From: Parazoarcus communis
GTDB taxonomy: Bacteria > Pseudomonadota > Gammaproteobacteria > Burkholderiales > Rhodocyclaceae
DNA length: 64,000 bases
Direction of reading: 5' to 3'
NCBI RefSeq assembly: GCF_003111645.1
Contig: NZ_CP022187.1
Span: 2,666,001 to 2,730,000, forward strand
Position 1 is the stretch's first letter; the number at the start of each line of letters is the position of its first letter. Shown here piece after piece: positions 1 to 64,000 of this stretch. The translations under genes were made by a program, and so were the position numbers. Below the pieces are notes generated by a model, which had not been told where the DNA came from, made no database searches, and was given only the letters and a program-made list of their open reading frames with translations.

Positions 1-301
1 GAGCATTGATCGCAGCTGCCTCGATCTTGGCACGATTGCGGATGATGCCGGCGTCGGCCATCAGCGCAGCCTTCTTGCCATCATCCCAGCACGCAATCCG
101 TACCGGATCGAAACCATCAAACACGTCCCGATAATGCGCCCGCTTCTTCAGGACCGTAATCCAGGACAACCCGGCCTGCGCGCCCTCCAGCAACAGGAAC
201 TCGAACAGCCCCGCTGCATCGTGACGCGCCACACCCCACTCGTTATCGTGATAATCGATGTACAGCGGATCGTCCGACACCCAGGCGCAGCGGCAGTTCA
301 T
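1..301 (-). CDS. tag: DNA-3-methyladenine glycosylase I, partial (3' end outside window)
   Basis: Base-excision repair enzyme that removes 3-methyladenine from alkylated DNA. The leftward frame from the ATG at 301 reads MNCRCAWVSDDPLYIDYHDN followed by EWGV, the Tag signature with its N-terminal zinc-binding cysteine, then EGAQAGLSWITVLKKR and DAGIIRNRAKIEAA, all family landmarks in order. About 100 of the usual ~190 residues are inside the window. The ATG overlaps the stop of the preceding PRPP-synthetase-like gene by 4 nt (ATGA), so the two are translationally coupled and Tag is the third gene of that operon. The link between alkylation repair and nucleoside phosphorolysis is not explained by the sequence. 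Confidence 0.93.
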   Translation of the reverse strand, partial: MNCRCAWVSDDPLYIDYHDNEWGVARHDAAGLFEFLLLEGAQAGLSWITVLKKRAHYRDVFDGFDPVRIACWDDGKKAALMADAGIIRNRAKIEAAAINA

Positions 302-1179
302 TTCAGACTCCGCAATGCCTGCGCCAGCATGGGTGCCACACCGACCGCATTGCTGGGATGCGCGATACAGTCGGTGCTCCACACCGCCCCCACCCCGGCG
401 GCCTGCACTGTCTGCAGTGCATTGTCGGCAAACAGGGCATGGGTCACGGCGACGTCGACCGATGCCGCGCCGGCCGCCAGCAGCTGCTTGGCCGCAACGG
501 CCAGGGTATGTCCGCTGCTGGCCACATCGTCGATCAGGACCACCTGCCGCCCGGCAAATGCCATTTCCGGCAGGGTGACATGCACCTCGCGATCACCATG
601 GCGCTGCTTGCTGCACACGCCATGGTCGAAAGCATGCGCCTGCGCCGCGGCAGCCACCCACTGAGCGGCCTCTGCATCGGGTCCAAGCAACAGCGCTGCG
701 GGGCGCCTGGCCGCGATCAACTCCGCCAGCAAGGGGGCGGCAGACAAGGCCAGGGCCTGCGCGACGGGAACCGCCTCGGACAAGCGACTGATACGGTGCA
801 GATGCGGGTCGACGGTGAGCACGGCATCGAACAGCGAAGCCAGAAACTCTCCGACAACGCGCTGGCTGACCACTTCACCGGGCGCAAACGCGATGTCCTG
901 CCGCATGTAGCCGAGATAGGGCGCGATGAGCACCAGTTGGCCGGCACCCAGGGTGCGCGCCGTGCGCGCGCACAGCAGCAGTTCGACCAGTTTCTCGTTC
1001 GGATGGTCGAGACCGCGCAGTATCGCCACGCGCGCCGGCACCGCCGACGGCAGGCGCAGCTTCAGCTCGCCATCGGGGAAGCGGTGGCGCACCACCCGTT
1101 CGCAGGGCACGCCCGCGGCCTCCGCGATCCGTGCGGCCAGAGGCGCCTCGTCTTCGAAGCACAGCAACAGATCAATCAT
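298..1179 (-). CDS. Ribose-phosphate pyrophosphokinase-like protein (divergent PRPP synthetase)
   Basis: About 293 residues of the PRPP synthetase / phosphoribosyltransferase fold. Landmarks in order: FPDGELKLRLP (ribose-5-phosphate side), PYLGYMRQDIAF (ATP-loop equivalent of YARQDR), VDPHLHRISRL (equivalent of VDLHA), LLGPDAEAA, then the PRPP-binding loop VVLIDDVASSGHT. Several positions differ from housekeeping Prs, so the substrate may differ. I chose the ATG at 1179 because it lies 2 nt after the stop of the upstream phosphorylase gene and directly precedes the conserved MIDLLLCFEDE; upstream in-frame sequence belongs to the phosphorylase region. Co-transcription with a nucleoside/nucleotide phosphorylase suggests salvage of ribose phosphate, which is inference. 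A second, canonical prs would be expected elsewhere in the genome. Confidence 0.85.
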   Translation of the reverse strand: MIDLLLCFEDEAPLAARIAEAAGVPCERVVRHRFPDGELKLRLPSAVPARVAILRGLDHPNEKLVELLLCARTARTLGAGQLVLIAPYLGYMRQDIAFAPGEVVSQRVVGEFLASLFDAVLTVDPHLHRISRLSEAVPVAQALALSAAPLLAELIAARRPAALLLGPDAEAAQWVAAAAQAHAFDHGVCSKQRHGDREVHVTLPEMAFAGRQVVLIDDVASSGHTLAVAAKQLLAAGAASVDVAVTHALFADNALQTVQAAGVGAVWSTDCIAHPSNAVGVAPMLAQALRSLK

Positions 1180-1181
1180 GC

Positions 1182-2816
1182 TCAGAACTCCACGAAGCGA
1201 TGCGGAACATCGTCCGCCGAACCCAGCGTATAGCCAGAACTGCGCGCGCAAGCCTGGCGCGCAAACTCGAGATCGGACGGAAAGTCCGCATACACCCGGA
1301 ACAATGCCTGCCCCTTGGCGACGCGCTCGCCGAGCTTGTGAAACAGATCCACGCCCGCGCCCTGCACCTTCGGCGCACCTGCCACCCGCGCAATGCGCGC
1401 GATCTGCAGATTGTCGATACCGGTAATCACGCCATCCGTCTCGGCCAGCACGTCGAAGCTCAGGCTGCCACAGTCGGGATGCTCCTGACGGAAGGGCTTG
1501 GCGCCCTGGGCATCGATGATGGCCTGCATCTTCGCCAGCGCGCGGCCCGAATCCAGGATGTCGCGCGCGATCGCGAAGCCTTCACCGCCCCGCACATCGG
1601 GATCGAACTCCAGCATCCGGCCGGCGAGGCGCAAGGCTTTCTGTCGCAGATCGTTGGGGGCGGCGGGATCATTCTCCAGCACCTGCATCACGTCACGCGC
1701 CTCCAGCGCAGGCCCGATGCCATTGCCGATCGGCTGGCGGCCATCGGTTATCACCACGTCGAGCGTGAGATTGATGCGCCCGGCGACGAACTCGAACAGC
1801 TTGCGCAGGCGCTGAGCCTCGGGCATGGACCTGACTTTTGCAGTCGGGCCGACCGGGATGTCGAGTATCAGGTGGGAAGAGCCGGCGGCGATCTTCTTCG
1901 ACAGGATGGAGGCCACCATCTGGCCGGGCGAGTCGATCGACAGCGGACGCTCAACCGAAATCAGGACATCGTCGGCCGGCGACAGGTGTGCGGTGCCCCC
2001 CCAGGCCACGCAACCACGGTGTTCGCGCACGATATCGGCCAGCGCCTCCATTGGCAACTCGACATTGGCAAGCACCTCCATGGTGTCGGCGGTGCCGGCG
2101 GGCGAGGTGATCGCCCGCGACGAGGTCTTCGGACAGAGCATGCCGTGCGCGGCGACGATCGGCACCACCAGCATCGAGGTGCGGTTGCCCGGAATGCCCC
2201 CGATGCAGTGCTTGTCCACCACCGGACGCTCGCGCCAATCGAGCCGCCGCCCCGAGGCCACCATGGCGTCGGTGAGGTAATAGACCTCCTCGCGGTCGAG
2301 CTCGCCCTGATTGCAGGCCACCACGAATGCAGTGAGCTCGATCTTCGAATACCGGTGCTCGGCGATGTCGCGCACGATGGCGCGAAAATCATTCTGATCG
2401 AGGCGCTCGCCCGCGATCTTGCGATGCAGCGCCGGGATCGACGAGGCCGGCTCGGCCTGCGAGATCGACGCCGGATGCCCGTCCGCCACGCCGAGCAGAT
2501 CGAAGGCATCCTCGGACACGCCCAGCTCGGCGCAACCGACGATGTGCTCGTCGTCGACCACGTTCAGGGTTGCCAGAATACGCCTGCCGTTGGCTCTCAC
2601 CTCGACCTTGGACAAGGCCTGAAAGCCTTCGGCCCGATACACCGCACAGTCGCGGTGGAGATAGGCCACGTTCTCCCGATAGGTGTCGATCGCCACCCGG
2701 CGCAGAACGAGCTTCAAGGCGGCGGCGCCGGCCGCAGCATCGGCACATGGCGTTGCGGCAGGCACGGATTTCGGGCTGGCTGCCCACCTGGACTTTTTGA
2801 GTTCGGTCATGATCAT
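1182..2816 (-). CDS. Thymidine phosphorylase family protein, type 2 (AMP phosphorylase-like)
   Basis: Glycosyltransferase of the thymidine/pyrimidine-nucleoside phosphorylase family, which splits a nucleoside or nucleotide with phosphate into base and sugar phosphate. An N-terminal domain of roughly 90 residues precedes the catalytic domain, as in archaeal AMP phosphorylases and type 2 bacterial proteins and unlike E. coli DeoA. Visible motifs: [39 protein letters not shown] (phosphate/pyrimidine region), and [20 protein letters not shown]. Start is ATG 2816 or ATG 2810 (MTELKKS); an AGGTG lies upstream of the first. Head of the operon with the PRPP-synthetase-like gene (2-nt gap) and tag. 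Whether it acts on thymidine, AMP or another nucleotide cannot be told from sequence alone. Confidence 0.88.
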
Positions 2817-2968
2817 CAAGCCTACACCTGCGCGCATCCGGGGTACACGCTCCGCCCGCCTCTGTTGCCGCCACACCGCCGCTGACCATCGCGCGGGGAA
2901 ATAATCTCGCCCTTACCCGCCTCATCGAGTAGCATCGCAGCCCTCTTTCGTTGGTCTGTATCTACATC

Positions 2969-4231
2969 ATGAGCCTTGCGCCTGCCCGTGCCTGCGGCGT
3001 CGACTTCGGCACCTCAAACTCCACCATCGGCTGGCTGCGCCCGGGTGCACCGACCTTGCTCACCCTCGAAGACGACAAGCCAACCCTGCCATCTGCGGTG
3101 TTCTTCAACGCCGATGAGGACACCACCTGCTTCGGGCGCGCCGCACTTGGCGAGTACCTGGAAGGTTACGAGGGGCGCCTGATGCGGGCGCTCAAGAGTC
3201 TGCTCGGCAGCAGCCTGATCGACGGCCACACCGAAGTGCTGGGCCGCGCGCTGCCCTTTCGCCAGCTGCTCGCAAGCTTCATCGGCGAGCTCAAGCAGCG
3301 TGCAGAGGCACAGGCGGGCCGCCCCTTCGAGCAGGCAGTGTTCGGCCGTCCGGTACATTTCGTGGATGACAATGCCGAGGCAGACCGCAAGGCGCAGGAC
3401 ACCCTCGAAGAGGTTGCCCGCCAGGTCGGCTTCCGGGACGTCAGCTTCGAGTTCGAACCGATCGGCGCGGCGCTGCACTACGAGGCCTCACTCGATCGTG
3501 AGGAACTGGTGCTCGTCGCCGACATCGGCGGCGGCACTGCGGACTTTTCCCTGATTCGCCTGTCGCCCGAGCGCGCGCGCGCGGAGGACCGCCGTGAAGA
3601 CCTGCTCGGCAATGCCGGCGTGCATATCGGCGGCACCGATTTCGACCGCGCGCTCAGTCTCGAATGCGTCATGCCCCTGCTCGGCTACCGCGGAAAGATG
3701 AAGAACGGTGCGGAGATTCCGTCGAGCATCTTCTTTCAGCTCGCGACCTGGCACACGATCAACTTTGCCTACGCCCGCCAGGTCACCTCCGATCTTCAGC
3801 ATATCTACCGTGACGCCACCGCCCGTACCGAACTGGACCGGCTCTCGCGGCTGATCGCACGCCGGGAAGGGCACTGGCTGGCGCTGCAGGTGGAACAGGC
3901 CAAGATCGACCTGTCGGCGGCGCCCGAGGCGATGCTGGAACTCGACCGGCTGGAGCCCGGCCTCACCCACAGCATCACCCGCGACGCCTTCACGCTCGCC
4001 ACGCGAACGCTGGTGGGGCGCGTGGCGGAGACGGTCAGCACCCTGCTCAATCAGGCGGGCGTGGCGCGGGATCAGGTGGATACGGTGTATTTCACCGGCG
4101 GCGCCAGCGGGGTTCCGCAACTGCGCAAGCAGATCGCGGCAGAGTTGCCGCAGGCACGCAGCGTCGAGGGCGATCTGTACGGCAGCATCGGCGCCGGCCT
4201 CGCCGTGCAGGCCATGCGTCGTTACGGCTGA
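2969..4231 (+). CDS. Hsp70 family protein, YegD-like
   Basis: Actin/Hsp70-fold ATPase of about 420 residues lacking the DnaK substrate-binding domain. Phosphate-1 motif GVDFGTSNSTIGW is at the N-terminus, phosphate-2 VADIGGGTADFSL near residue 180, and the adenosine motif VYFTGGASGVPQLRKQI near residue 380. Length and motifs match the YegD subfamily, probably a chaperone-like ATPase of unknown client. The ATG at 2969 puts the first phosphate motif at the expected distance; a TTG at 2951 is an upstream alternative. Divergent from the phosphorylase operon across about 150 bp that must hold both promoters. Confidence 0.88.
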   Translation: MSLAPARACGVDFGTSNSTIGWLRPGAPTLLTLEDDKPTLPSAVFFNADEDTTCFGRAALGEYLEGYEGRLMRALKSLLGSSLIDGHTEVLGRALPFRQLLASFIGELKQRAEAQAGRPFEQAVFGRPVHFVDDNAEADRKAQDTLEEVARQVGFRDVSFEFEPIGAALHYEASLDREELVLVADIGGGTADFSLIRLSPERARAEDRREDLLGNAGVHIGGTDFDRALSLECVMPLLGYRGKMKNGAEIPSSIFFQLATWHTINFAYARQVTSDLQHIYRDATARTELDRLSRLIARREGHWLALQVEQAKIDLSAAPEAMLELDRLEPGLTHSITRDAFTLATRTLVGRVAETVSTLLNQAGVARDQVDTVYFTGGASGVPQLRKQIAAELPQARSVEGDLYGSIGAGLAVQAMRRYG

Positions 4232-4320
4232 ACGGGGCATCCTGCAGCAACGACGGCTGCGATCCGCAGCACTGGCGTCCACAGGGTGGCCGAATCAGCC
4301 AAAACGAAAACGGTCGCGCA

Positions 4321-4359
4321 AACAAAAACGCCGGCGTTCCCAGTGAAGGGACGCCGGCG
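4321..4359 (-). terminator. Rho-independent terminator of the nitronate monooxygenase-like gene
   Basis: Inverted repeat CGCCGGCGT (4329-4337) / ACGCCGGCG (4351-4359), extendable by three weaker pairs, with a short loop. Read leftward the stem is followed by a T-rich tract (complement of the A-rich 4321-4328). It sits 15 nt beyond the stop of the leftward gene. Confidence 0.85.
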
Positions 4360-4373
4360 CGATCAGAACGGCT

Positions 4374-5630
4374 TCAGGCGGCGACTTCCGGCGGCAGGGC
4401 GATCGTGTTGCCGGTGCTGTAGCGGTAGTCGTTGAACACATGCTCGGCCGAGAGGATCTGGTAGTTGCCATCCTCATTCTTGCGCGTGGTGTCCTTGAGC
4501 CGGTAGGTGTAGTGGCCACAGGTCCAGCAGTCGAAGTTGCGCATGTGGGTGCACAGGCAGGTCTTGTCCATCACCTTGACCTTGGCGGCCTCGGGATGTG
4601 CGGCGACTTCGCGGTTGTAGGCGTCGATGTACTGGCAGTTGCCCTTGGCGTCGAGCAGATAGCCGAAGGCTTCGCAGTTGGGGCGAATGCCGCTGCCGAT
4701 CGCAGGGCTGTTCTTGAGCATGCGCATCGGATAGCCGGTCGGCGAAATGCCGTTGACCTCGATGTCGTCCTCGCTGGCCTTGAAGTACTCCTGCTGCACG
4801 TCTTCGGGCAGCCCGCACTCGTCGGTGACGGTGAAGCGCGTGGCAACCTGAACCGCCGCGGCGCCCATTTCGAGGAAATTCACCGCATCGCTGCCGGTAA
4901 AGATGCCGCCGGCCGGAATCAGCGGAATATCGAGCTGCTCAGCCTGCAGCCAGTCGCGGATCTCGACCATGATCGAGGCCAGGTCGAATGCGGCCCAGTC
5001 CATGCCGAACCCGAGGTGACCGCCCGCGAGCGGGCCTTCAACCACGACGTAGTCGGGCATGCGGCCGGTGCGTGCGTTCTTCTTGAGGAAGAGTTGCAGT
5101 GCGCGCAGCGAGGACACGATGATGCCCAGCTTGACGTCGTTGAAACGCGGATGATCCTGGATCAGCGCAAACGAGCCCAGGTGCAGACCCGCCGCCAGCG
5201 TGATGCCGTCGATGCCATGGTCCATGGCGGCCTGCAGACGCACCCGCAAGGTTTCCTTGGGGCCGTTCATGGTCAGCTTCTCCATGCAGTTGATGAAGAC
5301 CAGACCCGGGCCGCGCTTGGCCTCCATGGTCTTGCCCACATGCATGGCCGTCGCTTCGGCGAGCAGTCCGAGGTCGAACTGCACCACCGACTTGTCGGAA
5401 TTTGCGACGTTGAACTTGTACTGCTTGAGCTTGTTCTTGACGAACTTGGTGTTGAAGCGCCGGTCGGAAACGGTCGGCACCATCGCGTCGGAAATGTGCC
5501 CGATACCACCGAGGCGCGCAGCCTCCAGTGAGAGTTCGGCCGTCGAGATATCGACACCCATGCCTCCCACCATGATCGGTACCAGTTCATGCGAGCCGAG
5601 CCGCAGGCGAAAATCATCAACACGCTTCAT
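4374..5630 (-). CDS. Nitronate monooxygenase / 2-nitropropane dioxygenase family flavoprotein
   Basis: FMN-dependent TIM-barrel oxidoreductase of the NMO/NPD family, about 418 residues. Recognisable: LVPIMVGGMGVDIST at the start of the barrel, VVEGPLAGGHLGFG (the family's substrate/flavin loop), IPAGGIFTGSDAVNFLEMGAAAVQVATRF (FMN phosphate site). The C-terminus adds a cysteine-rich tail, CLCTHMRNFDCWTCGHYTYR, that ordinary nitronate monooxygenases lack, which suggests a distinct subfamily, perhaps metal or Fe-S binding. Start at ATG 5630 (MKRVDDFRLRLG) is preferred; ATG 5684 would add 18 atypical residues. Real substrate unknown. A strong terminator follows. Confidence 0.82.
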   Translation of the reverse strand: MKRVDDFRLRLGSHELVPIMVGGMGVDISTAELSLEAARLGGIGHISDAMVPTVSDRRFNTKFVKNKLKQYKFNVANSDKSVVQFDLGLLAEATAMHVGKTMEAKRGPGLVFINCMEKLTMNGPKETLRVRLQAAMDHGIDGITLAAGLHLGSFALIQDHPRFNDVKLGIIVSSLRALQLFLKKNARTGRMPDYVVVEGPLAGGHLGFGMDWAAFDLASIMVEIRDWLQAEQLDIPLIPAGGIFTGSDAVNFLEMGAAAVQVATRFTVTDECGLPEDVQQEYFKASEDDIEVNGISPTGYPMRMLKNSPAIGSGIRPNCEAFGYLLDAKGNCQYIDAYNREVAAHPEAAKVKVMDKTCLCTHMRNFDCWTCGHYTYRLKDTTRKNEDGNYQILSAEHVFNDYRYSTGNTIALPPEVAA

Positions 5631-5795
5631 TGCTTCAGTGTCCGTTTTTTGACGCAGTCCGTCATTATCCCTCAGCTGAGACATTGATGGCAGCGCTGCG
5701 TGCGCTCATACGGCAAAAGATGCACAGAAATGAGGCGCGAATACCACGAAGGGTGCGTCCCGGGCGCTTCAGACGCTGGTGCACGCGCGCCCAGC

Positions 5796-8720
5796 TCACG
5801 CCCGGTGCTTGAACAGCGCCTCGACCGGTCCCGGCCGCCCGAAATAATAACCCTGGTAGCTCAGGCACCCCTGCCTCGCCAGGGCGTCGCGCTGCTCGAC
5901 TGTTTCCACCCCTTCGGCAATCACGCTCAGGCCGAGACTTTCTGCGAGGGTGATGATGGCGCGCGCAATCGCCGCGTCGTTGGGATCTGCGAGCAGGTCG
6001 CGGACAAAGGAACGATCGATCTTGAGCTGATCGAGCGGGAGGCGCTTGAGATAGGACAGGGAGGAATACCCCGTGCCGAAGTCATCCAGCGAGAAGCCGA
6101 CGCCGTGCGCCTTGAGCGCAGCCATGCGGGCGATGGTTTCCTCGGCGTCGACCAGCAGCAGGCTTTCGGTCAGCTCGAGTTTCAGGCATCGCGGATTGGC
6201 GCCACTGCGATCGAGCGCCGACAGCACCAGATCGACGAAATCGGCCTGGCGGAACTGACGCGCACTGACATTCACCGACAGGGTCAGGGCTGCGGTGTCC
6301 AGCGTGTCGCTCCACGCCCGCAACTGGGCGCAGGCAGTGTCGAGCACCCAGGCGCCGAGCGGCACGATCAGACCGGTGTCTTCAGCAACCGGAATGAATG
6401 CGTCCGGCTGCACCAGCCCACGGGTCGGATGATTCCAGCGGAGCAGCGCCTCGGCGCCGATCAGCGCCCCGGTGTAATCCACCTGCGGTTGATAATGCAG
6501 TTCGAACTGCCCTTGCTTCAGGCCGCGCCTCAGATCCGCCTCGAGTGCGGCGCGTGCATTGAGCGCAGCCTGCATCTCCGGATCGAAGAAGCTCATGGTG
6601 TTGCGCCCATCGGCCTTGGCCTGATACATGGCGAGATCGGCCTGCCTGAGCAGATCATCAACCTTGTGATTCTTGCCCGCAAACAGCGCGACCCCGATGC
6701 TTGGCGTACTGAAATGCAACTGCCCGTCGATGTCGTGAGGTTCGCCAAGACTCTTGAGGATCTTCTCGCCGACGCCTCTCGCGTGCGCGGCAGCTTCCGC
6801 CCGGTCGCTGCCGAGGTTGCCCAGCATCACCACGAACTCGTCCCCGCCAAGACGGGCAACCGTGTCCCCTTCCCGCACGCAGTGCACCAGACGGGCAGCT
6901 ACATGCTTGAGCAGCAGGTCACCCTTGTCGTGCCCGAGGGTGTCATTGAGCGTCTTGAAATTGTCGAGGTCGATGAACAGCAAGGCACCGCTGCGTTTGC
7001 TGCGCCCGCTGGCTGCAAGCTGCTGCTGCAGACGATCAACCAGCAGGCGCCGGTTGGGCAGGCCGGTGAGGGCATCGTAGAAGGCCAGCAACCGGATCTC
7101 GTCTTCCATCACCTTGCGCTGGGTGATGTCGGTCGAGATGCCGCACAGCGCATAGATGCTGCCATCTTCCCGTCGCAAGGGGATCTTCACCGACAGGAAG
7201 GTCCGCGGTTCGTCCTCACCATGGCGGGTATTCACCTCCTCCGTTGCAACCCGCTCGCCCGCCTCGATCACGCGCGCATCGTTTTCGCGCAAGCGTTTTG
7301 CCGTCTCGGCATCGAAGAAAGCGCCATCGTCCCTGCCCACGACATTCTTCAGGTCGCAGACGAACAGCTCGCAGACCTGCCGGTTGGCATACTGGTAACG
7401 GTAATCCGCGCCCTTGATATAGATGAAGGCCTCCACGCTGTCGAGAATCACCTCCAGCCTGTCCTCGCTCTCACGCAACTCGATGGCCTGGCGTCGCAGG
7501 GCTTCGCGCTGTGCCAGGTTCTCGGCGTGATAGGCGCGAAACAGCTTGCGCGACCAGCGCGAAAACAGCAGCGAAGCCGCCAGCGCAAGCAGCAGCGCAA
7601 GCGCGACGTTGAGCAGCATGCGCGAAGTCGACTGCGCGCCCCCGCTTTCGTGCGCCCGGCGCTCGGCATCGAGCGCGACCTGCAACTCATCCTCGAACAC
7701 CGTTGCAGCCAGCGTCCAGCCCCACGGCTCATAGTTCCGCACCAGCGCCACCTTGTTGGCCGCCCGGCCGAGTCGGGCGTCGAACCACTGGTAGCGCAGC
7801 AACCCGCCACCTTCGAGCGCCTTGCGGCGAATGCGCTCCAGTGCATCACGCTCGGCGGCGGGAATGGCGTGCAAGGGGCGCCCCTCCAGCTCGGGGTCGG
7901 AGGGCGACAGCAACAGGCGCCCTTCGTTGTCGAGTACACCGATGTAACCGCTCTGCCCGAACCGCAGCGCACGAAAACGGGCCATTGCCTTGCGTCGCTG
8001 CAGGGACTCCCATTCGTAGGTGTAGTCGCCGGCGCCGATCAGCCAGTCGTAGGGCGCAAAGTAGCGAACATAAGCGAGCTTGTCGGCCATCTTTCCTGGT
8101 TCGTCGGGCCGGTACCAGCGATAGTCCAGAAATCCCTCGCCCTGCGGTCTGCGTGCCGCATCGATCAGGCCACGCATGATGTAACGCCCGCGATCGTCCT
8201 GATTATCGGGCAGCAGCCGCCCTTCAAGCTGCGGCGACGTCGGCAGCAGTATGAAGCGCCCGCTCATGTCGTCGATGAAGTAGTAGCCCCGCCCTTCGAA
8301 GAAACGCACTGGCCTCAGGGCTTCGACGATCAGCTTCCTGACCTCTTCCGCCGGCCGGCGCGCCGCCTCCTGCGCATGGATGGCCTGTGCAATCTGCACG
8401 GCCGCATCGACCTGTTCGACAACCGTCCGCCGCAATTCTTCCTCGGAACGCGAGCGGGTGAACTCGAGATAGCTGAGCGCCGAGCTCATCTCCGCGGAGA
8501 GCCGTTCCTCGAGCTGCCGGGTGACGACCTCCTCGAGGCGGCTCAGCGACGCGCGGTAATCGCTTGCATGCCGCCACGAATAGAAGCTCGCCAGCGCGAG
8601 CGTCAGCAAAAACACAATGACCAGCGTGCCGAAAAGGTACAGACGCGGAACCGTGTTCTCGTTGCCGGAGAGTGTTGAAGGGAAAAATCGCAAGTCAGAT
8701 CCGCGTGGAAATATCACCAA
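5796..8720 (-). CDS. Cache-PAS-GGDEF-EAL membrane protein (cyclic-di-GMP enzyme)
   Basis: Inner-membrane sensor that would make and/or degrade cyclic di-GMP. Order: TM helix (about residues 28-48); periplasmic region with two Cache-like segments (YYFIDDMSGRFILLP and YIGVLDNEGRLLLSP); second TM near 370-390; PAS around 430-540; GGDEF from about 550 with intact GGDEF near 626, preceded by REGD, the RxxD inhibitory I-site at the correct distance; EAL from about 740 with EALLRW, DDFGTGYSSL, KIDRSFV and EGVET intact. Both catalytic domains therefore look competent. The frame opens with TTG at 8720; GTG or ATG codons a few residues downstream are possible starts, so the 5' end is uncertain. Monocistronic. 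Confidence 0.93.
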   Translation of the reverse strand: MVIFPRGSDLRFFPSTLSGNENTVPRLYLFGTLVIVFLLTLALASFYSWRHASDYRASLSRLEEVVTRQLEERLSAEMSSALSYLEFTRSRSEEELRRTVVEQVDAAVQIAQAIHAQEAARRPAEEVRKLIVEALRPVRFFEGRGYYFIDDMSGRFILLPTSPQLEGRLLPDNQDDRGRYIMRGLIDAARRPQGEGFLDYRWYRPDEPGKMADKLAYVRYFAPYDWLIGAGDYTYEWESLQRRKAMARFRALRFGQSGYIGVLDNEGRLLLSPSDPELEGRPLHAIPAAERDALERIRRKALEGGGLLRYQWFDARLGRAANKVALVRNYEPWGWTLAATVFEDELQVALDAERRAHESGGAQSTSRMLLNVALALLLALAASLLFSRWSRKLFRAYHAENLAQREALRRQAIELRESEDRLEVILDSVEAFIYIKGADYRYQYANRQVCELFVCDLKNVVGRDDGAFFDAETAKRLRENDARVIEAGERVATEEVNTRHGEDEPRTFLSVKIPLRREDGSIYALCGISTDITQRKVMEDEIRLLAFYDALTGLPNRRLLVDRLQQQLAASGRSKRSGALLFIDLDNFKTLNDTLGHDKGDLLLKHVAARLVHCVREGDTVARLGGDEFVVMLGNLGSDRAEAAAHARGVGEKILKSLGEPHDIDGQLHFSTPSIGVALFAGKNHKVDDLLRQADLAMYQAKADGRNTMSFFDPEMQAALNARAALEADLRRGLKQGQFELHYQPQVDYTGALIGAEALLRWNHPTRGLVQPDAFIPVAEDTGLIVPLGAWVLDTACAQLRAWSDTLDTAALTLSVNVSARQFRQADFVDLVLSALDRSGANPRCLKLELTESLLLVDAEETIARMAALKAHGVGFSLDDFGTGYSSLSYLKRLPLDQLKIDRSFVRDLLADPNDAAIARAIITLAESLGLSVIAEGVETVEQRDALARQGCLSYQGYYFGRPGPVEALFKHRA

Positions 8721-8903
8721 TGACGTAGTGACATTGTATCCGGACGCGCCGCTTCAACTTTGCGGAATACCTCGACATGCGGAATTTATCACTGCAGCAG
8801 ACCGGTCCCGGCCAGGCCATCCACGACGGTCAGTTCCGGCTGCTGCGCCTGCAGCGCGCCGCCCGTCGGGCTCTGGCGGCAAGTGGAGGCTCGAGGAGGC
8901 GTC

Positions 8904-9032
8904 TCAGGCGCGCGGCTGCCTGCTCCTGTGTCGCGAGCGCTGCAGCGCGACGAACTCAAGCACACCCCACAACAGGGCGCTGGCGACGGGAAGCACCGGA
9001 TAGCGCGCGCACCTGCGTATCAGTCCGCTCAT
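8904..9032 (-). CDS. Small single-pass membrane protein, hypothetical
   Basis: A 42-residue leftward frame starts with ATG at 9032 preceded by GGGGGA at good spacing. The product MSGLIRRCARYPVLPVASAL continues into LWGVLEFVALQRSR: one hydrophobic helix flanked by arginines on both sides. No homologue recognised. The ribosome-binding site and the positive-inside arrangement are the only support. Confidence 0.4.
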   Translation of the reverse strand: MSGLIRRCARYPVLPVASALLWGVLEFVALQRSRHRSRQPRA

Positions 9033-9100
9033 GACATCCCCCGCGATGAGGCGTTTGAAGGCCGTCCACCCTAGCAAGGAAACATGACAATTTCGCTTCA

Positions 9101-10234
9101 ATGCGTACGCATGGCTGCCCCCGGTGCGTTTCCGCAACTTCCGGCGCCAAGGCTGGAGCAGCTCAGGTATGCTCGGTGACCCGGTCCTTCCAATGGCTGA
9201 ACGTGACGTACGCCGAGCTTCCCGAACTGAGCGCACTGGAACACGTCATCAAGACCGGCGCGGGCCAGCTCGAGACCCGGGTCGTGCATCAGGTCGACAG
9301 CGGCTCGGGCGCACCGCTCCCGGTGTATGCCATCGCGCTTGGCAATCCCGCGCCCGACGTGCCCGCCATCGGCATATTCGGCGGCGTTCATGGGCTGGAG
9401 CGCATTGGCACCACCGTCGCAATCGCCTATCTGCAGTATCTGGTGACGCGCCTGCAGTGGGACGTGACCCTGCATCAGCAACTCGAAACCGTGCGCTTCG
9501 TGTTCATGCCGCTGATCAACCCTGGCGGCATGCGCCTGGGTACGCGCGCAAACCCCAATGGCGTGGACCTGATGCGCAACGCCCCGCTCGATTCGAGCGA
9601 GCGCGTGCCGATGCTGGTGGGCGGGCAGCGGATCAGCGCGCGCCTGCCGTGGTATCGCGGCGCGAGCAACGCCGGCATGGAAGCCGAGAGCCGGGCCCTA
9701 TGCGACCTGGTTGCAACCGACCTGCTCACACGCAAATTCTCCCTCGCGGTGGACTGCCACTCCGGCTTCGGCATCAGCGACCGCATCTGGTTTCCGTATG
9801 CGCACACGCGCACGCCGTTCAGCCATCTGGCAGAGATTCATGCGCTCAAGGATGTCTTCTACCGCACGCATCTTCACCATCCCTACATCTTCGAGCCCCA
9901 GAGCAGCCAGTATCTGACGCATGGTGACCTGTGGGATTTCCTGCATCTGCGCGCACTCGAAACGCCCGAGCGCATCTTCCTGCCGCTGACACTGGAAATG
10001 GGCTCGTGGCGATGGATCAAGAAGAACCCGCGCCAGCTGCTCAGCCGGCACGGCATGTTCAACCCCTTGATCGCGCACCGGCAGCAGCGTGTCCTGCGGC
10101 GCCATCTGTCGCTGCTCGATTTCCTGTCGCGGGCGAGCTGCAGCCACCTCAGATGGCTGCCGCAGGGCGAGGCACGCGCCGACCACCATGCGCGGGCGAT
10201 GGCGCACTGGTATCCCTCGGCCCCCGGGGCCTGA
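9101..10234 (+). CDS. M14 family zinc carboxypeptidase-like protein
   Basis: Zinc hydrolase of the M14 / succinylglutamate desuccinylase-aspartoacylase superfamily. The first zinc pair is in GGVHGLERIG (HxxE), followed by MPLINPGGMRLGTRANPNGVD and LMRN typical of M14, DCHSGFGISDRIWFPY (third ligand His), and LTLEMGSWRW carrying the catalytic Glu. Substrate unknown, perhaps a peptide amide. The start is unclear: ATG 9101, GTG 9176 (AGG at about -10) and GTG 9203 are all in frame, and residues before about 9203 do not look conserved. An alpha/beta hydrolase gene follows after 38 nt, probably in the same transcript. Confidence 0.75.
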   Translation: MRTHGCPRCVSATSGAKAGAAQVCSVTRSFQWLNVTYAELPELSALEHVIKTGAGQLETRVVHQVDSGSGAPLPVYAIALGNPAPDVPAIGIFGGVHGLERIGTTVAIAYLQYLVTRLQWDVTLHQQLETVRFVFMPLINPGGMRLGTRANPNGVDLMRNAPLDSSERVPMLVGGQRISARLPWYRGASNAGMEAESRALCDLVATDLLTRKFSLAVDCHSGFGISDRIWFPYAHTRTPFSHLAEIHALKDVFYRTHLHHPYIFEPQSSQYLTHGDLWDFLHLRALETPERIFLPLTLEMGSWRWIKKNPRQLLSRHGMFNPLIAHRQQRVLRRHLSLLDFLSRASCSHLRWLPQGEARADHHARAMAHWYPSAPGA

Positions 10235-10272
10235 GTCCGAACCCACCACCCGGCCCCCTGAACACCGAAGCC

Positions 10273-11067
10273 ATGACGACCTGGATTTTTCTGCGCGGAC
10301 TGACACGGGAAAGCCGTCACTGGGGCAGCTTCACCGACACCTTTGCGCACGCGGTACCGGACGCCCGGGTGATCACGCTCGATCTCCCCGGCAACGGCGA
10401 TCTGAATCAGCTCGCCAGCCCGGTGCGGGTCGAGGAGATGGCGGAACACTGTCATGCGGCGCTGCAGGCACTGGCCGTCACAAAGCCGTGCAAGGTGCTG
10501 GCGATGTCGCTCGGCGCAATGGTGACCGTCGCATGGGCCGACGCCCATCCGCAAGACATCGACAGCTGCGTGCTCATCAATACCAGCATGCGCCCGTTCA
10601 GCCCCTTTCATCATCGCCTGCGCCCGCGCAACTATCTGCCCCTGCTGCGGCTGGCGGTCGCGGGCGGCAAGGCGCGCGAGCATGAACGTGCCATTCTCGG
10701 GCTCACCAGCCAGCTCCGCGCCGACAGCGACACGGTGACGGCGGCGTGGACCCGCATTCACGAAGCGCATCCGGTTACCGGCGCCAACGCCCTGCGCCAG
10801 CTGTTCGCTGCCGCCCGCTTTCGCGCGCCAGCGCGGAAGCCTGCCGCTGCCATGCTGCTGCTCGCCAGCACCCGCGACGCCCTGGTCAACGCTGCGTGCT
10901 CTCGCGCACTCGCAGCCGCCTGGCATTGTGAACTGAGGCTCCACCCCAGCGCCGGACATGATCTGCCGCTGGACGACGGCGAGTGGGTGGCGGAGCAGGT
11001 GCGGCAATGGCTCGAACGCAATCCGCACCACCACACGCGCACTCCGGCAGGTGACGCCCGGCGCTGA
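10273..11067 (+). CDS. Alpha/beta hydrolase
   Basis: 264-residue serine hydrolase. Nucleophile elbow VLAMSLGAMVT, acid in LLASTRDALV, and histidine in SAGHDLPLDD complete the triad; the oxyanion strand MTTWIFLRGLTRESRHWGSF starts the protein. The ATG at 10273 begins directly at that strand. It follows the M14-like gene closely. Substrate not predictable; thioesterase, lipase and lactonase relatives share this pattern. Confidence 0.85.
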   Translation: MTTWIFLRGLTRESRHWGSFTDTFAHAVPDARVITLDLPGNGDLNQLASPVRVEEMAEHCHAALQALAVTKPCKVLAMSLGAMVTVAWADAHPQDIDSCVLINTSMRPFSPFHHRLRPRNYLPLLRLAVAGGKAREHERAILGLTSQLRADSDTVTAAWTRIHEAHPVTGANALRQLFAAARFRAPARKPAAAMLLLASTRDALVNAACSRALAAAWHCELRLHPSAGHDLPLDDGEWVAEQVRQWLERNPHHHTRTPAGDARR

Positions 11068-11255
11068 GCCACCACGGCCTGACAGCCGCCCTGCACCGGC
11101 AGGGGGTCCGGCGCAAGGCATGTTCAGACCTTCTTTTCCAGCAAACACCGGGAAGCACACTCGGGCCGGGACGAACGCCCGGGCAGCGGGCCTGATCGGG
11201 TATCCTGCGGCCATCCTCATGCAAACACAGGCTCCGGCCTGCGCCCTCGCTCATC

Positions 11256-11678
11256 ATGCTGCCCGACGCCGACCCCGCCCTCAGCCTCGAATGGTCCACC
11301 CTGCAGGACAACCATGAACGCTATGAGCGCGGCCTGATGTGGCTCAAGCTGCTGTCAGTGACGCTGTCGGCCATCGCCCTGATCAGCGGCAGCGCAGCAC
11401 ACTGGATGGCCTTCCTGGTCGCCGTGCTATGGGCTCAGGAAGCGATCCTGCGGACGTTTCAGGCGCGCCTGTCGGTGCGTATCCTGCGCATCGAAGCGCT
11501 CGTGCGCGAGGGAGCCGACACAACGGCCGCCTGCCAGCTGCACAGCGAATGGGAGGCGGCGCGTGGCAGCACGGCCGGGCTCATCGCCGAATATGCGCGC
11601 AATGCGCTGCGCCCCACCGTGGCCTTTCCGCACGCGGTGCTGGTGCTTGCACTCGGGGGGATGTCACTGCTGGACTGA
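11256..11678 (+). CDS. Small two- or three-helix membrane protein, hypothetical
   Basis: 140 residues with hydrophobic stretches WLKLLSVTLSAIALISG, WMAFLVAVLWAQEAIL and a C-terminal AVLVLALGGMSLLD, separated by a charged segment of about 50 residues. I do not recognise a named family. It sits between the hydrolase pair and the TRAP permease on the same strand. Confidence 0.6.
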   Translation: MLPDADPALSLEWSTLQDNHERYERGLMWLKLLSVTLSAIALISGSAAHWMAFLVAVLWAQEAILRTFQARLSVRILRIEALVREGADTTAACQLHSEWEAARGSTAGLIAEYARNALRPTVAFPHAVLVLALGGMSLLD

Positions 11679-11801
11679 ACACGGCCTTGACCAGGCAATG
11701 GCTGCGACAAGATACTGAAACCCGAGCCGGCACCGGGCTGCCTGACGCAGACGGGGCCACTGTCACCCGGCCATCGCCACACCGAACCTGGGGGAGTGCG
11801 C

Positions 11802-14405
11802 ATGAGCGATGCCAGCAAGACGGATTCCGGTCCCGATGTCGCGCGCAAGCGCAGCCTGAACACCGCCAACATGGCGATGGGGCTGCGCCATCCGCAAGGG
11901 CCGGTCGCTACGCTGCTGGTCGCAGCCGGGCTGACATGGTCAGCGTTTCAGCTCTGGGTCGCCTCTCCGCTGCCGGAACTGCTCGGCGTACTGGTGTTCA
12001 ACGAGACCCGTATCCGCTCGCTGCACCTTGCCTTTGCGGTGCTGCTCGCCTTTCTCGCCTACCCGGCACGGCGCAGTGCGGATGCCGGCACGGTGCCGGT
12101 GCACGACGTCGTCCTTGCCGTGCTCGCAGCGCTGGGCGCGGGCTACCTCGCGCTGTTCTATGCCTCGGTCAGCGCGCACACGGGCGATCCCACGGATTTC
12201 GAAGTGGCGGCCGCTGCCGTCGGCCTGGGCCTGTTGCTCGAGGCCGCGCGGCGGGTGCTCGGCCTGCCGATGGTGATGATGGCCCTGGCCCTGCTCGGCT
12301 ACATCTTCCTCGGCCAGTGGATGCCCGACCTGATTGCGCACAAGGGCGCATCCTTCGGCAGAACCATGAGCCACATGTGGCTGACCACCGAAGGGGTGTT
12401 CGGCGTCGCGCTCGGGGTGTCGGCCGGGCTCATCTTTCTGTTCGTGCTCTTCGGCGCCCTGCTCGAAACCGCAGGGGCAGGCAGCTACTTCATCCGCAGC
12501 GCGGTGGCGCTGCTCGGACACATGCGCGGCGGCCCGGCCAAGGCAGCGGTCGTCGCTTCGGCAGCGACCGGCCTGATTTCAGGCTCGTCGATCACCAACG
12601 TGGTCACGACCGGCCCGCTCACCATCCCGCTGATCAAGCGCGTCGGCTATCCAGCGGAAAAGGCCGCCGCGATCGAGGTGGCAGCCTCGGTCAATGGTCA
12701 GGTCATGCCACCGGTCATGGGCGCAGCGGCCTTCCTGATGGTCGAATATGTCGGCGTGCCCTATGTGCAGGTGCTCAAGCATGCACTGATCTCGGCCATG
12801 GTGTCCTACCTCGGCCTGCTCTACATCGTGCATCTCGAAGCGGTGAAGGCGGATCTGCGCGGCCTGCCGCGCCGCCACTCGCCGCACTGGCAACGCTCGC
12901 TGAAGAACTTCGCGCTCGGCTTCCTCGGCATCGCGCTGGTGCTGGCCGTCGTATCCGTCATCGGCACCGTCGTCCACGCCGTGCTGCCGAATCTGTCGTT
13001 CATGGTCATGGCTGGCCTGCTGCTGGTGGCCTACGTGGTGCTGCTGCGCATGAGCCTGCCACACGCAGGCGAAACGCTGCCAGCCGACGCGCCGATCACC
13101 AGTCTGCCCGAGTTCGCCCCGACCCTGCGTTCAGGCATGCACTTCCTGCTGCCCGTCGGCGCACTGGTCTGGAATCTGGTCATCGAGCAGCTTTCACCCA
13201 CCCGCGCCGCCTTCTGGGCGACGCTTTTCCTGGCGTTCATCGTGCTGACGCAACGTCCGCTGATGGCCTGGTTCCGCGGTGACCGCAAGGTCACCGATGC
13301 CGCCTGGGAAGGCATGCAGGATCTCGTCGATGGTCTGGCCGCCGGTGCCCGCAACATGATTACGGTGGCGATCGCAACGGCGACGGCCGGCATCATCGTC
13401 GGCACCGTGACCCTCACCGGCATCGGACTGGTCATGACCGAACTCGTCACTGCGCTGTCGGGGGGCAACATCATCGTCATGCTCGCCCTCGTGGCAATGA
13501 TCTGTCTGGTGCTCGGCATGGGGCTGCCGACGACGGCGAACTACATCGTGGTGTCCTCGCTGATGGCACCGGTCATCGTCAACATCGGCGCCCAGAACGG
13601 GCTCTTCGTTCCCCTCATCGCCGCCCACCTGTTCGTCTTCTACTTCGGGCTGATGGCCGACATCACGCCACCGGTGGGGCTGGCCTCCTATGCCGCTGCC
13701 AGCATTGCGCTGGCAAACCCCATGCGTACCGGCATCATCGCCTTCCGCTACTCGATGCGCATGGCGCTGCTGCCCTTCATGTTCGTGCTCAACCCCAAGC
13801 TGCTGCTGATCGGGGTCGACGGGATCGGCCACACCCTGATCACCCTCGCCAGCGCAACCCTGGCCGGCTTTGCCTTCATCTCGGTCAATCAGGGCTGGCT
13901 GCTGATCCGCAGCACGACCACCGAGCGCCTGCTGATGCTGGCTTCAGTCTTCATGCTTTTTCACCCCGGGCTGTTCATGGACCCGCTGAACACGCCCTAT
14001 CATCAGCTCAACGGAACGGCGGCCGAAGCGGCCATCCTCGACGCGCCGGACCGCACCCAGATGCGCGTGCTGCTGAGCGGCACGACGCTCGAAGGCGAAC
14101 AGGTCGAACGCGGCATTCTGCTGCCGCTGGGCGCCCCTGCCGCCACGGCCATCAGCCGCCTCGCCAACAGTGGCATCGACGCCACACTCGTCGATGAGGG
14201 CTTCACCGTCCGTGGCGTCGACTTCGGCAGTCAGGCGGACAAGCTTGGCATCGAAGCCGGCTTTCGCATCATTGCGGTGGAGGTGCCGGGAGACCGCTTC
14301 GCACGGGAGTGGATGTTCGTGCCAGCGCTGCTGCTGCTCGCATGGGTCGCGCGTCGCCAGCGCCAGCGCCGCGACACCGTCCGCAGCATGCCGCACACGA
14401 ATTGA
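11802..14405 (+). CDS. TRAP transporter fused permease (4TM/12TM) with C-terminal DUF3394-type region
   Basis: Tripartite ATP-independent periplasmic transporter permease in which the small and large membrane subunits are fused, 867 residues and nearly all hydrophobic. Characteristic large-subunit motifs: SGLISGSSITNVVTTGPLTI-like and the paired LGMGLPTTANYIVVSSL and LMADITPPVGLASYAAASIA. The last ~130 residues form a soluble PDZ-like segment (GSQADKLGIEAGFRI) plus a final TM, as in DUF3394-bearing TRAP permeases. ATG 11802 has GGGGGAG 5-6 nt upstream. Such permeases work with a TAXI-type substrate-binding protein, but none is encoded next to it here, so the substrate cannot be inferred from context. 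Confidence 0.92.
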   Translation: MSDASKTDSGPDVARKRSLNTANMAMGLRHPQGPVATLLVAAGLTWSAFQLWVASPLPELLGVLVFNETRIRSLHLAFAVLLAFLAYPARRSADAGTVPVHDVVLAVLAALGAGYLALFYASVSAHTGDPTDFEVAAAAVGLGLLLEAARRVLGLPMVMMALALLGYIFLGQWMPDLIAHKGASFGRTMSHMWLTTEGVFGVALGVSAGLIFLFVLFGALLETAGAGSYFIRSAVALLGHMRGGPAKAAVVASAATGLISGSSITNVVTTGPLTIPLIKRVGYPAEKAAAIEVAASVNGQVMPPVMGAAAFLMVEYVGVPYVQVLKHALISAMVSYLGLLYIVHLEAVKADLRGLPRRHSPHWQRSLKNFALGFLGIALVLAVVSVIGTVVHAVLPNLSFMVMAGLLLVAYVVLLRMSLPHAGETLPADAPITSLPEFAPTLRSGMHFLLPVGALVWNLVIEQLSPTRAAFWATLFLAFIVLTQRPLMAWFRGDRKVTDAAWEGMQDLVDGLAAGARNMITVAIATATAGIIVGTVTLTGIGLVMTELVTALSGGNIIVMLALVAMICLVLGMGLPTTANYIVVSSLMAPVIVNIGAQNGLFVPLIAAHLFVFYFGLMADITPPVGLASYAAASIALANPMRTGIIAFRYSMRMALLPFMFVLNPKLLLIGVDGIGHTLITLASATLAGFAFISVNQGWLLIRSTTTERLLMLASVFMLFHPGLFMDPLNTPYHQLNGTAAEAAILDAPDRTQMRVLLSGTTLEGEQVERGILLPLGAPAATAISRLANSGIDATLVDEGFTVRGVDFGSQADKLGIEAGFRIIAVEVPGDRFAREWMFVPALLLLAWVARRQRQRRDTVRSMPHTN

Positions 14406-14593
14406 CCGCCAGGCGCGGGTCTGCAACCGCCGCAGAGCACCGGCCAGCAGACGAAGTGCGCGGCTTCGCGCGGCATTCGCCACATTCTCAGAAATATGCT
14501 TTCAGACATAGCTCGCCGGCGTGGTCCAGCGCACAATCAGCCCGTTCAGCATGCTTCGGACTTGACCCTGCCATGTGTCATGCATGTGCATAA

Positions 14594-15301
14594 AGGATTG
14601 CCCGCGAGGAGAAGCGCAGAACCGAGCTGGAGGTCGTGCGCGACGTGCGCAAGTATTACAACGGCGTTCACTTCACCCCGCACATGAAAGCGCTCGCCAG
14701 CGACACGCTCGCACGATTTGAGGCACTTGAGGATCTCACCGCCCGGCTGTACCCGAATGCCTCCCTGCGCGTGAAGCGCACCGACTATCTGCGCACCAAG
14801 ACGACCACCGCGGTGACCCGCTCCATGCTGCACGAGGCCCGCTACGCCAGCCGCCTGAGCAAGGAGGCCCCGGCAAATGCGATGGGACTCCCGCTGAACG
14901 CCCCGCTCACCCTCGCTGCGGAGGCACCGCTACCGCCCTTCGATGCCCGGCTGGAGGACCTGATCGCCGATGCCATGCAGTTCAACCCGGACAAACAGCG
15001 CCTTGAACTGGCCGTGCAGGCCGCATCCTTCAAGATCGACGAAGCCAGAAGCGGCCACCTGCCCACAATCGGGCTGGAGGCCAGCACCTACACGGTGTGG
15101 AACGACTGCCAGGGCGGCCTTTTCAACGACGACAACCGCGACGGCTGGACGATCGGCATCGGCATCGAGGTGGAACTGCGCATCACCGCCGCTGGCATGG
15201 ACAAGGAAACGCTCAAGGACATCGTTGACCGTGCCCACATCGTCTGCCCCTACTCCAACGCCACCCGGGGCAACATCAAGGTCACCCTGACACTGGTCTG
15301 A
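14594..15301 (+). pseudogene. Chimeric remnant: TolC-family outer membrane factor fragment fused in frame to the C-terminus of Ohr
   Basis: Open frame after a TAA at 14591-14593. The first ~190 codons are the middle of a TolC/OEP protein (EEKRRTELEVVRDVRKYYNG, a helical hairpin region, then RLELAVQAASFKIDEARSGH and LFNDDNRDGWTIGIG). The reading then passes straight into the last ~45 residues of an organic hydroperoxide resistance protein: ELRITAAGMDKETLKDIVDR and VCPYSNATRGNIKVTLTLV, with the resolving-cysteine motif VCPYSNATRGN. The TolC part lacks signal peptide, N-terminus and C-terminus, and Ohr lacks its first two thirds including the catalytic cysteine. A deletion joining the two genes is the simplest explanation. 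No good ribosome-binding site is seen; GTG 14636 could start a 221-residue product. Confidence 0.75.
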
Positions 15302-15324
15302 GCCGCGCCCGGCAGCGGGACACG

Positions 15325-15350
15325 AGGCCCGGGAACCCCCTCCCGGGCCT
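15325..15350 (+). terminator. Rho-independent-like terminator after the Ohr remnant
   Basis: Perfect 10-bp stem AGGCCCGGGA (15325-15334) / TCCCGGGCCT (15341-15350), 6-nt loop, followed by TTCGTCATTCG. Probably the original ohr terminator. Confidence 0.7.
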
Positions 15351-15412
15351 TTCGTCATTCGTCGCCGGGCACCATCCGCCCATTTCGTTTGCCGAATGTG
15401 GCCGCACCCGAC

Positions 15413-17053
15413 TCAGATTGGCGCGGGCGGCACGGATGGCGCGACATGCTGCGTCGCCATCGGCTCTCCCACGTAGCGCTGAACGCGAGGCTCGTCCGGC
15501 CCCAAGTGAAAGGACAGACGCTGCTCGCGGAGACCCGCATCGGCAGCAGTAAATCGCTCAAGCCTGCGCTGATGCTCGATCCAGTTCTCGTCGAGGAAGT
15601 ATTCGATATAGCGCCCGGGCAAGGTCGTATCCCTGAACAGGCCCCATGACAGCGCGCCCTGGCGCAAGCGTGCGCGACGCGTCTTCTGCATCACCGCATT
15701 GAAGGCGGCAGCGGCGGACGGGTCGATCAGGTATTCGATCGTGACCATGACCGGCCCCTCGTTGGGCGCGATCTCGATGATCGGCTCCGGCGCCCGTCCT
15801 GCAGGCGGTACCGGCGTATGGTCGGCATCCGGCCCGCCACCTACGCTCAAGTGCCGCGTCAGCGCCAGGAGCAGCGGCCCGAGCGCGGCTGCGATCGCGA
15901 TACTCACGCTCACGGTGGTCAGGCTCGCCACATAACCCCACAGCGCAGCACCCACCGCACTGCCGCCCATCAGCGCCATCTGGTAGATCGACATGCCGCG
16001 CGCGCGCACCCAGTTGGGCAAGGCGAGCTGGGCGGCCAGGGTGAGCGAGTTCGCCGTCGCAATCCAGGCCATGCCGGCCAGGGCACTTGCCGGCATCGCA
16101 AGCCAGATATTGGGCGCGAGCACCACCAGCAGCGCCGCGACCGCATGTACGCCGGTGCCCCATGCCACGAATTCGTCCCGACTGATGCCGCGACGCAGGC
16201 GGGGCAGGAACAGCGCGGTGAGAATCGCGCCCGCCCCCATCGCAGCCAGCAATGCGGTGAAGGTCGTCGCGCCGCCCTCGAGCTTGCGCGCAATCAGTGG
16301 CAGCAGTGCAAGCAGTGCGCTCGATTGCAGGAAGAAGCCGAAGATTCTCAGCAGTACCACGCGCATTCGCGGCGACTGTACGACATGCTGCAGCCCCACC
16401 CGCATCGCGCCAAAGAAGCGCTCGCCGGGCAAGGCGCTCACTTTCGGCTCCGAACGCCAGCGCAGGATGATCACGAAGGCGATGATCGACAGCAAGGCAT
16501 TGAGCAGGAACACGTACTGACTGCCGACGCTGGCGAGCAGCATGCCAGCTACCACCGGCCCGACGATGCGCGACATGTTCATGGCAATGCCGTTCAGCGC
16601 CAGCGCGGCCGACAGGTCATGCCGCGGCACGACCTCGGGCACGATCGCCGCGAACACCGGCCAGCGCATGGCCATCCCGATACCGTTGGCGAAGGTGAGC
16701 GCCAGCAGCAGGGGCGCGCTGAGGCCGTCGGCAAATGCCAGCGCGCTGAGCACCAGCGCCGTCGCCGCGACCCATAGCTGGGTGACCGCAAAGTAACGCC
16801 GCCGGTCGACGATGTCGGCCAAGGCGCCGCTCGGCAGCCCAAGCACGAACACCGGCAGGGTCGAGGCCGCCTGCACCATCGCCACCATGAACACGCTGTC
16901 GGTCAGCGTCGTCATCACCCATGCCGACGCGACGTCATTCATCCACATGGTGACGTTGGCCGCCAGCCAGGCCATCCACAGCATCCGGAACACCGGGTCG
17001 CGCAGCGGAGCCATCGTGGAAGGCGCTTGTTTCGGATCGGCCGGCGTGGTCAT
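15413..17053 (-). CDS. MFS exporter (EntS-like, MFS_3/DUF894) with C-terminal ABM-like domain
   Basis: Major facilitator of about 546 residues. The first ~400 residues hold about 12 TM helices beginning LRDPVFRMLWMAWLAANVTM and include the loop motif GALADIVDRRRYF. This matches the enterobactin-exporter-like MFS_3 group. After the last helix a soluble tail of roughly 130 residues (MVTIEYLIDPSAAAAFNAVM, RQGALSWGLFRDTTLPGRYI) resembles antibiotic-biosynthesis-monooxygenase / dabb-fold domains, a fusion known in this group. Start ATG 17053 follows GAGG at about -12; an in-frame ATG at 17128 would add 25 unlikely residues. Substrate unknown; small-molecule efflux is inferred. Confidence 0.85.
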   Translation of the reverse strand: MTTPADPKQAPSTMAPLRDPVFRMLWMAWLAANVTMWMNDVASAWVMTTLTDSVFMVAMVQAASTLPVFVLGLPSGALADIVDRRRYFAVTQLWVAATALVLSALAFADGLSAPLLLALTFANGIGMAMRWPVFAAIVPEVVPRHDLSAALALNGIAMNMSRIVGPVVAGMLLASVGSQYVFLLNALLSIIAFVIILRWRSEPKVSALPGERFFGAMRVGLQHVVQSPRMRVVLLRIFGFFLQSSALLALLPLIARKLEGGATTFTALLAAMGAGAILTALFLPRLRRGISRDEFVAWGTGVHAVAALLVVLAPNIWLAMPASALAGMAWIATANSLTLAAQLALPNWVRARGMSIYQMALMGGSAVGAALWGYVASLTTVSVSIAIAAALGPLLLALTRHLSVGGGPDADHTPVPPAGRAPEPIIEIAPNEGPVMVTIEYLIDPSAAAAFNAVMQKTRRARLRQGALSWGLFRDTTLPGRYIEYFLDENWIEHQRRLERFTAADAGLREQRLSFHLGPDEPRVQRYVGEPMATQHVAPSVPPAPI

Positions 17054-17165
17054 TGGTTCGGGCCTCGTTAGGGTGAGCGCGTCAGCGGCGCCCACCGAAG
17101 TATCACTGGCTGCGGCGCGCGCAGTCAATTGAGACGCCGCGTCTCAAAACCTCATCTGCATCCTA

Positions 17166-17324
17166 AAACCGCAGATGTAAGAGTGATGGCGGCGAACCTG
17201 CCGTGCCACTGATGGAACGTGGCTGATCTGATGCCGCGCTCGCGACACAGCCTCGGTACCGGGGAGACCCTGCCTGCTTGGGAATAGCAGTGATCTGACT
17301 GTCCTAAAAACGGGGGGCCTTCAC
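17166..17324 (-). pseudogene. Decayed IS3-family OrfA (transposase helix-turn-helix subunit) fragment
   Basis: Leftward, across one stop codon and one frameshift, the sequence reads KAPRF*DSQITAIPKQA then GRVSPVPRLCRERGIRSATF and HQWHGRFAAI. This follows the IS3 OrfA N-terminus (xxRFTDSQIIAILKQAExGxPVxELCREHGxSxATFYxWRxKYGG). Only the HTH remains; OrfB and recognisable ends are absent. Confidence 0.65.
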
Positions 17325-17591
17325 ATTGAGCGCCCTCCGGCTGCAAGTGGAAAGTTCGACTTCCCAGGGCAGTGATTCTCAGGGGGGGACAAGCACATCA
17401 GCTGCAGGTCCAATCAGGATCATTGCTCATATCGAGGCACGGCATCCCTCGATTAGTCGACGTTCATGAACAGTGTCTTTCCATAGCCCCGGATTATCCG
17501 TCGCGCCGTAATCGGTACGCTTGCCTCCAGTACGACGGAGCACCCGTTCCGCCGTGCCTTCGCAAGGTACTGACAAGGACAGGAGGACATC

Positions 17592-18221
17592 ATGAACGCA
17601 CCACTCCCCAACAACGCAGCACAGCTGCATCGGACACCCACCCACCCGGTCGATCCGGTCTTCGTCGAGCGCTGGTCGCCGCGTGCCTTCACGGCGTCAG
17701 CCATGCCCCGCGCTGAGCTGATGACAATGCTCGAGGCGGCGCGCTGGGCGCCGTCGGCATACAACATCCAGCCCTGGCGCTTCGTGCATGCGATGCGCCA
17801 GGACGCACACTGGGACGACTTTGTCGGCCTGCTCGACCCCTTCAACGCGCGCTGGGCACGCAATGCATCCGCGCTGATCTTCCTGCTGTCGGACCGCTTC
17901 ATGCCCGCGCGCGAGTCCGGGCCCGCCACGCCCTCAAGCACGCACGCGTTCGACGCCGGCGCAGCGTGGGCACAACTGGCCCTGCAGGCCACGATGCTGG
18001 GCTACCAGGCCCATGCGATGGCAGGAATTGTGCACGACGAAGTGCGCACGAAGCTCGCGGTCCCGGACAACTTTCAGATCGAGATCGCCATCGCAGTCGG
18101 CCGCCAGGCGTCGCCTGCGAGCTTGCCCGACGGTTTGCGCGAGCGCGAAGTGCCCAGCACGCGACTGGCGCTCGACCAGATCGCGTTTGCCGGACGATTT
18201 CCCGACCCTGCGCTCGACTGA
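17592..18221 (+). CDS. Nitroreductase family protein
   Basis: 209-residue FMN-dependent nitroreductase fold. WSPRAFTASAMPRAELMTML and EAARWAPSAYNIQPWRFVHA give the FMN-phosphate and ring-binding segments, and AWAQLALQATMLGYQAHAMA plus IEIAIAVGRQA give the C-terminal FMN site. Strong AGGAGG lies just upstream of ATG 17592. Likely an NAD(P)H oxidoreductase of small electrophiles; the natural substrate is unknown. The EamA permease gene follows after 42 nt on the same strand, suggesting co-transcription. Confidence 0.88.
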   Translation: MNAPLPNNAAQLHRTPTHPVDPVFVERWSPRAFTASAMPRAELMTMLEAARWAPSAYNIQPWRFVHAMRQDAHWDDFVGLLDPFNARWARNASALIFLLSDRFMPARESGPATPSSTHAFDAGAAWAQLALQATMLGYQAHAMAGIVHDEVRTKLAVPDNFQIEIAIAVGRQASPASLPDGLREREVPSTRLALDQIAFAGRFPDPALD

Positions 18222-18263
18222 GGGACGCCCCCACCCTGCCCCGCTTCGCTGGAGTCTTCCATC

Positions 18264-19214
18264 ATGAACACATCCATCAGACAGGGGACGCCTGCCACCG
18301 TCGCCGCCCTGCTTCATGAACCGTCGGTGCTGCTGCTCCTGACCGGCACCCTGATCGGCCTGAACTTCCCGCTTGGCAAGATCGGCGCTGCGGCGGGCGT
18401 CTCGCCCATGCTCTGGGCGCTGCTGATCTCCACTGGCGCCAGCCTGACCCTGTTGCCGGTGCTGATCGCGCGCGGCGAACTGGCATGGCCCTCGCTGCGG
18501 GTGATGCGCTATACGGCATGCTCGGCGCTGATCTCGTTCATCGTGCCCAACCTGTTGCTGTTCTCCGCGATTCCGCACGCGGGTGCGGGCTACACCGGGC
18601 TCATGTTCGCGCTCTCGCCGGTGTGCACGGTGTTGCTCGCAGGCCTGTGCCGGCTCGAAACGCCGGGCCGCACCGGGCTGCTCGGGATTGCACTGGGGCT
18701 GGCAGGCGCCGCCATCGTCAGCCTGACCCGCGGTGCGGCGGCAGACGCGCCCGCACTCGGCTGGTTGCTTGCGCCCCTGCTGATCCCGGTGGCACTGGCA
18801 GCGGGCAACGTCTATCGAACACTGCACTGGCCGCACGGAGAGTCGCCCAATACCCTCGCCTTCTGGGGCCAGACGTTTTCCAGCGGCGTTCTCCTGTTGC
18901 TGCTGTGGCTCACACACGGGACCCTGCCCATTGCCGAACTCCTTCCCGCAGGCGGCGCTGCACTGATGCAGGTCCTGGTCGCAGGCATCACCTTTCCGGT
19001 GTCTTACCGGCTGCAGCAACTCGGCGGGCCGGTCCTGCTGAGTCAGATCGGCTACGTTGCCGCGGCGGTGGGGCTTGTCGTGGCCACGGTCTTCCTCGGC
19101 GAACGCTACGCGCCGGCGACCTGGGCCGGTGCGGGCGTCATCGCCCTGGGCATCGGCGTCACCATCGTTGCGCAACTTGGCGCGCGCAGCGCGGGCAACG
19201 CCCGACGCAACTGA
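18264..19214 (+). CDS. DMT superfamily permease (EamA)
   Basis: 316 residues with about ten hydrophobic helices in two EamA halves. The first half starts LLLLTGTLIGLNFPLGKIGA, with GAGYTGLMFALSPVCTVLLA at its end; the second half ends VAAAVGLVVATVFLGERYAP, the typical EamA ending. Exporter or importer of a small metabolite, unspecified. Its stop codon abuts the stop of the convergent LysR gene with no bases between. Confidence 0.88.
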   Translation: MNTSIRQGTPATVAALLHEPSVLLLLTGTLIGLNFPLGKIGAAAGVSPMLWALLISTGASLTLLPVLIARGELAWPSLRVMRYTACSALISFIVPNLLLFSAIPHAGAGYTGLMFALSPVCTVLLAGLCRLETPGRTGLLGIALGLAGAAIVSLTRGAAADAPALGWLLAPLLIPVALAAGNVYRTLHWPHGESPNTLAFWGQTFSSGVLLLLLWLTHGTLPIAELLPAGGAALMQVLVAGITFPVSYRLQQLGGPVLLSQIGYVAAAVGLVVATVFLGERYAPATWAGAGVIALGIGVTIVAQLGARSAGNARRN

Positions 19215-20123
19215 TCAGTCTGCATCCCAGCAGGGCGGGTCCTTGATGTGCTCGGCCAGGAAATCGACAAAGGCGCGGATCTTTGGCGACAGGTGCTTGC
19301 GCTGCGGATAGACGGCATAGATCGACACTTCCATCGCCCGGTAGCCCTGCAGCACCGCCCTGAGCCGCCCTGCCCGGATATCGGCGCCGACCACGAAGGT
19401 GGGCGTCAGGGTCACGCCGGCACCATTGAGCAAGGCCTCACGCAAGGCGAGGCTGCTGTTCATCTTGATGCGGCTGGTGACGGTCACCTGACGGTGGCCG
19501 CCATCCGCGGCAAGAAAGTGCCACTCGTCCGGCGCATTCGCGTAACGGTAGGTGATGACCGCATGCTGTGACAGATCCTCAGGCGACTGCGGAATGCCAT
19601 TGCGCGCGAAATACGCCGGCGACCCGCACACCACATGCCGGCACGGGCCCAGCCTGCGCGCCACCAGCGATGAATCGGGCAACTCGCCGATCCGGATCGC
19701 CAGATCGAAACCCTCATCCACGAGGTCGACCTTGCGGTCGTCCAGCACCATGTCCACGGTCAGCTCAGGGTAGCGCGCCAGGAGCGCCGGCAGCAGGGGC
19801 GCAAGGTGCAGGATGCCGAAGGACATCGGGCTGCTCAGGCGCAACTCACCACGCGGCTCACCCTGCAAGCGCGACACTTCTGCCTCGGCCTCCTCGATCT
19901 CCAGCAAACCCCGCTGGCTGCGCTCGAAGAACGCCCGCCCCACCTCGGTCAGACTCAGCCGCCGCGTCGTGCGGTTCAGCAGGCGCGCGCCGAGCCTGTC
20001 CTCGAGCCGCGTCACATACTTGCTTACCACCGATTTCGACAGCCCCAGCGTCTCGGCGGCAGCAGTGAAACTGCCGCGACTGACGACCTGAACAAACACG
20101 GCCACATCACTGAGTGCGTCCAT
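19215..20123 (-). CDS. LysR-family transcriptional regulator
   Basis: 302 residues. N-terminal winged HTH: FVQVVSRGSFTAAAETLGLS, KSVVSKYVTRLEDRLGARLL, NRTTRRLSLTEVG. The effector domain follows with GELRLSSPMSFGILHLAPLL and the usual periplasmic-binding fold. Closest in style to the DsdR/AaeR-like single-gene LysR group. It is divergent from the secreted cyclase-family gene, with a 110-bp gap that carries a perfect palindrome, so that gene is its probable target. Confidence 0.93.
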   Translation of the reverse strand: MDALSDVAVFVQVVSRGSFTAAAETLGLSKSVVSKYVTRLEDRLGARLLNRTTRRLSLTEVGRAFFERSQRGLLEIEEAEAEVSRLQGEPRGELRLSSPMSFGILHLAPLLPALLARYPELTVDMVLDDRKVDLVDEGFDLAIRIGELPDSSLVARRLGPCRHVVCGSPAYFARNGIPQSPEDLSQHAVITYRYANAPDEWHFLAADGGHRQVTVTSRIKMNSSLALREALLNGAGVTLTPTFVVGADIRAGRLRAVLQGYRAMEVSIYAVYPQRKHLSPKIRAFVDFLAEHIKDPPCWDAD

Positions 20124-20200
20124 TGCGCCCCCATTACTAAAGCGTTGAGAACAATCTTATTCCATCAGCCCTGATTATCAATTCCGTGAGGATCTCTATC

Positions 20201-20217
20201 GTTGAAATACCTTCAAC
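20201..20217. promoter_or_regulatory. Candidate LysR operator
   Basis: Perfect inverted repeat GTTGAA-N5-TTCAAC, containing a T-N11-A LysR box, in the gap between the divergent LysR and cyclase-family genes, 17 bp before the latter's ATG. Confidence 0.5.
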
Positions 20218-20233
20218 ACAACGGAGATCTTCA

Positions 20234-21226
20234 ATGAACACGCAAATGAAAACCACCCTGAGTGTGATGCTGCTCGGACTCGCGCTTGCAACGGGCTCAC
20301 CCGCAACGCACGCGGCACAGGAGGTGGGCATCAGCCCGTGGGGCCCGCAGGACGAAATCGGCCGCCTCAACCTGATGACCGCAGACTCGCAGGCCGCAGT
20401 GCTGGCGCGACTGGCAGGCGGCAAGAGCTACGACCTGTCGGTCGAGTACCACATCGGCATGCCCAGCTGGCAGGCCGCCGGTGACCCGCACTACCGCATC
20501 TGGATGACTCACACGCCCCACGGCAACGTTGTCGCCGACCCGCTCGGTCTGGGCCAGGCCATGAACGAACACGTGAGCTACACCGGCGCGGCCATCTCGA
20601 TGTACACGCACATGGGCACCCACATCGACGCCCTTGGTCATTTCGGCCTCGACGGCCGGATCTGGAATGGTTTCGACGCGAGAACGCACCTCGGCGACCG
20701 CGGATGGACGGTGGCGGGCGCAGAGAAGATCCCGCCCATCATCGCTCGTGGCGTCCTGATCGACGTGGCGGCGTCCAGGAACGTGGACATGCTGCCGGAC
20801 GGCTATCGCGTCACGCGTGAAGACCTGCGCGCTGCGCTTGCCCATCAGCAAACCAGACTCGAACCCGGCGACGTCGTACTGATCCGCACCGGCCGGATGC
20901 GTCATTACGACGATGCCGAGGCCTACATGGCGAATCCTCCGGGAATGGGAATGGAGGCTGCACGCTTCCTGGTGGAAGAAAGCGGTGCCATGGTGGTCGG
21001 TGCCGACAACCTGAGCTTCGAGAGCTTCCCCTCGGAAATCGAGGGCAATTACGTGCCACTCCACACCTATCTGCTGGCCCAGACCGGCACGCCGATCATA
21101 GAATTGGCCTACCTGGAGGATCTGGCGCGCGATCGCGTTTACGAGTTCGCCTTCATCGGCGGCTCACTCAAGCTTCGGGGCTCGGACGCCGCACCACTGC
21201 GGCCGATTGCCATTCCGCTGCGCTGA
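20234..21226 (+). CDS. Secreted cyclase-family protein (kynurenine formamidase-like metal hydrolase)
   Basis: 331 residues: a Sec signal peptide (MKTTLSVMLLGLALATGSPA, cleavage near THA-AQ) followed by a cyclase/KynB-fold domain. Metal-binding motif MYTHMGTHIDALGHFG (HxGTHxDxxxH) is present, together with GDVVLIRTGRM and GADNLSFESFPSE. Fold members hydrolyse amides or lactones; the periplasmic location is unlike KynB, so the substrate is probably an environmental compound. Start ATG 20234 places a GGAGAT just upstream; an inner ATG at 20246 is possible. Confidence 0.85.
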   Translation: MNTQMKTTLSVMLLGLALATGSPATHAAQEVGISPWGPQDEIGRLNLMTADSQAAVLARLAGGKSYDLSVEYHIGMPSWQAAGDPHYRIWMTHTPHGNVVADPLGLGQAMNEHVSYTGAAISMYTHMGTHIDALGHFGLDGRIWNGFDARTHLGDRGWTVAGAEKIPPIIARGVLIDVAASRNVDMLPDGYRVTREDLRAALAHQQTRLEPGDVVLIRTGRMRHYDDAEAYMANPPGMGMEAARFLVEESGAMVVGADNLSFESFPSEIEGNYVPLHTYLLAQTGTPIIELAYLEDLARDRVYEFAFIGGSLKLRGSDAAPLRPIAIPLR

Positions 21227-21324
21227 GGCGCTGCACACGCGCCCGCAAGGGCGCGACATGACCCCGCCGGACAGCCCGCCCGGCCGATCTGCCCGAGGGC
21301 CGTGGCGAACAGGGAGGGAACATC

Positions 21325-22005
21325 ATGAAGGTCTGCGTTGTAGGCGCATCCGGAAAACTCGGCCAGTACATGGTCCAGCATGCACTCGACCGCGGCCATG
21401 AGGTCGTCGGCGTCTGCCGTGAGCGCAGCGTCGGCAAGCTCGACCGCTTCAAGGGTCGTATCACCATCATCCCGGGTGCCACAAACGACCGCGAAGTCAT
21501 CAGGAAAGCGGTCGCGGGCTGTGATGGCGTGCTCACCGTACTGGTGCCCTGGGGCGTCCAGCAGTATTCATCGGGCACCGCCCAGGCGGTGATGGACTGT
21601 TCCCCCCCGGATGCACGGCTCGTGTTCTCCTGCGGCTGGCATATCAGCCGCGACGGCAAGGACCGCTACTCGTGGAAACTGAAAGCGCTGGTGGCCATTG
21701 CCGGCCCCATCGCCCGTCTCTTCCGGCTGGCGGAGCTGGACGACCAGGTTGAAGCGTGCCGACGGATCTTCGCCAGCACGACGAAGTGGACCGTCGTCCG
21801 CGCAAGCGACCTTGAGGAAGGGGACAGCCAGGGCCTGCCGGTCTGGAGCCGGCACGTTGGCGACGCCATCCTCGAAAGCAATCTCACTCGCCGCGTGGAC
21901 TTCGCCCTGTTCATGGTGGCGGCGCTCAAGAACGACGAACTCATTCATGAAGCACCCGCAATCGTGGGCTGCCAGACGCCGTCGGCACGCGCTGGCGAGG
22001 CCTGA
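21325..22005 (+). CDS. NAD(P)-binding atypical SDR / NmrA-like protein
   Basis: 226 residues with the Rossmann motif MKVCVVGASGKLGQYMVQHA at the N-terminus, a second strand EVVGVCRERS, and GCDGVLTVLVPWG following the cofactor site. No SDR Tyr-x-x-x-Lys catalytic pair is evident, consistent with an atypical NmrA/NAD-dependent epimerase-like protein. GGGAGGGA precedes the ATG. About 100 nt after the cyclase-family gene and possibly in its operon. Confidence 0.8.
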   Translation: MKVCVVGASGKLGQYMVQHALDRGHEVVGVCRERSVGKLDRFKGRITIIPGATNDREVIRKAVAGCDGVLTVLVPWGVQQYSSGTAQAVMDCSPPDARLVFSCGWHISRDGKDRYSWKLKALVAIAGPIARLFRLAELDDQVEACRRIFASTTKWTVVRASDLEEGDSQGLPVWSRHVGDAILESNLTRRVDFALFMVAALKNDELIHEAPAIVGCQTPSARAGEA

Positions 22006-22099
22006 TGCGGCCCATCGGATCAACCGTGTGCCCGTGCCCGACAGCCCGGCACACCAGGATGCCCGCAGCCGGACGCCATAGTTGAATCAGACCCGGTTG

Positions 22100-22610
22100 C
22101 GGTCTGCGCACCTGATTGATGCCCAGCAGCGTCGGTTTTCCTCCGCTGGAGTGCTGTCGCGGGACGAGGCCCAGCCATGCGGCCAGTTGACGGCCATCTT
22201 TGAAACTCTGCGCGTCGGCGATCGATGCTGCCAACGCTGTGGCGGTTAGCGGGCCGACGCCCGGAATCTTCTCCAGGCGCTGGCTCAGTTAGCAACCTCG
22301 GTGCCATTGCTTGATCTGCGCTTCAAGTTCGCCCACTTGCCGGTCCAGTGCCATCAGGTGTTCATAGAGGCGCCGAATCAGGCGCAGGAACATCTCCGGC
22401 AGCTCATCGTCTGCATTCTCGACGCGCCCCCACAACCGAGTCCTCAAGGTGCAGATTCCCTTTGGCAGCACCAGACCGAATTCGCCAGGCAGTCCTCGGA
22501 TTTGGTTCGCCTGCGGCGTGCGCGCCACGACGAAGCCCCGGCGAACCCGGTGCAGCGACAGCACCGCCTGCTGTTCAATACTCTTGATCAGCACTTCCAC
22601 GCTGGCACAT
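22100..22610 (-). pseudogene. IS110/IS1111-family transposase fragment
   Basis: Leftward reading gives VEVLIKSIEQQAVLSLHRVR, ARTPQANQIRGLPGEFGLVL, MALDRQVGELEAQIKQWHRG, then a stop codon and, in the same frame, LSQRLEKIPGVGPLTATALA and AAWLGLVPRQHSSGGKPTLL GI. This is the middle and IS116/IS110/IS902 C-terminal domain of an IS1111-type transposase. The N-terminal DEDD half and the extreme C-terminus are absent and there is an internal stop, so it is dead. Upstream and downstream sequence to 22005 and 22735 is degenerate. Confidence 0.85.
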
Positions 22611-22735
22611 CAATTCCTACTCGGGTGGGGGCGTCCATCCCATTGATTCAGTTCAACGATCAGGAGGCCGTTCTGGTTCCCGATTACGATGGCACCGGGC
22701 TGCAGAACTACGCTGGAGTATGAGGCGGTTTCGTT

Positions 22736-23170
22736 GAGCCGCTGTGCAACTGAATGAGGTGGCGGCAGGTTCTTTTATGCAGCCCCGCGCTGCAAGCCAT
22801 GTAGTGCGTTACTAGGCAATCTGGATAGCATCCAGGCCGAAGGGCCAATGCAATACCCAGTCATGCACGCCCGTCAGACTGTCTCAGCCTCGATTCAGTC
22901 ATGACGACTATACGAACCTGCTGCAAGTGCAGCTCAGTTGGGTCGCCTTGCTTTGCGGCGCGCAAGCCTCCGCTACCTGTGTGCGACAGCAGACAGATGC
23001 TGGCTGGCCGCCAGCGTAATCTCGAATCATCCGAGCCAGCAGGCCCAAGCGAGGTCTGCACCGCGGCAATGCGCAAGGTATGCAAGGAGCGCGGTCCCGG
23101 CGAAGAGAAGAGCGTACACGGCATCGCATGCCGATGCATCACGCCACGCTCACCACCCCAAGGAACAACA
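22736..23170. other. Non-coding gap, nothing recognised
   Basis: 435 bp between the IS110-type remnant and the repeat-protein gene. I see no credible gene; the only signal is AAGGAACA before ATG 23171. It must contain the promoter for the stress gene cluster. Confidence 0.5.
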
Positions 23171-23785
23171 ATGAACAAACTCAGCATCAACGTAATTGCA
23201 ATTGCGCTTGGCCTGGCTTTCAGCGCCGGTTCAATGGCCGAAGGCATTTCGAAAACCGCTTACCAAACCGGCAAGGACAAGATCACAACCGACTACAAGG
23301 CCGACAAGGCTGGCTGCGAGTCCCTGTCCGGCAATAAGAACGATATCTGCGTGGAGGAGGCCAAGGGTAAAGAGAGGGTCGCCAACGCGGAACTCGAAGC
23401 CCGCTACAAGCCGAGTCGGGAAACCCGCTACGAGGTGAGTGTCGCCAAGGCAGAGGCCACCTACGCGGTGGCGAAGGAACGCTGCGACGACATGGCAGGC
23501 AACACGAAGGATGTCTGCGTGAAGGAAGCAGAGGCTGCGCAAGTCACAGCCAAGGCCGACGCCAAGGCGCAGATGAAGACCGGCGAAGCGAACGCAACGG
23601 CCAACGAGAAAACGTCGGAAGCGCGCACCAAGGCCAGCGGCGAGTCTGCTGAAGCTCGCAAGGACGCAGCTGCTGACAAGCGTGACGCCGAATACACGGT
23701 GGCGAAGGAAAGGTGCGACGCATTCGCAGGCGGCGCCAAGGACGAGTGCATGGAGACGGCCAAGGCTCAGTTCGGCAAGTTGTAA
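23171..23785 (+). CDS. Exported Lys/Glu/Ala-rich repeat protein with paired cysteines
   Basis: 204 residues. Signal peptide MNKLSINVIAIALGLAFSAG, cut near SMA-EG, then a highly charged helical protein. Three units share the pattern Y-x-x-x-K-x-x-C-x5-8-G-x-x-[KN]D-x-C: YKADKAGCESLSGNKNDIC, YAVAKERCDDMAGNTKDVC and YTVAKERCDAFAGGAKDEC, separated by alanine-rich linkers. The paired cysteines suggest periplasmic disulphides within each unit. Such proteins are often labelled TolA-like in databases, but no TolA domain is visible. First gene of a run of envelope-stress proteins. Start chosen at the signal peptide; the open frame extends upstream without similarity. Confidence 0.75.
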   Translation: MNKLSINVIAIALGLAFSAGSMAEGISKTAYQTGKDKITTDYKADKAGCESLSGNKNDICVEEAKGKERVANAELEARYKPSRETRYEVSVAKAEATYAVAKERCDDMAGNTKDVCVKEAEAAQVTAKADAKAQMKTGEANATANEKTSEARTKASGESAEARKDAAADKRDAEYTVAKERCDAFAGGAKDECMETAKAQFGKL

Positions 23786-23851
23786 GTTAAATGTGGCGAT
23801 GAGCCATGCGCGAAGCATCGGAAACTCAATGTCTGAGAACGAGGTGACTCG

Positions 23852-24079
23852 ATGAGAACGAATCAGAAAGCAATTCGGAAATACGCACTCGGTGTGTTCG
23901 CCGCGGCCATGTTGCTTGGATTGGGCGGATGTGCCGGCATGTCCGGGCAGGACAAGAGCACGGCGATCGGAGCCGGGGTCGGCGCCATCGGCGGCTCCGT
24001 TCTTACCGGCGGCAGCGCGATCGGTACGGTCGGTGGTGCGGCGGTAGGCGGCGTCATCGGTCACGAAGTGGGCAAGTGA
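23852..24079 (+). CDS. Glycine-zipper lipoprotein (OsmB-like)
   Basis: 75 residues: basic N-terminus, hydrophobic helix and lipobox LGLGGC at about residue 27, then a glycine-zipper region GAGVGAIGGSVLTGGSAIGT and GAAVGGVIGHEVGK. Fits small osmotically induced outer-membrane lipoproteins. The exact role is not known. Confidence 0.8.
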   Translation: MRTNQKAIRKYALGVFAAAMLLGLGGCAGMSGQDKSTAIGAGVGAIGGSVLTGGSAIGTVGGAAVGGVIGHEVGK

Positions 24080-24201
24080 CATTTGGCTCGCGCTGCGCCC
24101 GTCCGACGGCGGGCGTCGCGGCCATTGCTCAACCACCCCCTGCTGGAAGCGAGGCCAATCCCGCTCCGCACATCGGGGCACCGAGCCCTTTGGAGGTATG
24201 C

Positions 24202-24456
24202 ATGATGAAAAAGGCGAGATCCCTCAGCGCAGCGCTGGCCATGAGTGCGTTGCTTGTTGCACTGTCCGGTTGTCAGAAACAGGAGGGGCCGATGGAAAAG
24301 GCCGGCAAGGAAGTCGATCAGGCTGCCGCGATTGCCGGGGAGAAGATGGAAAAAGCGGGCGAGGAAGTCGACAAGGCCGCAGCGACCGTCGGCGAGAAGA
24401 TCGAAAAGGCCGGCGAGAGCATTCAGGACGCGGCAACGGCCGACAAGAAGTATTGA
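24202..24456 (+). CDS. Small lipoprotein with amphipathic 11-mer-like repeats
   Basis: 84 residues. Lipobox ALSGC near residue 23, then repeated EKAGKEVDQAAA-IAGEKM, EKAGEEVDKAAATVGEKI, EKAGESIQDAA segments that would form an amphipathic helix, like LEA/YqjD-type envelope proteins. GGAGGT precedes the start. Its stop is 1 nt before the Anbu ATG, so the two are almost certainly co-translated. Confidence 0.75.
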   Translation: MMKKARSLSAALAMSALLVALSGCQKQEGPMEKAGKEVDQAAAIAGEKMEKAGEEVDKAAATVGEKIEKAGESIQDAATADKKY

Positions 24457-24457
24457 C

Positions 24458-25192
24458 ATGACCTACTGCGTTGGCGTGATGCTGGACAGCGGACTGATCT
24501 TCGCGTCGGACTCGCGGACCCATGCCGGCGTCGATAACTTTGCCAGTTTCTGCAAGATGACGCTCTTCGAGCGCGCCGGCGACAGGGTTATCGTTCTGCT
24601 GAGTTCGGGGAATCTGGCCGGCACGCAGGCCGTCATCAGCCTGTTGCGGCAGCGCGGCGCCAGGGAAGATTCGCCCAGCATGTGGACTGCCGAATCGATG
24701 TTCGATGCGGCCATTCAGGTGTCGGATGCCATGCGGGACGTCGATCGACGCGACGGTCAGCACCTGGCTGACAGCGATATCGGCTTCAACGCGTCGTTCA
24801 TCCTCGGCGGTCAGATCGCCGGGGAGCCGCCGCGTTTGTTCCGAATCTATGCAGAGGGTAACTTCATCGAGGCAAGCGCCGAGACGCCATACCTTCAGAC
24901 GGGTGAAACGAAGTATGGCAAACCGATCATCGACCGGGTCATTACCCGCTCGACCAAGTTGAACGACGCGACAAAATGCGTCCTCGTTTCGTTTGATTCG
25001 ACCATGCGCAGCAACCTGTCGGTCGGTATGCCGATCGACCTGCTTTGCTACAAACGTGACAGTTTCGAAGCCGGCATGCGTCGCCGCTTTGGCGTCGGGG
25101 ATGTCTATTTTGCCGAGCTGGGCGCGCAATGGAGTGAAGGTACGCGCGACGTATTCCGCCAGCTGCCCGACCTCGACTGGGCGTCCCCTTGA
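24458..25192 (+). CDS. Anbu-type proteasome-related peptidase (BPH/ancestral beta subunit)
   Basis: 244-residue Ntn hydrolase of the proteasome beta-like Anbu family. After Met removal Thr2 becomes the candidate N-terminal nucleophile (MTYCVGVMLDSGLIFASDSR), followed by THAGVDNFASFCKM with the conserved Asp and Lys expected near 17 and 33. Later motifs VLLSSGNLAGTQAV, GFNASFILGGQIAGE and CYKRDSFE match Anbu. The family forms helical or ring-like assemblies; activity and substrates are debated. Starts 1 nt after the lipoprotein stop; a transglutaminase-like gene lies 284 nt downstream. Classical Anbu loci also carry an ATP-grasp and an alpha-E protein, which are absent here. Confidence 0.9.
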   Translation: MTYCVGVMLDSGLIFASDSRTHAGVDNFASFCKMTLFERAGDRVIVLLSSGNLAGTQAVISLLRQRGAREDSPSMWTAESMFDAAIQVSDAMRDVDRRDGQHLADSDIGFNASFILGGQIAGEPPRLFRIYAEGNFIEASAETPYLQTGETKYGKPIIDRVITRSTKLNDATKCVLVSFDSTMRSNLSVGMPIDLLCYKRDSFEAGMRRRFGVGDVYFAELGAQWSEGTRDVFRQLPDLDWASP

Positions 25193-25476
25193 GCATCAGA
25201 CCGGAAGCTGTTGAGCGGAAAAAAACGACGAACGGGCTAGCTGGTTCCGCAATCGCCGGCCGCCTCCCGCCTGCCGCCCGGCGACCAGCTGGGAGCCGCA
25301 CTAGAACTTAACCAGAAGCACACTGCCCAGGCGGTCCGGCGATGGACGGCCTTGCGCAAGGTGATTGTGAAATCCCTGTGTGCGGCGCTCGCAATCCAGC
25401 GTGCAGGCATGCGTTGCCAGCCGCCGTGGAGAGATCGTTCTGCGCCGTCGATCCTCACTGATTACAGGAGAACCAA

Positions 25477-26289
25477 ATGAAGATCCGCATAGGGTACGAA
25501 CTGATCTACGACTGCGCGCAGCCGACACCCATGATCCTGAGCCTGAGCGTGCATTACTCGCGCATGTCCGACATGATCATCCCCGACCATCTGATCGCCG
25601 ACCCGCCGGTCCCGATCTCCGCCTACCGCGACAGTTTCGGAAACTGGTGTTCGCGCATCGTTGCCCCCAAGGGCCCGCTCAGACTATCGACCGATGCGGT
25701 CATTCGGGATTCGGGGCTGCCCGATATCGTCGTCCTCGAGGCCAGACAGACGCCGGTTCATGAACTGCCCGACGAGACCCTGCTGTTCCTGCTGGGGAGC
25801 CGGTACTGCGAAACTGATCGCCTGTCGGAGACCGCCTGGCAGCTGTTCCACACGACGCCACACGGATGGGCGCGCGTGCAGGCGATCTGCGACTTCGTGA
25901 ATCGACACATCACATTCGGGTACCAGCACGCGCGCGCGAGCAAGTCGGCGTGGGATGTATTCCACGAGCGCTCCGGTGTGTGCCGTGACTACGCCCACCT
26001 GGCCATCGCATTCTGCCGTTGCATGAATATCCCTGCGCGCTATTGTACCGGCTACCTCGGTGACATCGGCATGCCTCCGCCCTACGAACTGATGGATTTC
26101 GCCGGGTGGTTCGAGGCCTACCTCGACGGCCACTGGTACACCTTCGACGCCCGCAACAATACGCCGCGCATCGGACGGGTGTTGATCGCTCGCGGACGCG
26201 ACGCCGCCGATGTCGCCATCAGCAACACCTTCGGCCCGAACATCCTGAAAAGCTTCAAGGTCCGGACCGACGAGATGTTCGACGGCTGA
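25477..26289 (+). CDS. Transglutaminase-like cysteine protease-fold protein (Anbu partner)
   Basis: 270 residues. N-terminal beta region (MKIRIGYELIYDCAQPTPMI), then the transglutaminase core with catalytic Cys in ERSGVCRDYAHLAIAFCRCM, His in DFAGWFEAYLDGHWYTFDAR (AGWFEAY then GHWYTFDARN gives His and Asp). AGGAGA precedes the ATG. Transglutaminase-like proteins of this type commonly neighbour Anbu, so a shared pathway is likely though unproven. The 284-nt gap from Anbu holds no recognised gene and may carry its own promoter. Confidence 0.87.
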   Translation: MKIRIGYELIYDCAQPTPMILSLSVHYSRMSDMIIPDHLIADPPVPISAYRDSFGNWCSRIVAPKGPLRLSTDAVIRDSGLPDIVVLEARQTPVHELPDETLLFLLGSRYCETDRLSETAWQLFHTTPHGWARVQAICDFVNRHITFGYQHARASKSAWDVFHERSGVCRDYAHLAIAFCRCMNIPARYCTGYLGDIGMPPPYELMDFAGWFEAYLDGHWYTFDARNNTPRIGRVLIARGRDAADVAISNTFGPNILKSFKVRTDEMFDG

Positions 26290-26291
26290 TC

Positions 26292-26655
26292 CGATCAGCG
26301 CGACATCGATGACCAGCATCGTGCCAATGCCAAGTGCACTTTGAGGGGTGTAAAGCGTGCGCTCGATCCAGTTGTCAGGTGTGACGTGAGCATGTCGCTC
26401 GAGGGTGGCGGCATTTCGGCTTTCGAGTCGATACTGTACAGCGCCCTCGAGCAGCAATCTCCGGATTCCATGCGCTTGTGAACGGTGCGGGTCTTCGGTT
26501 GTCTCGGTCGCGACGTGCTGCTTGCGATTGATCGCAATCCACTCGCGCGTAACCATTGCGGTGGTTAGCCACAGCCAGAAGCGGAATAAGTGGGCGGCAA
26601 CGGGATCCAGGGTCAGCACACGTTGCGCGCAACTCCTTGCTACCGGCATATAGGC
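26292..26655 (-). pseudogene. Fatty-acid desaturase remnant
   Basis: Leftward reading LDPVAAHLFRFWLWLTTAMV, TREWIAINRKQHVATETTED, PHRSQAHGIRRLL and DNWIERTLYTPQSALGIGTM matches the middle of a membrane acyl desaturase (FFRFWLWLTTGMVTKEWVAIHRKHH...DDWMERNVYTPHS). The first His box is destroyed, IHRKHH has become INRKQH, and the C-terminal half is missing where the sequence meets the end of the transglutaminase-like gene. Confidence 0.65.
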
Positions 26656-26942
26656 TGGCCGGGCTGCCGGACGCTGTCGCAGGGCTGATCGCATGCCAAC
26701 TGCACCGCAACGATCATCGAACGCCGACTTCGGTGCGCCACCGTACCGACTGCGCCAGCTCGTGCGCGTAGCCTCCTTTCTGCATTGCGAGCAATGATGC
26801 ACACCGTCCCTGCCATCGAGCACACCGCACTTCTGCAGCCTTTCGCTGCGTCCGGTGTGCAAAGGACGCAAGGCGGGCGCAGCCCTGCGGCAAGCCCGAC
26901 CCGGCACCTCCGCCCGTCGGTTCCCAAGCACAAGGAGTGGAT

Positions 26943-27146
26943 ATGAACTGGGATATCGTTGAAGGCAACTGGAAACAGTTCAAGGGCAAGATCAAGACGC
27001 AGTGAGGCAAGCTCACTGACGATCACCTGGATGAAATCGCCGGCAAGCGCGACCAACTGGCGGGCAAGATTCAGGAAACCTACGGCGTCACGCGGGACGA
27101 AGCGGAGGCGCAAATCAAGCGTTTCGAGGAAACCGGCAAGGATTAG
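26943..27146 (+). pseudogene. CsbD/YjbJ family stress protein gene interrupted by one stop codon
   Basis: From ATG 26943, with AAGGAGTGG just upstream, the frame reads MNWDIVEGNWKQFKGKIKTQ, stop (TGA 27003-27005), GKLTDDHLDEIAGKRDQLAG, KIQETYGVTRDEAEAQIKRF EETGKD. The rest is a full-length intact CsbD protein. Family members have Trp (TGG) at the stop position in QWGKL, so a single G-to-A change explains it. Either a recent null allele, read-through, or a sequencing error. Confidence 0.85.
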
Positions 27147-27214
27147 GGTCCGGCAACGATTGGCAGCCACGGCGGCCTTGCGTGGCGGCACACAACTTTG
27201 AAAGGGATCCCTTC

Positions 27215-27406
27215 ATGACGAGCTACAAACATTTCATCCTGCCGGCAGTGCTTGTCGGGACCACTGCAGCCATGTCCGTTTTTGCCGCGTTCATGACCAA
27301 CCGCCTTCGCAACACACGTCAAGATCGACAGAAGACAGCACTGGCCGACTGGGAGGACGAAGGCGGCAGCGTGCCTCCGGTCCCCGCGCGCGAGTCTGAA
27401 CCATGA
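27215..27406 (+). CDS. Small single-pass membrane protein, hypothetical
   Basis: 63 residues: MTSYKHFILPAVLVGTTAAM then SVFAAFMTNRLRNTRQDR and an acidic tail. One TM helix with basic residues after it. No family recognised. It sits between the CsbD gene and a zinc-ribbon gene within the run of small stress genes. Confidence 0.5.
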   Translation: MTSYKHFILPAVLVGTTAAMSVFAAFMTNRLRNTRQDRQKTALADWEDEGGSVPPVPARESEP

Positions 27407-27425
27407 GTTTGACGCCCGACGGTGG

Positions 27426-27692
27426 ATGCGCCAAAGGCGCGATCGCGGCGCGACGACGGCGAACCCGTCCCCCACCCACGACATCGACCTTCCGGACGAA
27501 ATTGGCCACGCGCCGCCTAGGCAACACGTTTGCCCGCGCTGTGGTGACACTGTCTACCGCGTCCCGCACCGCTTCACAGACCGGCTTCTGAGCGTCTTCA
27601 TGCCGGTCCACCGCTACCACTGCGGACGGTTCGGTTGCAGCTGGGAAGGAAATTTGCGCGCCAGGGAGCCGTCGCTGTCGACCCGCAGTTAA
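27426..27692 (+). CDS. Small zinc-ribbon protein, hypothetical
   Basis: 88 residues. The C-terminal half has a C-P-R-C-G ... Y-H-C-G-R-F-G-C zinc ribbon: HVCPRCGDTVYRVPHRF then DRLLSVFMPVHRYHCGRFGC followed by SWEGN. This pattern recurs in small proteobacterial proteins of unknown function. The first 30 residues are low complexity and the true start may be later. Confidence 0.5.
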   Translation: MRQRRDRGATTANPSPTHDIDLPDEIGHAPPRQHVCPRCGDTVYRVPHRFTDRLLSVFMPVHRYHCGRFGCSWEGNLRAREPSLSTRS

Positions 27693-27720
27693 AGGATTAC
27701 CGAAAGGAAAAAGTGTCCAT

Positions 27721-27876
27721 ATGAACATCAATCTCGCTCTTGCTCCCCTGGTATCGCTGATCGCCGGGGTTCTCATTCTTGTCGTCCCGCGGCTGCTGAA
27801 CTACATCGTCGCGGTTTATCTGATCGTGATCGGACTGATCGGACTCCTTGGCGGTGGCAACTTCAGCTTGCGGTAG
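27721..27876 (+). CDS. DUF3096 family two-helix membrane protein
   Basis: 51 residues, MNINLALAPLVSLIAGVLIL, VVPRLLNYIVAVYLIVIGLI and GLLGGGNFSLR, the DUF3096 pattern of two hydrophobic helices. GAAAGGAAAAAG lies upstream. Function unknown; typical companion of CsbD, DUF3309 and DUF1328 genes. Confidence 0.85.
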   Translation: MNINLALAPLVSLIAGVLILVVPRLLNYIVAVYLIVIGLIGLLGGGNFSLR

Positions 27877-27903
27877 ATGCCGCCATGAACTCGCCGCCAC
27901 CGC

Positions 27904-28986
27904 TCAGTGGCCGACGTCCGCGCCCCGCGCGAATTGCCTGGCCATGAAGGCCCAGATCATGCGAGACGCGTCCGGGCCTTTCGGATCGCTGTAGGCCTGT
28001 CCCGCTGCGCCGCCGCTCCACGCATGGCCCAGCCCGCTGACTTCGCACAGGGTCGCGACCAGCCGGCCACGCGCCCGGTAGTCGGTGATCGTTGCGGCGT
28101 AGCGCATCCCGCGCTGCACAGTGCGCGGGGTGCCGGGTTTCGCACCCGCCCGGGCGGCCCACTGGTGCGCCGCTTCGGCGCCATTTCCGGGGGCCACAAT
28201 AGGGTCGGCGCTACCATGGATCACCAGCAGCGCGGGAGGGCTTGATCCGGCAGCGATCGGCGCAAGTGCCGCGCCCGCGACCCGGTGCCCGCGCATCGCC
28301 CGCAAAGCGGTCGCCGAGGAGTGCGCGACGCCCGCGCCAATACCCGAATGCATGGCGATCGCCCGAAAACGCTGCGGGCGGCGCACCGCCAGCAGCGCGG
28401 CCATTCCTGCGCCCGCCGAGAGCCCGGCCAGCGCGATGCGCTCAGGATCGACCGCCTGCAACAGGCACACCTGATCGATCACGGCATCGATGGCGCCCGC
28501 CTCGGCCTGCGCCCGACCGGAGCGCGTGTCATACCAGTGCCAGCAACCGTGAACGTTAGAGATTCGGTCCTGCTCGGGATAGAGCACGAAGAAGCGTTCG
28601 CGCGCGGCGGTCCGGTTCATCTTGCTGCTGGCGGCCAGATCTTCCGCGCCCTGCCAGCAACCGTGCAGCATCACCACGAGCGGCAAACGCTCGCCGCGCT
28701 GCAGGCCGGGCGGCTTGAAGAGCCAATAACGCATTGCGCCGACGATGCCGATGGCAAGACCCGCGCTCCAGTCGCCCGCAGCGGCCGCTGAAGGCTTCGG
28801 CGAGGCGGGCTTTGCTGAGACGCGTTTCGCAGTGGAACGTTTGGCCGCAGCCGTTTTGCGCGCAGGCTTTGCCTTCAGCGCCTGCGTGATCGCCTTCGAA
28901 CCGGCACGAATCGCCGTCCGCGTCATCGCGGTTAGCGCCCTCTGGAGGGATCGGCTCAAGAAGGCACTTCGTCTGCGTCTGGCCAT
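27904..28986 (-). CDS. PHB depolymerase family esterase (LpqC-like)
   Basis: 360 residues. Basic, Ala/Lys-rich N-terminal ~90 residues (AKPARKTAAAKRSTAKRVSA), then the esterase domain: LPLVVMLHGCWQGAEDLAAS, nucleophile ALAGLSAGAGMAALLAV, acid in LVIHGSADPIVAPGN, and His in VSGLGHAWSGG. This matches extracellular/intracellular polyhydroxybutyrate depolymerase-type esterases (Esterase_phb). The lysine-rich N-terminus may bind polymer or nucleic acid, which is speculative. Start ATG 28986 avoids an unlikely Arg-rich extension from 29073. Confidence 0.85.
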   Translation of the reverse strand: MARRRRSAFLSRSLQRALTAMTRTAIRAGSKAITQALKAKPARKTAAAKRSTAKRVSAKPASPKPSAAAAGDWSAGLAIGIVGAMRYWLFKPPGLQRGERLPLVVMLHGCWQGAEDLAASSKMNRTAARERFFVLYPEQDRISNVHGCWHWYDTRSGRAQAEAGAIDAVIDQVCLLQAVDPERIALAGLSAGAGMAALLAVRRPQRFRAIAMHSGIGAGVAHSSATALRAMRGHRVAGAALAPIAAGSSPPALLVIHGSADPIVAPGNGAEAAHQWAARAGAKPGTPRTVQRGMRYAATITDYRARGRLVATLCEVSGLGHAWSGGAAGQAYSDPKGPDASRMIWAFMARQFARGADVGH

Positions 28987-29200
28987 GCCTATCGCGCTCG
29001 ATCGGTCAGCGGTGCGAAAGCGCCCGCAACCGGATGCAGCCACGGCGCTTCGTCGGATGAACCCCCTGGCCATCCGATTCCGCGAAGCAGCCTCTCCAAT
29101 CGATGCATGTATCCAATGCGCTTCACGCCGTTGTCCAATTCAGAGATCTTTTCAGATTATGAAATCACGGTGTGGCCCATCGCATCGCGCGAAGAGCCGC

Positions 29201-30388
29201 CTAGTCGCCAAGCAGTTCCGCCACGGGCTCAAGTTGCGTGACGTGCTCTGCCACGACTTTTGCGATGACCGTGATCGGAATGCTCAGCAGCAAACCCCAC
29301 ACTCCCCAAAGCCATGCCCAGAACAACAGGGAGACGAAGACCGCTGCCGTGTTCATCTTTGCAATCCGGCCCGTCATCCAGGTGGTGACGAATGTCCCGA
29401 CAAACGTGGCGATCGCAATAGAAGCCCCGGCCACCAAACCTGCCGTCGACAGTGAATCGAATTGCATGAAGGTCGCCATGCCAATTCCAACGGCAGTGAC
29501 AGCCGGGCCGAAGTACGGTATGACATGCAGCAGGCCGGCAGCGACAGCCCACGCGCCTGCGTTCTCGAGACCGAACAAGCGCAGTGTGATCCAGGTCAAC
29601 ATTCCGAGCAGCACGTTGGTTGCCAATAGCATCGACATGTAACGCTGAATCGAGGCGTTGATGTCGTCGAGGATATGCACGGTGATCTTTCGGCGCGACA
29701 ACGAAGGGCCGGTGAGTCGCACCAGCTTCCGCTTGTAGGTGTCGCCGGAAAGCAGCAGAAAAAAGGTCAGGAAGAGCACCATGGCGGCCTGTCCGATCAG
29801 CCCCGCGGCGCCCAGCGAACCGACCAGCAGGAAGTCGCCGACCTTGAAGCTCGGCGGATCGACCACGACGCGCGTAGCCGTCCGCTTTGACGTCGAAGCC
29901 ATGCCTGTTGCCTCGCTCGTCGCCTTCTCGATCTCGCTCGCAGCCGTCTGCACTTTTTGCATGGTGCTCGGCTCGCCTTTACGCACACTTGCGATGCCGG
30001 CCGATAGCTTGCTGGCCGCTTCGGGCACCTGATCGAGGATCCGCTGCATCTGCCCGCGCAATGAGTATGTTCCCAGGACGAGCGCGCACGAAACGCCCAC
30101 CATCACAATGGCAGACCCCGCCACGCGCGGGATCCTTATGCGCTCGCACCACTCGACAAGCGGGTTCAGCGTATAGGCAAAGAGTATCCCGAGCAGCAGG
30201 GATATGATGAAGCTCTGCGCCCACTCCAATGCATATACCACCGCGACGGTCGCGAGGATTGCCAACGCCACGCCCCGTGCATTCACGCCCATGTCGACGA
30301 CGGCGAGCGGCGTCGCGCTGCTGCGCTCTGAATGCTTTCCCGGGTCCGCTTTCACCGGATTCGTGGCCGGAATTTCGCCGGGGATCAT
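29201..30388 (-). CDS. AI-2E transporter / PerM family permease
   Basis: 395 residues with about eight TM helices. N-terminal pair around ARGVALAILATVAVVYALEW, a central soluble region (about 120-200), then the conserved C-terminal AAGLLHVIPYFGPAVTAVGI and VFVSLLFWAWLWGVWGLLLS IPITV motifs of the PF01594 family. AAAGGACG precedes ATG 30388. Members export autoinducers or act as Na/H antiporters; neither role is indicated here. Confidence 0.9.
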   Translation of the reverse strand: MIPGEIPATNPVKADPGKHSERSSATPLAVVDMGVNARGVALAILATVAVVYALEWAQSFIISLLLGILFAYTLNPLVEWCERIRIPRVAGSAIVMVGVSCALVLGTYSLRGQMQRILDQVPEAASKLSAGIASVRKGEPSTMQKVQTAASEIEKATSEATGMASTSKRTATRVVVDPPSFKVGDFLLVGSLGAAGLIGQAAMVLFLTFFLLLSGDTYKRKLVRLTGPSLSRRKITVHILDDINASIQRYMSMLLATNVLLGMLTWITLRLFGLENAGAWAVAAGLLHVIPYFGPAVTAVGIGMATFMQFDSLSTAGLVAGASIAIATFVGTFVTTWMTGRIAKMNTAAVFVSLLFWAWLWGVWGLLLSIPITVIAKVVAEHVTQLEPVAELLGD

Positions 30389-30545
30389 CGTCCTTTCGCC
30401 TCGCCCGCGACGCGCCCATATGGGCGGCGCAACGCGGCTGTCCCACGGGGGCTGAAGCGCCGGTCGTTTCTTTTCGATTTTCCGAACGAATGCAGCAGGA
30501 CGTCGCGGTCACGCCGGAGAACTGCAGCCGGCGTGACCGCGCCTA

Positions 30546-30860
30546 TCATTTGACCCTCATGTCATTCTTGACAGATCTCACACCGCTCACACCGCGCGCG
30601 ACCTGGACCGCCTTGTCGATATCGGCCCGCGAGTTCACGAAACCGCTTAGCTGTACGACGCCCTTGAAGGTCTCGACGTTGATCTCTGCGACTGTCAGCG
30701 TAGGCTCATTGAAAATCGCAGCCTTGACCTTCGTGGTGATCACGCTGTCGTCAATGTACTCACCGGTTCCCTCCTGCTTTTGCGTGGATGAGCAGCCCAT
30801 CGCGGTGACCAGCGTGATGGCCAGGAAGCATGCTGAAAGATACTTGCCGAGTTGTTTCAT
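30546..30860 (-). CDS. BON-domain lipoprotein (OsmY-like)
   Basis: 104 residues: signal and lipobox LVTAMGCSS at about residue 23, then one BON domain (DDSVITTKVKAAIFNEPTLT, INVETFKGVVQLSGFVNSRA, ARGVSGVRSVKNDM). Envelope protein induced by osmotic stress in relatives. GGAGAG precedes the ATG. Confidence 0.9.
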   Translation of the reverse strand: MKQLGKYLSACFLAITLVTAMGCSSTQKQEGTGEYIDDSVITTKVKAAIFNEPTLTVAEINVETFKGVVQLSGFVNSRADIDKAVQVARGVSGVRSVKNDMRVK

Positions 30861-31227
30861 GATCGACTCTCCTGAGATTCAAAAAGGGGATTCCTCCCTT
30901 TATGCGTCCGGCACACTGCCGGAAGAAGGCTGGCCGGAACGGCAGTCTCGCCCCGGCGCTTGAATGCATCCTGTTCCTCGCTGCACATCGAGTCTGTGCG
31001 CCGTCGTACAGACCGCTGCAATACAGTGAGTAGCATTGCAGTCAAGGGCGTGGCGATGCCTATCGACATCCAATATGGTCGCCACATACCCTGATCAAGG
31101 ACTGCCGTACCGAAAGGGCAAAGCGGTTGCAGCGGCGGTACCGGCACGCCGAAAAAAGTGGCATTGGCGCGCTCCGGGCGCCTGCTCAGACGCGGCGCTG
31201 CAACGACTTACTGCCTGGAGAAATGAA

Positions 31228-31386
31228 ATGTCAATCGGAACAATCCTGCTGATCGTTCTGGTCCTATTGCTGATCGGCGCTATCCCAAGCTGGCCTCACA
31301 GCCGCAGCTGGGGATACGGTCCCAGTGGTGGACTTGGCCTCGTCGTGGTGGTCCTGCTCATCCTGTTGCTGCTGGGCAAGATTTAG
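31228..31386 (+). CDS. DUF3309 family small membrane protein
   Basis: 52 residues: MSIGTILLIVLVLLLIGAIP, SWPHSRSWGYGPSGGLGLVV, VVLLILLLLGKI. The central P-x-W-P-H-S-R-x-W-G-Y-x-P-S-G-G-x-G motif is diagnostic of DUF3309. GGAGAAATG upstream. Function unknown. Confidence 0.9.
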   Translation: MSIGTILLIVLVLLLIGAIPSWPHSRSWGYGPSGGLGLVVVVLLILLLLGKI

Positions 31387-31505
31387 CGCCTGGCGCCGTC
31401 CGGACCTGAACCCGATCGGGCAGCCCGTGTAGTTCGCAGTTCGGCTCCGACCTCGGGATCCGTGATGTCTGCCGACAGCGCTTAAAATAACGGAAAGGAA
31501 CGCAA

Positions 31506-31670
31506 ATGCTGCACTACGCCGTAGTATTCCTGGTGATCGCACTGGTCGCAGCCCTGCTTGGTTTTACCGGCATCGCGGCTGGCGCCGTCGAGATCGCCAA
31601 GATATTGTTCTTCGTTTTCCTCGTCCTTTTTGTCGTCTCGCTTGTCATGGGCCTGAGAGGTCGAAAGTGA
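31506..31670 (+). CDS. DUF1328 family small membrane protein (YtjA-like)
   Basis: 54 residues: [54 protein letters not shown]. The L-G-F-x-G-I-A motif with two helices is DUF1328. GGAAAGGAACG precedes the ATG. Confidence 0.92.
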
Positions 31671-31866
31671 CCGTGGGCTTCCACGACGCCGAACGACCAC
31701 CACGCCGATGCGCGCGGGCGATTCATTCGTGCACGCGCAAGGCGCACCACCTTGTCCGAACCGGATGAATTTCCGAACCGGATGAATTCGGCCGGACAAG
31801 CCGGCGCCCGCCCCGGCGCATTGCGCGAGGATGTCCTCGCGGCGGGGAGCAGGCGGGTTGGCGGCG

Positions 31867-32286
31867 TTAATTGCGCAAGTTATCCGAATACGGCGTCGTG
31901 CCGTAGTAGGAGTGAATTCCCTGCGCCCATTTCTGGTCGGCCATATTGGGCCAATGGTCCTTGTCGAACCCCGGCGCATCCTTGAGGCGATCCTTCTCGA
32001 CGTTCAGCACGAAGCGTTTGTTCTCAGCATCGAGCGTCAACGCACTCCACGGCACGGCGAACAGCTTTTCCCCAATGCCGAGGAAGCCGCCGAAGGACAG
32101 CACCGCATAGGCGACTCTGCCGCTGCGCATATCCAGCATGATTTCCTTGATGTCGCCAAGTTCTTCGTCCTTGCCGCTGTAGACGTCGTCTCCGATCAGG
32201 GTGCCCGCACTCAGCATGGCAGGTGTGCGCATCGCGCTCGTTGCGGCCTGGTTGATTCCAGCGGGATCGCGAGTTTCGTTGTTCAT
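31867..32286 (-). CDS. PRC-barrel domain protein
   Basis: 139 residues. PRC-barrel core: MLSAGTLIGDDVYSGKDEEL, GDIKEIMLDMRSGRVAYAVL, SFGGFLGIGEKLFAVPWSAL. A C-terminal tail KDHWPNMADQKWAQGIHSYY recurs in stress-associated PRC-barrel proteins. AAGGAGAC precedes the ATG. Likely a cytoplasmic stress protein of unknown activity. A CsbD gene lies just upstream on the same strand. Confidence 0.9.
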   Translation of the reverse strand: MNNETRDPAGINQAATSAMRTPAMLSAGTLIGDDVYSGKDEELGDIKEIMLDMRSGRVAYAVLSFGGFLGIGEKLFAVPWSALTLDAENKRFVLNVEKDRLKDAPGFDKDHWPNMADQKWAQGIHSYYGTTPYSDNLRN

Positions 32287-32313
32287 GCATGTCTCCTTGT
32301 CATGAATGATGCT

Positions 32314-32487
32314 TCAGTCTTTCTTGATGTCATTCTTGACATCGCCGTATCCTGTCTGGATCTCGCCGATGGCTTTTTCGACCTTGCCCTTTTCTTCCAG
32401 GCTCTTGTTGCCGACGACCTTGCCGGTCACTTCCTTCACCGTACCTTCGACTTCCTTCAGCCGACCTTTCACTTGATCCTTGTTCAT
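32314..32487 (-). CDS. CsbD family stress response protein (intact copy)
   Basis: 57 residues, MNKDQVKGRLKEVEGTVKEV, TGKVVGNKSLEEKGKVEKAI, GEIQTGYGDVKNDIKKD, the short CsbD form. AGGAGAAA precedes ATG 32487. This is the functional CsbD-type gene here, whereas the copy at 26943 is interrupted. Confidence 0.9.
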   Translation of the reverse strand: MNKDQVKGRLKEVEGTVKEVTGKVVGNKSLEEKGKVEKAIGEIQTGYGDVKNDIKKD

Positions 32488-32944
32488 GGCTTTCTCCTGA
32501 TGACTCATGATGATCTTTGCCGCGTGCGTCGTGCCGTTGCTTCTATGCTTGGCTCAGTAATGATGCTCACCGCAAGATTCGGAGTCTGTACGTCAGCACA
32601 CGTGGATATTCTGGCGAGCACCCGCACGCCACTTATGTGCGACAACACCCCCCGTTAACCTGTTTGACCAGCATCGTGCGTGCAGTGGCGCGCATGGCGC
32701 TCCGCGAGCATGCAAACACCCCTGAGGGTGGGAATGTTCAGCCGATGGGGGAGTTTTAACGGGTGACTGCAATCCTGCGCGAATGGCTAGCGGACCTTCT
32801 CAACCGGCCAGCAGGCACGCAGTGCCAGCTCGGGGGCGAGGGCGGCTCACTGAGAAGGCCATGCCACACCCCGCGAGTGCCCCCGGAAGCTGATGGCCGT
32901 TCAAGCGTTCTTCTTGCCGGGACCTTGAACCGCGTCAGTGGCGC
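32488..32944. other. Non-coding gap between CsbD and Crp-PAS genes
   Basis: 457 bp. No open frame resembles a protein. It must hold the csbD promoter and the 3' end of the Crp-PAS transcript; I see no convincing terminator. Confidence 0.5.
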
Positions 32945-34240
32945 TTATTCTCGCGTCTGCAAGATATTTACGGGCTGCCTTTCGGCGGTAACGTCACTCA
33001 CTACCATGCGGCATTCGCAGCCAGATTCATCCGCCACTGCCTCGATCCGCACGGTTGTCTCAGGGCGGTGACTGCTAGCCAATAGGACGACGTCGCATTT
33101 TTTCTTGCTTTTCGCATCCAGCACCTCTTCGAGAAATCGATTGAATGCGGGCAGGAATTCGGGTTTGACGAAGGTGCCAAAACGGTGGCGTGCATGCTGT
33201 GTGCGCTTGATGCCGAGCATGATTGCGCCAGCAAGATTGAGGTTGAGAATGACGCCATGCGCATCGAGCGTGAAATAGCCGAGGGGCGCGAAATCGTAAA
33301 TATCGGCACATTCCCGCTGGAGCGCGTCCGCTTCATCGTAAGCCTCGCGCAGCTCCTCGTTATGCAGTTCGAGTTCGATCTGGTGCACCCTAAGTTCGTG
33401 CACCAGACGCTCGGTATCCCACGACGTGCTCGGCACGCTCGACGTTGCCTGCCGCAGCCGTGCCTCGGCACGCTTGCGCAGCGTGACCGGGTTCGGCCGC
33501 ACCCGCTGCCTGACCAGCGGTGCCGGCATCAAAGCAGACAGACGGTCGTGCTCGCCTTTGACCACACCGTAGCATTCGCATGACCGTGCCTCCAGTCCAG
33601 GGCGATCCGTTACCGTGATGTGTCCGCGGTGATATTCAATCAATCCGGCCGCCTGTACTCTTCCGGCGGCCTCGGTAACCGCCTCGCGGCGCACCCCCAG
33701 CATGCGGGCAATCGACTCGTGGGTCACATCGAGCTTATTGCCTGGCAGCAAGTCAAGACTGCACAGGAGCCAGCGGCACAACTGCTGCTCTACCGTGTGA
33801 TGACGATTGCAGAGGACACTTTGCGCCATCTGGCTCATCAGTGCCTGGGTGTAGCCGAGGCAAAGGCGCCGCAGGCTTCCCGCCTGATCGAGTTCCCACC
33901 GCATCACCTCGGCGGGCAGGCGATACGCCCCGCCCGCGCACTGCACGGCCAAGGCACAGGTCGTGGTTTCGCCCCCCAGCACCAGCGCGATGCCGGTCAC
34001 GCCGTCGTTGCCACTCATACCCAACTCGGCCGACGCGCCGTTCGCGGTGGAAAGCACCAGCGAGATGATGCATGTCGTCGGAAAATGAACGAATTCCAGA
34101 ATGTCACCGGCGTCGTAAAGCCGCTCACCCGGCTTGAAAGTGACGAATTCCAGATCGTCCGCCAGCCGGGCGTATTCCGCCACGGGCAGGCTCGCCAGAA
34201 TGCGATTCTGCCGAGGGTTGCGGATCGGAGTTTCCGGCAT
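32945..34240 (-). CDS. Crp/Fnr-type regulator fused to a PAS domain
   Basis: 431 residues. Residues 1-~140 form a cyclic-nucleotide-binding-like barrel (LADDLEFVTFKPGERLYDAG, VHFPTTCIISLV). Residues ~150-220 hold the Crp winged HTH (LDVTHESIARMLGVRREAVT, EAAGRVQAAGLIEYHRGHIT). Then a coiled linker ERLVHELRVHQIELELHNEE and a PAS domain (FAPLGYFTLDAHGVILNLNL). The barrel lacks the Arg-Ser cAMP signature, so the ligand is unknown. A fusion of a DNA-binding regulator to PAS is unusual; the same linker plus PAS opens the GGDEF-EAL protein at 36626. Located at the edge of the stress cluster, which it might control. Confidence 0.88.
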   Translation of the reverse strand: MPETPIRNPRQNRILASLPVAEYARLADDLEFVTFKPGERLYDAGDILEFVHFPTTCIISLVLSTANGASAELGMSGNDGVTGIALVLGGETTTCALAVQCAGGAYRLPAEVMRWELDQAGSLRRLCLGYTQALMSQMAQSVLCNRHHTVEQQLCRWLLCSLDLLPGNKLDVTHESIARMLGVRREAVTEAAGRVQAAGLIEYHRGHITVTDRPGLEARSCECYGVVKGEHDRLSALMPAPLVRQRVRPNPVTLRKRAEARLRQATSSVPSTSWDTERLVHELRVHQIELELHNEELREAYDEADALQRECADIYDFAPLGYFTLDAHGVILNLNLAGAIMLGIKRTQHARHRFGTFVKPEFLPAFNRFLEEVLDAKSKKKCDVVLLASSHRPETTVRIEAVADESGCECRMVVSDVTAERQPVNILQTRE

Positions 34241-34626
34241 TGCATCGTCCTCATTTCATCGCACTGAAGCAGCGCGGTTGTTCGCGCGTGATCGTTCCGG
34301 AAGCGCTGCTGTGGCTGCAACACCTTGCGCCTGCTGATGACCCTGAGAAGCAGTATTACAACAGTATAGAAAATACCCCCCACGTTTCCGTGGGTTGATG
34401 TGTCGTTAGCGCTCGGTCGGGCCATTGCAGGGCGCCCGGAAATGGCGACCCGGAGCGATCCCGACGTACTTGCTCTTAATAAATTATCAAGTAGGCCTGC
34501 CGAGCGCGTCTGTTTGCCAGCGCACACAACCGCAATGTGAATCCTGCGCGCCCGCGAGGGGTCTTCGCGGCCTAGCCTTGAACAAATAATCGGGCCAGGG
34601 CAGTTACTTCGTTGCAAGTCGCCGTC
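34241..34626. other. Non-coding gap with one hairpin
   Basis: 386 bp without a credible gene. It includes CCCACG-TTTC-CGTGGG at 34379-34394, followed leftward by a TATTTTCTA tract, a possible terminator for the leftward CheB-CheR gene, and an AT-rich patch around 34470-34490. Confidence 0.45.
34371..34394 (-). terminator. Possible terminator downstream of the CheB-CheR gene
   Basis: Six-bp GC-rich stem CCCACG (34379-34384) / CGTGGG (34389-34394) with a 4-nt loop; read leftward it runs into GGTATTTTC. It is 230 nt past the stop, so the assignment is tentative. Confidence 0.4.
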
Positions 34627-36393
34627 TCAAGCCCCTATGGTGCGGAGTTCGGCTTCGAGCTTCTTGATCTCGGTGGCATCGGCAAAGGTCATGACGACAC
34701 CATCGATCACATTATCCTGCGTGCGGTAAGGCATGATGCGCGCACGGAACCAGCGGCCGTCGTGGGTGCTGACCTGCTTCTCGGAAAGGACCAGGGTGTG
34801 CAAGCCCTCCTGCGCATCGGCCAGCAGCTTCGGATAGTCGAGATCGCTGACCAGGTCGGACAACGGTCGGCCGATGTCGCCGAGGATCAGCTTGAAGAGC
34901 TTGGTGGTCAGCGCCGTGAAGCGGCGCAGTTTCCTGCTGCCATCGAGGAGCACCGTGGCGATCTGCGTGCTGGAGAGCAGGTTCGTCATGTCATTGCGCT
35001 CGCAGGTGAGGTCGCTGACCTTGGCCTGCAGTTCTTCATTGGCAGACCGCAGTTCCTCGATCGCAGTTTGGCTTTCTTCGCGTGTCACGTGCAGAGCCTC
35101 GCGGGCCATTGCGTAGATATTCACATTGACCTTGCCCGCCGCGGGTTCGAGATATTTTCCTGTGCGTCCGCTGATATGGACGATGTCGCCCTCGGCGACG
35201 AAGTGCCGATCGAGGCATGCGGGCGTGATATCGGCCGCAATGTTCTTCGGGTCCACACCCTTGCGCGCCTTGTCGATAGCGTCGGCATCGAGATCGGCAG
35301 CATAGATCTGCAGCGGAAAACGGCTTTTCGGTCCGACCGCTTCAAGCGCATCGCGGAACACCATGGCCAGTGTGTAGGCCTCCTCGCCACTGGAACAAGC
35401 CGGCACCCAGGCGCGGAATGTCCTGCCGGCGGGGGAGGCTGCCAGGAGCTCGGGAATGACTTTGCTCTTGAGCGTTTCCCACACTGCCGGATCGCGAAAG
35501 AAGTTGGTCACGCCGATGCGCAATTCCTTGAACAGGACGTCGAGCTCCTGGGGATTTTCGCGCAGATAGGGCACATAACTGGAGATCCCGCTCAAGTGGT
35601 GCATCGCCACCCGCCGTTCGATACGCCGGTAGAGCGTGCTCGGCTTGTAGAGTGATAAATCGTTGCCGCAACGATCCCGCAGCAGGATGACAATTTTCTC
35701 GAGAGCGCTTTCACCGCCGGTAATCGTCGCCGTGACGTCCGACATGATTCCCGGCGCGCGCTTCGCGTAGCCCGCAATGCGTGCGGGCAATTCGGTCGAA
35801 AGGCCGACGATATCGACAACGCGGGCATCAATGGCGCTTTTCGGCATGCTCGCCGCCAGTGCGGTGTCAGGATCCTGAGCCCGCGTCAGGCCCGACACTT
35901 CCTTGATCGCCCGCAGGCCAAGCAGCCCATCGGACCCCATCCCCGAGAGCACCACCCCGATCGCACGCTCACGCTGGTCGGCTGCCGCCAGACTGCAGAA
36001 GAAGAAGTCCACCGCCATGCGAAGCCCGCGCGGCGCCACTGGGGCCAGCAGATACAGGCGCCCCCGCAGTAACGACAGATCCTTGTCTGGCGGAATGACG
36101 CAGATGACGTCAGCCTCTAGCGGCATCCGGTCGCGGACTTCCACCACCCGCAGCGGTGTGCAGCGTTGCAGCAGTTCAGGCAGGCCGCTGGCGTGGGTTG
36201 GATCCCGATGCTGCACGACGGCAAGAGCCATCCCGCAGTCTTTCAGGACCCCGAGGACCCCGCTGAGATAACCTTCCGGGGCCTCAAGCCCCCCGCGGAA
36301 CATCCGACCCCGACCACCCGAACGCTCTGGGTACTTGCAGCCTCGGACACCTTTGCATTGGCACCTTTCCGGATCATGGCTGTCCTCCGCCAT
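34627..36393 (-). pseudogene. CheB-CheR-PAS fusion with internal in-frame deletions, probably non-functional
   Basis: Open frame of 588 codons, whereas intact CheB-CheR-PAS proteins are near 900-1000. The CheB part has VVQHRDPTHASGLPELLQRC (His) and VLSGMGSDGLLGLRAIKEVS (Asp), but the serine motif GASAGG is replaced by MFRGGLEA. The CheR N-terminal part is present (YRRIERRVAMHHLSGISSYV, VPACSSGEEAYTLAMVFRDA). At about 35180-35190 HFVAEGD jumps to IVHISGRTGKYLEP, skipping the CheR segment containing the xxDPPFxKLDLLxCRN motif. At about 35085-35100 MAREAL jumps to HVTREESQTAIEELRSANEE, skipping most of the coiled linker. The PAS end is intact (RIMPYRTQDNVIDGVVMTFA). Neither methylesterase nor methyltransferase should work. 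Confidence 0.75.
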
Positions 36394-36625
36394 GAGCGGA
36401 TATCGGCAGGGTCAGGGCGAACACGCTGCCACGCCCTTAGAACAAGTACAAGTCCTTAAAGCAACGATGCTTCCATTCGAACGTGTGGAAGGCGACGGAA
36501 CAGGGTTGCGATACGGTTCACAGTACGCGCTTGGGCTAGCGAAATCGTTCTTTATCCTGAATGTCACCGATGCCGTGACCAAGATCGAATCTCGATCTTA
36601 CAAGCAGGGGAGGCCCCAATTCACC

Positions 36626-38917
36626 ATGGCAACTGATCGGTCAACCCCCGGTAAGCCCGATGCCGGCGACTTGCGCCGCCGCGCAGAAGAGGGTCTGCAG
36701 CAGCAGATGCACGTGCCGGTGTCCGAGCGCTCGGAAGTCGAGGTGCGGAAGCTGGTTCACGAGTTGCAGGTGCATCAGGTTGAGCTGGAACTGCAGAACG
36801 AAGCATTGAGCACGGCGCAGGCGAAACTCGAAGCCGCGTTGGCACGTAGCACCGAGCTCTACGACGCGGCACCGGTCGGTTACTTCACGCTGAACCGAAC
36901 GGGCGACATCGTGCTTGCCAATCTCGCCGGCGCTCGGTTGCTCGACACCGAGCGTGACTGCTTGACGGGCGTTCGCTTTGCCGCACTCTTGCAGGACGAC
37001 TCACGTGAGGCGCTCACCACGCTATTGCAGCGAGTCTTTGAATCGGGTGCGCCGCAAAGCTGCGAAGTGATCCTGGCATTCACCCCCCGCCGTATCATCC
37101 AGATGGAAGCGACCCTTTCGGCCGACGGCAACGAGTGTCGCGCCGCAGTGCTCGATATCACCGCCCGCCGTGACGCCGAAGCCGCATTGCGTGAGAACGA
37201 GGCCCGGTTGCAGCTCGCCGCCCGCGTTTTCTCGCATGTGCGCGAGGGCATCTTCATAGCCGACGCACGCGGCACGATCATCGAGGTCAACGACACGTTC
37301 ACCCACATCACCGGTTTCACGCGAGACGAATCCATCGGCCAGAGCGCCTTTTTTCGCGACACCGAGCGACAGGCGCAGGAGTTGCAGGGCGCAATCTGGC
37401 GCGCGCTGCATGAATCCGGCACCTGGTGCGGTGAGCGCTGGAGTCGGCGCAAGGACGGCGACGTGTGCCCCGAGACGCTGACGATCAGTGCTGTACGGGA
37501 CGCGTCGGGGCAGGTCACGAACTATGTCGCACTGTTCTCCGACATCTCCTCGCAAAAAGCGCACCAACAACAACTTGAGCACGTTGCCCACTACGATCCG
37601 CTGACGAACCTGCCCAACCGGGTGCTCCTGGCAGACCGCCTGCACCACGCCATGGCGCAAACCCAGCGGCGTGACAAGGCGCTGGCCGTCGCATATCTCG
37701 ATCTGGACGGTTTCAAGCTGGTAAACGACACCTATGGCCACAACGTAGGCGACGACCTGCTGGTGGCGGTCACCGAGCACATGAAGGAGGCGCTGCGCGA
37801 AGGCGATACGCTGGCACGCATGGGGGGGGACGAGTTCGTTGCCGTCCTGGTCGACCTCGAGAGTGCCGAAGACTGCAAGCCGGTACTCGAACGCCTGCTG
37901 CAAGCCGCAGCCAGCCCCGTGATCGCTGCGGGCGTCGCGCTGCAAGTTTCTGCGAGCATCGGCGCGACGATTTTCCCGAGCGATCGCTGCGACGCTGACC
38001 ACCTGATTCGTCATGCCGACCAGTCCATGTACTTTGCGAAACAGACCGGCAAGAACAGATATCACATCTACGATGTGGAATTTGAGGCGGCCGTCAGGTC
38101 GCTGCACGAGAACATCGAGGATATCCGGCTCGGCTTCGAGCGGGAGCAGTTCGTGCTCCACTACCAACCAAAAGTGGACATGTGCAGCGGTAAGGTGGTG
38201 GGCGCCGAAGCCCTGATCCGCTGGCAGCATCCGACGCGCGGCCTCCTGTTGCCCGCGGCCTTTCTGCACGTCATCGAAAACCACCCATTCAGCATCGAGC
38301 TGGGTGAATGGGTGATCCAGACCGCACTGGTGCAGCTGCGCAACTGGCGCGCAGCGGGGCTCGACCTTCCGGTCAGCGTCAATATCGCCGCCCTTCACTT
38401 GCAGCAGAGCAATTTCGCTGCGCGACTCGCGCATGTGCTGAGCGGGCACAAGGATCTCTGCCCAGGGCGGCTGGAGATCGAAATCCTCGAAAACTGCGCG
38501 CTCGACGACATGGTCCAGGTGTCGGAAAGCATGCACGCCTGCCGTGCGCTCGGTGTGACCTTCTCGCTGGACGACTTCGGCATGGGTTACTCGTCGCTGA
38601 CTTACCTCAAGCGGCTGCCGGCGGACCTGTTGAAAATCGACAAGAGCTTCGTGCGTGAGATGGTCAATGATCCCGACGATCTGTCGATCGTGAGCGGCGT
38701 CATCGGCCTCGCCAAGGCGTTTCGCCGCCAGGTGCTTGCCGAAGGGGTCGAGACGATCGCCCAAGGCACGATGCTGTTGTCGCTGGGGTGCAGTCTTGCG
38801 CAGGGATATTGCATCGCGCGGCCGATGCCTGCCAGCGAGTTCACGTATTGGGTGGCCCGGTGGCAACCTGATGAAGCGTGGGCAGCCCGCGTGCCGGCTG
38901 ACGCGGGCAGCAGATGA
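36626..38917 (+). CDS. PAS-PAS-GGDEF-EAL protein (cytoplasmic cyclic-di-GMP enzyme)
   Basis: 763 residues, no TM. Linker VRKLVHELQVHQVELELQNE near residue 35, first PAS about 75-190 (AAPVGYFTLNRTGDIVLANL), second PAS about 200-310 (VREGIFIADARGTIIEVNDT), GGDEF from about 325 with intact GGDEF near 401 and the REGD I-site just before it, and EAL from about 500 with EALIRW, SLDDFGMGYSSL, KIDKSFV and EGVET. Both domains look catalytically competent. ATG 36626 is the first start giving a sensible N-terminus. Divergent from the decayed CheB-CheR gene. Sensory input is unknown. Confidence 0.92.
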   Translation: MATDRSTPGKPDAGDLRRRAEEGLQQQMHVPVSERSEVEVRKLVHELQVHQVELELQNEALSTAQAKLEAALARSTELYDAAPVGYFTLNRTGDIVLANLAGARLLDTERDCLTGVRFAALLQDDSREALTTLLQRVFESGAPQSCEVILAFTPRRIIQMEATLSADGNECRAAVLDITARRDAEAALRENEARLQLAARVFSHVREGIFIADARGTIIEVNDTFTHITGFTRDESIGQSAFFRDTERQAQELQGAIWRALHESGTWCGERWSRRKDGDVCPETLTISAVRDASGQVTNYVALFSDISSQKAHQQQLEHVAHYDPLTNLPNRVLLADRLHHAMAQTQRRDKALAVAYLDLDGFKLVNDTYGHNVGDDLLVAVTEHMKEALREGDTLARMGGDEFVAVLVDLESAEDCKPVLERLLQAAASPVIAAGVALQVSASIGATIFPSDRCDADHLIRHADQSMYFAKQTGKNRYHIYDVEFEAAVRSLHENIEDIRLGFEREQFVLHYQPKVDMCSGKVVGAEALIRWQHPTRGLLLPAAFLHVIENHPFSIELGEWVIQTALVQLRNWRAAGLDLPVSVNIAALHLQQSNFAARLAHVLSGHKDLCPGRLEIEILENCALDDMVQVSESMHACRALGVTFSLDDFGMGYSSLTYLKRLPADLLKIDKSFVREMVNDPDDLSIVSGVIGLAKAFRRQVLAEGVETIAQGTMLLSLGCSLAQGYCIARPMPASEFTYWVARWQPDEAWAARVPADAGSR

Positions 38918-39180
38918 CCCTCAGGGGGCATGCACATTCCCGATCGGTGGCTACAGGAAATGCGCTTGGCACCTTCGAAGATCGAAGTTGATTCAATGAG
39001 ACCAAGTACGCGTCGGTACCGGCGAAGAATCGTTTGCCTCTCGCTGGCGATGGTGGCGGCACGCATCCGCGCTTCGCCGCGAACGCATGGGAGCGAATGG
39101 AAAATCGGCTGAGCACTGCCGGTCGCGGACACGCCTGAGGTGCCCCGCAAGGCGATGATTCTGGCACCGGAGGCTTACGT

Positions 39181-40455
39181 TCATTGCTTCTGCATCACGA
39201 AGAATCCGTAGCCGTAACTTGCGCAATGGCGGCGGTGCATATCGGCCTCTTCCTCGCAGGCGGCATACACGGCATCGGCCTCGCTGATGCCAGCATTCTT
39301 TTCCTTCAGCGCTTGAATTCGCGCGAGCATGGGCGTGTAGTAATCGTTCCACCACGCACTGGTCGGCAGCTTAAAACTGTCGACGAGCGCGTAGCCATGC
39401 TCTTCAGCGAGCTCGCAAATCCTGGCCATTGACCGAATGTCCGGATACACGCGGTTGAGATATGTACGAATCTTAGCCGGCGGATCAGCCTCGAACCAGC
39501 ACATCTCGGTGAAGGCCAGGTAGCCGCCTGGCTTGAGGTACTTGCGAAAATCCTGCAGTCCGCGGGTCAGACCGATGATAAAGATCGAGCCTTCGGCCCA
39601 CAGCAGATCAAAGTGCTCCGGGTTGAAAGGCATGTCGATCATCGACATCTCCTGCGTCTCCACACTGAGCCCGGCGTCTCTTGCGGCTTGATCCAGGCGG
39701 CGCAACAAGGGCGGGTGGTTATCGATGGCGAGAATCTTCGTTTTCAGCTCGCGCGCCAACGTGAGGGTCTGCAGTCCGCTGCCGCAACCGATGTCCAGCA
39801 CCACGGGGTTGGCGGGCAGGTGTTTGAGCAGGCGCAGCGCCTGCAGGGTAGCGTCTTCACAGCCTGGTCCCTGGCGAGGAAGGCCTTCGAAGAGCTCAAA
39901 GAAGTAGTGCATTGACATGGTGTTGTTCTCAATGTTTCGGGTCAGCATTCTGACCTCGGTGGCTTCTTTCTCGCTGAGGCCAAGCCTCAGGAGAAATGCG
40001 TGATGTGCGGCCGGTGCTCGGCATTCAAATTCGGTGTGCCAGCGCCTGAGTGCCGTCGCATCGAGTCCGCAAGCGCGCTGCAACTCCAGCCAGAGCGTGC
40101 GGTCCAGACCGGCCGCATCCGGTCCTGAAGCGGCCGTTTTAAGCATTCCCGCAATCACCCGCTGCTGTGACTTCAGCGCCGTGACGGCTTGCCCGACTTC
40201 GCGCAGACGGCGCTCCAAAATCGGCCCCTGTGGTGTGTCGTTGTCCAGCAGCTTGGCAATATCATCGAGGCTGATTCCGGCTTCACGGAAAGCGCAAATG
40301 CGTGCCAGTCGGTCGCAGTCCGCGTTTGAGTACAGGCGATAATCTGCCTCGCTGCGTCCGGATGGACGCAACAAGCCGATGCGGTGGTAATACAACAGGG
40401 TCGAGCGTGAGAGACCGAAGCGCCGGCCCAGTGCAGTGATGCGGAAGTTGTCCAT
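39181..40455 (-). CDS. MerR-type regulator fused to a SAM-dependent methyltransferase
   Basis: 424 residues. Residues ~4-75 are a MerR winged HTH (RITALGRRFGLSRSTLLYYH, RLARICAFREAGISLDDIAK), followed by a helical linker (~76-130), a middle region, and from about residue 200 a class I methyltransferase with motif I VVLDIGCGSGLQTLTLA, motif II ILAIDNH and FDLLWAEGSIFIIGLTRGL, KYLKPGGYLAFTEMCWFE. The fusion suggests a regulator that detects or modifies its own ligand, or an enzyme controlling its own synthesis. The ATG at 40455 coincides with the predicted transcription start of a MerR-style promoter, so the mRNA may be leaderless. Confidence 0.87.
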   Translation of the reverse strand: MDNFRITALGRRFGLSRSTLLYYHRIGLLRPSGRSEADYRLYSNADCDRLARICAFREAGISLDDIAKLLDNDTPQGPILERRLREVGQAVTALKSQQRVIAGMLKTAASGPDAAGLDRTLWLELQRACGLDATALRRWHTEFECRAPAAHHAFLLRLGLSEKEATEVRMLTRNIENNTMSMHYFFELFEGLPRQGPGCEDATLQALRLLKHLPANPVVLDIGCGSGLQTLTLARELKTKILAIDNHPPLLRRLDQAARDAGLSVETQEMSMIDMPFNPEHFDLLWAEGSIFIIGLTRGLQDFRKYLKPGGYLAFTEMCWFEADPPAKIRTYLNRVYPDIRSMARICELAEEHGYALVDSFKLPTSAWWNDYYTPMLARIQALKEKNAGISEADAVYAACEEEADMHRRHCASYGYGFFVMQKQ

Positions 40456-40461
40456 ATGCAC

Positions 40462-40492
40462 AGCCTAAACCGTGAAGCTATAGACGGGTCAA
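40462..40492 (-). promoter_or_regulatory. MerR-style promoter with 19-bp spacer
   Basis: Read leftward: -35 TTGACC (40492-40487), 19-bp spacer, -10 TAGGCT (40467-40462). A partial dyad CCGT-N10-ACGG fills the spacer. Elongated 19-bp spacers with a central dyad are the hallmark of MerR-regulated promoters. The expected start of transcription, about 7 nt past the -10, falls on the A of ATG 40455. Confidence 0.5.
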
Positions 40493-40933
40493 GCGAGAAC
40501 TTGCCCGTCTCGCCGCTATTGATGTCGGCAGAATGCTGGTACGAATGTACTCGCGGTTCGTGAAGTCGCGCGATACGGAGAAAGAGACCAATGGCCCGTC
40601 AGGCCCGCTTCCGGTCCTCGGCCTGACCTGTCCTCGGCCTCAGCTGCCGGTGGCTTGATGGCGCAGTCAGGCAGCAATGTGCTGGTCACCCGCCGTTTGA
40701 GCGTGAGGCGACGGTGGACGGCGGCTTCTCCACCCTTCCAACTGGAACTGCCGACCCTGAACTGACCTTCGTTGTTCTGAATTTACTTCGCTGAAGCTGC
40801 CATCCAATCGGCGCGTCTACGCACCCATTGACCAACCCGCGGCGTTGGACAAAAGCCAGCCTCGCAACCTCCGTCGGGGGGCCAAGCTGAGTATGGCCTG
40901 GATAGAGTAGCGCCCGACAACCAGCCGCCGGCT
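40493..40933. other. Non-coding left flank of the accessory island
   Basis: 441 bp. It holds the left copy of the 125-bp inverted repeat. Leftward frames in the remainder have no recognisable homology. This marks the left edge of the HEAT / nuclease / KAP cassette. Confidence 0.5.
40633..40757 (+). repeat. 125-bp inverted repeat, left copy
   Basis: Starts CTCGGCCTCAGCTGCCGGTG and ends GGAACTGCCGACCC. Its reverse complement aligns end to end with 48155-48279 with 7 mismatches and no gaps (about 94%). The two copies face each other about 7.4 kb apart and bracket the three-gene cassette exactly. Confidence 0.92.
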
Positions 40934-43903
40934 TCACGATATAGCCGGGCTTGGGGGTGCCTCGTCAGCCAGTTCATCGAGTACTGCAAAAACGCCATCG
41001 AGATCGTCGTGATAGAAGGCTGTGTAGCTAGGCAAAAAAACGCATCGCCCTCTGTCTTGGAGACCAAGCCCCCGAATGTGATCGCGATGCGTCAGCCAAT
41101 AACTCCCCATAGCCCTCGGATCCAACCCACCTGGTAGCCCCGACTTGGTTGCGACATAGCCCTCTTCGTCGAGCCCCGTTTGGAACGGGCTGCTCAAGTG
41201 GGCGAGACAATGGTCGAGAAACAGCAGCACGTTGTCGGCGTGGACGTCGGGGCTAAAGCAGAATCCAAAGACGTACTCGTTCATCAACCTGGAGATGCCA
41301 CCGCCATCTTCAGCACCTTTTTCATCGTAGTAACCGCATCCAACGCCAGCGCCATTCGGAGGCCTCGAATTGCTGAGCTGATAGATGACGAACGACGCGG
41401 CAAGGGACCGTGCAGCCGCAACTCGACGAGCAATCGTTGTATCGCCTTGCTCGGATGCGGGGTCTAGCGAAGCCTGCTCATGAAGATGCGCAAAGGCTTG
41501 GCCGAGGAGCGCATCCACAGGCACTTCACGTGCCTCAGCAAAAAAGTTTCGTCCAGGCTCAATGTAGGTGCGCTTGAAGTGCGCGAAGACTTGCTGAGAC
41601 AGCGACCTCATCTCGAGCAGCGCCAGCTTACTGACTAACCCAGTCGTTGGAGCAGACATGTCCTGGTGGACAATGAGCGCAGTGTGGAGGTTGTACAGCT
41701 GACCACCGCGATCCGCTGAGCACTGCAGCCTGAAGAGCATGAGGTCCTTCCAACCCAGAACGCCGCGCTCTGGGCAAGCAAGCCGTCCCAGCAGGCCTCT
41801 TCCAACGAAGGCGTGCTCGCCAAAGATGCGCCACGCGATCTCGACGACGTTCTCCGGAGTGTTTGCCCGTCGCCGGCCTGCACTACGCCCCCAGCCTGCG
41901 CGATCCAACAAGCGCAATAGCGAATAGACCGACCTTGGGCGCAGTCCTCGGTCATCGTGGTCGAACGTCGAGTAGCGTGGCAGGTACTCAACGAGCGTTT
42001 CGATGGCGTCTTCTGTGGTCGGGCTGGTGAAGTCGTGGGCCTGATTGACCAGTACCCGCCAGAACTGGTCGTGAGCGGTCTCTTGTTTCTCAAGAGCGAA
42101 CTCCGGTTCCGCAAAAACTAAGGCAATCGATCGACCCTTGCGAACCCGATCCACCGCTGTTTGGTATAGAACAAAGGTCTCCTGCGGCTCCGGCGCGGCA
42201 AAGCGCACGATGAGCTTCAGAAAACTCTCCAAGTTTCTGGTGTTGCCCTTGTTGAAGCACGCCCGGGACCGAAGAACAGACTCTTCAATGTTGCGCCCGT
42301 CGCCCAGCTCCAACACCCCTACATCAAACAACTGTTCCAGCAGGAACTTGGCAGGACCTGGATGCCCTTCCTTGATCTGCTCAAAACCATCGGCGTTCTT
42401 GAAGTCTGGTTCGTCGTACATACGCCGAACGGAGAAAGTACCACTGCGCCCCTCTGTCTCCTCGGCGTATATGCGCCTGAACAACCCGGGATAGTTCAGA
42501 TGCAGCAGCATTAGATGGATGAGGTCGCGCTTGTTGAAATCAGTCCGCCCAAGATCGGTCTTCTCGATTTGCATGAGAAGGATGGCATTGATAAAGCGCT
42601 TGACCTTACGTAGATCGCCGATCAACGTAAGGTACTTGGCGGAAGACTCTCCAGCCAAGATCCCCGCAAGCTCATTGAGAACGGCTCCAAGCTTCACCAT
42701 CGTGTCCGATGGCACGGACCCGAGCTGGCTCTCGCTCTTTTCCCAGTCGCGTTGCAAGAAGTTGCGGATGCTGGAGCTGTCCACGAACAAGCTCAGCTTG
42801 ACCGTCACAAATTTTTCAAGGAACTCACGCGCCCGGGATCCTTCCTCATTGCCACCGGCCAGAACTTCGGTGTCATAGCAAAGGACGTAGGTCGCTTGCG
42901 ACAGCTTGAAGGTGCGTCGCGTTGCGAACAGAACGTTGTTGACTGTCTTTGCGTCCAAACGATCCAAGTCGTCGATGACAACGATCACCCGTCGGCCGAT
43001 GCGGCGAAGGACCTCGTCAATGTCGTCAAGCAGCTCATCGACAGTTTCCTGGGAAGGCTCCAGTGAAAGCTTGAAGCCCAGGAACGAAACGTCAGCCTTT
43101 CCCTTTATGAGCCGAGCGTATCTAGAGGCCGTAGGGCGGAACTCCGGTGCGAAGACTTTGTTTTGAATCGCGGCAGACAGGTCGCGAATCAAGCGATCCG
43201 CAAGATCTGGCTCAGACGCGTATCGAAGGGGCTCGAACCGACAAACAATCACCTCGTCCGCGGCCCGCTGCCAGTGGCGTTCGGCAAGATTGATGAAGCT
43301 TGTTTTGCCTACGCCCCACGGCCCGTCCACACCGAACACCAATCCTGAGTGAGCGCGGCTGTCGAGGACGGTTTCCGCGAAAGATTTCGCTTGCGACTCG
43401 TTGGAGAGCAAGTCGTCCGCATCGCGCTCGATCTCCTCATCCGCAAGGAACCGGAGCTGAGGCTCCATCTGCCGTCTCCTTGGCCAATGACGTTGAACGA
43501 GTGGCGACAACAGCACAGTGGAGAGCAGCAGAAGAGCAATTGGCGCCCAATGCGGGCTTGCGGCCTTCAAGGCGGCGTGAAACTTGGAAAGCCACGGCAT
43601 GGTCAACTCGTTCGACCAAGCCCCAAGACAAACTGCCATCAGTAGGTCAAAACGAAAGCTTCGACCCATTTGGACGGCGGCAGTGAATGCGCCGCGATTC
43701 GCGGCGTAGACCACACAGATCGCCAGTCCGGCCAGAACCACGATGCCGCTTGCCCAGACCTCGAGATCAGCCACTGCAGGCGCGAACGCGGTCCCCAGGT
43801 AATAGGCTGCCCTGCATACCTCAGCACCAACCAAGCCAACGACGAACATCTTGGCGAAGACCAAGAGTTCCGGCATCTTCATGGTTTGCTTGGTGCCTGC
43901 CAT
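40934..43903 (-). CDS. KAP-family P-loop NTPase with N-terminal membrane helices
   Basis: 989 residues. About three or four TM helices in the first 140 residues (PELLVFAKMFVVGLVGAEVC, VWASGIVVLAGLAICVVYAA, APIALLLLSTVLLSPLV). The KAP domain starts near 165: Walker A GVDGPWGVGKTSFINLAERH (191-210) and Walker B RRVIVVIDDLDRLDAKTVNN (304-323), then FATRRTFKLSQATYVLCYDT (sensor 1 strand). The last ~500 residues are helical with no domain I recognise. KAP NTPases are frequent in phage defence and plasmid/phage exclusion loci. AGGGAGGAA precedes the ATG. Third gene of the operon, 58 nt after the nuclease gene. Confidence 0.9.
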   Translation of the reverse strand: MAGTKQTMKMPELLVFAKMFVVGLVGAEVCRAAYYLGTAFAPAVADLEVWASGIVVLAGLAICVVYAANRGAFTAAVQMGRSFRFDLLMAVCLGAWSNELTMPWLSKFHAALKAASPHWAPIALLLLSTVLLSPLVQRHWPRRRQMEPQLRFLADEEIERDADDLLSNESQAKSFAETVLDSRAHSGLVFGVDGPWGVGKTSFINLAERHWQRAADEVIVCRFEPLRYASEPDLADRLIRDLSAAIQNKVFAPEFRPTASRYARLIKGKADVSFLGFKLSLEPSQETVDELLDDIDEVLRRIGRRVIVVIDDLDRLDAKTVNNVLFATRRTFKLSQATYVLCYDTEVLAGGNEEGSRAREFLEKFVTVKLSLFVDSSSIRNFLQRDWEKSESQLGSVPSDTMVKLGAVLNELAGILAGESSAKYLTLIGDLRKVKRFINAILLMQIEKTDLGRTDFNKRDLIHLMLLHLNYPGLFRRIYAEETEGRSGTFSVRRMYDEPDFKNADGFEQIKEGHPGPAKFLLEQLFDVGVLELGDGRNIEESVLRSRACFNKGNTRNLESFLKLIVRFAAPEPQETFVLYQTAVDRVRKGRSIALVFAEPEFALEKQETAHDQFWRVLVNQAHDFTSPTTEDAIETLVEYLPRYSTFDHDDRGLRPRSVYSLLRLLDRAGWGRSAGRRRANTPENVVEIAWRIFGEHAFVGRGLLGRLACPERGVLGWKDLMLFRLQCSADRGGQLYNLHTALIVHQDMSAPTTGLVSKLALLEMRSLSQQVFAHFKRTYIEPGRNFFAEAREVPVDALLGQAFAHLHEQASLDPASEQGDTTIARRVAAARSLAASFVIYQLSNSRPPNGAGVGCGYYDEKGAEDGGGISRLMNEYVFGFCFSPDVHADNVLLFLDHCLAHLSSPFQTGLDEEGYVATKSGLPGGLDPRAMGSYWLTHRDHIRGLGLQDRGRCVFLPSYTAFYHDDLDGVFAVLDELADEAPPSPAIS

Positions 43904-43961
43904 TCACTGTTCCTCCCTATGCAGTCGTGCGTACTCGAACGTACTCAGTGGCACGCTTCGT

Positions 43962-45413
43962 TCAACGAGAAAGCTTGCTGGGACGGGTAATGTTTCCTAG
44001 GACTACGATGGTCACGACCGTAACTTCCGCAGGCGGGGCAGATCTCAGGATGGCGAGTCCGTCGGCCGCCGGCCAGGGAGCGGTCTCCTTCTTGCTGCAG
44101 TCCAGGACGCACAGCAGCGCAATTCGCTTGCCCTTTGCAGCCGCATAGCTCGCCGTTTGCTCGACGTAGCACTGGCAGTCTTCGACTCTCCGGATACGAT
44201 GGTCCACGGACTTCAGTTCGATGGTGATCCCACGAAAACTCAGGTCCGTGATGCCGCCTGCCGCCGCAGGGTGCTCCTCGAGGTCGGATCCGATTCGAGG
44301 CGCACGCCGCAGTTCCTTCCGCACGTAGTCCTGAAACCGATTTTCGGGCCAGATCCCATCGAACTCCGCGTCCTGAACCGCTCGGCCAGCCATGTTGCAC
44401 AGTACCGCGAGAAGCTCAAGCACATCCGAGAGCTCATGCACATTGGCCAGTCCTTGTTGTCGAAGCAGGTCACGGACCGATACGATCTTCTCGTCCATCG
44501 CGGCGTAACCGGTAATCGGGTGTGACTTGATGTCGATCCCCTCGACAAGGAGGGTGCGATGGCCGACGATGGCTACGGGTTGCTCCACACAGGCAGGTTG
44601 AAACGCGGCGGCGTACTTGAACTCGAACGGGCGGGCCTTGAGCCCTTGCGCTACCTGGAGGATCGCCCGCCCTCGTTGAACCAGCGTGTAGGGCGCCTTC
44701 CCAGGTGGTTTGGGGAATGTGAACTCGGATAGTTCGTAGGAGCTTCGCGGCTCCGCCGAAACCGGAGTTAAGGTGAGATGCGTCGCGTTGTCTGGCCATC
44801 GCGAGACCCGCACCTCAATCTCCATGTCGTGCATCTCGCGCGGCACCAGGTGGTGAACATCGGCGGCCAGCTGGCCTCCGAGCTGAAACTTCAGGAACGC
44901 AACGGAGAGCTCTGCTGGCCGAGGCGCCACCTCGTCGGCCGGATCCTTTTTGCGCGGAACCCTGAGCCCCTCGTCCCCGAACACCCCAATGGGCAACGGA
45001 ACGCCTGACAGGCTGCAGCAGAGGGCTTCGAAGTCGCCGAGTGTTGCGATCGAAGGGACGGCAGTCGATGCGTCCAGCAGAGACTTCGCTTCCGACCTTT
45101 CCCCGTACTCGTTCACCCAGAGGCGGTGGCGCTCGATCGCGCTTCGCAGGAGCCGATCGCCTGCCTCCGAAGCGTCAAGTACCGACTGTCTCCACTCTGC
45201 CAATGTCGACACGATGCGCAGTAGTCCCGCGAAAGCGCCGTACGCCGTTGCAGTTGCTGCCCGTCCATACTGAAGGGACGCGCCGTCCAGCGCTGCGCTG
45301 ATTTGTCTGAGCGTCTCGGCTTCAACGGTCCCGCCGTTGCCTAGCCTGCTAAGCGCATCAACCGCCTCGATACGTGCGAAGAAAACTTGGGAGAGGATCG
45401 CGTCTTGCCGCAT
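43962..45413 (-). CDS. PD-(D/E)XK nuclease-type protein
   Basis: 483 residues. The first ~340 residues are unrecognised, mixed helix/strand. The C-terminus carries a restriction-endonuclease-fold core: FQDYVRKELRR helix, GGITDLSFRGITIELKSVDH with D390, E399 and K401 forming the D-(x8)-E-x-K motif, then a helix EDCQCYVEQTASYAAAKGKR followed by a buried strand IALLCVLDC. This order is that of PD-(D/E)XK nucleases. The start ATG overlaps the end of the upstream HEAT-like gene by 56 nt, implying translational coupling. Likely the DNA-cutting effector of the three-gene system, which is inference. Confidence 0.82.
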   Translation of the reverse strand: MRQDAILSQVFFARIEAVDALSRLGNGGTVEAETLRQISAALDGASLQYGRAATATAYGAFAGLLRIVSTLAEWRQSVLDASEAGDRLLRSAIERHRLWVNEYGERSEAKSLLDASTAVPSIATLGDFEALCCSLSGVPLPIGVFGDEGLRVPRKKDPADEVAPRPAELSVAFLKFQLGGQLAADVHHLVPREMHDMEIEVRVSRWPDNATHLTLTPVSAEPRSSYELSEFTFPKPPGKAPYTLVQRGRAILQVAQGLKARPFEFKYAAAFQPACVEQPVAIVGHRTLLVEGIDIKSHPITGYAAMDEKIVSVRDLLRQQGLANVHELSDVLELLAVLCNMAGRAVQDAEFDGIWPENRFQDYVRKELRRAPRIGSDLEEHPAAAGGITDLSFRGITIELKSVDHRIRRVEDCQCYVEQTASYAAAKGKRIALLCVLDCSKKETAPWPAADGLAILRSAPPAEVTVVTIVVLGNITRPSKLSR

Positions 45414-47931
45414 ATTGCTTCTCGTCTTCGTCGAGGGCCTTCACGAGGCCCTCCCACTCTGCCTTCAACGCCGCCCGCTGCTCGGCATCACCAGCGGCGA
45501 CGGCCGCCTCGAATCGCACCGCCACGACCTGCATCCGGCGCGCCCACTTCATTCGTCTCTTGGGGACCGTGTCAGGCACGTCTTCCCACGAAGCATCAAC
45601 CGCCATGATCGCTTGTTCCCAAGCCCCGGCCCGCGTCAGGATTTCCACCATCGCGCCGACGTACGGGTCGCGATTCCTTCTGCGAACGGCGACTGCGGCC
45701 AGGTCATCAGCACGCTTGAGCACCTCCGCGTCTGGGATCAAGTACGCAAGCCTGATTGCGTCCTCCTCGCCGTACTCGCGGACGGACTGGTCCTCGAGGA
45801 TGCTGATCACCAGATCCACGTACGAGGGTTGGTCCTTGAGGTACCGGGACATTGAATTGAGCTCCCGGAGATTCGAGCTCGGCGGGACGGCCGTGAGGAT
45901 CCGGATGAACCAGGCTGCCAAGCCCTCCTTCAGCTGCTCTTCTTTGGCAAATCTATGGAGGTAGAGCCGCATGCATCGAGGCAGAAAGCCTCTGGTGTCC
46001 TTCTCCGACTTGTAGGCCCCAATGAGCTGGAGAAGCGCTAGGCCGGCGGTTTGCTCGAGATGTGGTGGCAGAGGAATGTTCTCAAGCGCACCGGCGGCCG
46101 CTTGATGCACGATGACGTAACGATCTGACAGGAGAAGAACGAACGCATCGAGCACCAGTTGGGGAAGGTCTGCAATCCGGCTCTTGCCCGCCCTTCCAAG
46201 CGTTTCGACTGCCGTCGCACGCGCCAGAGTTGACGTGCCCATCAATCCCGAATAGAGCTCAGGCAGCACCAGGTTCAACCCTTCGGGCGTGGAGATGAGA
46301 TGGCTGGTTTCCTTGAGCAGCGCCGATACCAGCCAGGTGCGACTATCATCAACTTTCGTCAGAAAGTCCACGTACGACTCCGTGGCGAGCCGATCTCCTT
46401 CAGCCGCCCTAGCCGCGATGGTGGCGAAGCATTCCCTGAGATTGTCGAGCGTCGATCTGAAGTTGCCGGCCTCCAGAGCGTCCAGGGTGGTGACGTTGGT
46501 CTTGCGATTCTGCTCGGCGTCAAACGCTTCGAACCGGGCGTCGAGGACGGCCGCTGCTCCAAGGACGACGTCGAGGTTCTTCCGGGCAGCCCGAAGCATG
46601 CTGCCGGAGCCATCCCTGAGGATCTGAGCGATCTCGCTGAGCACCTCGGAGTTGTTTGAGGTGCTCGCAAGCTTGATCACCCTTGTGAGGACAACGCCGG
46701 CGACGTCGTCTTCCAGCGTTGCTTTCCCGCGTACGGCAACCGGGAACACCTCCTCGTAGACCCGGATGAGGCGCGCTTCACCCTCGGACGAGGCGCCCTC
46801 GAAAAAGCCTGCGATCAGCTGGTCGGTGGCGGCGGGCTCGTGGAGAAAGGTGGCTGCGATGGAGCGCTGAAGATCGCCGCATACCATGTCCAAGTCCCTA
46901 TCTGCCTCGTCGTCGTCGATGAGGAGGTGCGCACGCGCGAGCTTCGCGACCAGTGTCTTGGCGAACCGTCCCAGGATGAGCGGATCTTTCCGAGCAAGGA
47001 CCTTGAGACCAGCCGTCCCCGTGCGTATTGCGTAGGATTGCCGCGAATCGAGCAGACGTTGGATGGCGCGCTGGATGGCCTTCGGCCGCTCGCCGAAGAC
47101 GGCCTCCAGCGGTGCCGGCTGCAGCCGCCGCTGGTGATGGCTGAACTGCTGGCGAGGTGGGTTGGCCAACGATATGAGAGCAGGCACCGCTGCTTCCACC
47201 GCCGCCTCCTCCCCTAAGCTGGGCGTCGCCATAACGATATCCGCGGCCACTTCGACGGATTCATGGCGCCTCAGGCAACCCAGCGCCGCCGCAGCGAGAC
47301 GCACGGGGTCCGCACCGACGTGTTGCAGCACTAGGAGTGCTTCCGTCTGACACCCGGCTGCGCGCGTTGCGGCCAGATCAAAAAAGTACTCAGTGATCGG
47401 AGCCGTGAGCACCTCGGGGGCCAGCTTCACTGTCTCGACGATCCGCGTTCTCGCCTCATCGGAAGGGTGGTCATCCAGAGCTTGAAGGTCATCAAGCAAC
47501 GCGCACGTTGCGGGACTCTGGCCAGTTCGTAAGGCATCCCGACGCTGCTTGCGACCTGCGCGGGCCGCGTCGGCCTCCGCTTTCGCTCGCTCTGCGGCTT
47601 CTTCGCGACTCGCTAACTCCCGGTCACGCTCTCCGACCAGTTGGCTGAGGTTCGGCAGCCGAACCGCTTGACGCTTGTCGCAGTGCACACAATTGCGGTC
47701 GTAGAAGTCGAGCGCACCTTCCTCCAGGCACCAGCCCGCGATGCCTCCTGCTGGTGCGAAGTCGCACTGCATGCCGAACATGCCAATCGGGAGGCCCGTC
47801 TGCATGGCGATCAGACCCGTCCCACCGTGGTTGCGCACCTGAGCGTGGGAGCACCAGTTGTGCATGAGCTCCATGACCTCCTTGTTGCGCTCGCCGGTCC
47901 GGACATGTCGATCGAATTCGGCCTCGTTCAT
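45358..47931 (-). CDS. Large alpha-helical (HEAT-like) protein with N-terminal cysteine cluster
   Basis: 857 residues. Residues 20-95 contain conserved-looking cysteines in NWCSHA (27), QCDFA (56), GWCLEE (68) and DRNCVHCDKR (81, 84), a plausible zinc site, with RNHGGTGLIAMQTGLPIGMF between them. Residues ~100-135 form a charged coiled coil (RELASREEAAERAKAEADAA). The rest is helical with repeat-like units, for example VLQHVGADPVRLAAAALGCL and YVIVHQAAAGALENIPLPPH, as in HEAT/ARM scaffolds. No catalytic domain recognised. First gene of the operon, so it may be the sensor or target-recognition part. Its 3' end overlaps the nuclease gene. Confidence 0.8.
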   Translation of the reverse strand: MNEAEFDRHVRTGERNKEVMELMHNWCSHAQVRNHGGTGLIAMQTGLPIGMFGMQCDFAPAGGIAGWCLEEGALDFYDRNCVHCDKRQAVRLPNLSQLVGERDRELASREEAAERAKAEADAARAGRKQRRDALRTGQSPATCALLDDLQALDDHPSDEARTRIVETVKLAPEVLTAPITEYFFDLAATRAAGCQTEALLVLQHVGADPVRLAAAALGCLRRHESVEVAADIVMATPSLGEEAAVEAAVPALISLANPPRQQFSHHQRRLQPAPLEAVFGERPKAIQRAIQRLLDSRQSYAIRTGTAGLKVLARKDPLILGRFAKTLVAKLARAHLLIDDDEADRDLDMVCGDLQRSIAATFLHEPAATDQLIAGFFEGASSEGEARLIRVYEEVFPVAVRGKATLEDDVAGVVLTRVIKLASTSNNSEVLSEIAQILRDGSGSMLRAARKNLDVVLGAAAVLDARFEAFDAEQNRKTNVTTLDALEAGNFRSTLDNLRECFATIAARAAEGDRLATESYVDFLTKVDDSRTWLVSALLKETSHLISTPEGLNLVLPELYSGLMGTSTLARATAVETLGRAGKSRIADLPQLVLDAFVLLLSDRYVIVHQAAAGALENIPLPPHLEQTAGLALLQLIGAYKSEKDTRGFLPRCMRLYLHRFAKEEQLKEGLAAWFIRILTAVPPSSNLRELNSMSRYLKDQPSYVDLVISILEDQSVREYGEEDAIRLAYLIPDAEVLKRADDLAAVAVRRRNRDPYVGAMVEILTRAGAWEQAIMAVDASWEDVPDTVPKRRMKWARRMQVVAVRFEAAVAAGDAEQRAALKAEWEGLVKALDEDEKQYAARRDPLPSFLRTYRGG

Positions 47932-48154
47932 GCCGCGATTATAAAGCGTCGTGGGAGCTTCGTCGTAGTGAGCGCTGCACTTACTCTCATATAGCGGCGC
48001 TAATCGGCGTACGGGGGGGCGCGTTGGGTGGCCTCAGCGCCCGGCCAGATTGAACGGCCGTTTAGGAGCCGACATTCGACGTTGGCGTCGCCGGTGCAAA
48101 CGACTGATCCCGCGGCGAAGCAGTCATAGGCCTTTCCCGTCGTACTTCCGCTTT

Positions 48155-48279
48155 GGGTCGGTAGTTCCAGTTGGCAGGATGGAGAAGCCGCCGTTCACCG
48201 TCGCCTGACGCTCGAACGGCAGGTGACCAGCACATTGCTGCCTGACTGCGCCATCAAGCCACCGGCAGCTGAGGCCGAG
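48155..48279 (-). repeat. 125-bp inverted repeat, right copy
   Basis: Reverse complement of 40633-40757 with 7 mismatches. On this strand a 76-codon leftward frame (48354-48124) runs through it but has no coding support. Confidence 0.92.
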
Positions 48280-48320
48280 TAGCCGACGCCCGTTTGGCGA
48301 CAGCAATCCTTTGCCCCCCA

Positions 48321-48347
48321 AGAAAATAACGCCCGGCAAGCCGGGCG
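48321..48347 (-). terminator. Rho-independent terminator, leftward, downstream of glmS
   Basis: Perfect CGCCCGGC / GCCGGGCG stem (48330-48347) with a 2-nt gap at the loop. Read leftward it is followed by TTATTTTCTTGG. About 90 nt past the glmS stop. It lies on the island side of the Tn7-like end, so it may belong to the element rather than to the original glmS unit. Confidence 0.8.
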
Positions 48348-48363
48348 CTTTCACTGACCAACT

Positions 48364-48411
48364 GAGTTTTCGACTTTAATAACGAGTTTTCGACTTTATT
48401 TGTCGGGAACA
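48364..48411 (-). mobile_element. Tn7-like transposon end (right end) at attTn7
   Basis: Read leftward from glmS: TGT terminus at 48411-48409, then TTCCCGACAAATAAAGTCGA and a second TTATTAAAGTCGAAAACTC. The core TAAAGTCGAAAACTC occurs twice, 20 bp apart (48364-48378, 48384-48398 on +). Tn7 TnsB sites read GACAATAAAGTCTTAAACTGA, so ATAAAGTC-NN-AAACT is shared. The TGT begins 25 nt after the glmS stop, the canonical Tn7 insertion distance. The adjoining AACCT (48412-48416) would be the 5-bp target duplication. No tns gene and no matching left end was seen in the window. Confidence 0.75.
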
Positions 48412-48435
48412 AACCTCGCGCCGGTCGCGGCCGGA

Positions 48436-50262
48436 TCACTCCACCGTAACGCTCTTCGCCAGGTTCCGTGGCTTATCGACGTCCGTGCCCTTCACCAGCG
48501 CCGCGTGATAGGACAGCAACTGCAGTGCAATCACGTGCAGCACCGGCGACAGCATGCCGTAGTGCTCCGGCATGTGCAGGATGTGCACGCCTTCGGACTC
48601 GGGGATCTCGCTGCCGGCGTCGGCAAACACATAGAGTTCTCCGCCACGGGCGCGGACTTCCTGCAGGTTCGACTTGAGCTTTTCGAGCAGTTCGTCGGCC
48701 GGGGCAACTGCGATCACCGGCATGTCCTTGTCCACCAGCGCGAGCGGGCCGTGCTTGAGTTCGCCGGCGGCATAGGCTTCGGCGTGGATATAGGAAATTT
48801 CCTTGAGCTTGAGCGCACCTTCCATCGCAATCGGCCAATGCCGGCCGCGACCAAGGAAGAGTGCATGCTCCTTGCTGGCGAAGCGCTGCGCCCAGGCTTC
48901 GATCTGCGGTTCAAGCTCAAGCACTTTCTGGATGGCGACCGGCAGGTGACGCAAGGCGCTGAGGTAGTCGGCCTCGTCGGTCTCGGAGAGACGACCATTG
49001 ATCTTGGCCAGCGACAGGGTGAGCAGGGCCAGCGCGGCAAGCTGGGTGGTGAAGGCCTTGGTCGACGCAACCCCGATTTCGGGGCCTGCGCGGGTGATGA
49101 AGCGCAGCGCGGCTTCGCGCACGATGGCCGATTCGGGCACGTTGCACACCGCCAGCGTGCGGGTCATGCCCAGCGCACTGGCATGCTTGAGCGCAGCCAG
49201 GGTATCGGCGGTTTCACCCGACTGGGAAATCACCACCACCAGGGTATCGGCTTCGGGCACTGACTTGCGGTAGCGGTATTCGCTGGCGATCTCGACCGTG
49301 CACGGGATGCCTGCGACCGACTCCAGCCAGTAACGCGCGACCAGACCGGCGTGGTAGCTGGTTCCGCAGGCGAGTACAAGGACGCGACGCACACCGTCGA
49401 AAACCTCGGGGGCGCGCGCGCCGAAATGCAGCGGCGAGATCGAGCCGCCACCGGCAATCATCTCCAGCGTATTGCCCAGCGCCTGCGGCTGCTCGAAGAT
49501 TTCCTTCTGCATGTAATGGCGGTACTGCCCCAACTCGACCGCATCGGCCGACAGGCTGGAGATATGCACTTCGCGCTCGACCGGAGAGCCGTCGGGCAGC
49601 ATGACGCGGTAGCTGTCGCGACGCAGTTCGGCCAAGTCGCCGTCTTCGAGATACACCACCTTGCGTGTGACCTGCAGCAGCGCAGCGGTATCCGATGCGG
49701 CATACATGCCGTCTTCGCCGATACCGAGCAGCAGTGGCGAGCCCCGGCGCGCGACGATGGCACGGAAGGGGTCGGCCTCGGACAACACGCCAATCGCGTA
49801 CGCGCCCATCAGCTCGTTGGTGGCGAGGCGCACCGCGTCGAACAGATCGGGCGTGGTGGCGAGCTTGCTGTGGATGAGGTGGGCGATGGCTTCGGTGTCG
49901 GTCTCGGACTCGAACACATAGCCACGCGCCTGCAGACTGAGCTTGATCGACTCGAAGTTCTCGATGATGCCGTTGTGCACCACCGCCAGCCCCGCCGAAA
50001 TGTGCGGATGGGCGTTGCGCTCGGAGGGCACGCCGTGTGTTGCCCAGCGTGTATGCGCGATGCCGATGTTGGCCGACAGGCCGGCCTGATCCGCGAGCAC
50101 CGCAAGCTCTGCAACGCGGCCGGCCGAGCGCAGGCGGGTCAGCTCGCCGGACAATACCGCCAGCCCGGCGGAATCATAGCCACGATATTCGAGCTTGCGC
50201 AGGCCCTCGAGGAGCACGGGCACGACGTTGTTGGTGGCGATTGCTGTGACGATACCGCACAT
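48436..50262 (-). CDS. glmS: Glutamine--fructose-6-phosphate aminotransferase (isomerizing)
   Basis: 608 residues. Makes glucosamine-6-phosphate for peptidoglycan and LPS. Begins MCGIVTAIA with the catalytic Cys2 of the class II glutaminase, [16 protein letters not shown] in the glutaminase domain, two SIS domains ([49 protein letters not shown]) and the C-terminal AKSVTVE. The C-terminus is the TnsD recognition site for Tn7 in other bacteria, relevant to the transposon end beyond the stop. Downstream of glmU by 48 nt, presumably one operon. Confidence 0.98.
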
Positions 50263-50310
50263 GACGCTAATCCTTTGATCCGGGGGGGGCAGACCGGCTG
50301 CAGACAGGGG

Positions 50311-51669
50311 TTACTTGGTTTTGACCGGCTTTTTCCAGCTGCTGATGCTGAGCTGTTTGGTGCGCGAAACGGTGAGCTGCTCGGGCGGCGCATCCTTGGT
50401 GAGGGTGGTGCCCGCACCAAGCGTGGCACCGCGCCCGACTCTGACCGGCGCCACAAGCTGGGTATCCGAGCCGATGAAAACGTCATCCTCGATGACGGTG
50501 CGGTGCTTGAATGCGCCATCGTAATTGCAGGTGATGGTGCCGGCGCCGATATTCACGCGCTGACCGACATCCGCATCACCCACGTAGGCCAGATGATTGG
50601 CCTTCGAGTGATCGGCGACCACGCTGTTCTTGATCTCGACGAAGTTGCCGACGTGCACGTCCTGACCAAGCACCGTGCCCGGACGGGTGCGCGCATAGGG
50701 ACCGATGACGCAGGCTTCGCCCATGGTGGTGCTGTCGAGATGCGAAAACGGTGCGACGCGGGTGCCTGCCCCGATAAGGGTATTGCGGATCACGCAGTTG
50801 GCGCCGATCACCACGCCATCGCCGAGTTCGACACGCCCCTCGAACACGCAGTTGATATCGATCTCGACGTCGCGCCCGCAGATCAGTTCGCCACGCACAT
50901 CGATGCGGGCGGGATCGATCAGGGTCACGCCCTCGTCGAGCAGACGCCCTGCAATCGCAGCCTGATGCAGGCGCTCGAGCTGCGCGAGCTGGGACTTGCT
51001 GTTGACGCCAAGGGTCTCGGACACGGCGTCGGGTTGCACCGTGACCACTTCGACATCCTCGGCCACGGCCATGCCGATGATGTCGGTCAGGTAATACTCG
51101 CCCTGGGCATTGTCGTTGCCGATGCGCCCCAGCCAGTCACGCAGGCGGGCAACCGGGGCGACGAGGATGCCGGTGTTGACCTCCCGCACCTGTCGTTCGG
51201 CATCGGAAGCGTCTTTCTCTTCGACAATGCGCTGCACCCGACCCGCGCCATCGCGCAGGATGCGGCCATATCCGGTGGGCTGGTCGAGCTCGACGGTAAG
51301 CAGCGCGAGCCGGCCCTTGCCCGCAGCCTGCGCCAGGCGACGCAGCGTCGGCACGCCGATCAGCGGCACATCGCCATACAGCACGAGCGCAAGCGAGCCG
51401 TCAGTGAGATGCGGCAAGGCCTGTTGCACTGCATGCCCGGTGCCCAGTTGCGGAGACTGCAGCGCCCAGGACAGATCGGGGGCGTCGAGGCGCTCGCGCA
51501 CGACTTCGCCACCATGGCCGTACACCACGCAAATGCGTTTCGCATCGAGTTCACGGGCAGCGCCCAGCACATGGGCCAGCATCGGCTTGCCTGCAATCGG
51601 CTGCAGCACCTTGGGCAGAACCGAACGCATGCGCTTGCCCTGACCCGCAGCGAGAATCACGACTTCCAT
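50311..51669 (-). CDS. glmU: Bifunctional UDP-N-acetylglucosamine pyrophosphorylase / glucosamine-1-phosphate N-acetyltransferase
   Basis: 452 residues. The uridylyltransferase domain starts [20 protein letters not shown] with [14 protein letters not shown]; the left-handed beta-helix acetyltransferase domain has hexapeptide repeats ([51 protein letters not shown]). Completes UDP-GlcNAc synthesis with GlmS downstream. ATG 51669 is the start; upstream codons in frame are not conserved. Confidence 0.98.
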
Positions 51670-51754
51670 GGAGCATCCCGTGAGATTTATCGACGCGGAT
51701 TTTAGCATGTGGCATGCCCCCGCCCTGTGACGCGTGCCCTGTTGTCGAAGTGAT

Positions 51755-51780
51755 ACGAAATTCGTGCTGCAGTGCACGAA
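51755..51780. promoter_or_regulatory. Candidate operator upstream of the MaoC-phosphotransacylase operon
   Basis: TTCGTGC-TGCAGT-GCACGAA (51761-51780) is a perfect 7-6-7 inverted repeat, overlapping a second palindrome ACGAA-A-TTCGT (51755-51765). It sits in the divergent gap between glmU and the MaoC-PTA gene, about 80 bp before ATG 51859. The TGCAgTGCA core is reminiscent of PhaR-type sites, which is a guess. Confidence 0.45.
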
Positions 51781-51858
51781 AAAACAACCGGATTCTAACC
51801 GCCGCAATAATACTGAAAGTAGAATGGGCTTGTTGCAATGCACGCAAAAAGGTCAGAT

Positions 51859-53268
51859 ATGGAACACGCCGCTCAATCGCTCATCCAGAACCGCATCTTC
51901 GACGAGATACAGGTCGGTGACTTTGCACAGCTGGTACGTACGCTCCGCCCGGAGGACATCCACCTGTTCGCCGCCATGTCGGGCGACGTCAATCCAACGC
52001 ATGTCGACACCGAGTTCGCGCGCTCAAGCCAGTTCCGCGAGGTCGTGGGCCACAGCATGTGGGGTAGCACCCTGATCTCCACCGTGCTCGGCACCGAATT
52101 CCCCGGCCCCGGCACCGTGTATGTGTCGCAGGGGCTCAACTTCTGGCGCCCCATCACCATTGGGGACACGCTCACCATTTCGGTGACCTGCCGCGAGAAG
52201 TTCGAACACAATCACCACATCATCTTCGATTGCCTCGCGGTCAACCAGGACGGACTCAAGGTCATCGACGGTACGGCTGAGGTCGCCGCGCCAACCGAGA
52301 AGATCTCGCGTGCGCGGGTCGTGCTGCCGCAAGTCACGATTTCCGATCGCGAACTGCGTTACCGTCACCTGCTGTCGGTCACGGCGGGGATGTCGCCGAT
52401 TCCGATCGCAGTTGCGCATCCGTGCGACGCAGAATCGCTGCGCGGCCCCATTCAGGCTGCACAAGCCGGCCTGGTCGACCCCATTCTGATTGGCCCCGAG
52501 GCGAAGATCCGCGCCGTTGCCGAGGAAGAAGGCCTGGACCTGAAGGGTTTCCGAATCGTTGACGTACCGCACAGCCATGCATCGGCCGAGACGGCTGTCG
52601 CCCTGTGTCGCGATGGCGGCATCGAGGCCCTGATGAAGGGCTCGCTGCACACCGACGAGCTGATGGCTGCAGTCGTATCGAGGACCAACGGCCTGCGTAC
52701 CGCACGCCGCATCAGCCATGTGTTCCTCGCGGACGTGCCGACCTATCCGCATCCGCTGATGATCACCGACGCGGCAATCAACATCGAGCCGACGCTCGAG
52801 GACAAGGTTCACATCATTCAGAATGCGATCGAGCTCGGCCACATGCTTGGCCTGCCCGAACCCAAGGTCGCGATTCTGGCCGCAGTTGAAACTGTCAATC
52901 CGAAGATGCGCTCCACCATCGAAGCCGCGGCGTTGTGCAAAATGGCGGATCGCCGGCAGATCACCGGCGGCCTGCTCGACGGCCCGCTCGCATTCGACAA
53001 CGCGGTGTCGCTGGTCGCAGCCAAGACCAAGGGCATCCGCTCGGCAGTGGCCGGCAACGCGGACATCCTCGTGGTGCCCGATCTCGAATCCGGCAACATG
53101 GTGGCGAAGCAGCTCGAGTACCTGGCCGATGCGCTGATGGCCGGCGTTGTGCTCGGCGCACGCGTGCCCATCGTGCTCACCAGTCGTGCCGACACGGCAG
53201 AAACACGGGCTGCATCGTGCGCAATTGCGCAGCTGATGGCCCACCGCAAGCGCGAGGCCATGCTATGA
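51859..53268 (+). CDS. Bifunctional MaoC enoyl-CoA hydratase / phosphate acyl(acetyl)transferase
   Basis: 469 residues. N-terminal MaoC hot-dog domain (AAMSGDVNPTHVDTEFARSS, VVGHSMWGSTLISTVLGTEF with the hydratase Asp/His pair) and C-terminal PTA/PTB phosphotransacylase (SPIPIAVAHPCDAESLRGPI, AALCKMADRRQITGGLLDGP, SGNMVAKQLEYLADALMAGV). It would interconvert acyl-CoA and acyl phosphate, feeding the acetate kinase whose ATG overlaps its stop by 4 nt. Start 51859 has AGG at -9; ATG 51838 is an alternative. The fused pair is common in Rhodocyclales and Burkholderiales and may handle surplus acyl-CoA. Confidence 0.93.
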   Translation: MEHAAQSLIQNRIFDEIQVGDFAQLVRTLRPEDIHLFAAMSGDVNPTHVDTEFARSSQFREVVGHSMWGSTLISTVLGTEFPGPGTVYVSQGLNFWRPITIGDTLTISVTCREKFEHNHHIIFDCLAVNQDGLKVIDGTAEVAAPTEKISRARVVLPQVTISDRELRYRHLLSVTAGMSPIPIAVAHPCDAESLRGPIQAAQAGLVDPILIGPEAKIRAVAEEEGLDLKGFRIVDVPHSHASAETAVALCRDGGIEALMKGSLHTDELMAAVVSRTNGLRTARRISHVFLADVPTYPHPLMITDAAINIEPTLEDKVHIIQNAIELGHMLGLPEPKVAILAAVETVNPKMRSTIEAAALCKMADRRQITGGLLDGPLAFDNAVSLVAAKTKGIRSAVAGNADILVVPDLESGNMVAKQLEYLADALMAGVVLGARVPIVLTSRADTAETRAASCAIAQLMAHRKREAML

Positions 53269-54452
53269 AAGCCGTACTTGTTCTCAATGCAGGCTCGAGC
53301 AGCCTGAAGTTTGCACTGTTTGCCATCGAACCCGAGCTGGCCGAACACCCCGCCCTGTCGGGCCAGATCGACGGCATCGGCGCCACGCCGCAGTTCAATG
53401 CGAAGAGCGCTGCAGGCGAGCGCTTCGAGGAGGCGGTCCCGACCACCTCTTCGAGCCAGCGCGAACAGCACCGCGACGCGCTCACCCATTTGCTCGACTG
53501 GCTGGCAGCACACAACCCCGCGCTTGAGATTGCCGCCGCAGGCCACCGCATCGTGCATGGCGGCGACCTGTTCAGCGAACCTGTGCGCCTGTACGGCCAC
53601 ATCATGCTCAAGCTCAAGAAGTTCGTGCCGCTCGCGCCGCTGCACCAGCCCCACAACCTGAATGCAGTGCAGGCGATTTCAGCCATGGCACCCGACATTC
53701 CGCAGGTGGGGTGCTTCGACACGGCTTTTCATCGCACCCAGCCGGCGGTCGCACAGGCCTATGCGCTGCCGCGCAAGATCAGTGCAGAGGGCGTCAAGCG
53801 CTACGGCTTTCACGGTCTTTCCTACGACTACGTTGCGCGCCAGCTGCCATCGGTGATCGGCGACAAGGCCTCGGGCGCCGTCGTCATTGCCCACCTGGGC
53901 AACGGCTCGTCGATGTGCGCGCTGCGCGACGGGCGCAGCGTCGCGTCGACAATGGGATTCACCGCGGTCGAGGGGCTGATGATGGGCACGCGCACCGGCA
54001 GCCTGGACCCCGGCGTACTGCTCTACCTCATGGATCAGAAAGGGATGAGCTCCAAGGACCTGACCAATCTGCTGTACAAGGAATCGGGGCTGCTAGGGGT
54101 TTCCGGCATCAGTCAGGACATGCGTACCCTGCTCGCGTCCGCTGCGCCGGAGGCCATGGAGGCGGTCGATCTGTACTGCTACCGGATCGCACGTGAGCTC
54201 GGTTCGCTCGCGGCCGCAGCGGGTGGTCTGGATGCGCTGGTCTTCACTGGCGGCATTGGTGAGCACGCAGCCCAGGTGCGCGAAAAGGTGGCGAAGCTGT
54301 CGGGCTGGATCGGCGTAGACATCGACCCCGAGGCCAATGCTGCTCATGCGAGCCGGATCGACAGCCCGTCGAGCAAGGTGGCCGTCGCCGTGGTGCCGAC
54401 CAACGAAGAAGGCATGATTGCCCGCTACACGGTCGACGTACTGGGCCTGTGA
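53265..54452 (+). CDS. ackA: Acetate kinase (acetate/propionate-type)
   Basis: 395 residues. MKAVLVLNAGSSSLKFALF, GHRIVHGGDLFSEP, YGFHGLSYDYVARQLP, VIAHLGNGSSMCALRDGRSV, MGTRTGSLDPGVLLYLMDQK, LVFTGGIGEHAAQVREKV are all acetate/sugar kinase signatures. Makes ATP from acyl phosphate supplied by the coupled phosphotransacylase. ATGA overlap with the upstream gene. Confidence 0.97.
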   Translation: MKAVLVLNAGSSSLKFALFAIEPELAEHPALSGQIDGIGATPQFNAKSAAGERFEEAVPTTSSSQREQHRDALTHLLDWLAAHNPALEIAAAGHRIVHGGDLFSEPVRLYGHIMLKLKKFVPLAPLHQPHNLNAVQAISAMAPDIPQVGCFDTAFHRTQPAVAQAYALPRKISAEGVKRYGFHGLSYDYVARQLPSVIGDKASGAVVIAHLGNGSSMCALRDGRSVASTMGFTAVEGLMMGTRTGSLDPGVLLYLMDQKGMSSKDLTNLLYKESGLLGVSGISQDMRTLLASAAPEAMEAVDLYCYRIARELGSLAAAAGGLDALVFTGGIGEHAAQVREKVAKLSGWIGVDIDPEANAAHASRIDSPSSKVAVAVVPTNEEGMIARYTVDVLGL

Positions 54453-54473
54453 CCCGGCGCCGGGGCGGGCTGC

Positions 54474-55229
54474 TCAGCCGAGCAGTCCGTCCCACAACAG
54501 CTTCACCCCCGACAGCCCCAGGGCCGCAACCGCAAAGAAGTAGAACGGCCGCTCGGGAATCCTTGCCAGCAGTCGCACACCAAGCCATACGCCCAGGGGC
54601 ACGAGCGGCAGCAGCGTGGCCGACATCACCAAGGTATCGCGCGAAAACAGGTCCAGTCCGATATAGAAGGGTAGCTTGGCGAGATTGATCGCCGCGAAGA
54701 AGAACACCGAGGTTGCCACGTAAGTCTGCTTCGGCAGCCTGCGGCTCAACAGGTAGGCCATCAACGGCGGCCCACCGGCATGCGCGAGCGTGCTGGTAAA
54801 TCCTGCCCCGATACCACAGACCCAGCCAAACCAGCGTCCTGCGTGCGATGTCGCCGACACCGCATGCCCTGCCCTGCGCAGCAGCCGATCAAGCGCAAAC
54901 GCGATCGAGATCACGCCCAGCACCACTTTCACCACCGCATCCGACATCGCCCCGAACGCCAGCGTACCGAGCGCAATACCGACCAGCGCAGAAGGGATTA
55001 GCAGCTTGAGGTCGCCAATATCCGCCTTGCCACGCCAGGCACGAATCCCGACCAGATCCATCGCAATCAGGATCGGCAGCACGACCGCCACCGCGTCACG
55101 CGGCGAGATCCACATCGACATGAAAGGCACGGCGAGTCCGCCCAGCGCACCACCCAGCCCCGACTTCGAAATGCCGGTCAGGAGAATCGCCACTGCCGTG
55201 ACAATCCAGCCGCTTGCATCCATCTCCAT
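54474..55229 (-). CDS. TSUP/TauE-SafE family sulfite/sulfonate exporter-like permease
   Basis: 251 residues with about eight helices; the internal repeat GISKSGLGGALGGLAVPFMS and GIGAGFTSTLAHAGGPPLMA YLL (G-F-x-S-x-x-A-H-A-G-G-P) are the two TSUP signatures. Probably exports a sulfur-containing or organic anion. Convergent with ackA, 21 nt between stops. Confidence 0.92.
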   Translation of the reverse strand: MEMDASGWIVTAVAILLTGISKSGLGGALGGLAVPFMSMWISPRDAVAVVLPILIAMDLVGIRAWRGKADIGDLKLLIPSALVGIALGTLAFGAMSDAVVKVVLGVISIAFALDRLLRRAGHAVSATSHAGRWFGWVCGIGAGFTSTLAHAGGPPLMAYLLSRRLPKQTYVATSVFFFAAINLAKLPFYIGLDLFSRDTLVMSATLLPLVPLGVWLGVRLLARIPERPFYFFAVAALGLSGVKLLWDGLLG

Positions 55230-55260
55230 TCCTGCCGCTCCCTCAGCCCCTGCATTGTCC

Positions 55261-55296
55261 GGGAAAAAACGAAGGCGACCCCGCAGGGTCGCCTTC
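55261..55296 (-). terminator. Rho-independent terminator of the gltBD operon
   Basis: Perfect 11-bp stem GAAGGCGACCC (55271-55281) / GGGTCGCCTTC (55286-55296), CGCA loop; read leftward it is followed by GTTTTTTCCC. It is 57 nt past the gltD stop. Confidence 0.93.
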
Positions 55297-55352
55297 GTGA
55301 TCAGTTGCTACGCCAGACAGCGCTCGTCAGAGCCTGCCCGACGTATCGCCGC

Positions 55353-56819
55353 TTAGCGGGGCAGAACGCTCGTACCCATCAGGAACTCGTCAACCGCGCG
55401 GGCGCACTGACGGCCTTCACGGATCGCCCACACCACCAGCGACTGGCCGCGTCGGACATCGCCCGCAGCAAAAACCTTGGCGACATTGGTTGCGTAGCAG
55501 CCTTCACCGTCGGTCGATGCCTTGGCGTTACCCCGGCCATCCTTCTCCACACCGAACGCTTCGAGCACACCGCCCACCGGATTGGTGAAGCCCATGGCAA
55601 GAAACACGCGCTCGGCCGGATAGACCTTCTCGGTGCCTGCGACTTCCGCCATGCGGCCGTCCTTCCACTCGAGATGAACAGTACGCACACCGGTCAGCTT
55701 GCCGTTATCACCGACGAATTCCTTGGTGCCGATCGCGTATTCACGCTTGGTATCACCTTCGACGTGCGAGGAAGAAGTGCGCAGCTTGATCGGCCAGTAC
55801 GGCCAGGTCAGCGCCTTGTTCTCCTGCTCGGGCGGTTGCGGCATCACTTCGAACTGGGTCACCGATTTGGCACCATGACGATAGCTGGTGCCGACGCAGT
55901 CGGAACCGGTATCGCCACCACCAATCACCACCACATTGCAGCCTTCGGCGGAGATCGGATTCGGCCTGTCGCCTGCAACCTGCTTGTTCTGCGGGATCAG
56001 GAACTCAAGCGCGAAATGCACGCCGTCGAGCTCACGCCCCGGAACCGGCAGGTCGCGCGGCACTTCCGAACCACCCGCGAGCACCACGGCGTCGAACTCG
56101 GCCATCAGCGACTCGGCGGTGACGACTTCCTTCGCATCACAGATGATGCGGGACGGCATGTCCTTGGTACCGACCACCACGCCGGTGCGGAAGGTGACCC
56201 CTTCGGCCTCCATCTGCTCGATACGACGATCGATCAGGCCCTTCTCCATCTTGAAGTCGGGAATGCCGTAGCGCAGCAGACCGCCCGCGCGGTCGTTCTT
56301 TTCGAACACCGTCACGTCGTGACCTGCGCGCGCCAGTTGCTGGGCGTTGGCCAGGCCGGCGGGGCCGGAGCCAACAACTGCAACCTTCTTGCCGGTCTTG
56401 ACGGCGGCCGGTTGCGGCAGCACCCAGCCCTCATCCCAGGCCTTGTCGATGATCGCGTGCTCGATCGACTTGATACCTACTGCTTCGTTGTTGATGTTCA
56501 GCGTACAGGCCGCCTCACATGGTGCCGGGCAGATACGGCCGGTGAACTCGGGGAAGTTGTTGGTGGAATGCAGCACGTCGATCGCCTGCTTCCAGTCGCC
56601 GCGATAAACCAGATCATTCCAGTCCGGAATGATGTTGTTTACCGGGCAACCGTTGTTGCAGAACGGGATGCCGCAGTCCATGCAGCGCGCACCCTGAATC
56701 GCCGCATCCTCGTCGGAAAGACGAAGCACGAACTCCTTGTACCCCTTCAGTCGCTCCGGAACGGGCTCGTAGCCCTCCGACAGACGCTGATACTCCAGAA
56801 ATCCGGTTGGCTTGCCCAT
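55353..56819 (-). CDS. gltD: Glutamate synthase (NADPH) small subunit
   Basis: 488 residues. N-terminal 4Fe-4S cysteines [20 protein letters not shown] and [14 protein letters not shown]-binding [40 protein letters not shown]-binding [20 protein letters not shown], and the C-terminal [20 protein letters not shown]. Passes electrons from NADPH to the GltB subunit. Its ATG is 2 nt after the gltB stop. Confidence 0.98.
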
Positions 56820-56821
56820 TT

Positions 56822-61495
<4,674 letters not shown>

Positions 61496-61596
61496 CTCGT
61501 TTGTCCTCGAAACAACACGCTCGCCGGGTAATTGCCGACGAAGTTCGGGCGGCTCTCGCCGCTGCTCAAACCCGCACACGTAAACCATGCGGACAC

Positions 61597-61627
61597 AAAA
61601 AAGCCGGGCGCGCGGGCACCCCGGCTT
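61597..61627 (-). terminator. Rho-independent terminator of the aroB-dgt transcript
   Basis: Stem AAGCCGGG (61601-61608) / CCCGGCTT (61620-61627), read leftward followed by TTTTGTGTCC. It lies between the dgt stop and the gltB promoter region. Confidence 0.85.
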
Positions 61628-61743
61628 GCACGATCGACTATCCGATAGTCAATCGCTACGAACACATCAAACGGATGCTCGAATATACCCTCGCAAAACG
61701 CTCGACTCAAGCGTTTTTTGCAGTGCGGTAAAGCTATGACAAA

Positions 61744-62877
61744 TCAGTGTATTTCACCAACGGCGAAGAGCCGACGATGCTCTTTCATCGCGTAGCGATC
61801 TGTCATCCCGGCGATGTAGTCGGCAATCGCCCTTGGCTTGTCGGTGTGCGCCTTGGTTTGATACTGGGGTGGGAGCAGGCGCGGATCGGCCATGAAGGCC
61901 GAGAACAGGTCGCCAATGATGCGACGCGCCTTGTCGGTCATGCGCAGCACCTGATAATGCCAGTACAGATTTTCGCGCAAGAACACCTTCAGCGCCTGCA
62001 GTCGTGGCCACTGCTCGTCAGAGTACGCCACCAGGCGCGGTGCAAGCCTTACTTCGTCGAGCGTAACCACCCCGGCATCCACAATGTTGCGGCGCGTCTG
62101 TGCAATCAGGTCGAGCGCCATGCTGTCCACCATGCGCCGGATCGTCTCATGAATGAGCTTGCGTCCGCTCAGGCCGGGCCAGCGCGCTTCGACAGCCCGC
62201 CGGTGATCGGCAAACACAGGCACTTCATCGAGTTGCTCCAGGGTAATCAGGCCCGATCGCAAGCCGTCATCGACATCGTGGTTGTTGTAGGCAATTTCGT
62301 CGGCCAGGTTTGACAACTGCGCCTCAAGTGAAGGCTGGGTGCCATCGAGAAAGCGCTTTCCGATCTCGCCCAACTGCTCGGCATTCGGACGCGAGCAGTG
62401 CTTCAGTACGCCTTCGCGCGTTTCGTACATCAGATTCAGCCCGTCAAAGGCCGCGTAGTGCTCTTCGAGCAGGTCAACCGTCCGTAGCGACTGCAAGTTG
62501 TGCTCGAAGCCGCCATAAGCCTTCATGCAGGCGTTCAGGGCATCCTGGCCGGCGTGACCGAAGGGTGTGTGCCCCAGGTCGTGCGCAAGCGCAATCGCTT
62601 CGGCCAGATCTTCGTTCAAGCCAAGTGCGCGCGAGATGCTGCGCGTGAGCTGGGCAACCTCGATGCTGTGGGTGAGCCGCGTCCGGAACAGGTCGCCCTC
62701 ATGATTAACGAAGACCTGGGTCTTGTACTCAAGACGCCGAAAAGCCGTGGAGTGAATCACGCGATCACGGTCGCGCTGAAAGTCGGAGCGCCCGCTGGGC
62801 GGCGGCTCATCGTGCTGGCGTCCGCGACTGTTGGCAACCGACACGGCGTAGCTCGCCAGCCCGTTCTCGTGACTCAC
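61744..62877 (-). CDS. dgt: dGTP triphosphohydrolase-like HD protein
   Basis: 377 residues of the Dgt-like HD hydrolase group. HD residues: [60 protein letters not shown]. It would hydrolyse dNTPs to deoxynucleoside and triphosphate. The length is that of the type 2 subfamily, shorter than E. coli Dgt (about 505). It starts with GTG 62877, overlapping the aroB stop (GTGA), as in other betaproteobacterial aroK-aroB-dgt-gltB arrangements. Confidence 0.93.
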
Positions 62878-63956
62878 GCGCAGCGGGCCTCGATGGCAGC
62901 GGCGAGATCCGCCGCAGGTGAATCCGCATGGATGACCGCCTTGCCAAGGCCTCGCAGCAGGACCAGACGCAAGCGCCCGGCCTCGACCTTCTTGTCATGC
63001 GACATCAAGTCGAGATAGCGCTCCACACCAAGCTTCGGCCCGGTCACCGGCAATCCCGCGCGGCGAAACAGACTTTCGATGCGTGCGAGCTCAGTGGCAC
63101 TCAGCCATCCGAGGCGCAGCGAGAGCTCGGCTGCCATCATCGTACCAATCGCCACGGCCTCGCCATGCAGGCACACTCCATAACCCAAGCCAGCTTCGAT
63201 CGCATGGCCGAAGGTATGCCCCAGATTGAGCAGAGCCCGCTCACCCTGCTCGGTCTCGTCTGCAGCGACCACTTCGGCCTTGTTGCTGCAGGAGCGCTCG
63301 ATCGCAAAGGCGAGGGCCTCAGGTTCACGCTCAAGCAAGCGGTCGAGATTGATCTCCAGCCACTCCAGAAACTCGGGATCTCGAATCAATCCGTACTTGA
63401 TAACTTCGGCGAGGCCAGCGGCCAGTTCTCGCGGGGGGAGGGTGTTGAGCACGGAGGTGTCGGCGAGCACCAGTCGTGGCTGATAGAAGGCACCAATCAT
63501 GTTCTTGCCGAGCGGATGATTGATCGCCGTCTTGCCACCTACCGACGAATCCACCTGCGCAAGCAGCGTAGTGGGAACCTGAATGAATGGCATGCCGCGC
63601 TGATAACAGGCAGCGGCAAACCCACCCATGTCGCCCACGACGCCTCCGCCAAGCGCAATCAGCGTCGTGGAACGCTCGCAGCGATCACCAAGAAGCGCAT
63701 CGAATATGAGGTTGAGCGTCTGCCAGTCCTTGTGGCACTCACCATCGGGCAGGACGACCGTGCCCACCCCAACGTCAAGCGCTTTGAGCCCGGACTGCAG
63801 TCGCTCGAGGTAGAGCGGCCCAACCACGTCATTGGTGACGATCACCACGCGGCGAGTCTTGAGGTGAGGAAGAATCAGTTCGGGACGATCGAGAAGACTG
63901 CCGCCGATGTGGATTGGATACGCCCGAGCACCGAGCGCCACGTTCAGTGTTCGCAT
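62874..63956 (-). CDS. aroB: 3-dehydroquinate synthase
   Basis: 360 residues. NAD-binding [73 protein letters not shown] and metal ligands [28 protein letters not shown]. Second step of the shikimate pathway. Overlaps the aroK 3' end by 13 nt and couples to dgt. Confidence 0.98.
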
Positions 63957-64000
63957 GAAGTTTTGTCCAAAGTAGCCAGCGCTTTCTCGATCTGGCGCAC
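63944..64000 (-). CDS. aroK: Shikimate kinase C-terminus, partial (5' part outside window)
   Basis: The last 19 codons of a leftward frame read [18 protein letters not shown] then stop (63944-63946). Shape, position directly before aroB and the common aroK-aroB order support shikimate kinase; too little sequence is present for direct proof. Confidence 0.6.

Follow-up and report, generated by a model that had tools for sequence, protein, structure and literature searches.

The open frame at positions 14594-15301 of the window (the whole 64,000-nucleotide stretch of Parazoarcus communis DNA analyzed here) is very probably a gene remnant without function in a locus undergoing decay, held open by chance after two deletions cut through an ancestral gene cluster. 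It had been described in advance as a clean gene fusion, in which two unrelated genes, tolC and ohr, were joined in frame by deletion. Comparison with a genome of the same genus (G001) bears out the outline of that reading: in G001 the genes are unfused, TolC is intact, and the ohr tail lies 3 kb further downstream. The adjective does not hold, because this is not one clean join but the product of two or more deletions: a further deletion had cut off the 5' part of tolC, ohr is truncated in G001 as well, and what is left resembles a pseudogene.

Anatomy of the chimeric frame

In the open reading frame listing and its translation, the chimeric frame (forward strand) opens at 14594 and runs for 235 codons, or 708 bases, with no internal stop before its TGA at 15299-15301. 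Position 14594 is directly preceded by a TAA codon (14591-14593), and the frame therefore extends nothing upstream. Its length alone is unremarkable at 64.5% GC, since 235 codons were reached in 23 of 500 shuffles. Fragments of two separate ancestral genes lie within it, and the one runs without a stop into the other, as originally noticed: residues 1 to ~190 derive from a TolC-type outer membrane factor, and the remaining ~46 from the C-terminal end of Ohr. Both halves are recognized by profile searches, in Pfam as OEP (E=6e-9) and OsmC (E=8e-6), and in NCBIfam as TolC (TIGR01844, E=9e-12) and as positions 88-133 of the 134 in the Ohr model (TIGR03561, E=8e-14). The peptide spanning the join is WTIGIGIEVELR.

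The tolC piece (14596-15166, forward strand) is the middle of the gene, and shares 92% identity with residues ~151-340 of the 465-residue TolC of G001, a likeness that places it with the outer membrane factors of the cluster described below (OEP, TIGR01844). TolC/OEP proteins have a signal peptide and two structural repeats that form a beta-barrel and an alpha-barrel; unlike an intact TolC, the chimera lacks the signal peptide region, the N-terminal part and the C-terminal repeat end, and its product contains no complete barrel repeat. The OEP match is partial (positions 1-74 of 187), and the TIGR01844 score is 44.7 bits against a cut-off of 225.

The ohr piece (15159-15301, forward strand) supplies the last 46-47 codons, the C-terminal third of Ohr, including the VCPYSNATRGN segment with its resolving Cys, and scores 52 bits against the TIGR03561 cut-off of 88.85. 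Unlike Ohr itself, the chimera is without the first two thirds of the fold, including the active-site Arg, Glu and peroxidatic Cys (Arg19, Glu51 and Cys61 in Xylella; PMC5962072), so that only the resolving Cys is retained. A full Ohr above the cut-off is present in G002 and G004, and was found neither in the genome of the window (G000) nor in G001. The sole other Ohr/OsmC-like match in the genome of the window (G000:C1:1422723-1423076, L034) scores 56.8 bits, which is below the cut-off, and the species may therefore have no true Ohr.

The unfused locus in a relative

Among the close relatives compared, G001 is the only one that retains the locus (its coordinates are given here as L031). The order of genes there is TRAP permease, HD-GYP response regulator, the 465-residue TolC, a PhnD-type phosphonate-binding protein, a HAMP/HisKA histidine kinase, an ohr 3' remnant, and an MFS transporter. 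The two genomes share the same flanks. On the left is a TRAP transporter fused permease (DctM + DUF3394), intact in the window at 11796-14405 on the forward strand, and on the right a convergent MFS_3 transporter, likewise intact (15413-17128, reverse strand; 97% amino-acid identity). The pieces held in common are 92-97% identical, and the intervening genes are kept in G001. Of the two intact genes to be looked for at this locus in relatives, as proposed at the outset, G001 has tolC only: its ohr sequence, 96% identical to the piece in the window, begins close to the sequence ALPGDLTIEG, ~12 nt after the kinase gene ends, and the first half of ohr is missing there too. A search for traces of ohr or ohrR in the DNA from the TRAP gene to the junction gave nothing beyond matches of chance length. 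In G224, a full ohr adjoins homologues of window positions 9218-11012, a context which hints that ohr may be native to this neighborhood. Elsewhere in the window, at 21941-22234 on the reverse strand, a short open reading frame resembles, as judged by eye, the C-terminal part of an IS110-type transposase.

The long arrangement of G001 is ancestral and that of the window derived, because genes for regulator, TolC, PhnD (1-3 copies) and kinase follow one another in this order in about a dozen further proteobacterial genomes, including bins labelled Tepidiphilus, Rhodoferax, Thiobacillus, Propionivibrio and Parasulfuritortus, methylotrophic gammaproteobacteria, and others. On this polarity the unfused state came first and the intervening DNA was removed, as expected of a fusion born by deletion. 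The opposite polarity, in which the short form came first and G001 acquired the cluster by insertion into a tolC-ohr gene, draws on the lack of conservation of the TRAP-MFS locus among the other genus members examined, so that polarity rests on gene integrity. That integrity makes an insertion close to negligible as an explanation: many genomes have a full-length TolC with the same neighbors, a full Ohr occurs in many others, and the window has just the middle of one gene and the tail of the other. The cluster itself (HD-GYP regulator, TolC, one to three PhnD-like proteins, HAMP kinase; L031:6359-12229, L036-L050) is conserved in betaproteobacteria and some gammaproteobacteria, and there is no ABC permease among the G001 cluster genes looked at.

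Full-length, conserved homologues with the same fused architecture, which the preliminary description had named as the observation that would count against it, were sought in 299 genomes of the family, and the only fused tolC-ohr architecture found was that of the window itself. In a search of plasmid proteins, 0 of 73 records covered 80% of the chimera query, and the best 10 of the 73 were separate matches to the Ohr tail only. The species is represented by a single genome, with no independent strain in the comparison, and this leaves some room for misassembled junctions in a real genome that has the cluster intact. Such an artefact is nevertheless exceedingly unlikely, since the assembly is a single complete contig (4.57 Mb, 100% complete), the pieces have diverged to normal between-species levels, and no orthologues of the kinase or the cluster TolC were found elsewhere in the assembly, where the best matches reach 32% and 27% identity, respectively.

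Deletion junctions and a shared repeat

Alignment of the window with L031 locates both deletion endpoints. At the left junction, J1 (14590-14596, forward strand), window position 14589 corresponds to L031:6175 and position 14596 to L031:8659, leaving ~6 unmatched nt, which include the TAA at 14591-14593, and a net ~2.48 kb missing from the window. This 5' deletion takes the HD-GYP regulator and TolC residues 1-150. At the right junction, J2 (15159-15166, forward strand), position 15158 corresponds to L031:9221 and position 15159 to L031:12276. The ~3.05 kb missing here comprise the remaining tolC sequence and the PhnD and kinase genes, and their loss joins tolC to ohr across an 8-bp microhomology, TCGGCATC, that is present on both sides of J2.

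The same repeat is implicated in a second event. The full-length ohr of G002 carries the motif twice, 27 bp apart (VGIG...FGIE), and compared with the full-length genes of G002 and G224 the G001 remnant is without exactly those 27 bp, in frame. This loss in G001, at L031:12242-12290, lies between two TCGGCATCG repeats, the repeat found at J2. Because G001 lost exactly the 27 bp between the repeat copies, the same short repeat has been used in two lineages, which accounts for the near-identical codon at which ohr is broken in both species.

The order of events that we propose is as follows. The common ancestor of the window species and G001 would have carried, between the TRAP permease and MFS genes, an operon-like cluster of HD-GYP regulator, TolC, PhnD-like protein and histidine kinase, followed by ohr sequence. 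Two deletions in the lineage of the window would then have removed ~5.5 kb. The 5' deletion would account for the loss of the regulator and the first third of tolC. The 3' deletion, for which illegitimate recombination between the 8-bp direct repeats TCGGCATC is the probable mechanism, would have removed the 3' part of tolC together with the PhnD and kinase genes, and made what was left of tolC continuous, in frame, with the final 46-47 codons of ohr. The odds of such a join being in frame by chance are one in three.

Expression signals and selection

The native tolC start is deleted in the window, and only internal GTG and ATG codons are left: in-frame GTG codons at 14636 and 14645, with GGAGG 2 and 11 nt upstream, and the earliest ATG at 14684. 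Scans of the region returned no promoter-like site, no terminator call and an empty Rfam result. The preliminary description had also held that the terminator after the chimera is preserved. A GC-rich hairpin with a short T stretch does follow the stop (15324-15352, forward strand; -23.6 kcal/mol for the 15324-15349 region), but its T tract is weak (TTTCGT), the terminator scan rejected it, and it is absent from G001. It lies within a stretch of ~90 bp that G001 has lost between two ~10-bp repeats (GCCGCGCCCG and GCCGCACCCG in the window; L031:12419-12428 compared with window 15302-15401). Both species show decay along the entire stretch.

We calculated dN/dS and lineage-polarized changes for the tolC piece as a test of relaxed selection, and the result is suggestive by the type of change and not significant by number. 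There are 12 amino-acid differences from G001. When polarized with 13 relatives, 8 amino-acid changes fall on the window side and 3 on the G001 side, a suggestive but not significant excess, while synonymous codons divide 11 to 10. Among the changes on the window side are Q->P and L->P, both at sites where all 13 relatives agree, and Y->C at a site with Y or F in relatives. The pairwise dN/dS is 0.13, near the values for the flanking genes (0.08-0.11), and the decay of the tolC piece is therefore either recent or statistically invisible. The missing stops are not evidence of selection, because a stop would arise from ~2% of substitutions, and with ~20 substitutions in this piece along the window lineage only ~0.4 stops are expected.

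These observations bear on whether the chimera is transcribed and translated, as raw material for a new function or already with one. In favor of this, no stop interrupts the frame and its phase is kept through the junction, the two GTG codons have GGAGG upstream, and similar fusions have been reported, one of them expressed in evolved E. coli (PMC12803068). However, the chimera has a stop directly upstream, no ATG near its 5' end, no promoter match and no signal peptide region, both its catalytic and its structural cores are gone, and it occurs in a single genome, so that a living fusion gene is very unlikely. Read-through transcription from the TRAP gene is possible; that the chimera is a young gene being explored by selection through such read-through and a GTG start is highly improbable. 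The preferred reading remains a remnant that has probably lost its function.

Comparison with known fusions

The closest described class is that of deletion-born fusions, e.g. yjcO-lysU in the Lenski LTEE and narX in M. tuberculosis (Kaul et al. 2026, PMC12803068). As in those cases, a deletion joins fragments of distant genes in one open frame and a relative is unfused; as in yjcO-lysU of E. coli, which is expressed but inert (PMC12803068), the catalytic parts are lost. Unlike them, the chimera, known here from one genome's sequence, has a 5' gene that was itself beheaded by a second deletion, and because of this it inherits no native start or promoter.

The chimera is thus an ordinary product of gene decay with an attractive anatomy, and its wider importance is small unless its expression is shown. 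For automatic annotation it is a caution, as a 221-residue "TolC family protein" would probably be called here. Its value is as a tidy example of gene decay, in which one close relative lets both deletion endpoints be read and a repeat within ohr, TCGGCATC, has been a breakpoint in two lineages.

Follow-up and report, generated by a model that had tools for sequence, protein, structure and literature searches.

A MerR-methyltransferase fusion gene preceded by a conserved MerR-type promoter: a candidate one-gene circuit for small-molecule modification

The gene described here, located in a 64-kb stretch of DNA from Parazoarcus communis that was analysed as a whole (the window), encodes a MerR-type regulator and a methyltransferase in a single chain and is interpreted, with a probability of roughly 0.58, as a one-gene, self-inducing circuit for the modification of a small molecule. 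In such a circuit, a dimer of the MerR part would bind its own promoter at the 19-bp spacer and keep that promoter weak. A small, probably toxic compound would then bind to the C-terminal part of the protein, most likely to a domain designated here as WHxxFE and possibly together with the methyltransferase pocket, whereupon the ligand-bound MerR part would untwist the spacer, as is characteristic of MerR regulators, turn the promoter on and thus yield more of the regulator-enzyme. Finally, the methyltransferase domain would methylate the compound and, in doing so, remove the signal.

The gene covers positions 39181-40455 on the minus strand, with the ATG at 40455, and codes for 424 residues plus a stop codon. 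A MerR-methyltransferase fusion, as the sequence-only reading had proposed, was confirmed by the Pfam scan of the 424-aa protein, MerR_1 matching residues 4-72 (E 2.8e-19) and Methyltransf_25 residues 219-311 (E 5.6e-16). From the N- to the C-terminus, all on the minus strand, the protein consists of the MerR winged helix-turn-helix (aa 4-72; 40240-40446), a long helix visible in the AlphaFold model (aa 77-109; 40129-40227; mean pLDDT of the whole model 86, pTM 0.61), the WHxxFE domain with four predicted helices (aa 117-176; 39928-40107), and a class I SAM methyltransferase domain (aa 180-424; 39184-39918) recognised by Pfam, phmmer and VIA-align. An N-terminal winged helix-turn-helix followed by such a long helix is a hallmark of the MerR family, and by analogy with that family the helix is presumed to be the coiled coil serving dimerisation. 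The G+C content of the gene is 59.3% vs 62.9% for the window, so that base composition gives no sign of an island. It should be noted that directly upstream of the fusion there is a gene for a KAP-family P-loop NTPase (PF07693, E 4.8e-55; 40934-43903, minus strand), itself preceded by a 483-aa ORF without a Pfam match (43962-45413, minus strand), and these could be a defence-type pair. The neighbours in the window were considered as a functional clue and set aside, since the other betaproteobacterial loci have neither the KAP NTPase upstream nor the GGDEF-EAL gene in convergent orientation.

Concerning the promoter, the -35 element TTGACC (40487-40492) and the -10 element TAGGCT (40462-40467), both on the minus strand, are separated by a 19-bp spacer, CGTCTATAGCTTCACGGTT (40468-40486, minus strand), presumed to be the MerR operator. 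The pattern TTGACN-N19-TAnnnT occurs only once in the window with both strands searched, namely at the fusion promoter, and the search of the 4.57-Mb genome for the family operator, allowing up to three mismatches, returned one site—the fusion's own—and none for the reversed control. A stock sigma-70 scan found no promoter at TTGACC-N19-TAGGCT, because it covers spacers of 16-18 bp only and the site has 19 bp; for MerR promoters, spacers of 19-20 bp are given as typical (PMC9909328). Palindromic operators are among the characteristics of MerR regulators. The dyad claimed previously to lie between the -35 and -10 elements did not withstand comparison with shuffled spacers, since 7.6% of the shuffles equalled the best one at the window site, and at seven other sites the proportion was 31-91%; the dyad was accordingly rejected as evidence for a MerR operator.

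A promoter of the TTGACC-N19-TAGGCT type precedes the fusion gene in all 16 loci examined (four betaproteobacterial and 12 gammaproteobacterial), two of the 16, L071 and L108, being close relatives (94%). Besides the window, the betaproteobacterial copies come from Thauera (L038), Azoarcus (L039) and Dechloromonas (L040), with 83-90% protein identity, whereas the identity between the beta- and gammaproteobacterial fusion proteins is only 31-34%. The scoring matrix, built from the four betaproteobacterial sites alone and then applied to the gammaproteobacterial loci, detected the operator in 12/12 of the latter with scores of 24.3-31.8; its maximum over 1.23 million shuffled positions was 16.3, and in the real locus L070 a second position scored 21.5. 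Within its locus of 9-13 kb, the operator of every gammaproteobacterial fusion ranks first or second; where it comes second, as happens in three loci, the top rank is held by a further operator of that locus. Invariant in the 16 promoters are the TTGAC of the -35 element, the 19-bp spacing, positions 1, 2 and 6 (T, A, T) of the -10 element and, in the spacer, site positions 8, 10-12, 16, 17, 20 and 23-25, whereas positions 3-5 of the -10 element vary. The 19-bp separation of TTGACC and TAGGCT noticed in the sequence-only reading is therefore borne out by the coordinates and by this conservation, and so, as far as sequences can tell, is the MerR-type self-promoter, by the site, the spacing and the three invariant -10 positions. 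A further hallmark of MerR regulation is an operator placed inside the target promoter's spacer, which is 19-20 bp long, and by sequence the fusion loci have the corresponding 19 bp in 16/16 cases. Judged by its conservation, the promoter has the look of a used MerR-type promoter, far from chance, and the view that the fusion protein would regulate its own promoter is strongly supported by sequence.

With regard to the start of the mRNA, conservation among the four betaproteobacterial copies covers the promoter block up to the ATG and is lost further upstream, except that an additional ~70 bases are common to the window and Thauera. The end of the -10 element lies 6 nt before the ATG in 4/4 of these copies (GTGCAT in the window; 40456-40461, minus strand), and a transcription start 7 nt past the -10 element would fall on the A of the ATG at 40455, at or near which it is predicted; in the 12 gammaproteobacterial fusions, the distance to the start codon is 25-53 nt. 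An in-frame GTG found six bases before the ATG reads GCG in Dechloromonas, the ATG therefore being the conserved start. The leaderless mRNA suggested earlier is thus plausible for the four betaproteobacterial copies, but not as a trait of the family. Predicted from the distance between the -10 element and the ATG, leaderless translation in the betaproteobacterial clade is likely, and for CvkR (Alr3614), a protein of the MerR type, translation of a leaderless mRNA has been reported (PMC9938897). The alternative of an ordinary leader, with transcription starting upstream of the block, concerns this part of the interpretation only; it would agree with the 25-53 nt of 12/12 gammaproteobacterial relatives, but in 4/4 betaproteobacterial copies the -10 element, in which T, A and T are invariant, ends just in front of the ATG and the sequence further upstream is not conserved across them, and such a leader is considered rather improbable.

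The gene has a patchy distribution. Of 199 genomes of the host's family, two have near-full-length copies, one of the two being the window's own, and four other genomes of the same genus have none; 16 plasmid records, two of which were examined, have one place covering at least 80% of the protein. The flanks of the four betaproteobacterial loci have only the gene and its promoter in common and no flanking gene. The copy from Azoarcus taiwanensis (L039:4001-5269, plus strand) has a stop at codon 400, by which the last residues are lost, and the copy L117 is broken; the gene is therefore dispensable. It seems that the gene moves together with its promoter; the two can also be lost. These observations bear on the possibility that the fusion is an autorepressed housekeeping enzyme, the MerR part keeping expression low and constant and the substrate being endogenous, e.g. 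a quinone or a lipid. The sole operator of this genome being that of the fusion's own promoter would be in line with it, as would the ubiquinone-pathway intermediates proposed as substrates by the authors of the BT_2972 study (PMC3225368). The patchy presence in the family and genus, together with the plasmid copies, speaks against it. Housekeeping enzymes are not usually patchy or plasmid-borne in their distribution, and this explanation is regarded as unlikely.

As for the methyltransferase domain, its nearest solved structures are BVU_3255 and BT_2972 of Bacteroides and their relatives (phmmer E 3.3e-46 and weaker). VIA-align superimposed the model of the domain on 3t7r with a Z of 33.2 and an rmsd of 2.1 Å over 245 aa, the values for the group (3t7r, 3svz) being Z 30-33 over 229-250 aa with 32-34% identity; sequence and fold thus both place the domain in the BVU_3255/BT_2972 group, which, for BT_2972, has been judged to be of the small-molecule type and binds SAM and SAH (PMC3225368). 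The SAM motif GCGxG, D245 and D283, as well as W286, E288, W320, Y337 and Y372, are retained in 13/13 fusions and, at the level of sequence, the SAM-binding motif of the fusion is intact. Unlike the fusion, the two Bacteroides proteins are stand-alone enzymes without a MerR part. Two trees were consulted on the number of fusion events, one or two. In the methyltransferase tree, the betaproteobacterial fusions group weakly (92/87) with the stand-alone enzymes L041 and L042; of the 41 stand-alone loci listed for it, L043 was left out as a fusion and those with a match below 200 aa or an internal stop were dropped, which gave 32 rows, the rows L042 and L085 representing the same gene. In the N-terminal tree, one clade uniting beta- and gammaproteobacterial fusions is not rejected (p-AU 0.44).

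The WHxxFE domain, lying between the MerR and methyltransferase domains and overlooked in the earlier reading, corresponds to no Pfam or NCBIfam family, its name having been coined in this analysis. W139, H140, P148 and H151 are invariant in all 20 aligned rows, and the domain is a conserved companion of this MerR domain. No fold relationship was deduced, the PDB profile search having given weak, partial matches only (7bqb, 0.0025; the SLA1 domain 3idw, 0.0038) and VIA-align a Z of at most 3.3 over 13 chains. MerR-WHxxFE proteins without a methyltransferase, ~170-210 aa long, are present in other genomes. In the loci L072, L073, L078, L079, L080, L082, L133 and L134, a gene for a free WHxxFE protein of ~55-80 aa (~55-65 aa in the first six, e.g. 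L073:7298-7489, minus strand) lies between the operator and the MerR-WHxxFE gene. The free WHxxFE is replaced in L081 by a 133-aa protein without a Pfam match, the ORF of which begins ~65 bases past the operator at 4925 (plus strand), and L083 has no small protein at that place behind the operator. Among the 12 larger MerR-WHxxFE regions without methyltransferase, the operator scored above 16 in nine, the weak ones being L073 (20.5) and L074 (17.2), and the matrix scan found none in L075, L076 and L077; by a looser pattern, the operator is present in L106 and L107 and absent from L065. A free C-terminal domain beside the full regulator is also known from TipAL/TipAS (PMC6078987, PMC7762955), and by this resemblance WHxxFE would be the best candidate for the sensor, better than the methyltransferase itself.

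The operator was also searched for in 24 genomes holding members of the family and was present in 16 of them, the reversed control giving 0 in 24/24. In the gammaproteobacterial loci L071, L108 and L116 it stands, in addition, before a gene for a GNAT acetyltransferase, and GNAT adjoins the fusion in 7 of 12 gammaproteobacterial vs none of four betaproteobacterial loci. In three genomes (L136, L138, L139 and L141, two copies being in one genome) it precedes an alpha/beta-hydrolase gene, cut short in L138, that stands away from the fusion gene; from its hydrophobic N-terminus, the hydrolase is probably exported. In a fourth genome (L110), the gene immediately following the fusion codes for a hydrolase homologue with 67% identity. 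A site with two mismatches before an Hsp70-like gene in L137 is a single case and may be due to chance, as may a site without a clear gene in L142; the site in L130 lies near a contig end. Since the GNAT and hydrolase genes of the window's genome have no operator in the 4.57 Mb searched, it is for the relatives that a wider regulon is predicted. In the record of a Streptomyces plasmid, a related methyltransferase (38%) is annotated as a fusion with an N-acetyltransferase. One switch for methylation, acetylation and hydrolysis would point to the modification of a small molecule, and the regulon of the relatives, comprising methyltransferase, acetyltransferase and hydrolase, makes such a role more likely.

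The same regulon weighs on the idea that the methyltransferase domain acts as a sensor only, with SAM, SAH or a methyl acceptor as its ligand and the methylation state signalled to the MerR part, the gene being regulated for homeostasis with little or no catalysis. MerR proteins are by nature sensors and the methyltransferase group does bind SAM and SAH (PMC3225368), but all 13 fusions have retained the SAM motif along with W286, E288, W320, Y337 and Y372, and an operator that also drives separate GNAT and hydrolase genes suits chemistry on a molecule better than the sensing of SAM, so that a purely sensory domain appears quite doubtful. A self-marking switch, with the methyltransferase acting on DNA, RNA or protein near the operator, is suggested by the DNA-binding and methyltransferase domains in a single chain, but is highly improbable, the best 50 structural matches comprising the Bacteroides group, small-molecule methyltransferases and unassigned enzymes and none titled a DNA or RNA methyltransferase. 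The self-inducing modification circuit itself has to be weighed against several observations: the dyad is statistically weak, the gene is dispensable, E. coli with the BT_2972 gene remained sensitive in tests with four antibiotics or antibiotic classes (PMC3225368), and a mutant in a V. cholerae MerR-methyltransferase, related to the fusion by description only, had no colonisation phenotype (PMC9662190).

If the proposed circuit is true, the sensor and the modifying enzyme of a resistance-like system would be one polypeptide under its own promoter, able to move as a 1.3-kb piece of DNA. The conserved operator would offer a handle, with a reporter of 40456-40492 being screenable for the inducer, which would be the candidate substrate, and WHxxFE would represent an uncharacterised sensor candidate common to many proteobacterial MerR proteins. 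More tentatively, and with the odds somewhat against it, an undescribed MerR subfamily may be envisaged, defined by the four-helix WHxxFE sensor and an operator of about TTGACCYGTCTATAGCTTCAYRGTTTA, and occurring either as a bicistron with a free sensor or as a methyltransferase fusion with a regulon of GNAT and an exported alpha/beta-hydrolase. Its three inducible enzymes would together defend against one class of natural products, and in betaproteobacteria the system would have shrunk to a single leaderless, mobile and self-inducing gene.

With respect to known systems, among the papers that the literature search listed, some of them judged from that listing, a single one was found to mention a MerR protein with a methyltransferase domain (PMC9662190), and neither the operator nor WHxxFE nor the regulon was found described; the word 'methyltransferase' does not occur in the accessible portion of the review PMC9909328. 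The protein mentioned, VCA0264 (MerR1) of V. cholerae, is described in one sentence as a MerR protein with a C-terminal methyltransferase domain, i.e. by published description alone it has the same domain order as the fusion, and the text available reports no promoter, ligand or function for it (PMC9662190). CvkR, unlike the fusion, has no enzyme domain and represses CRISPR-associated transposons, its authors' data, in the part of the article consulted, pointing away from autoregulation (PMC9938897). The TipA class (TipAL/TipAS, SkgA and also AlbA) covers minimal autoregulated multidrug-resistance systems (PMC7762955). No TipAS match was obtained in the Pfam scan of the fusion with E up to 1, nor in those of the free WHxxFE and the stand-alone MerR-WHxxFE protein with E up to 0.1, although the folds may be distantly related, and TipAS arises from an internal start, whereas the free WHxxFE of the relatives is a separate gene. 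Both the TipA class and the fusion nevertheless combine a MerR winged helix with a C-terminal helical module, and the autogenous control characteristic of the class has its predicted counterpart in the self-operator of the fusion; while the TipA domains trap the drug, the fusion additionally carries a methyltransferase.
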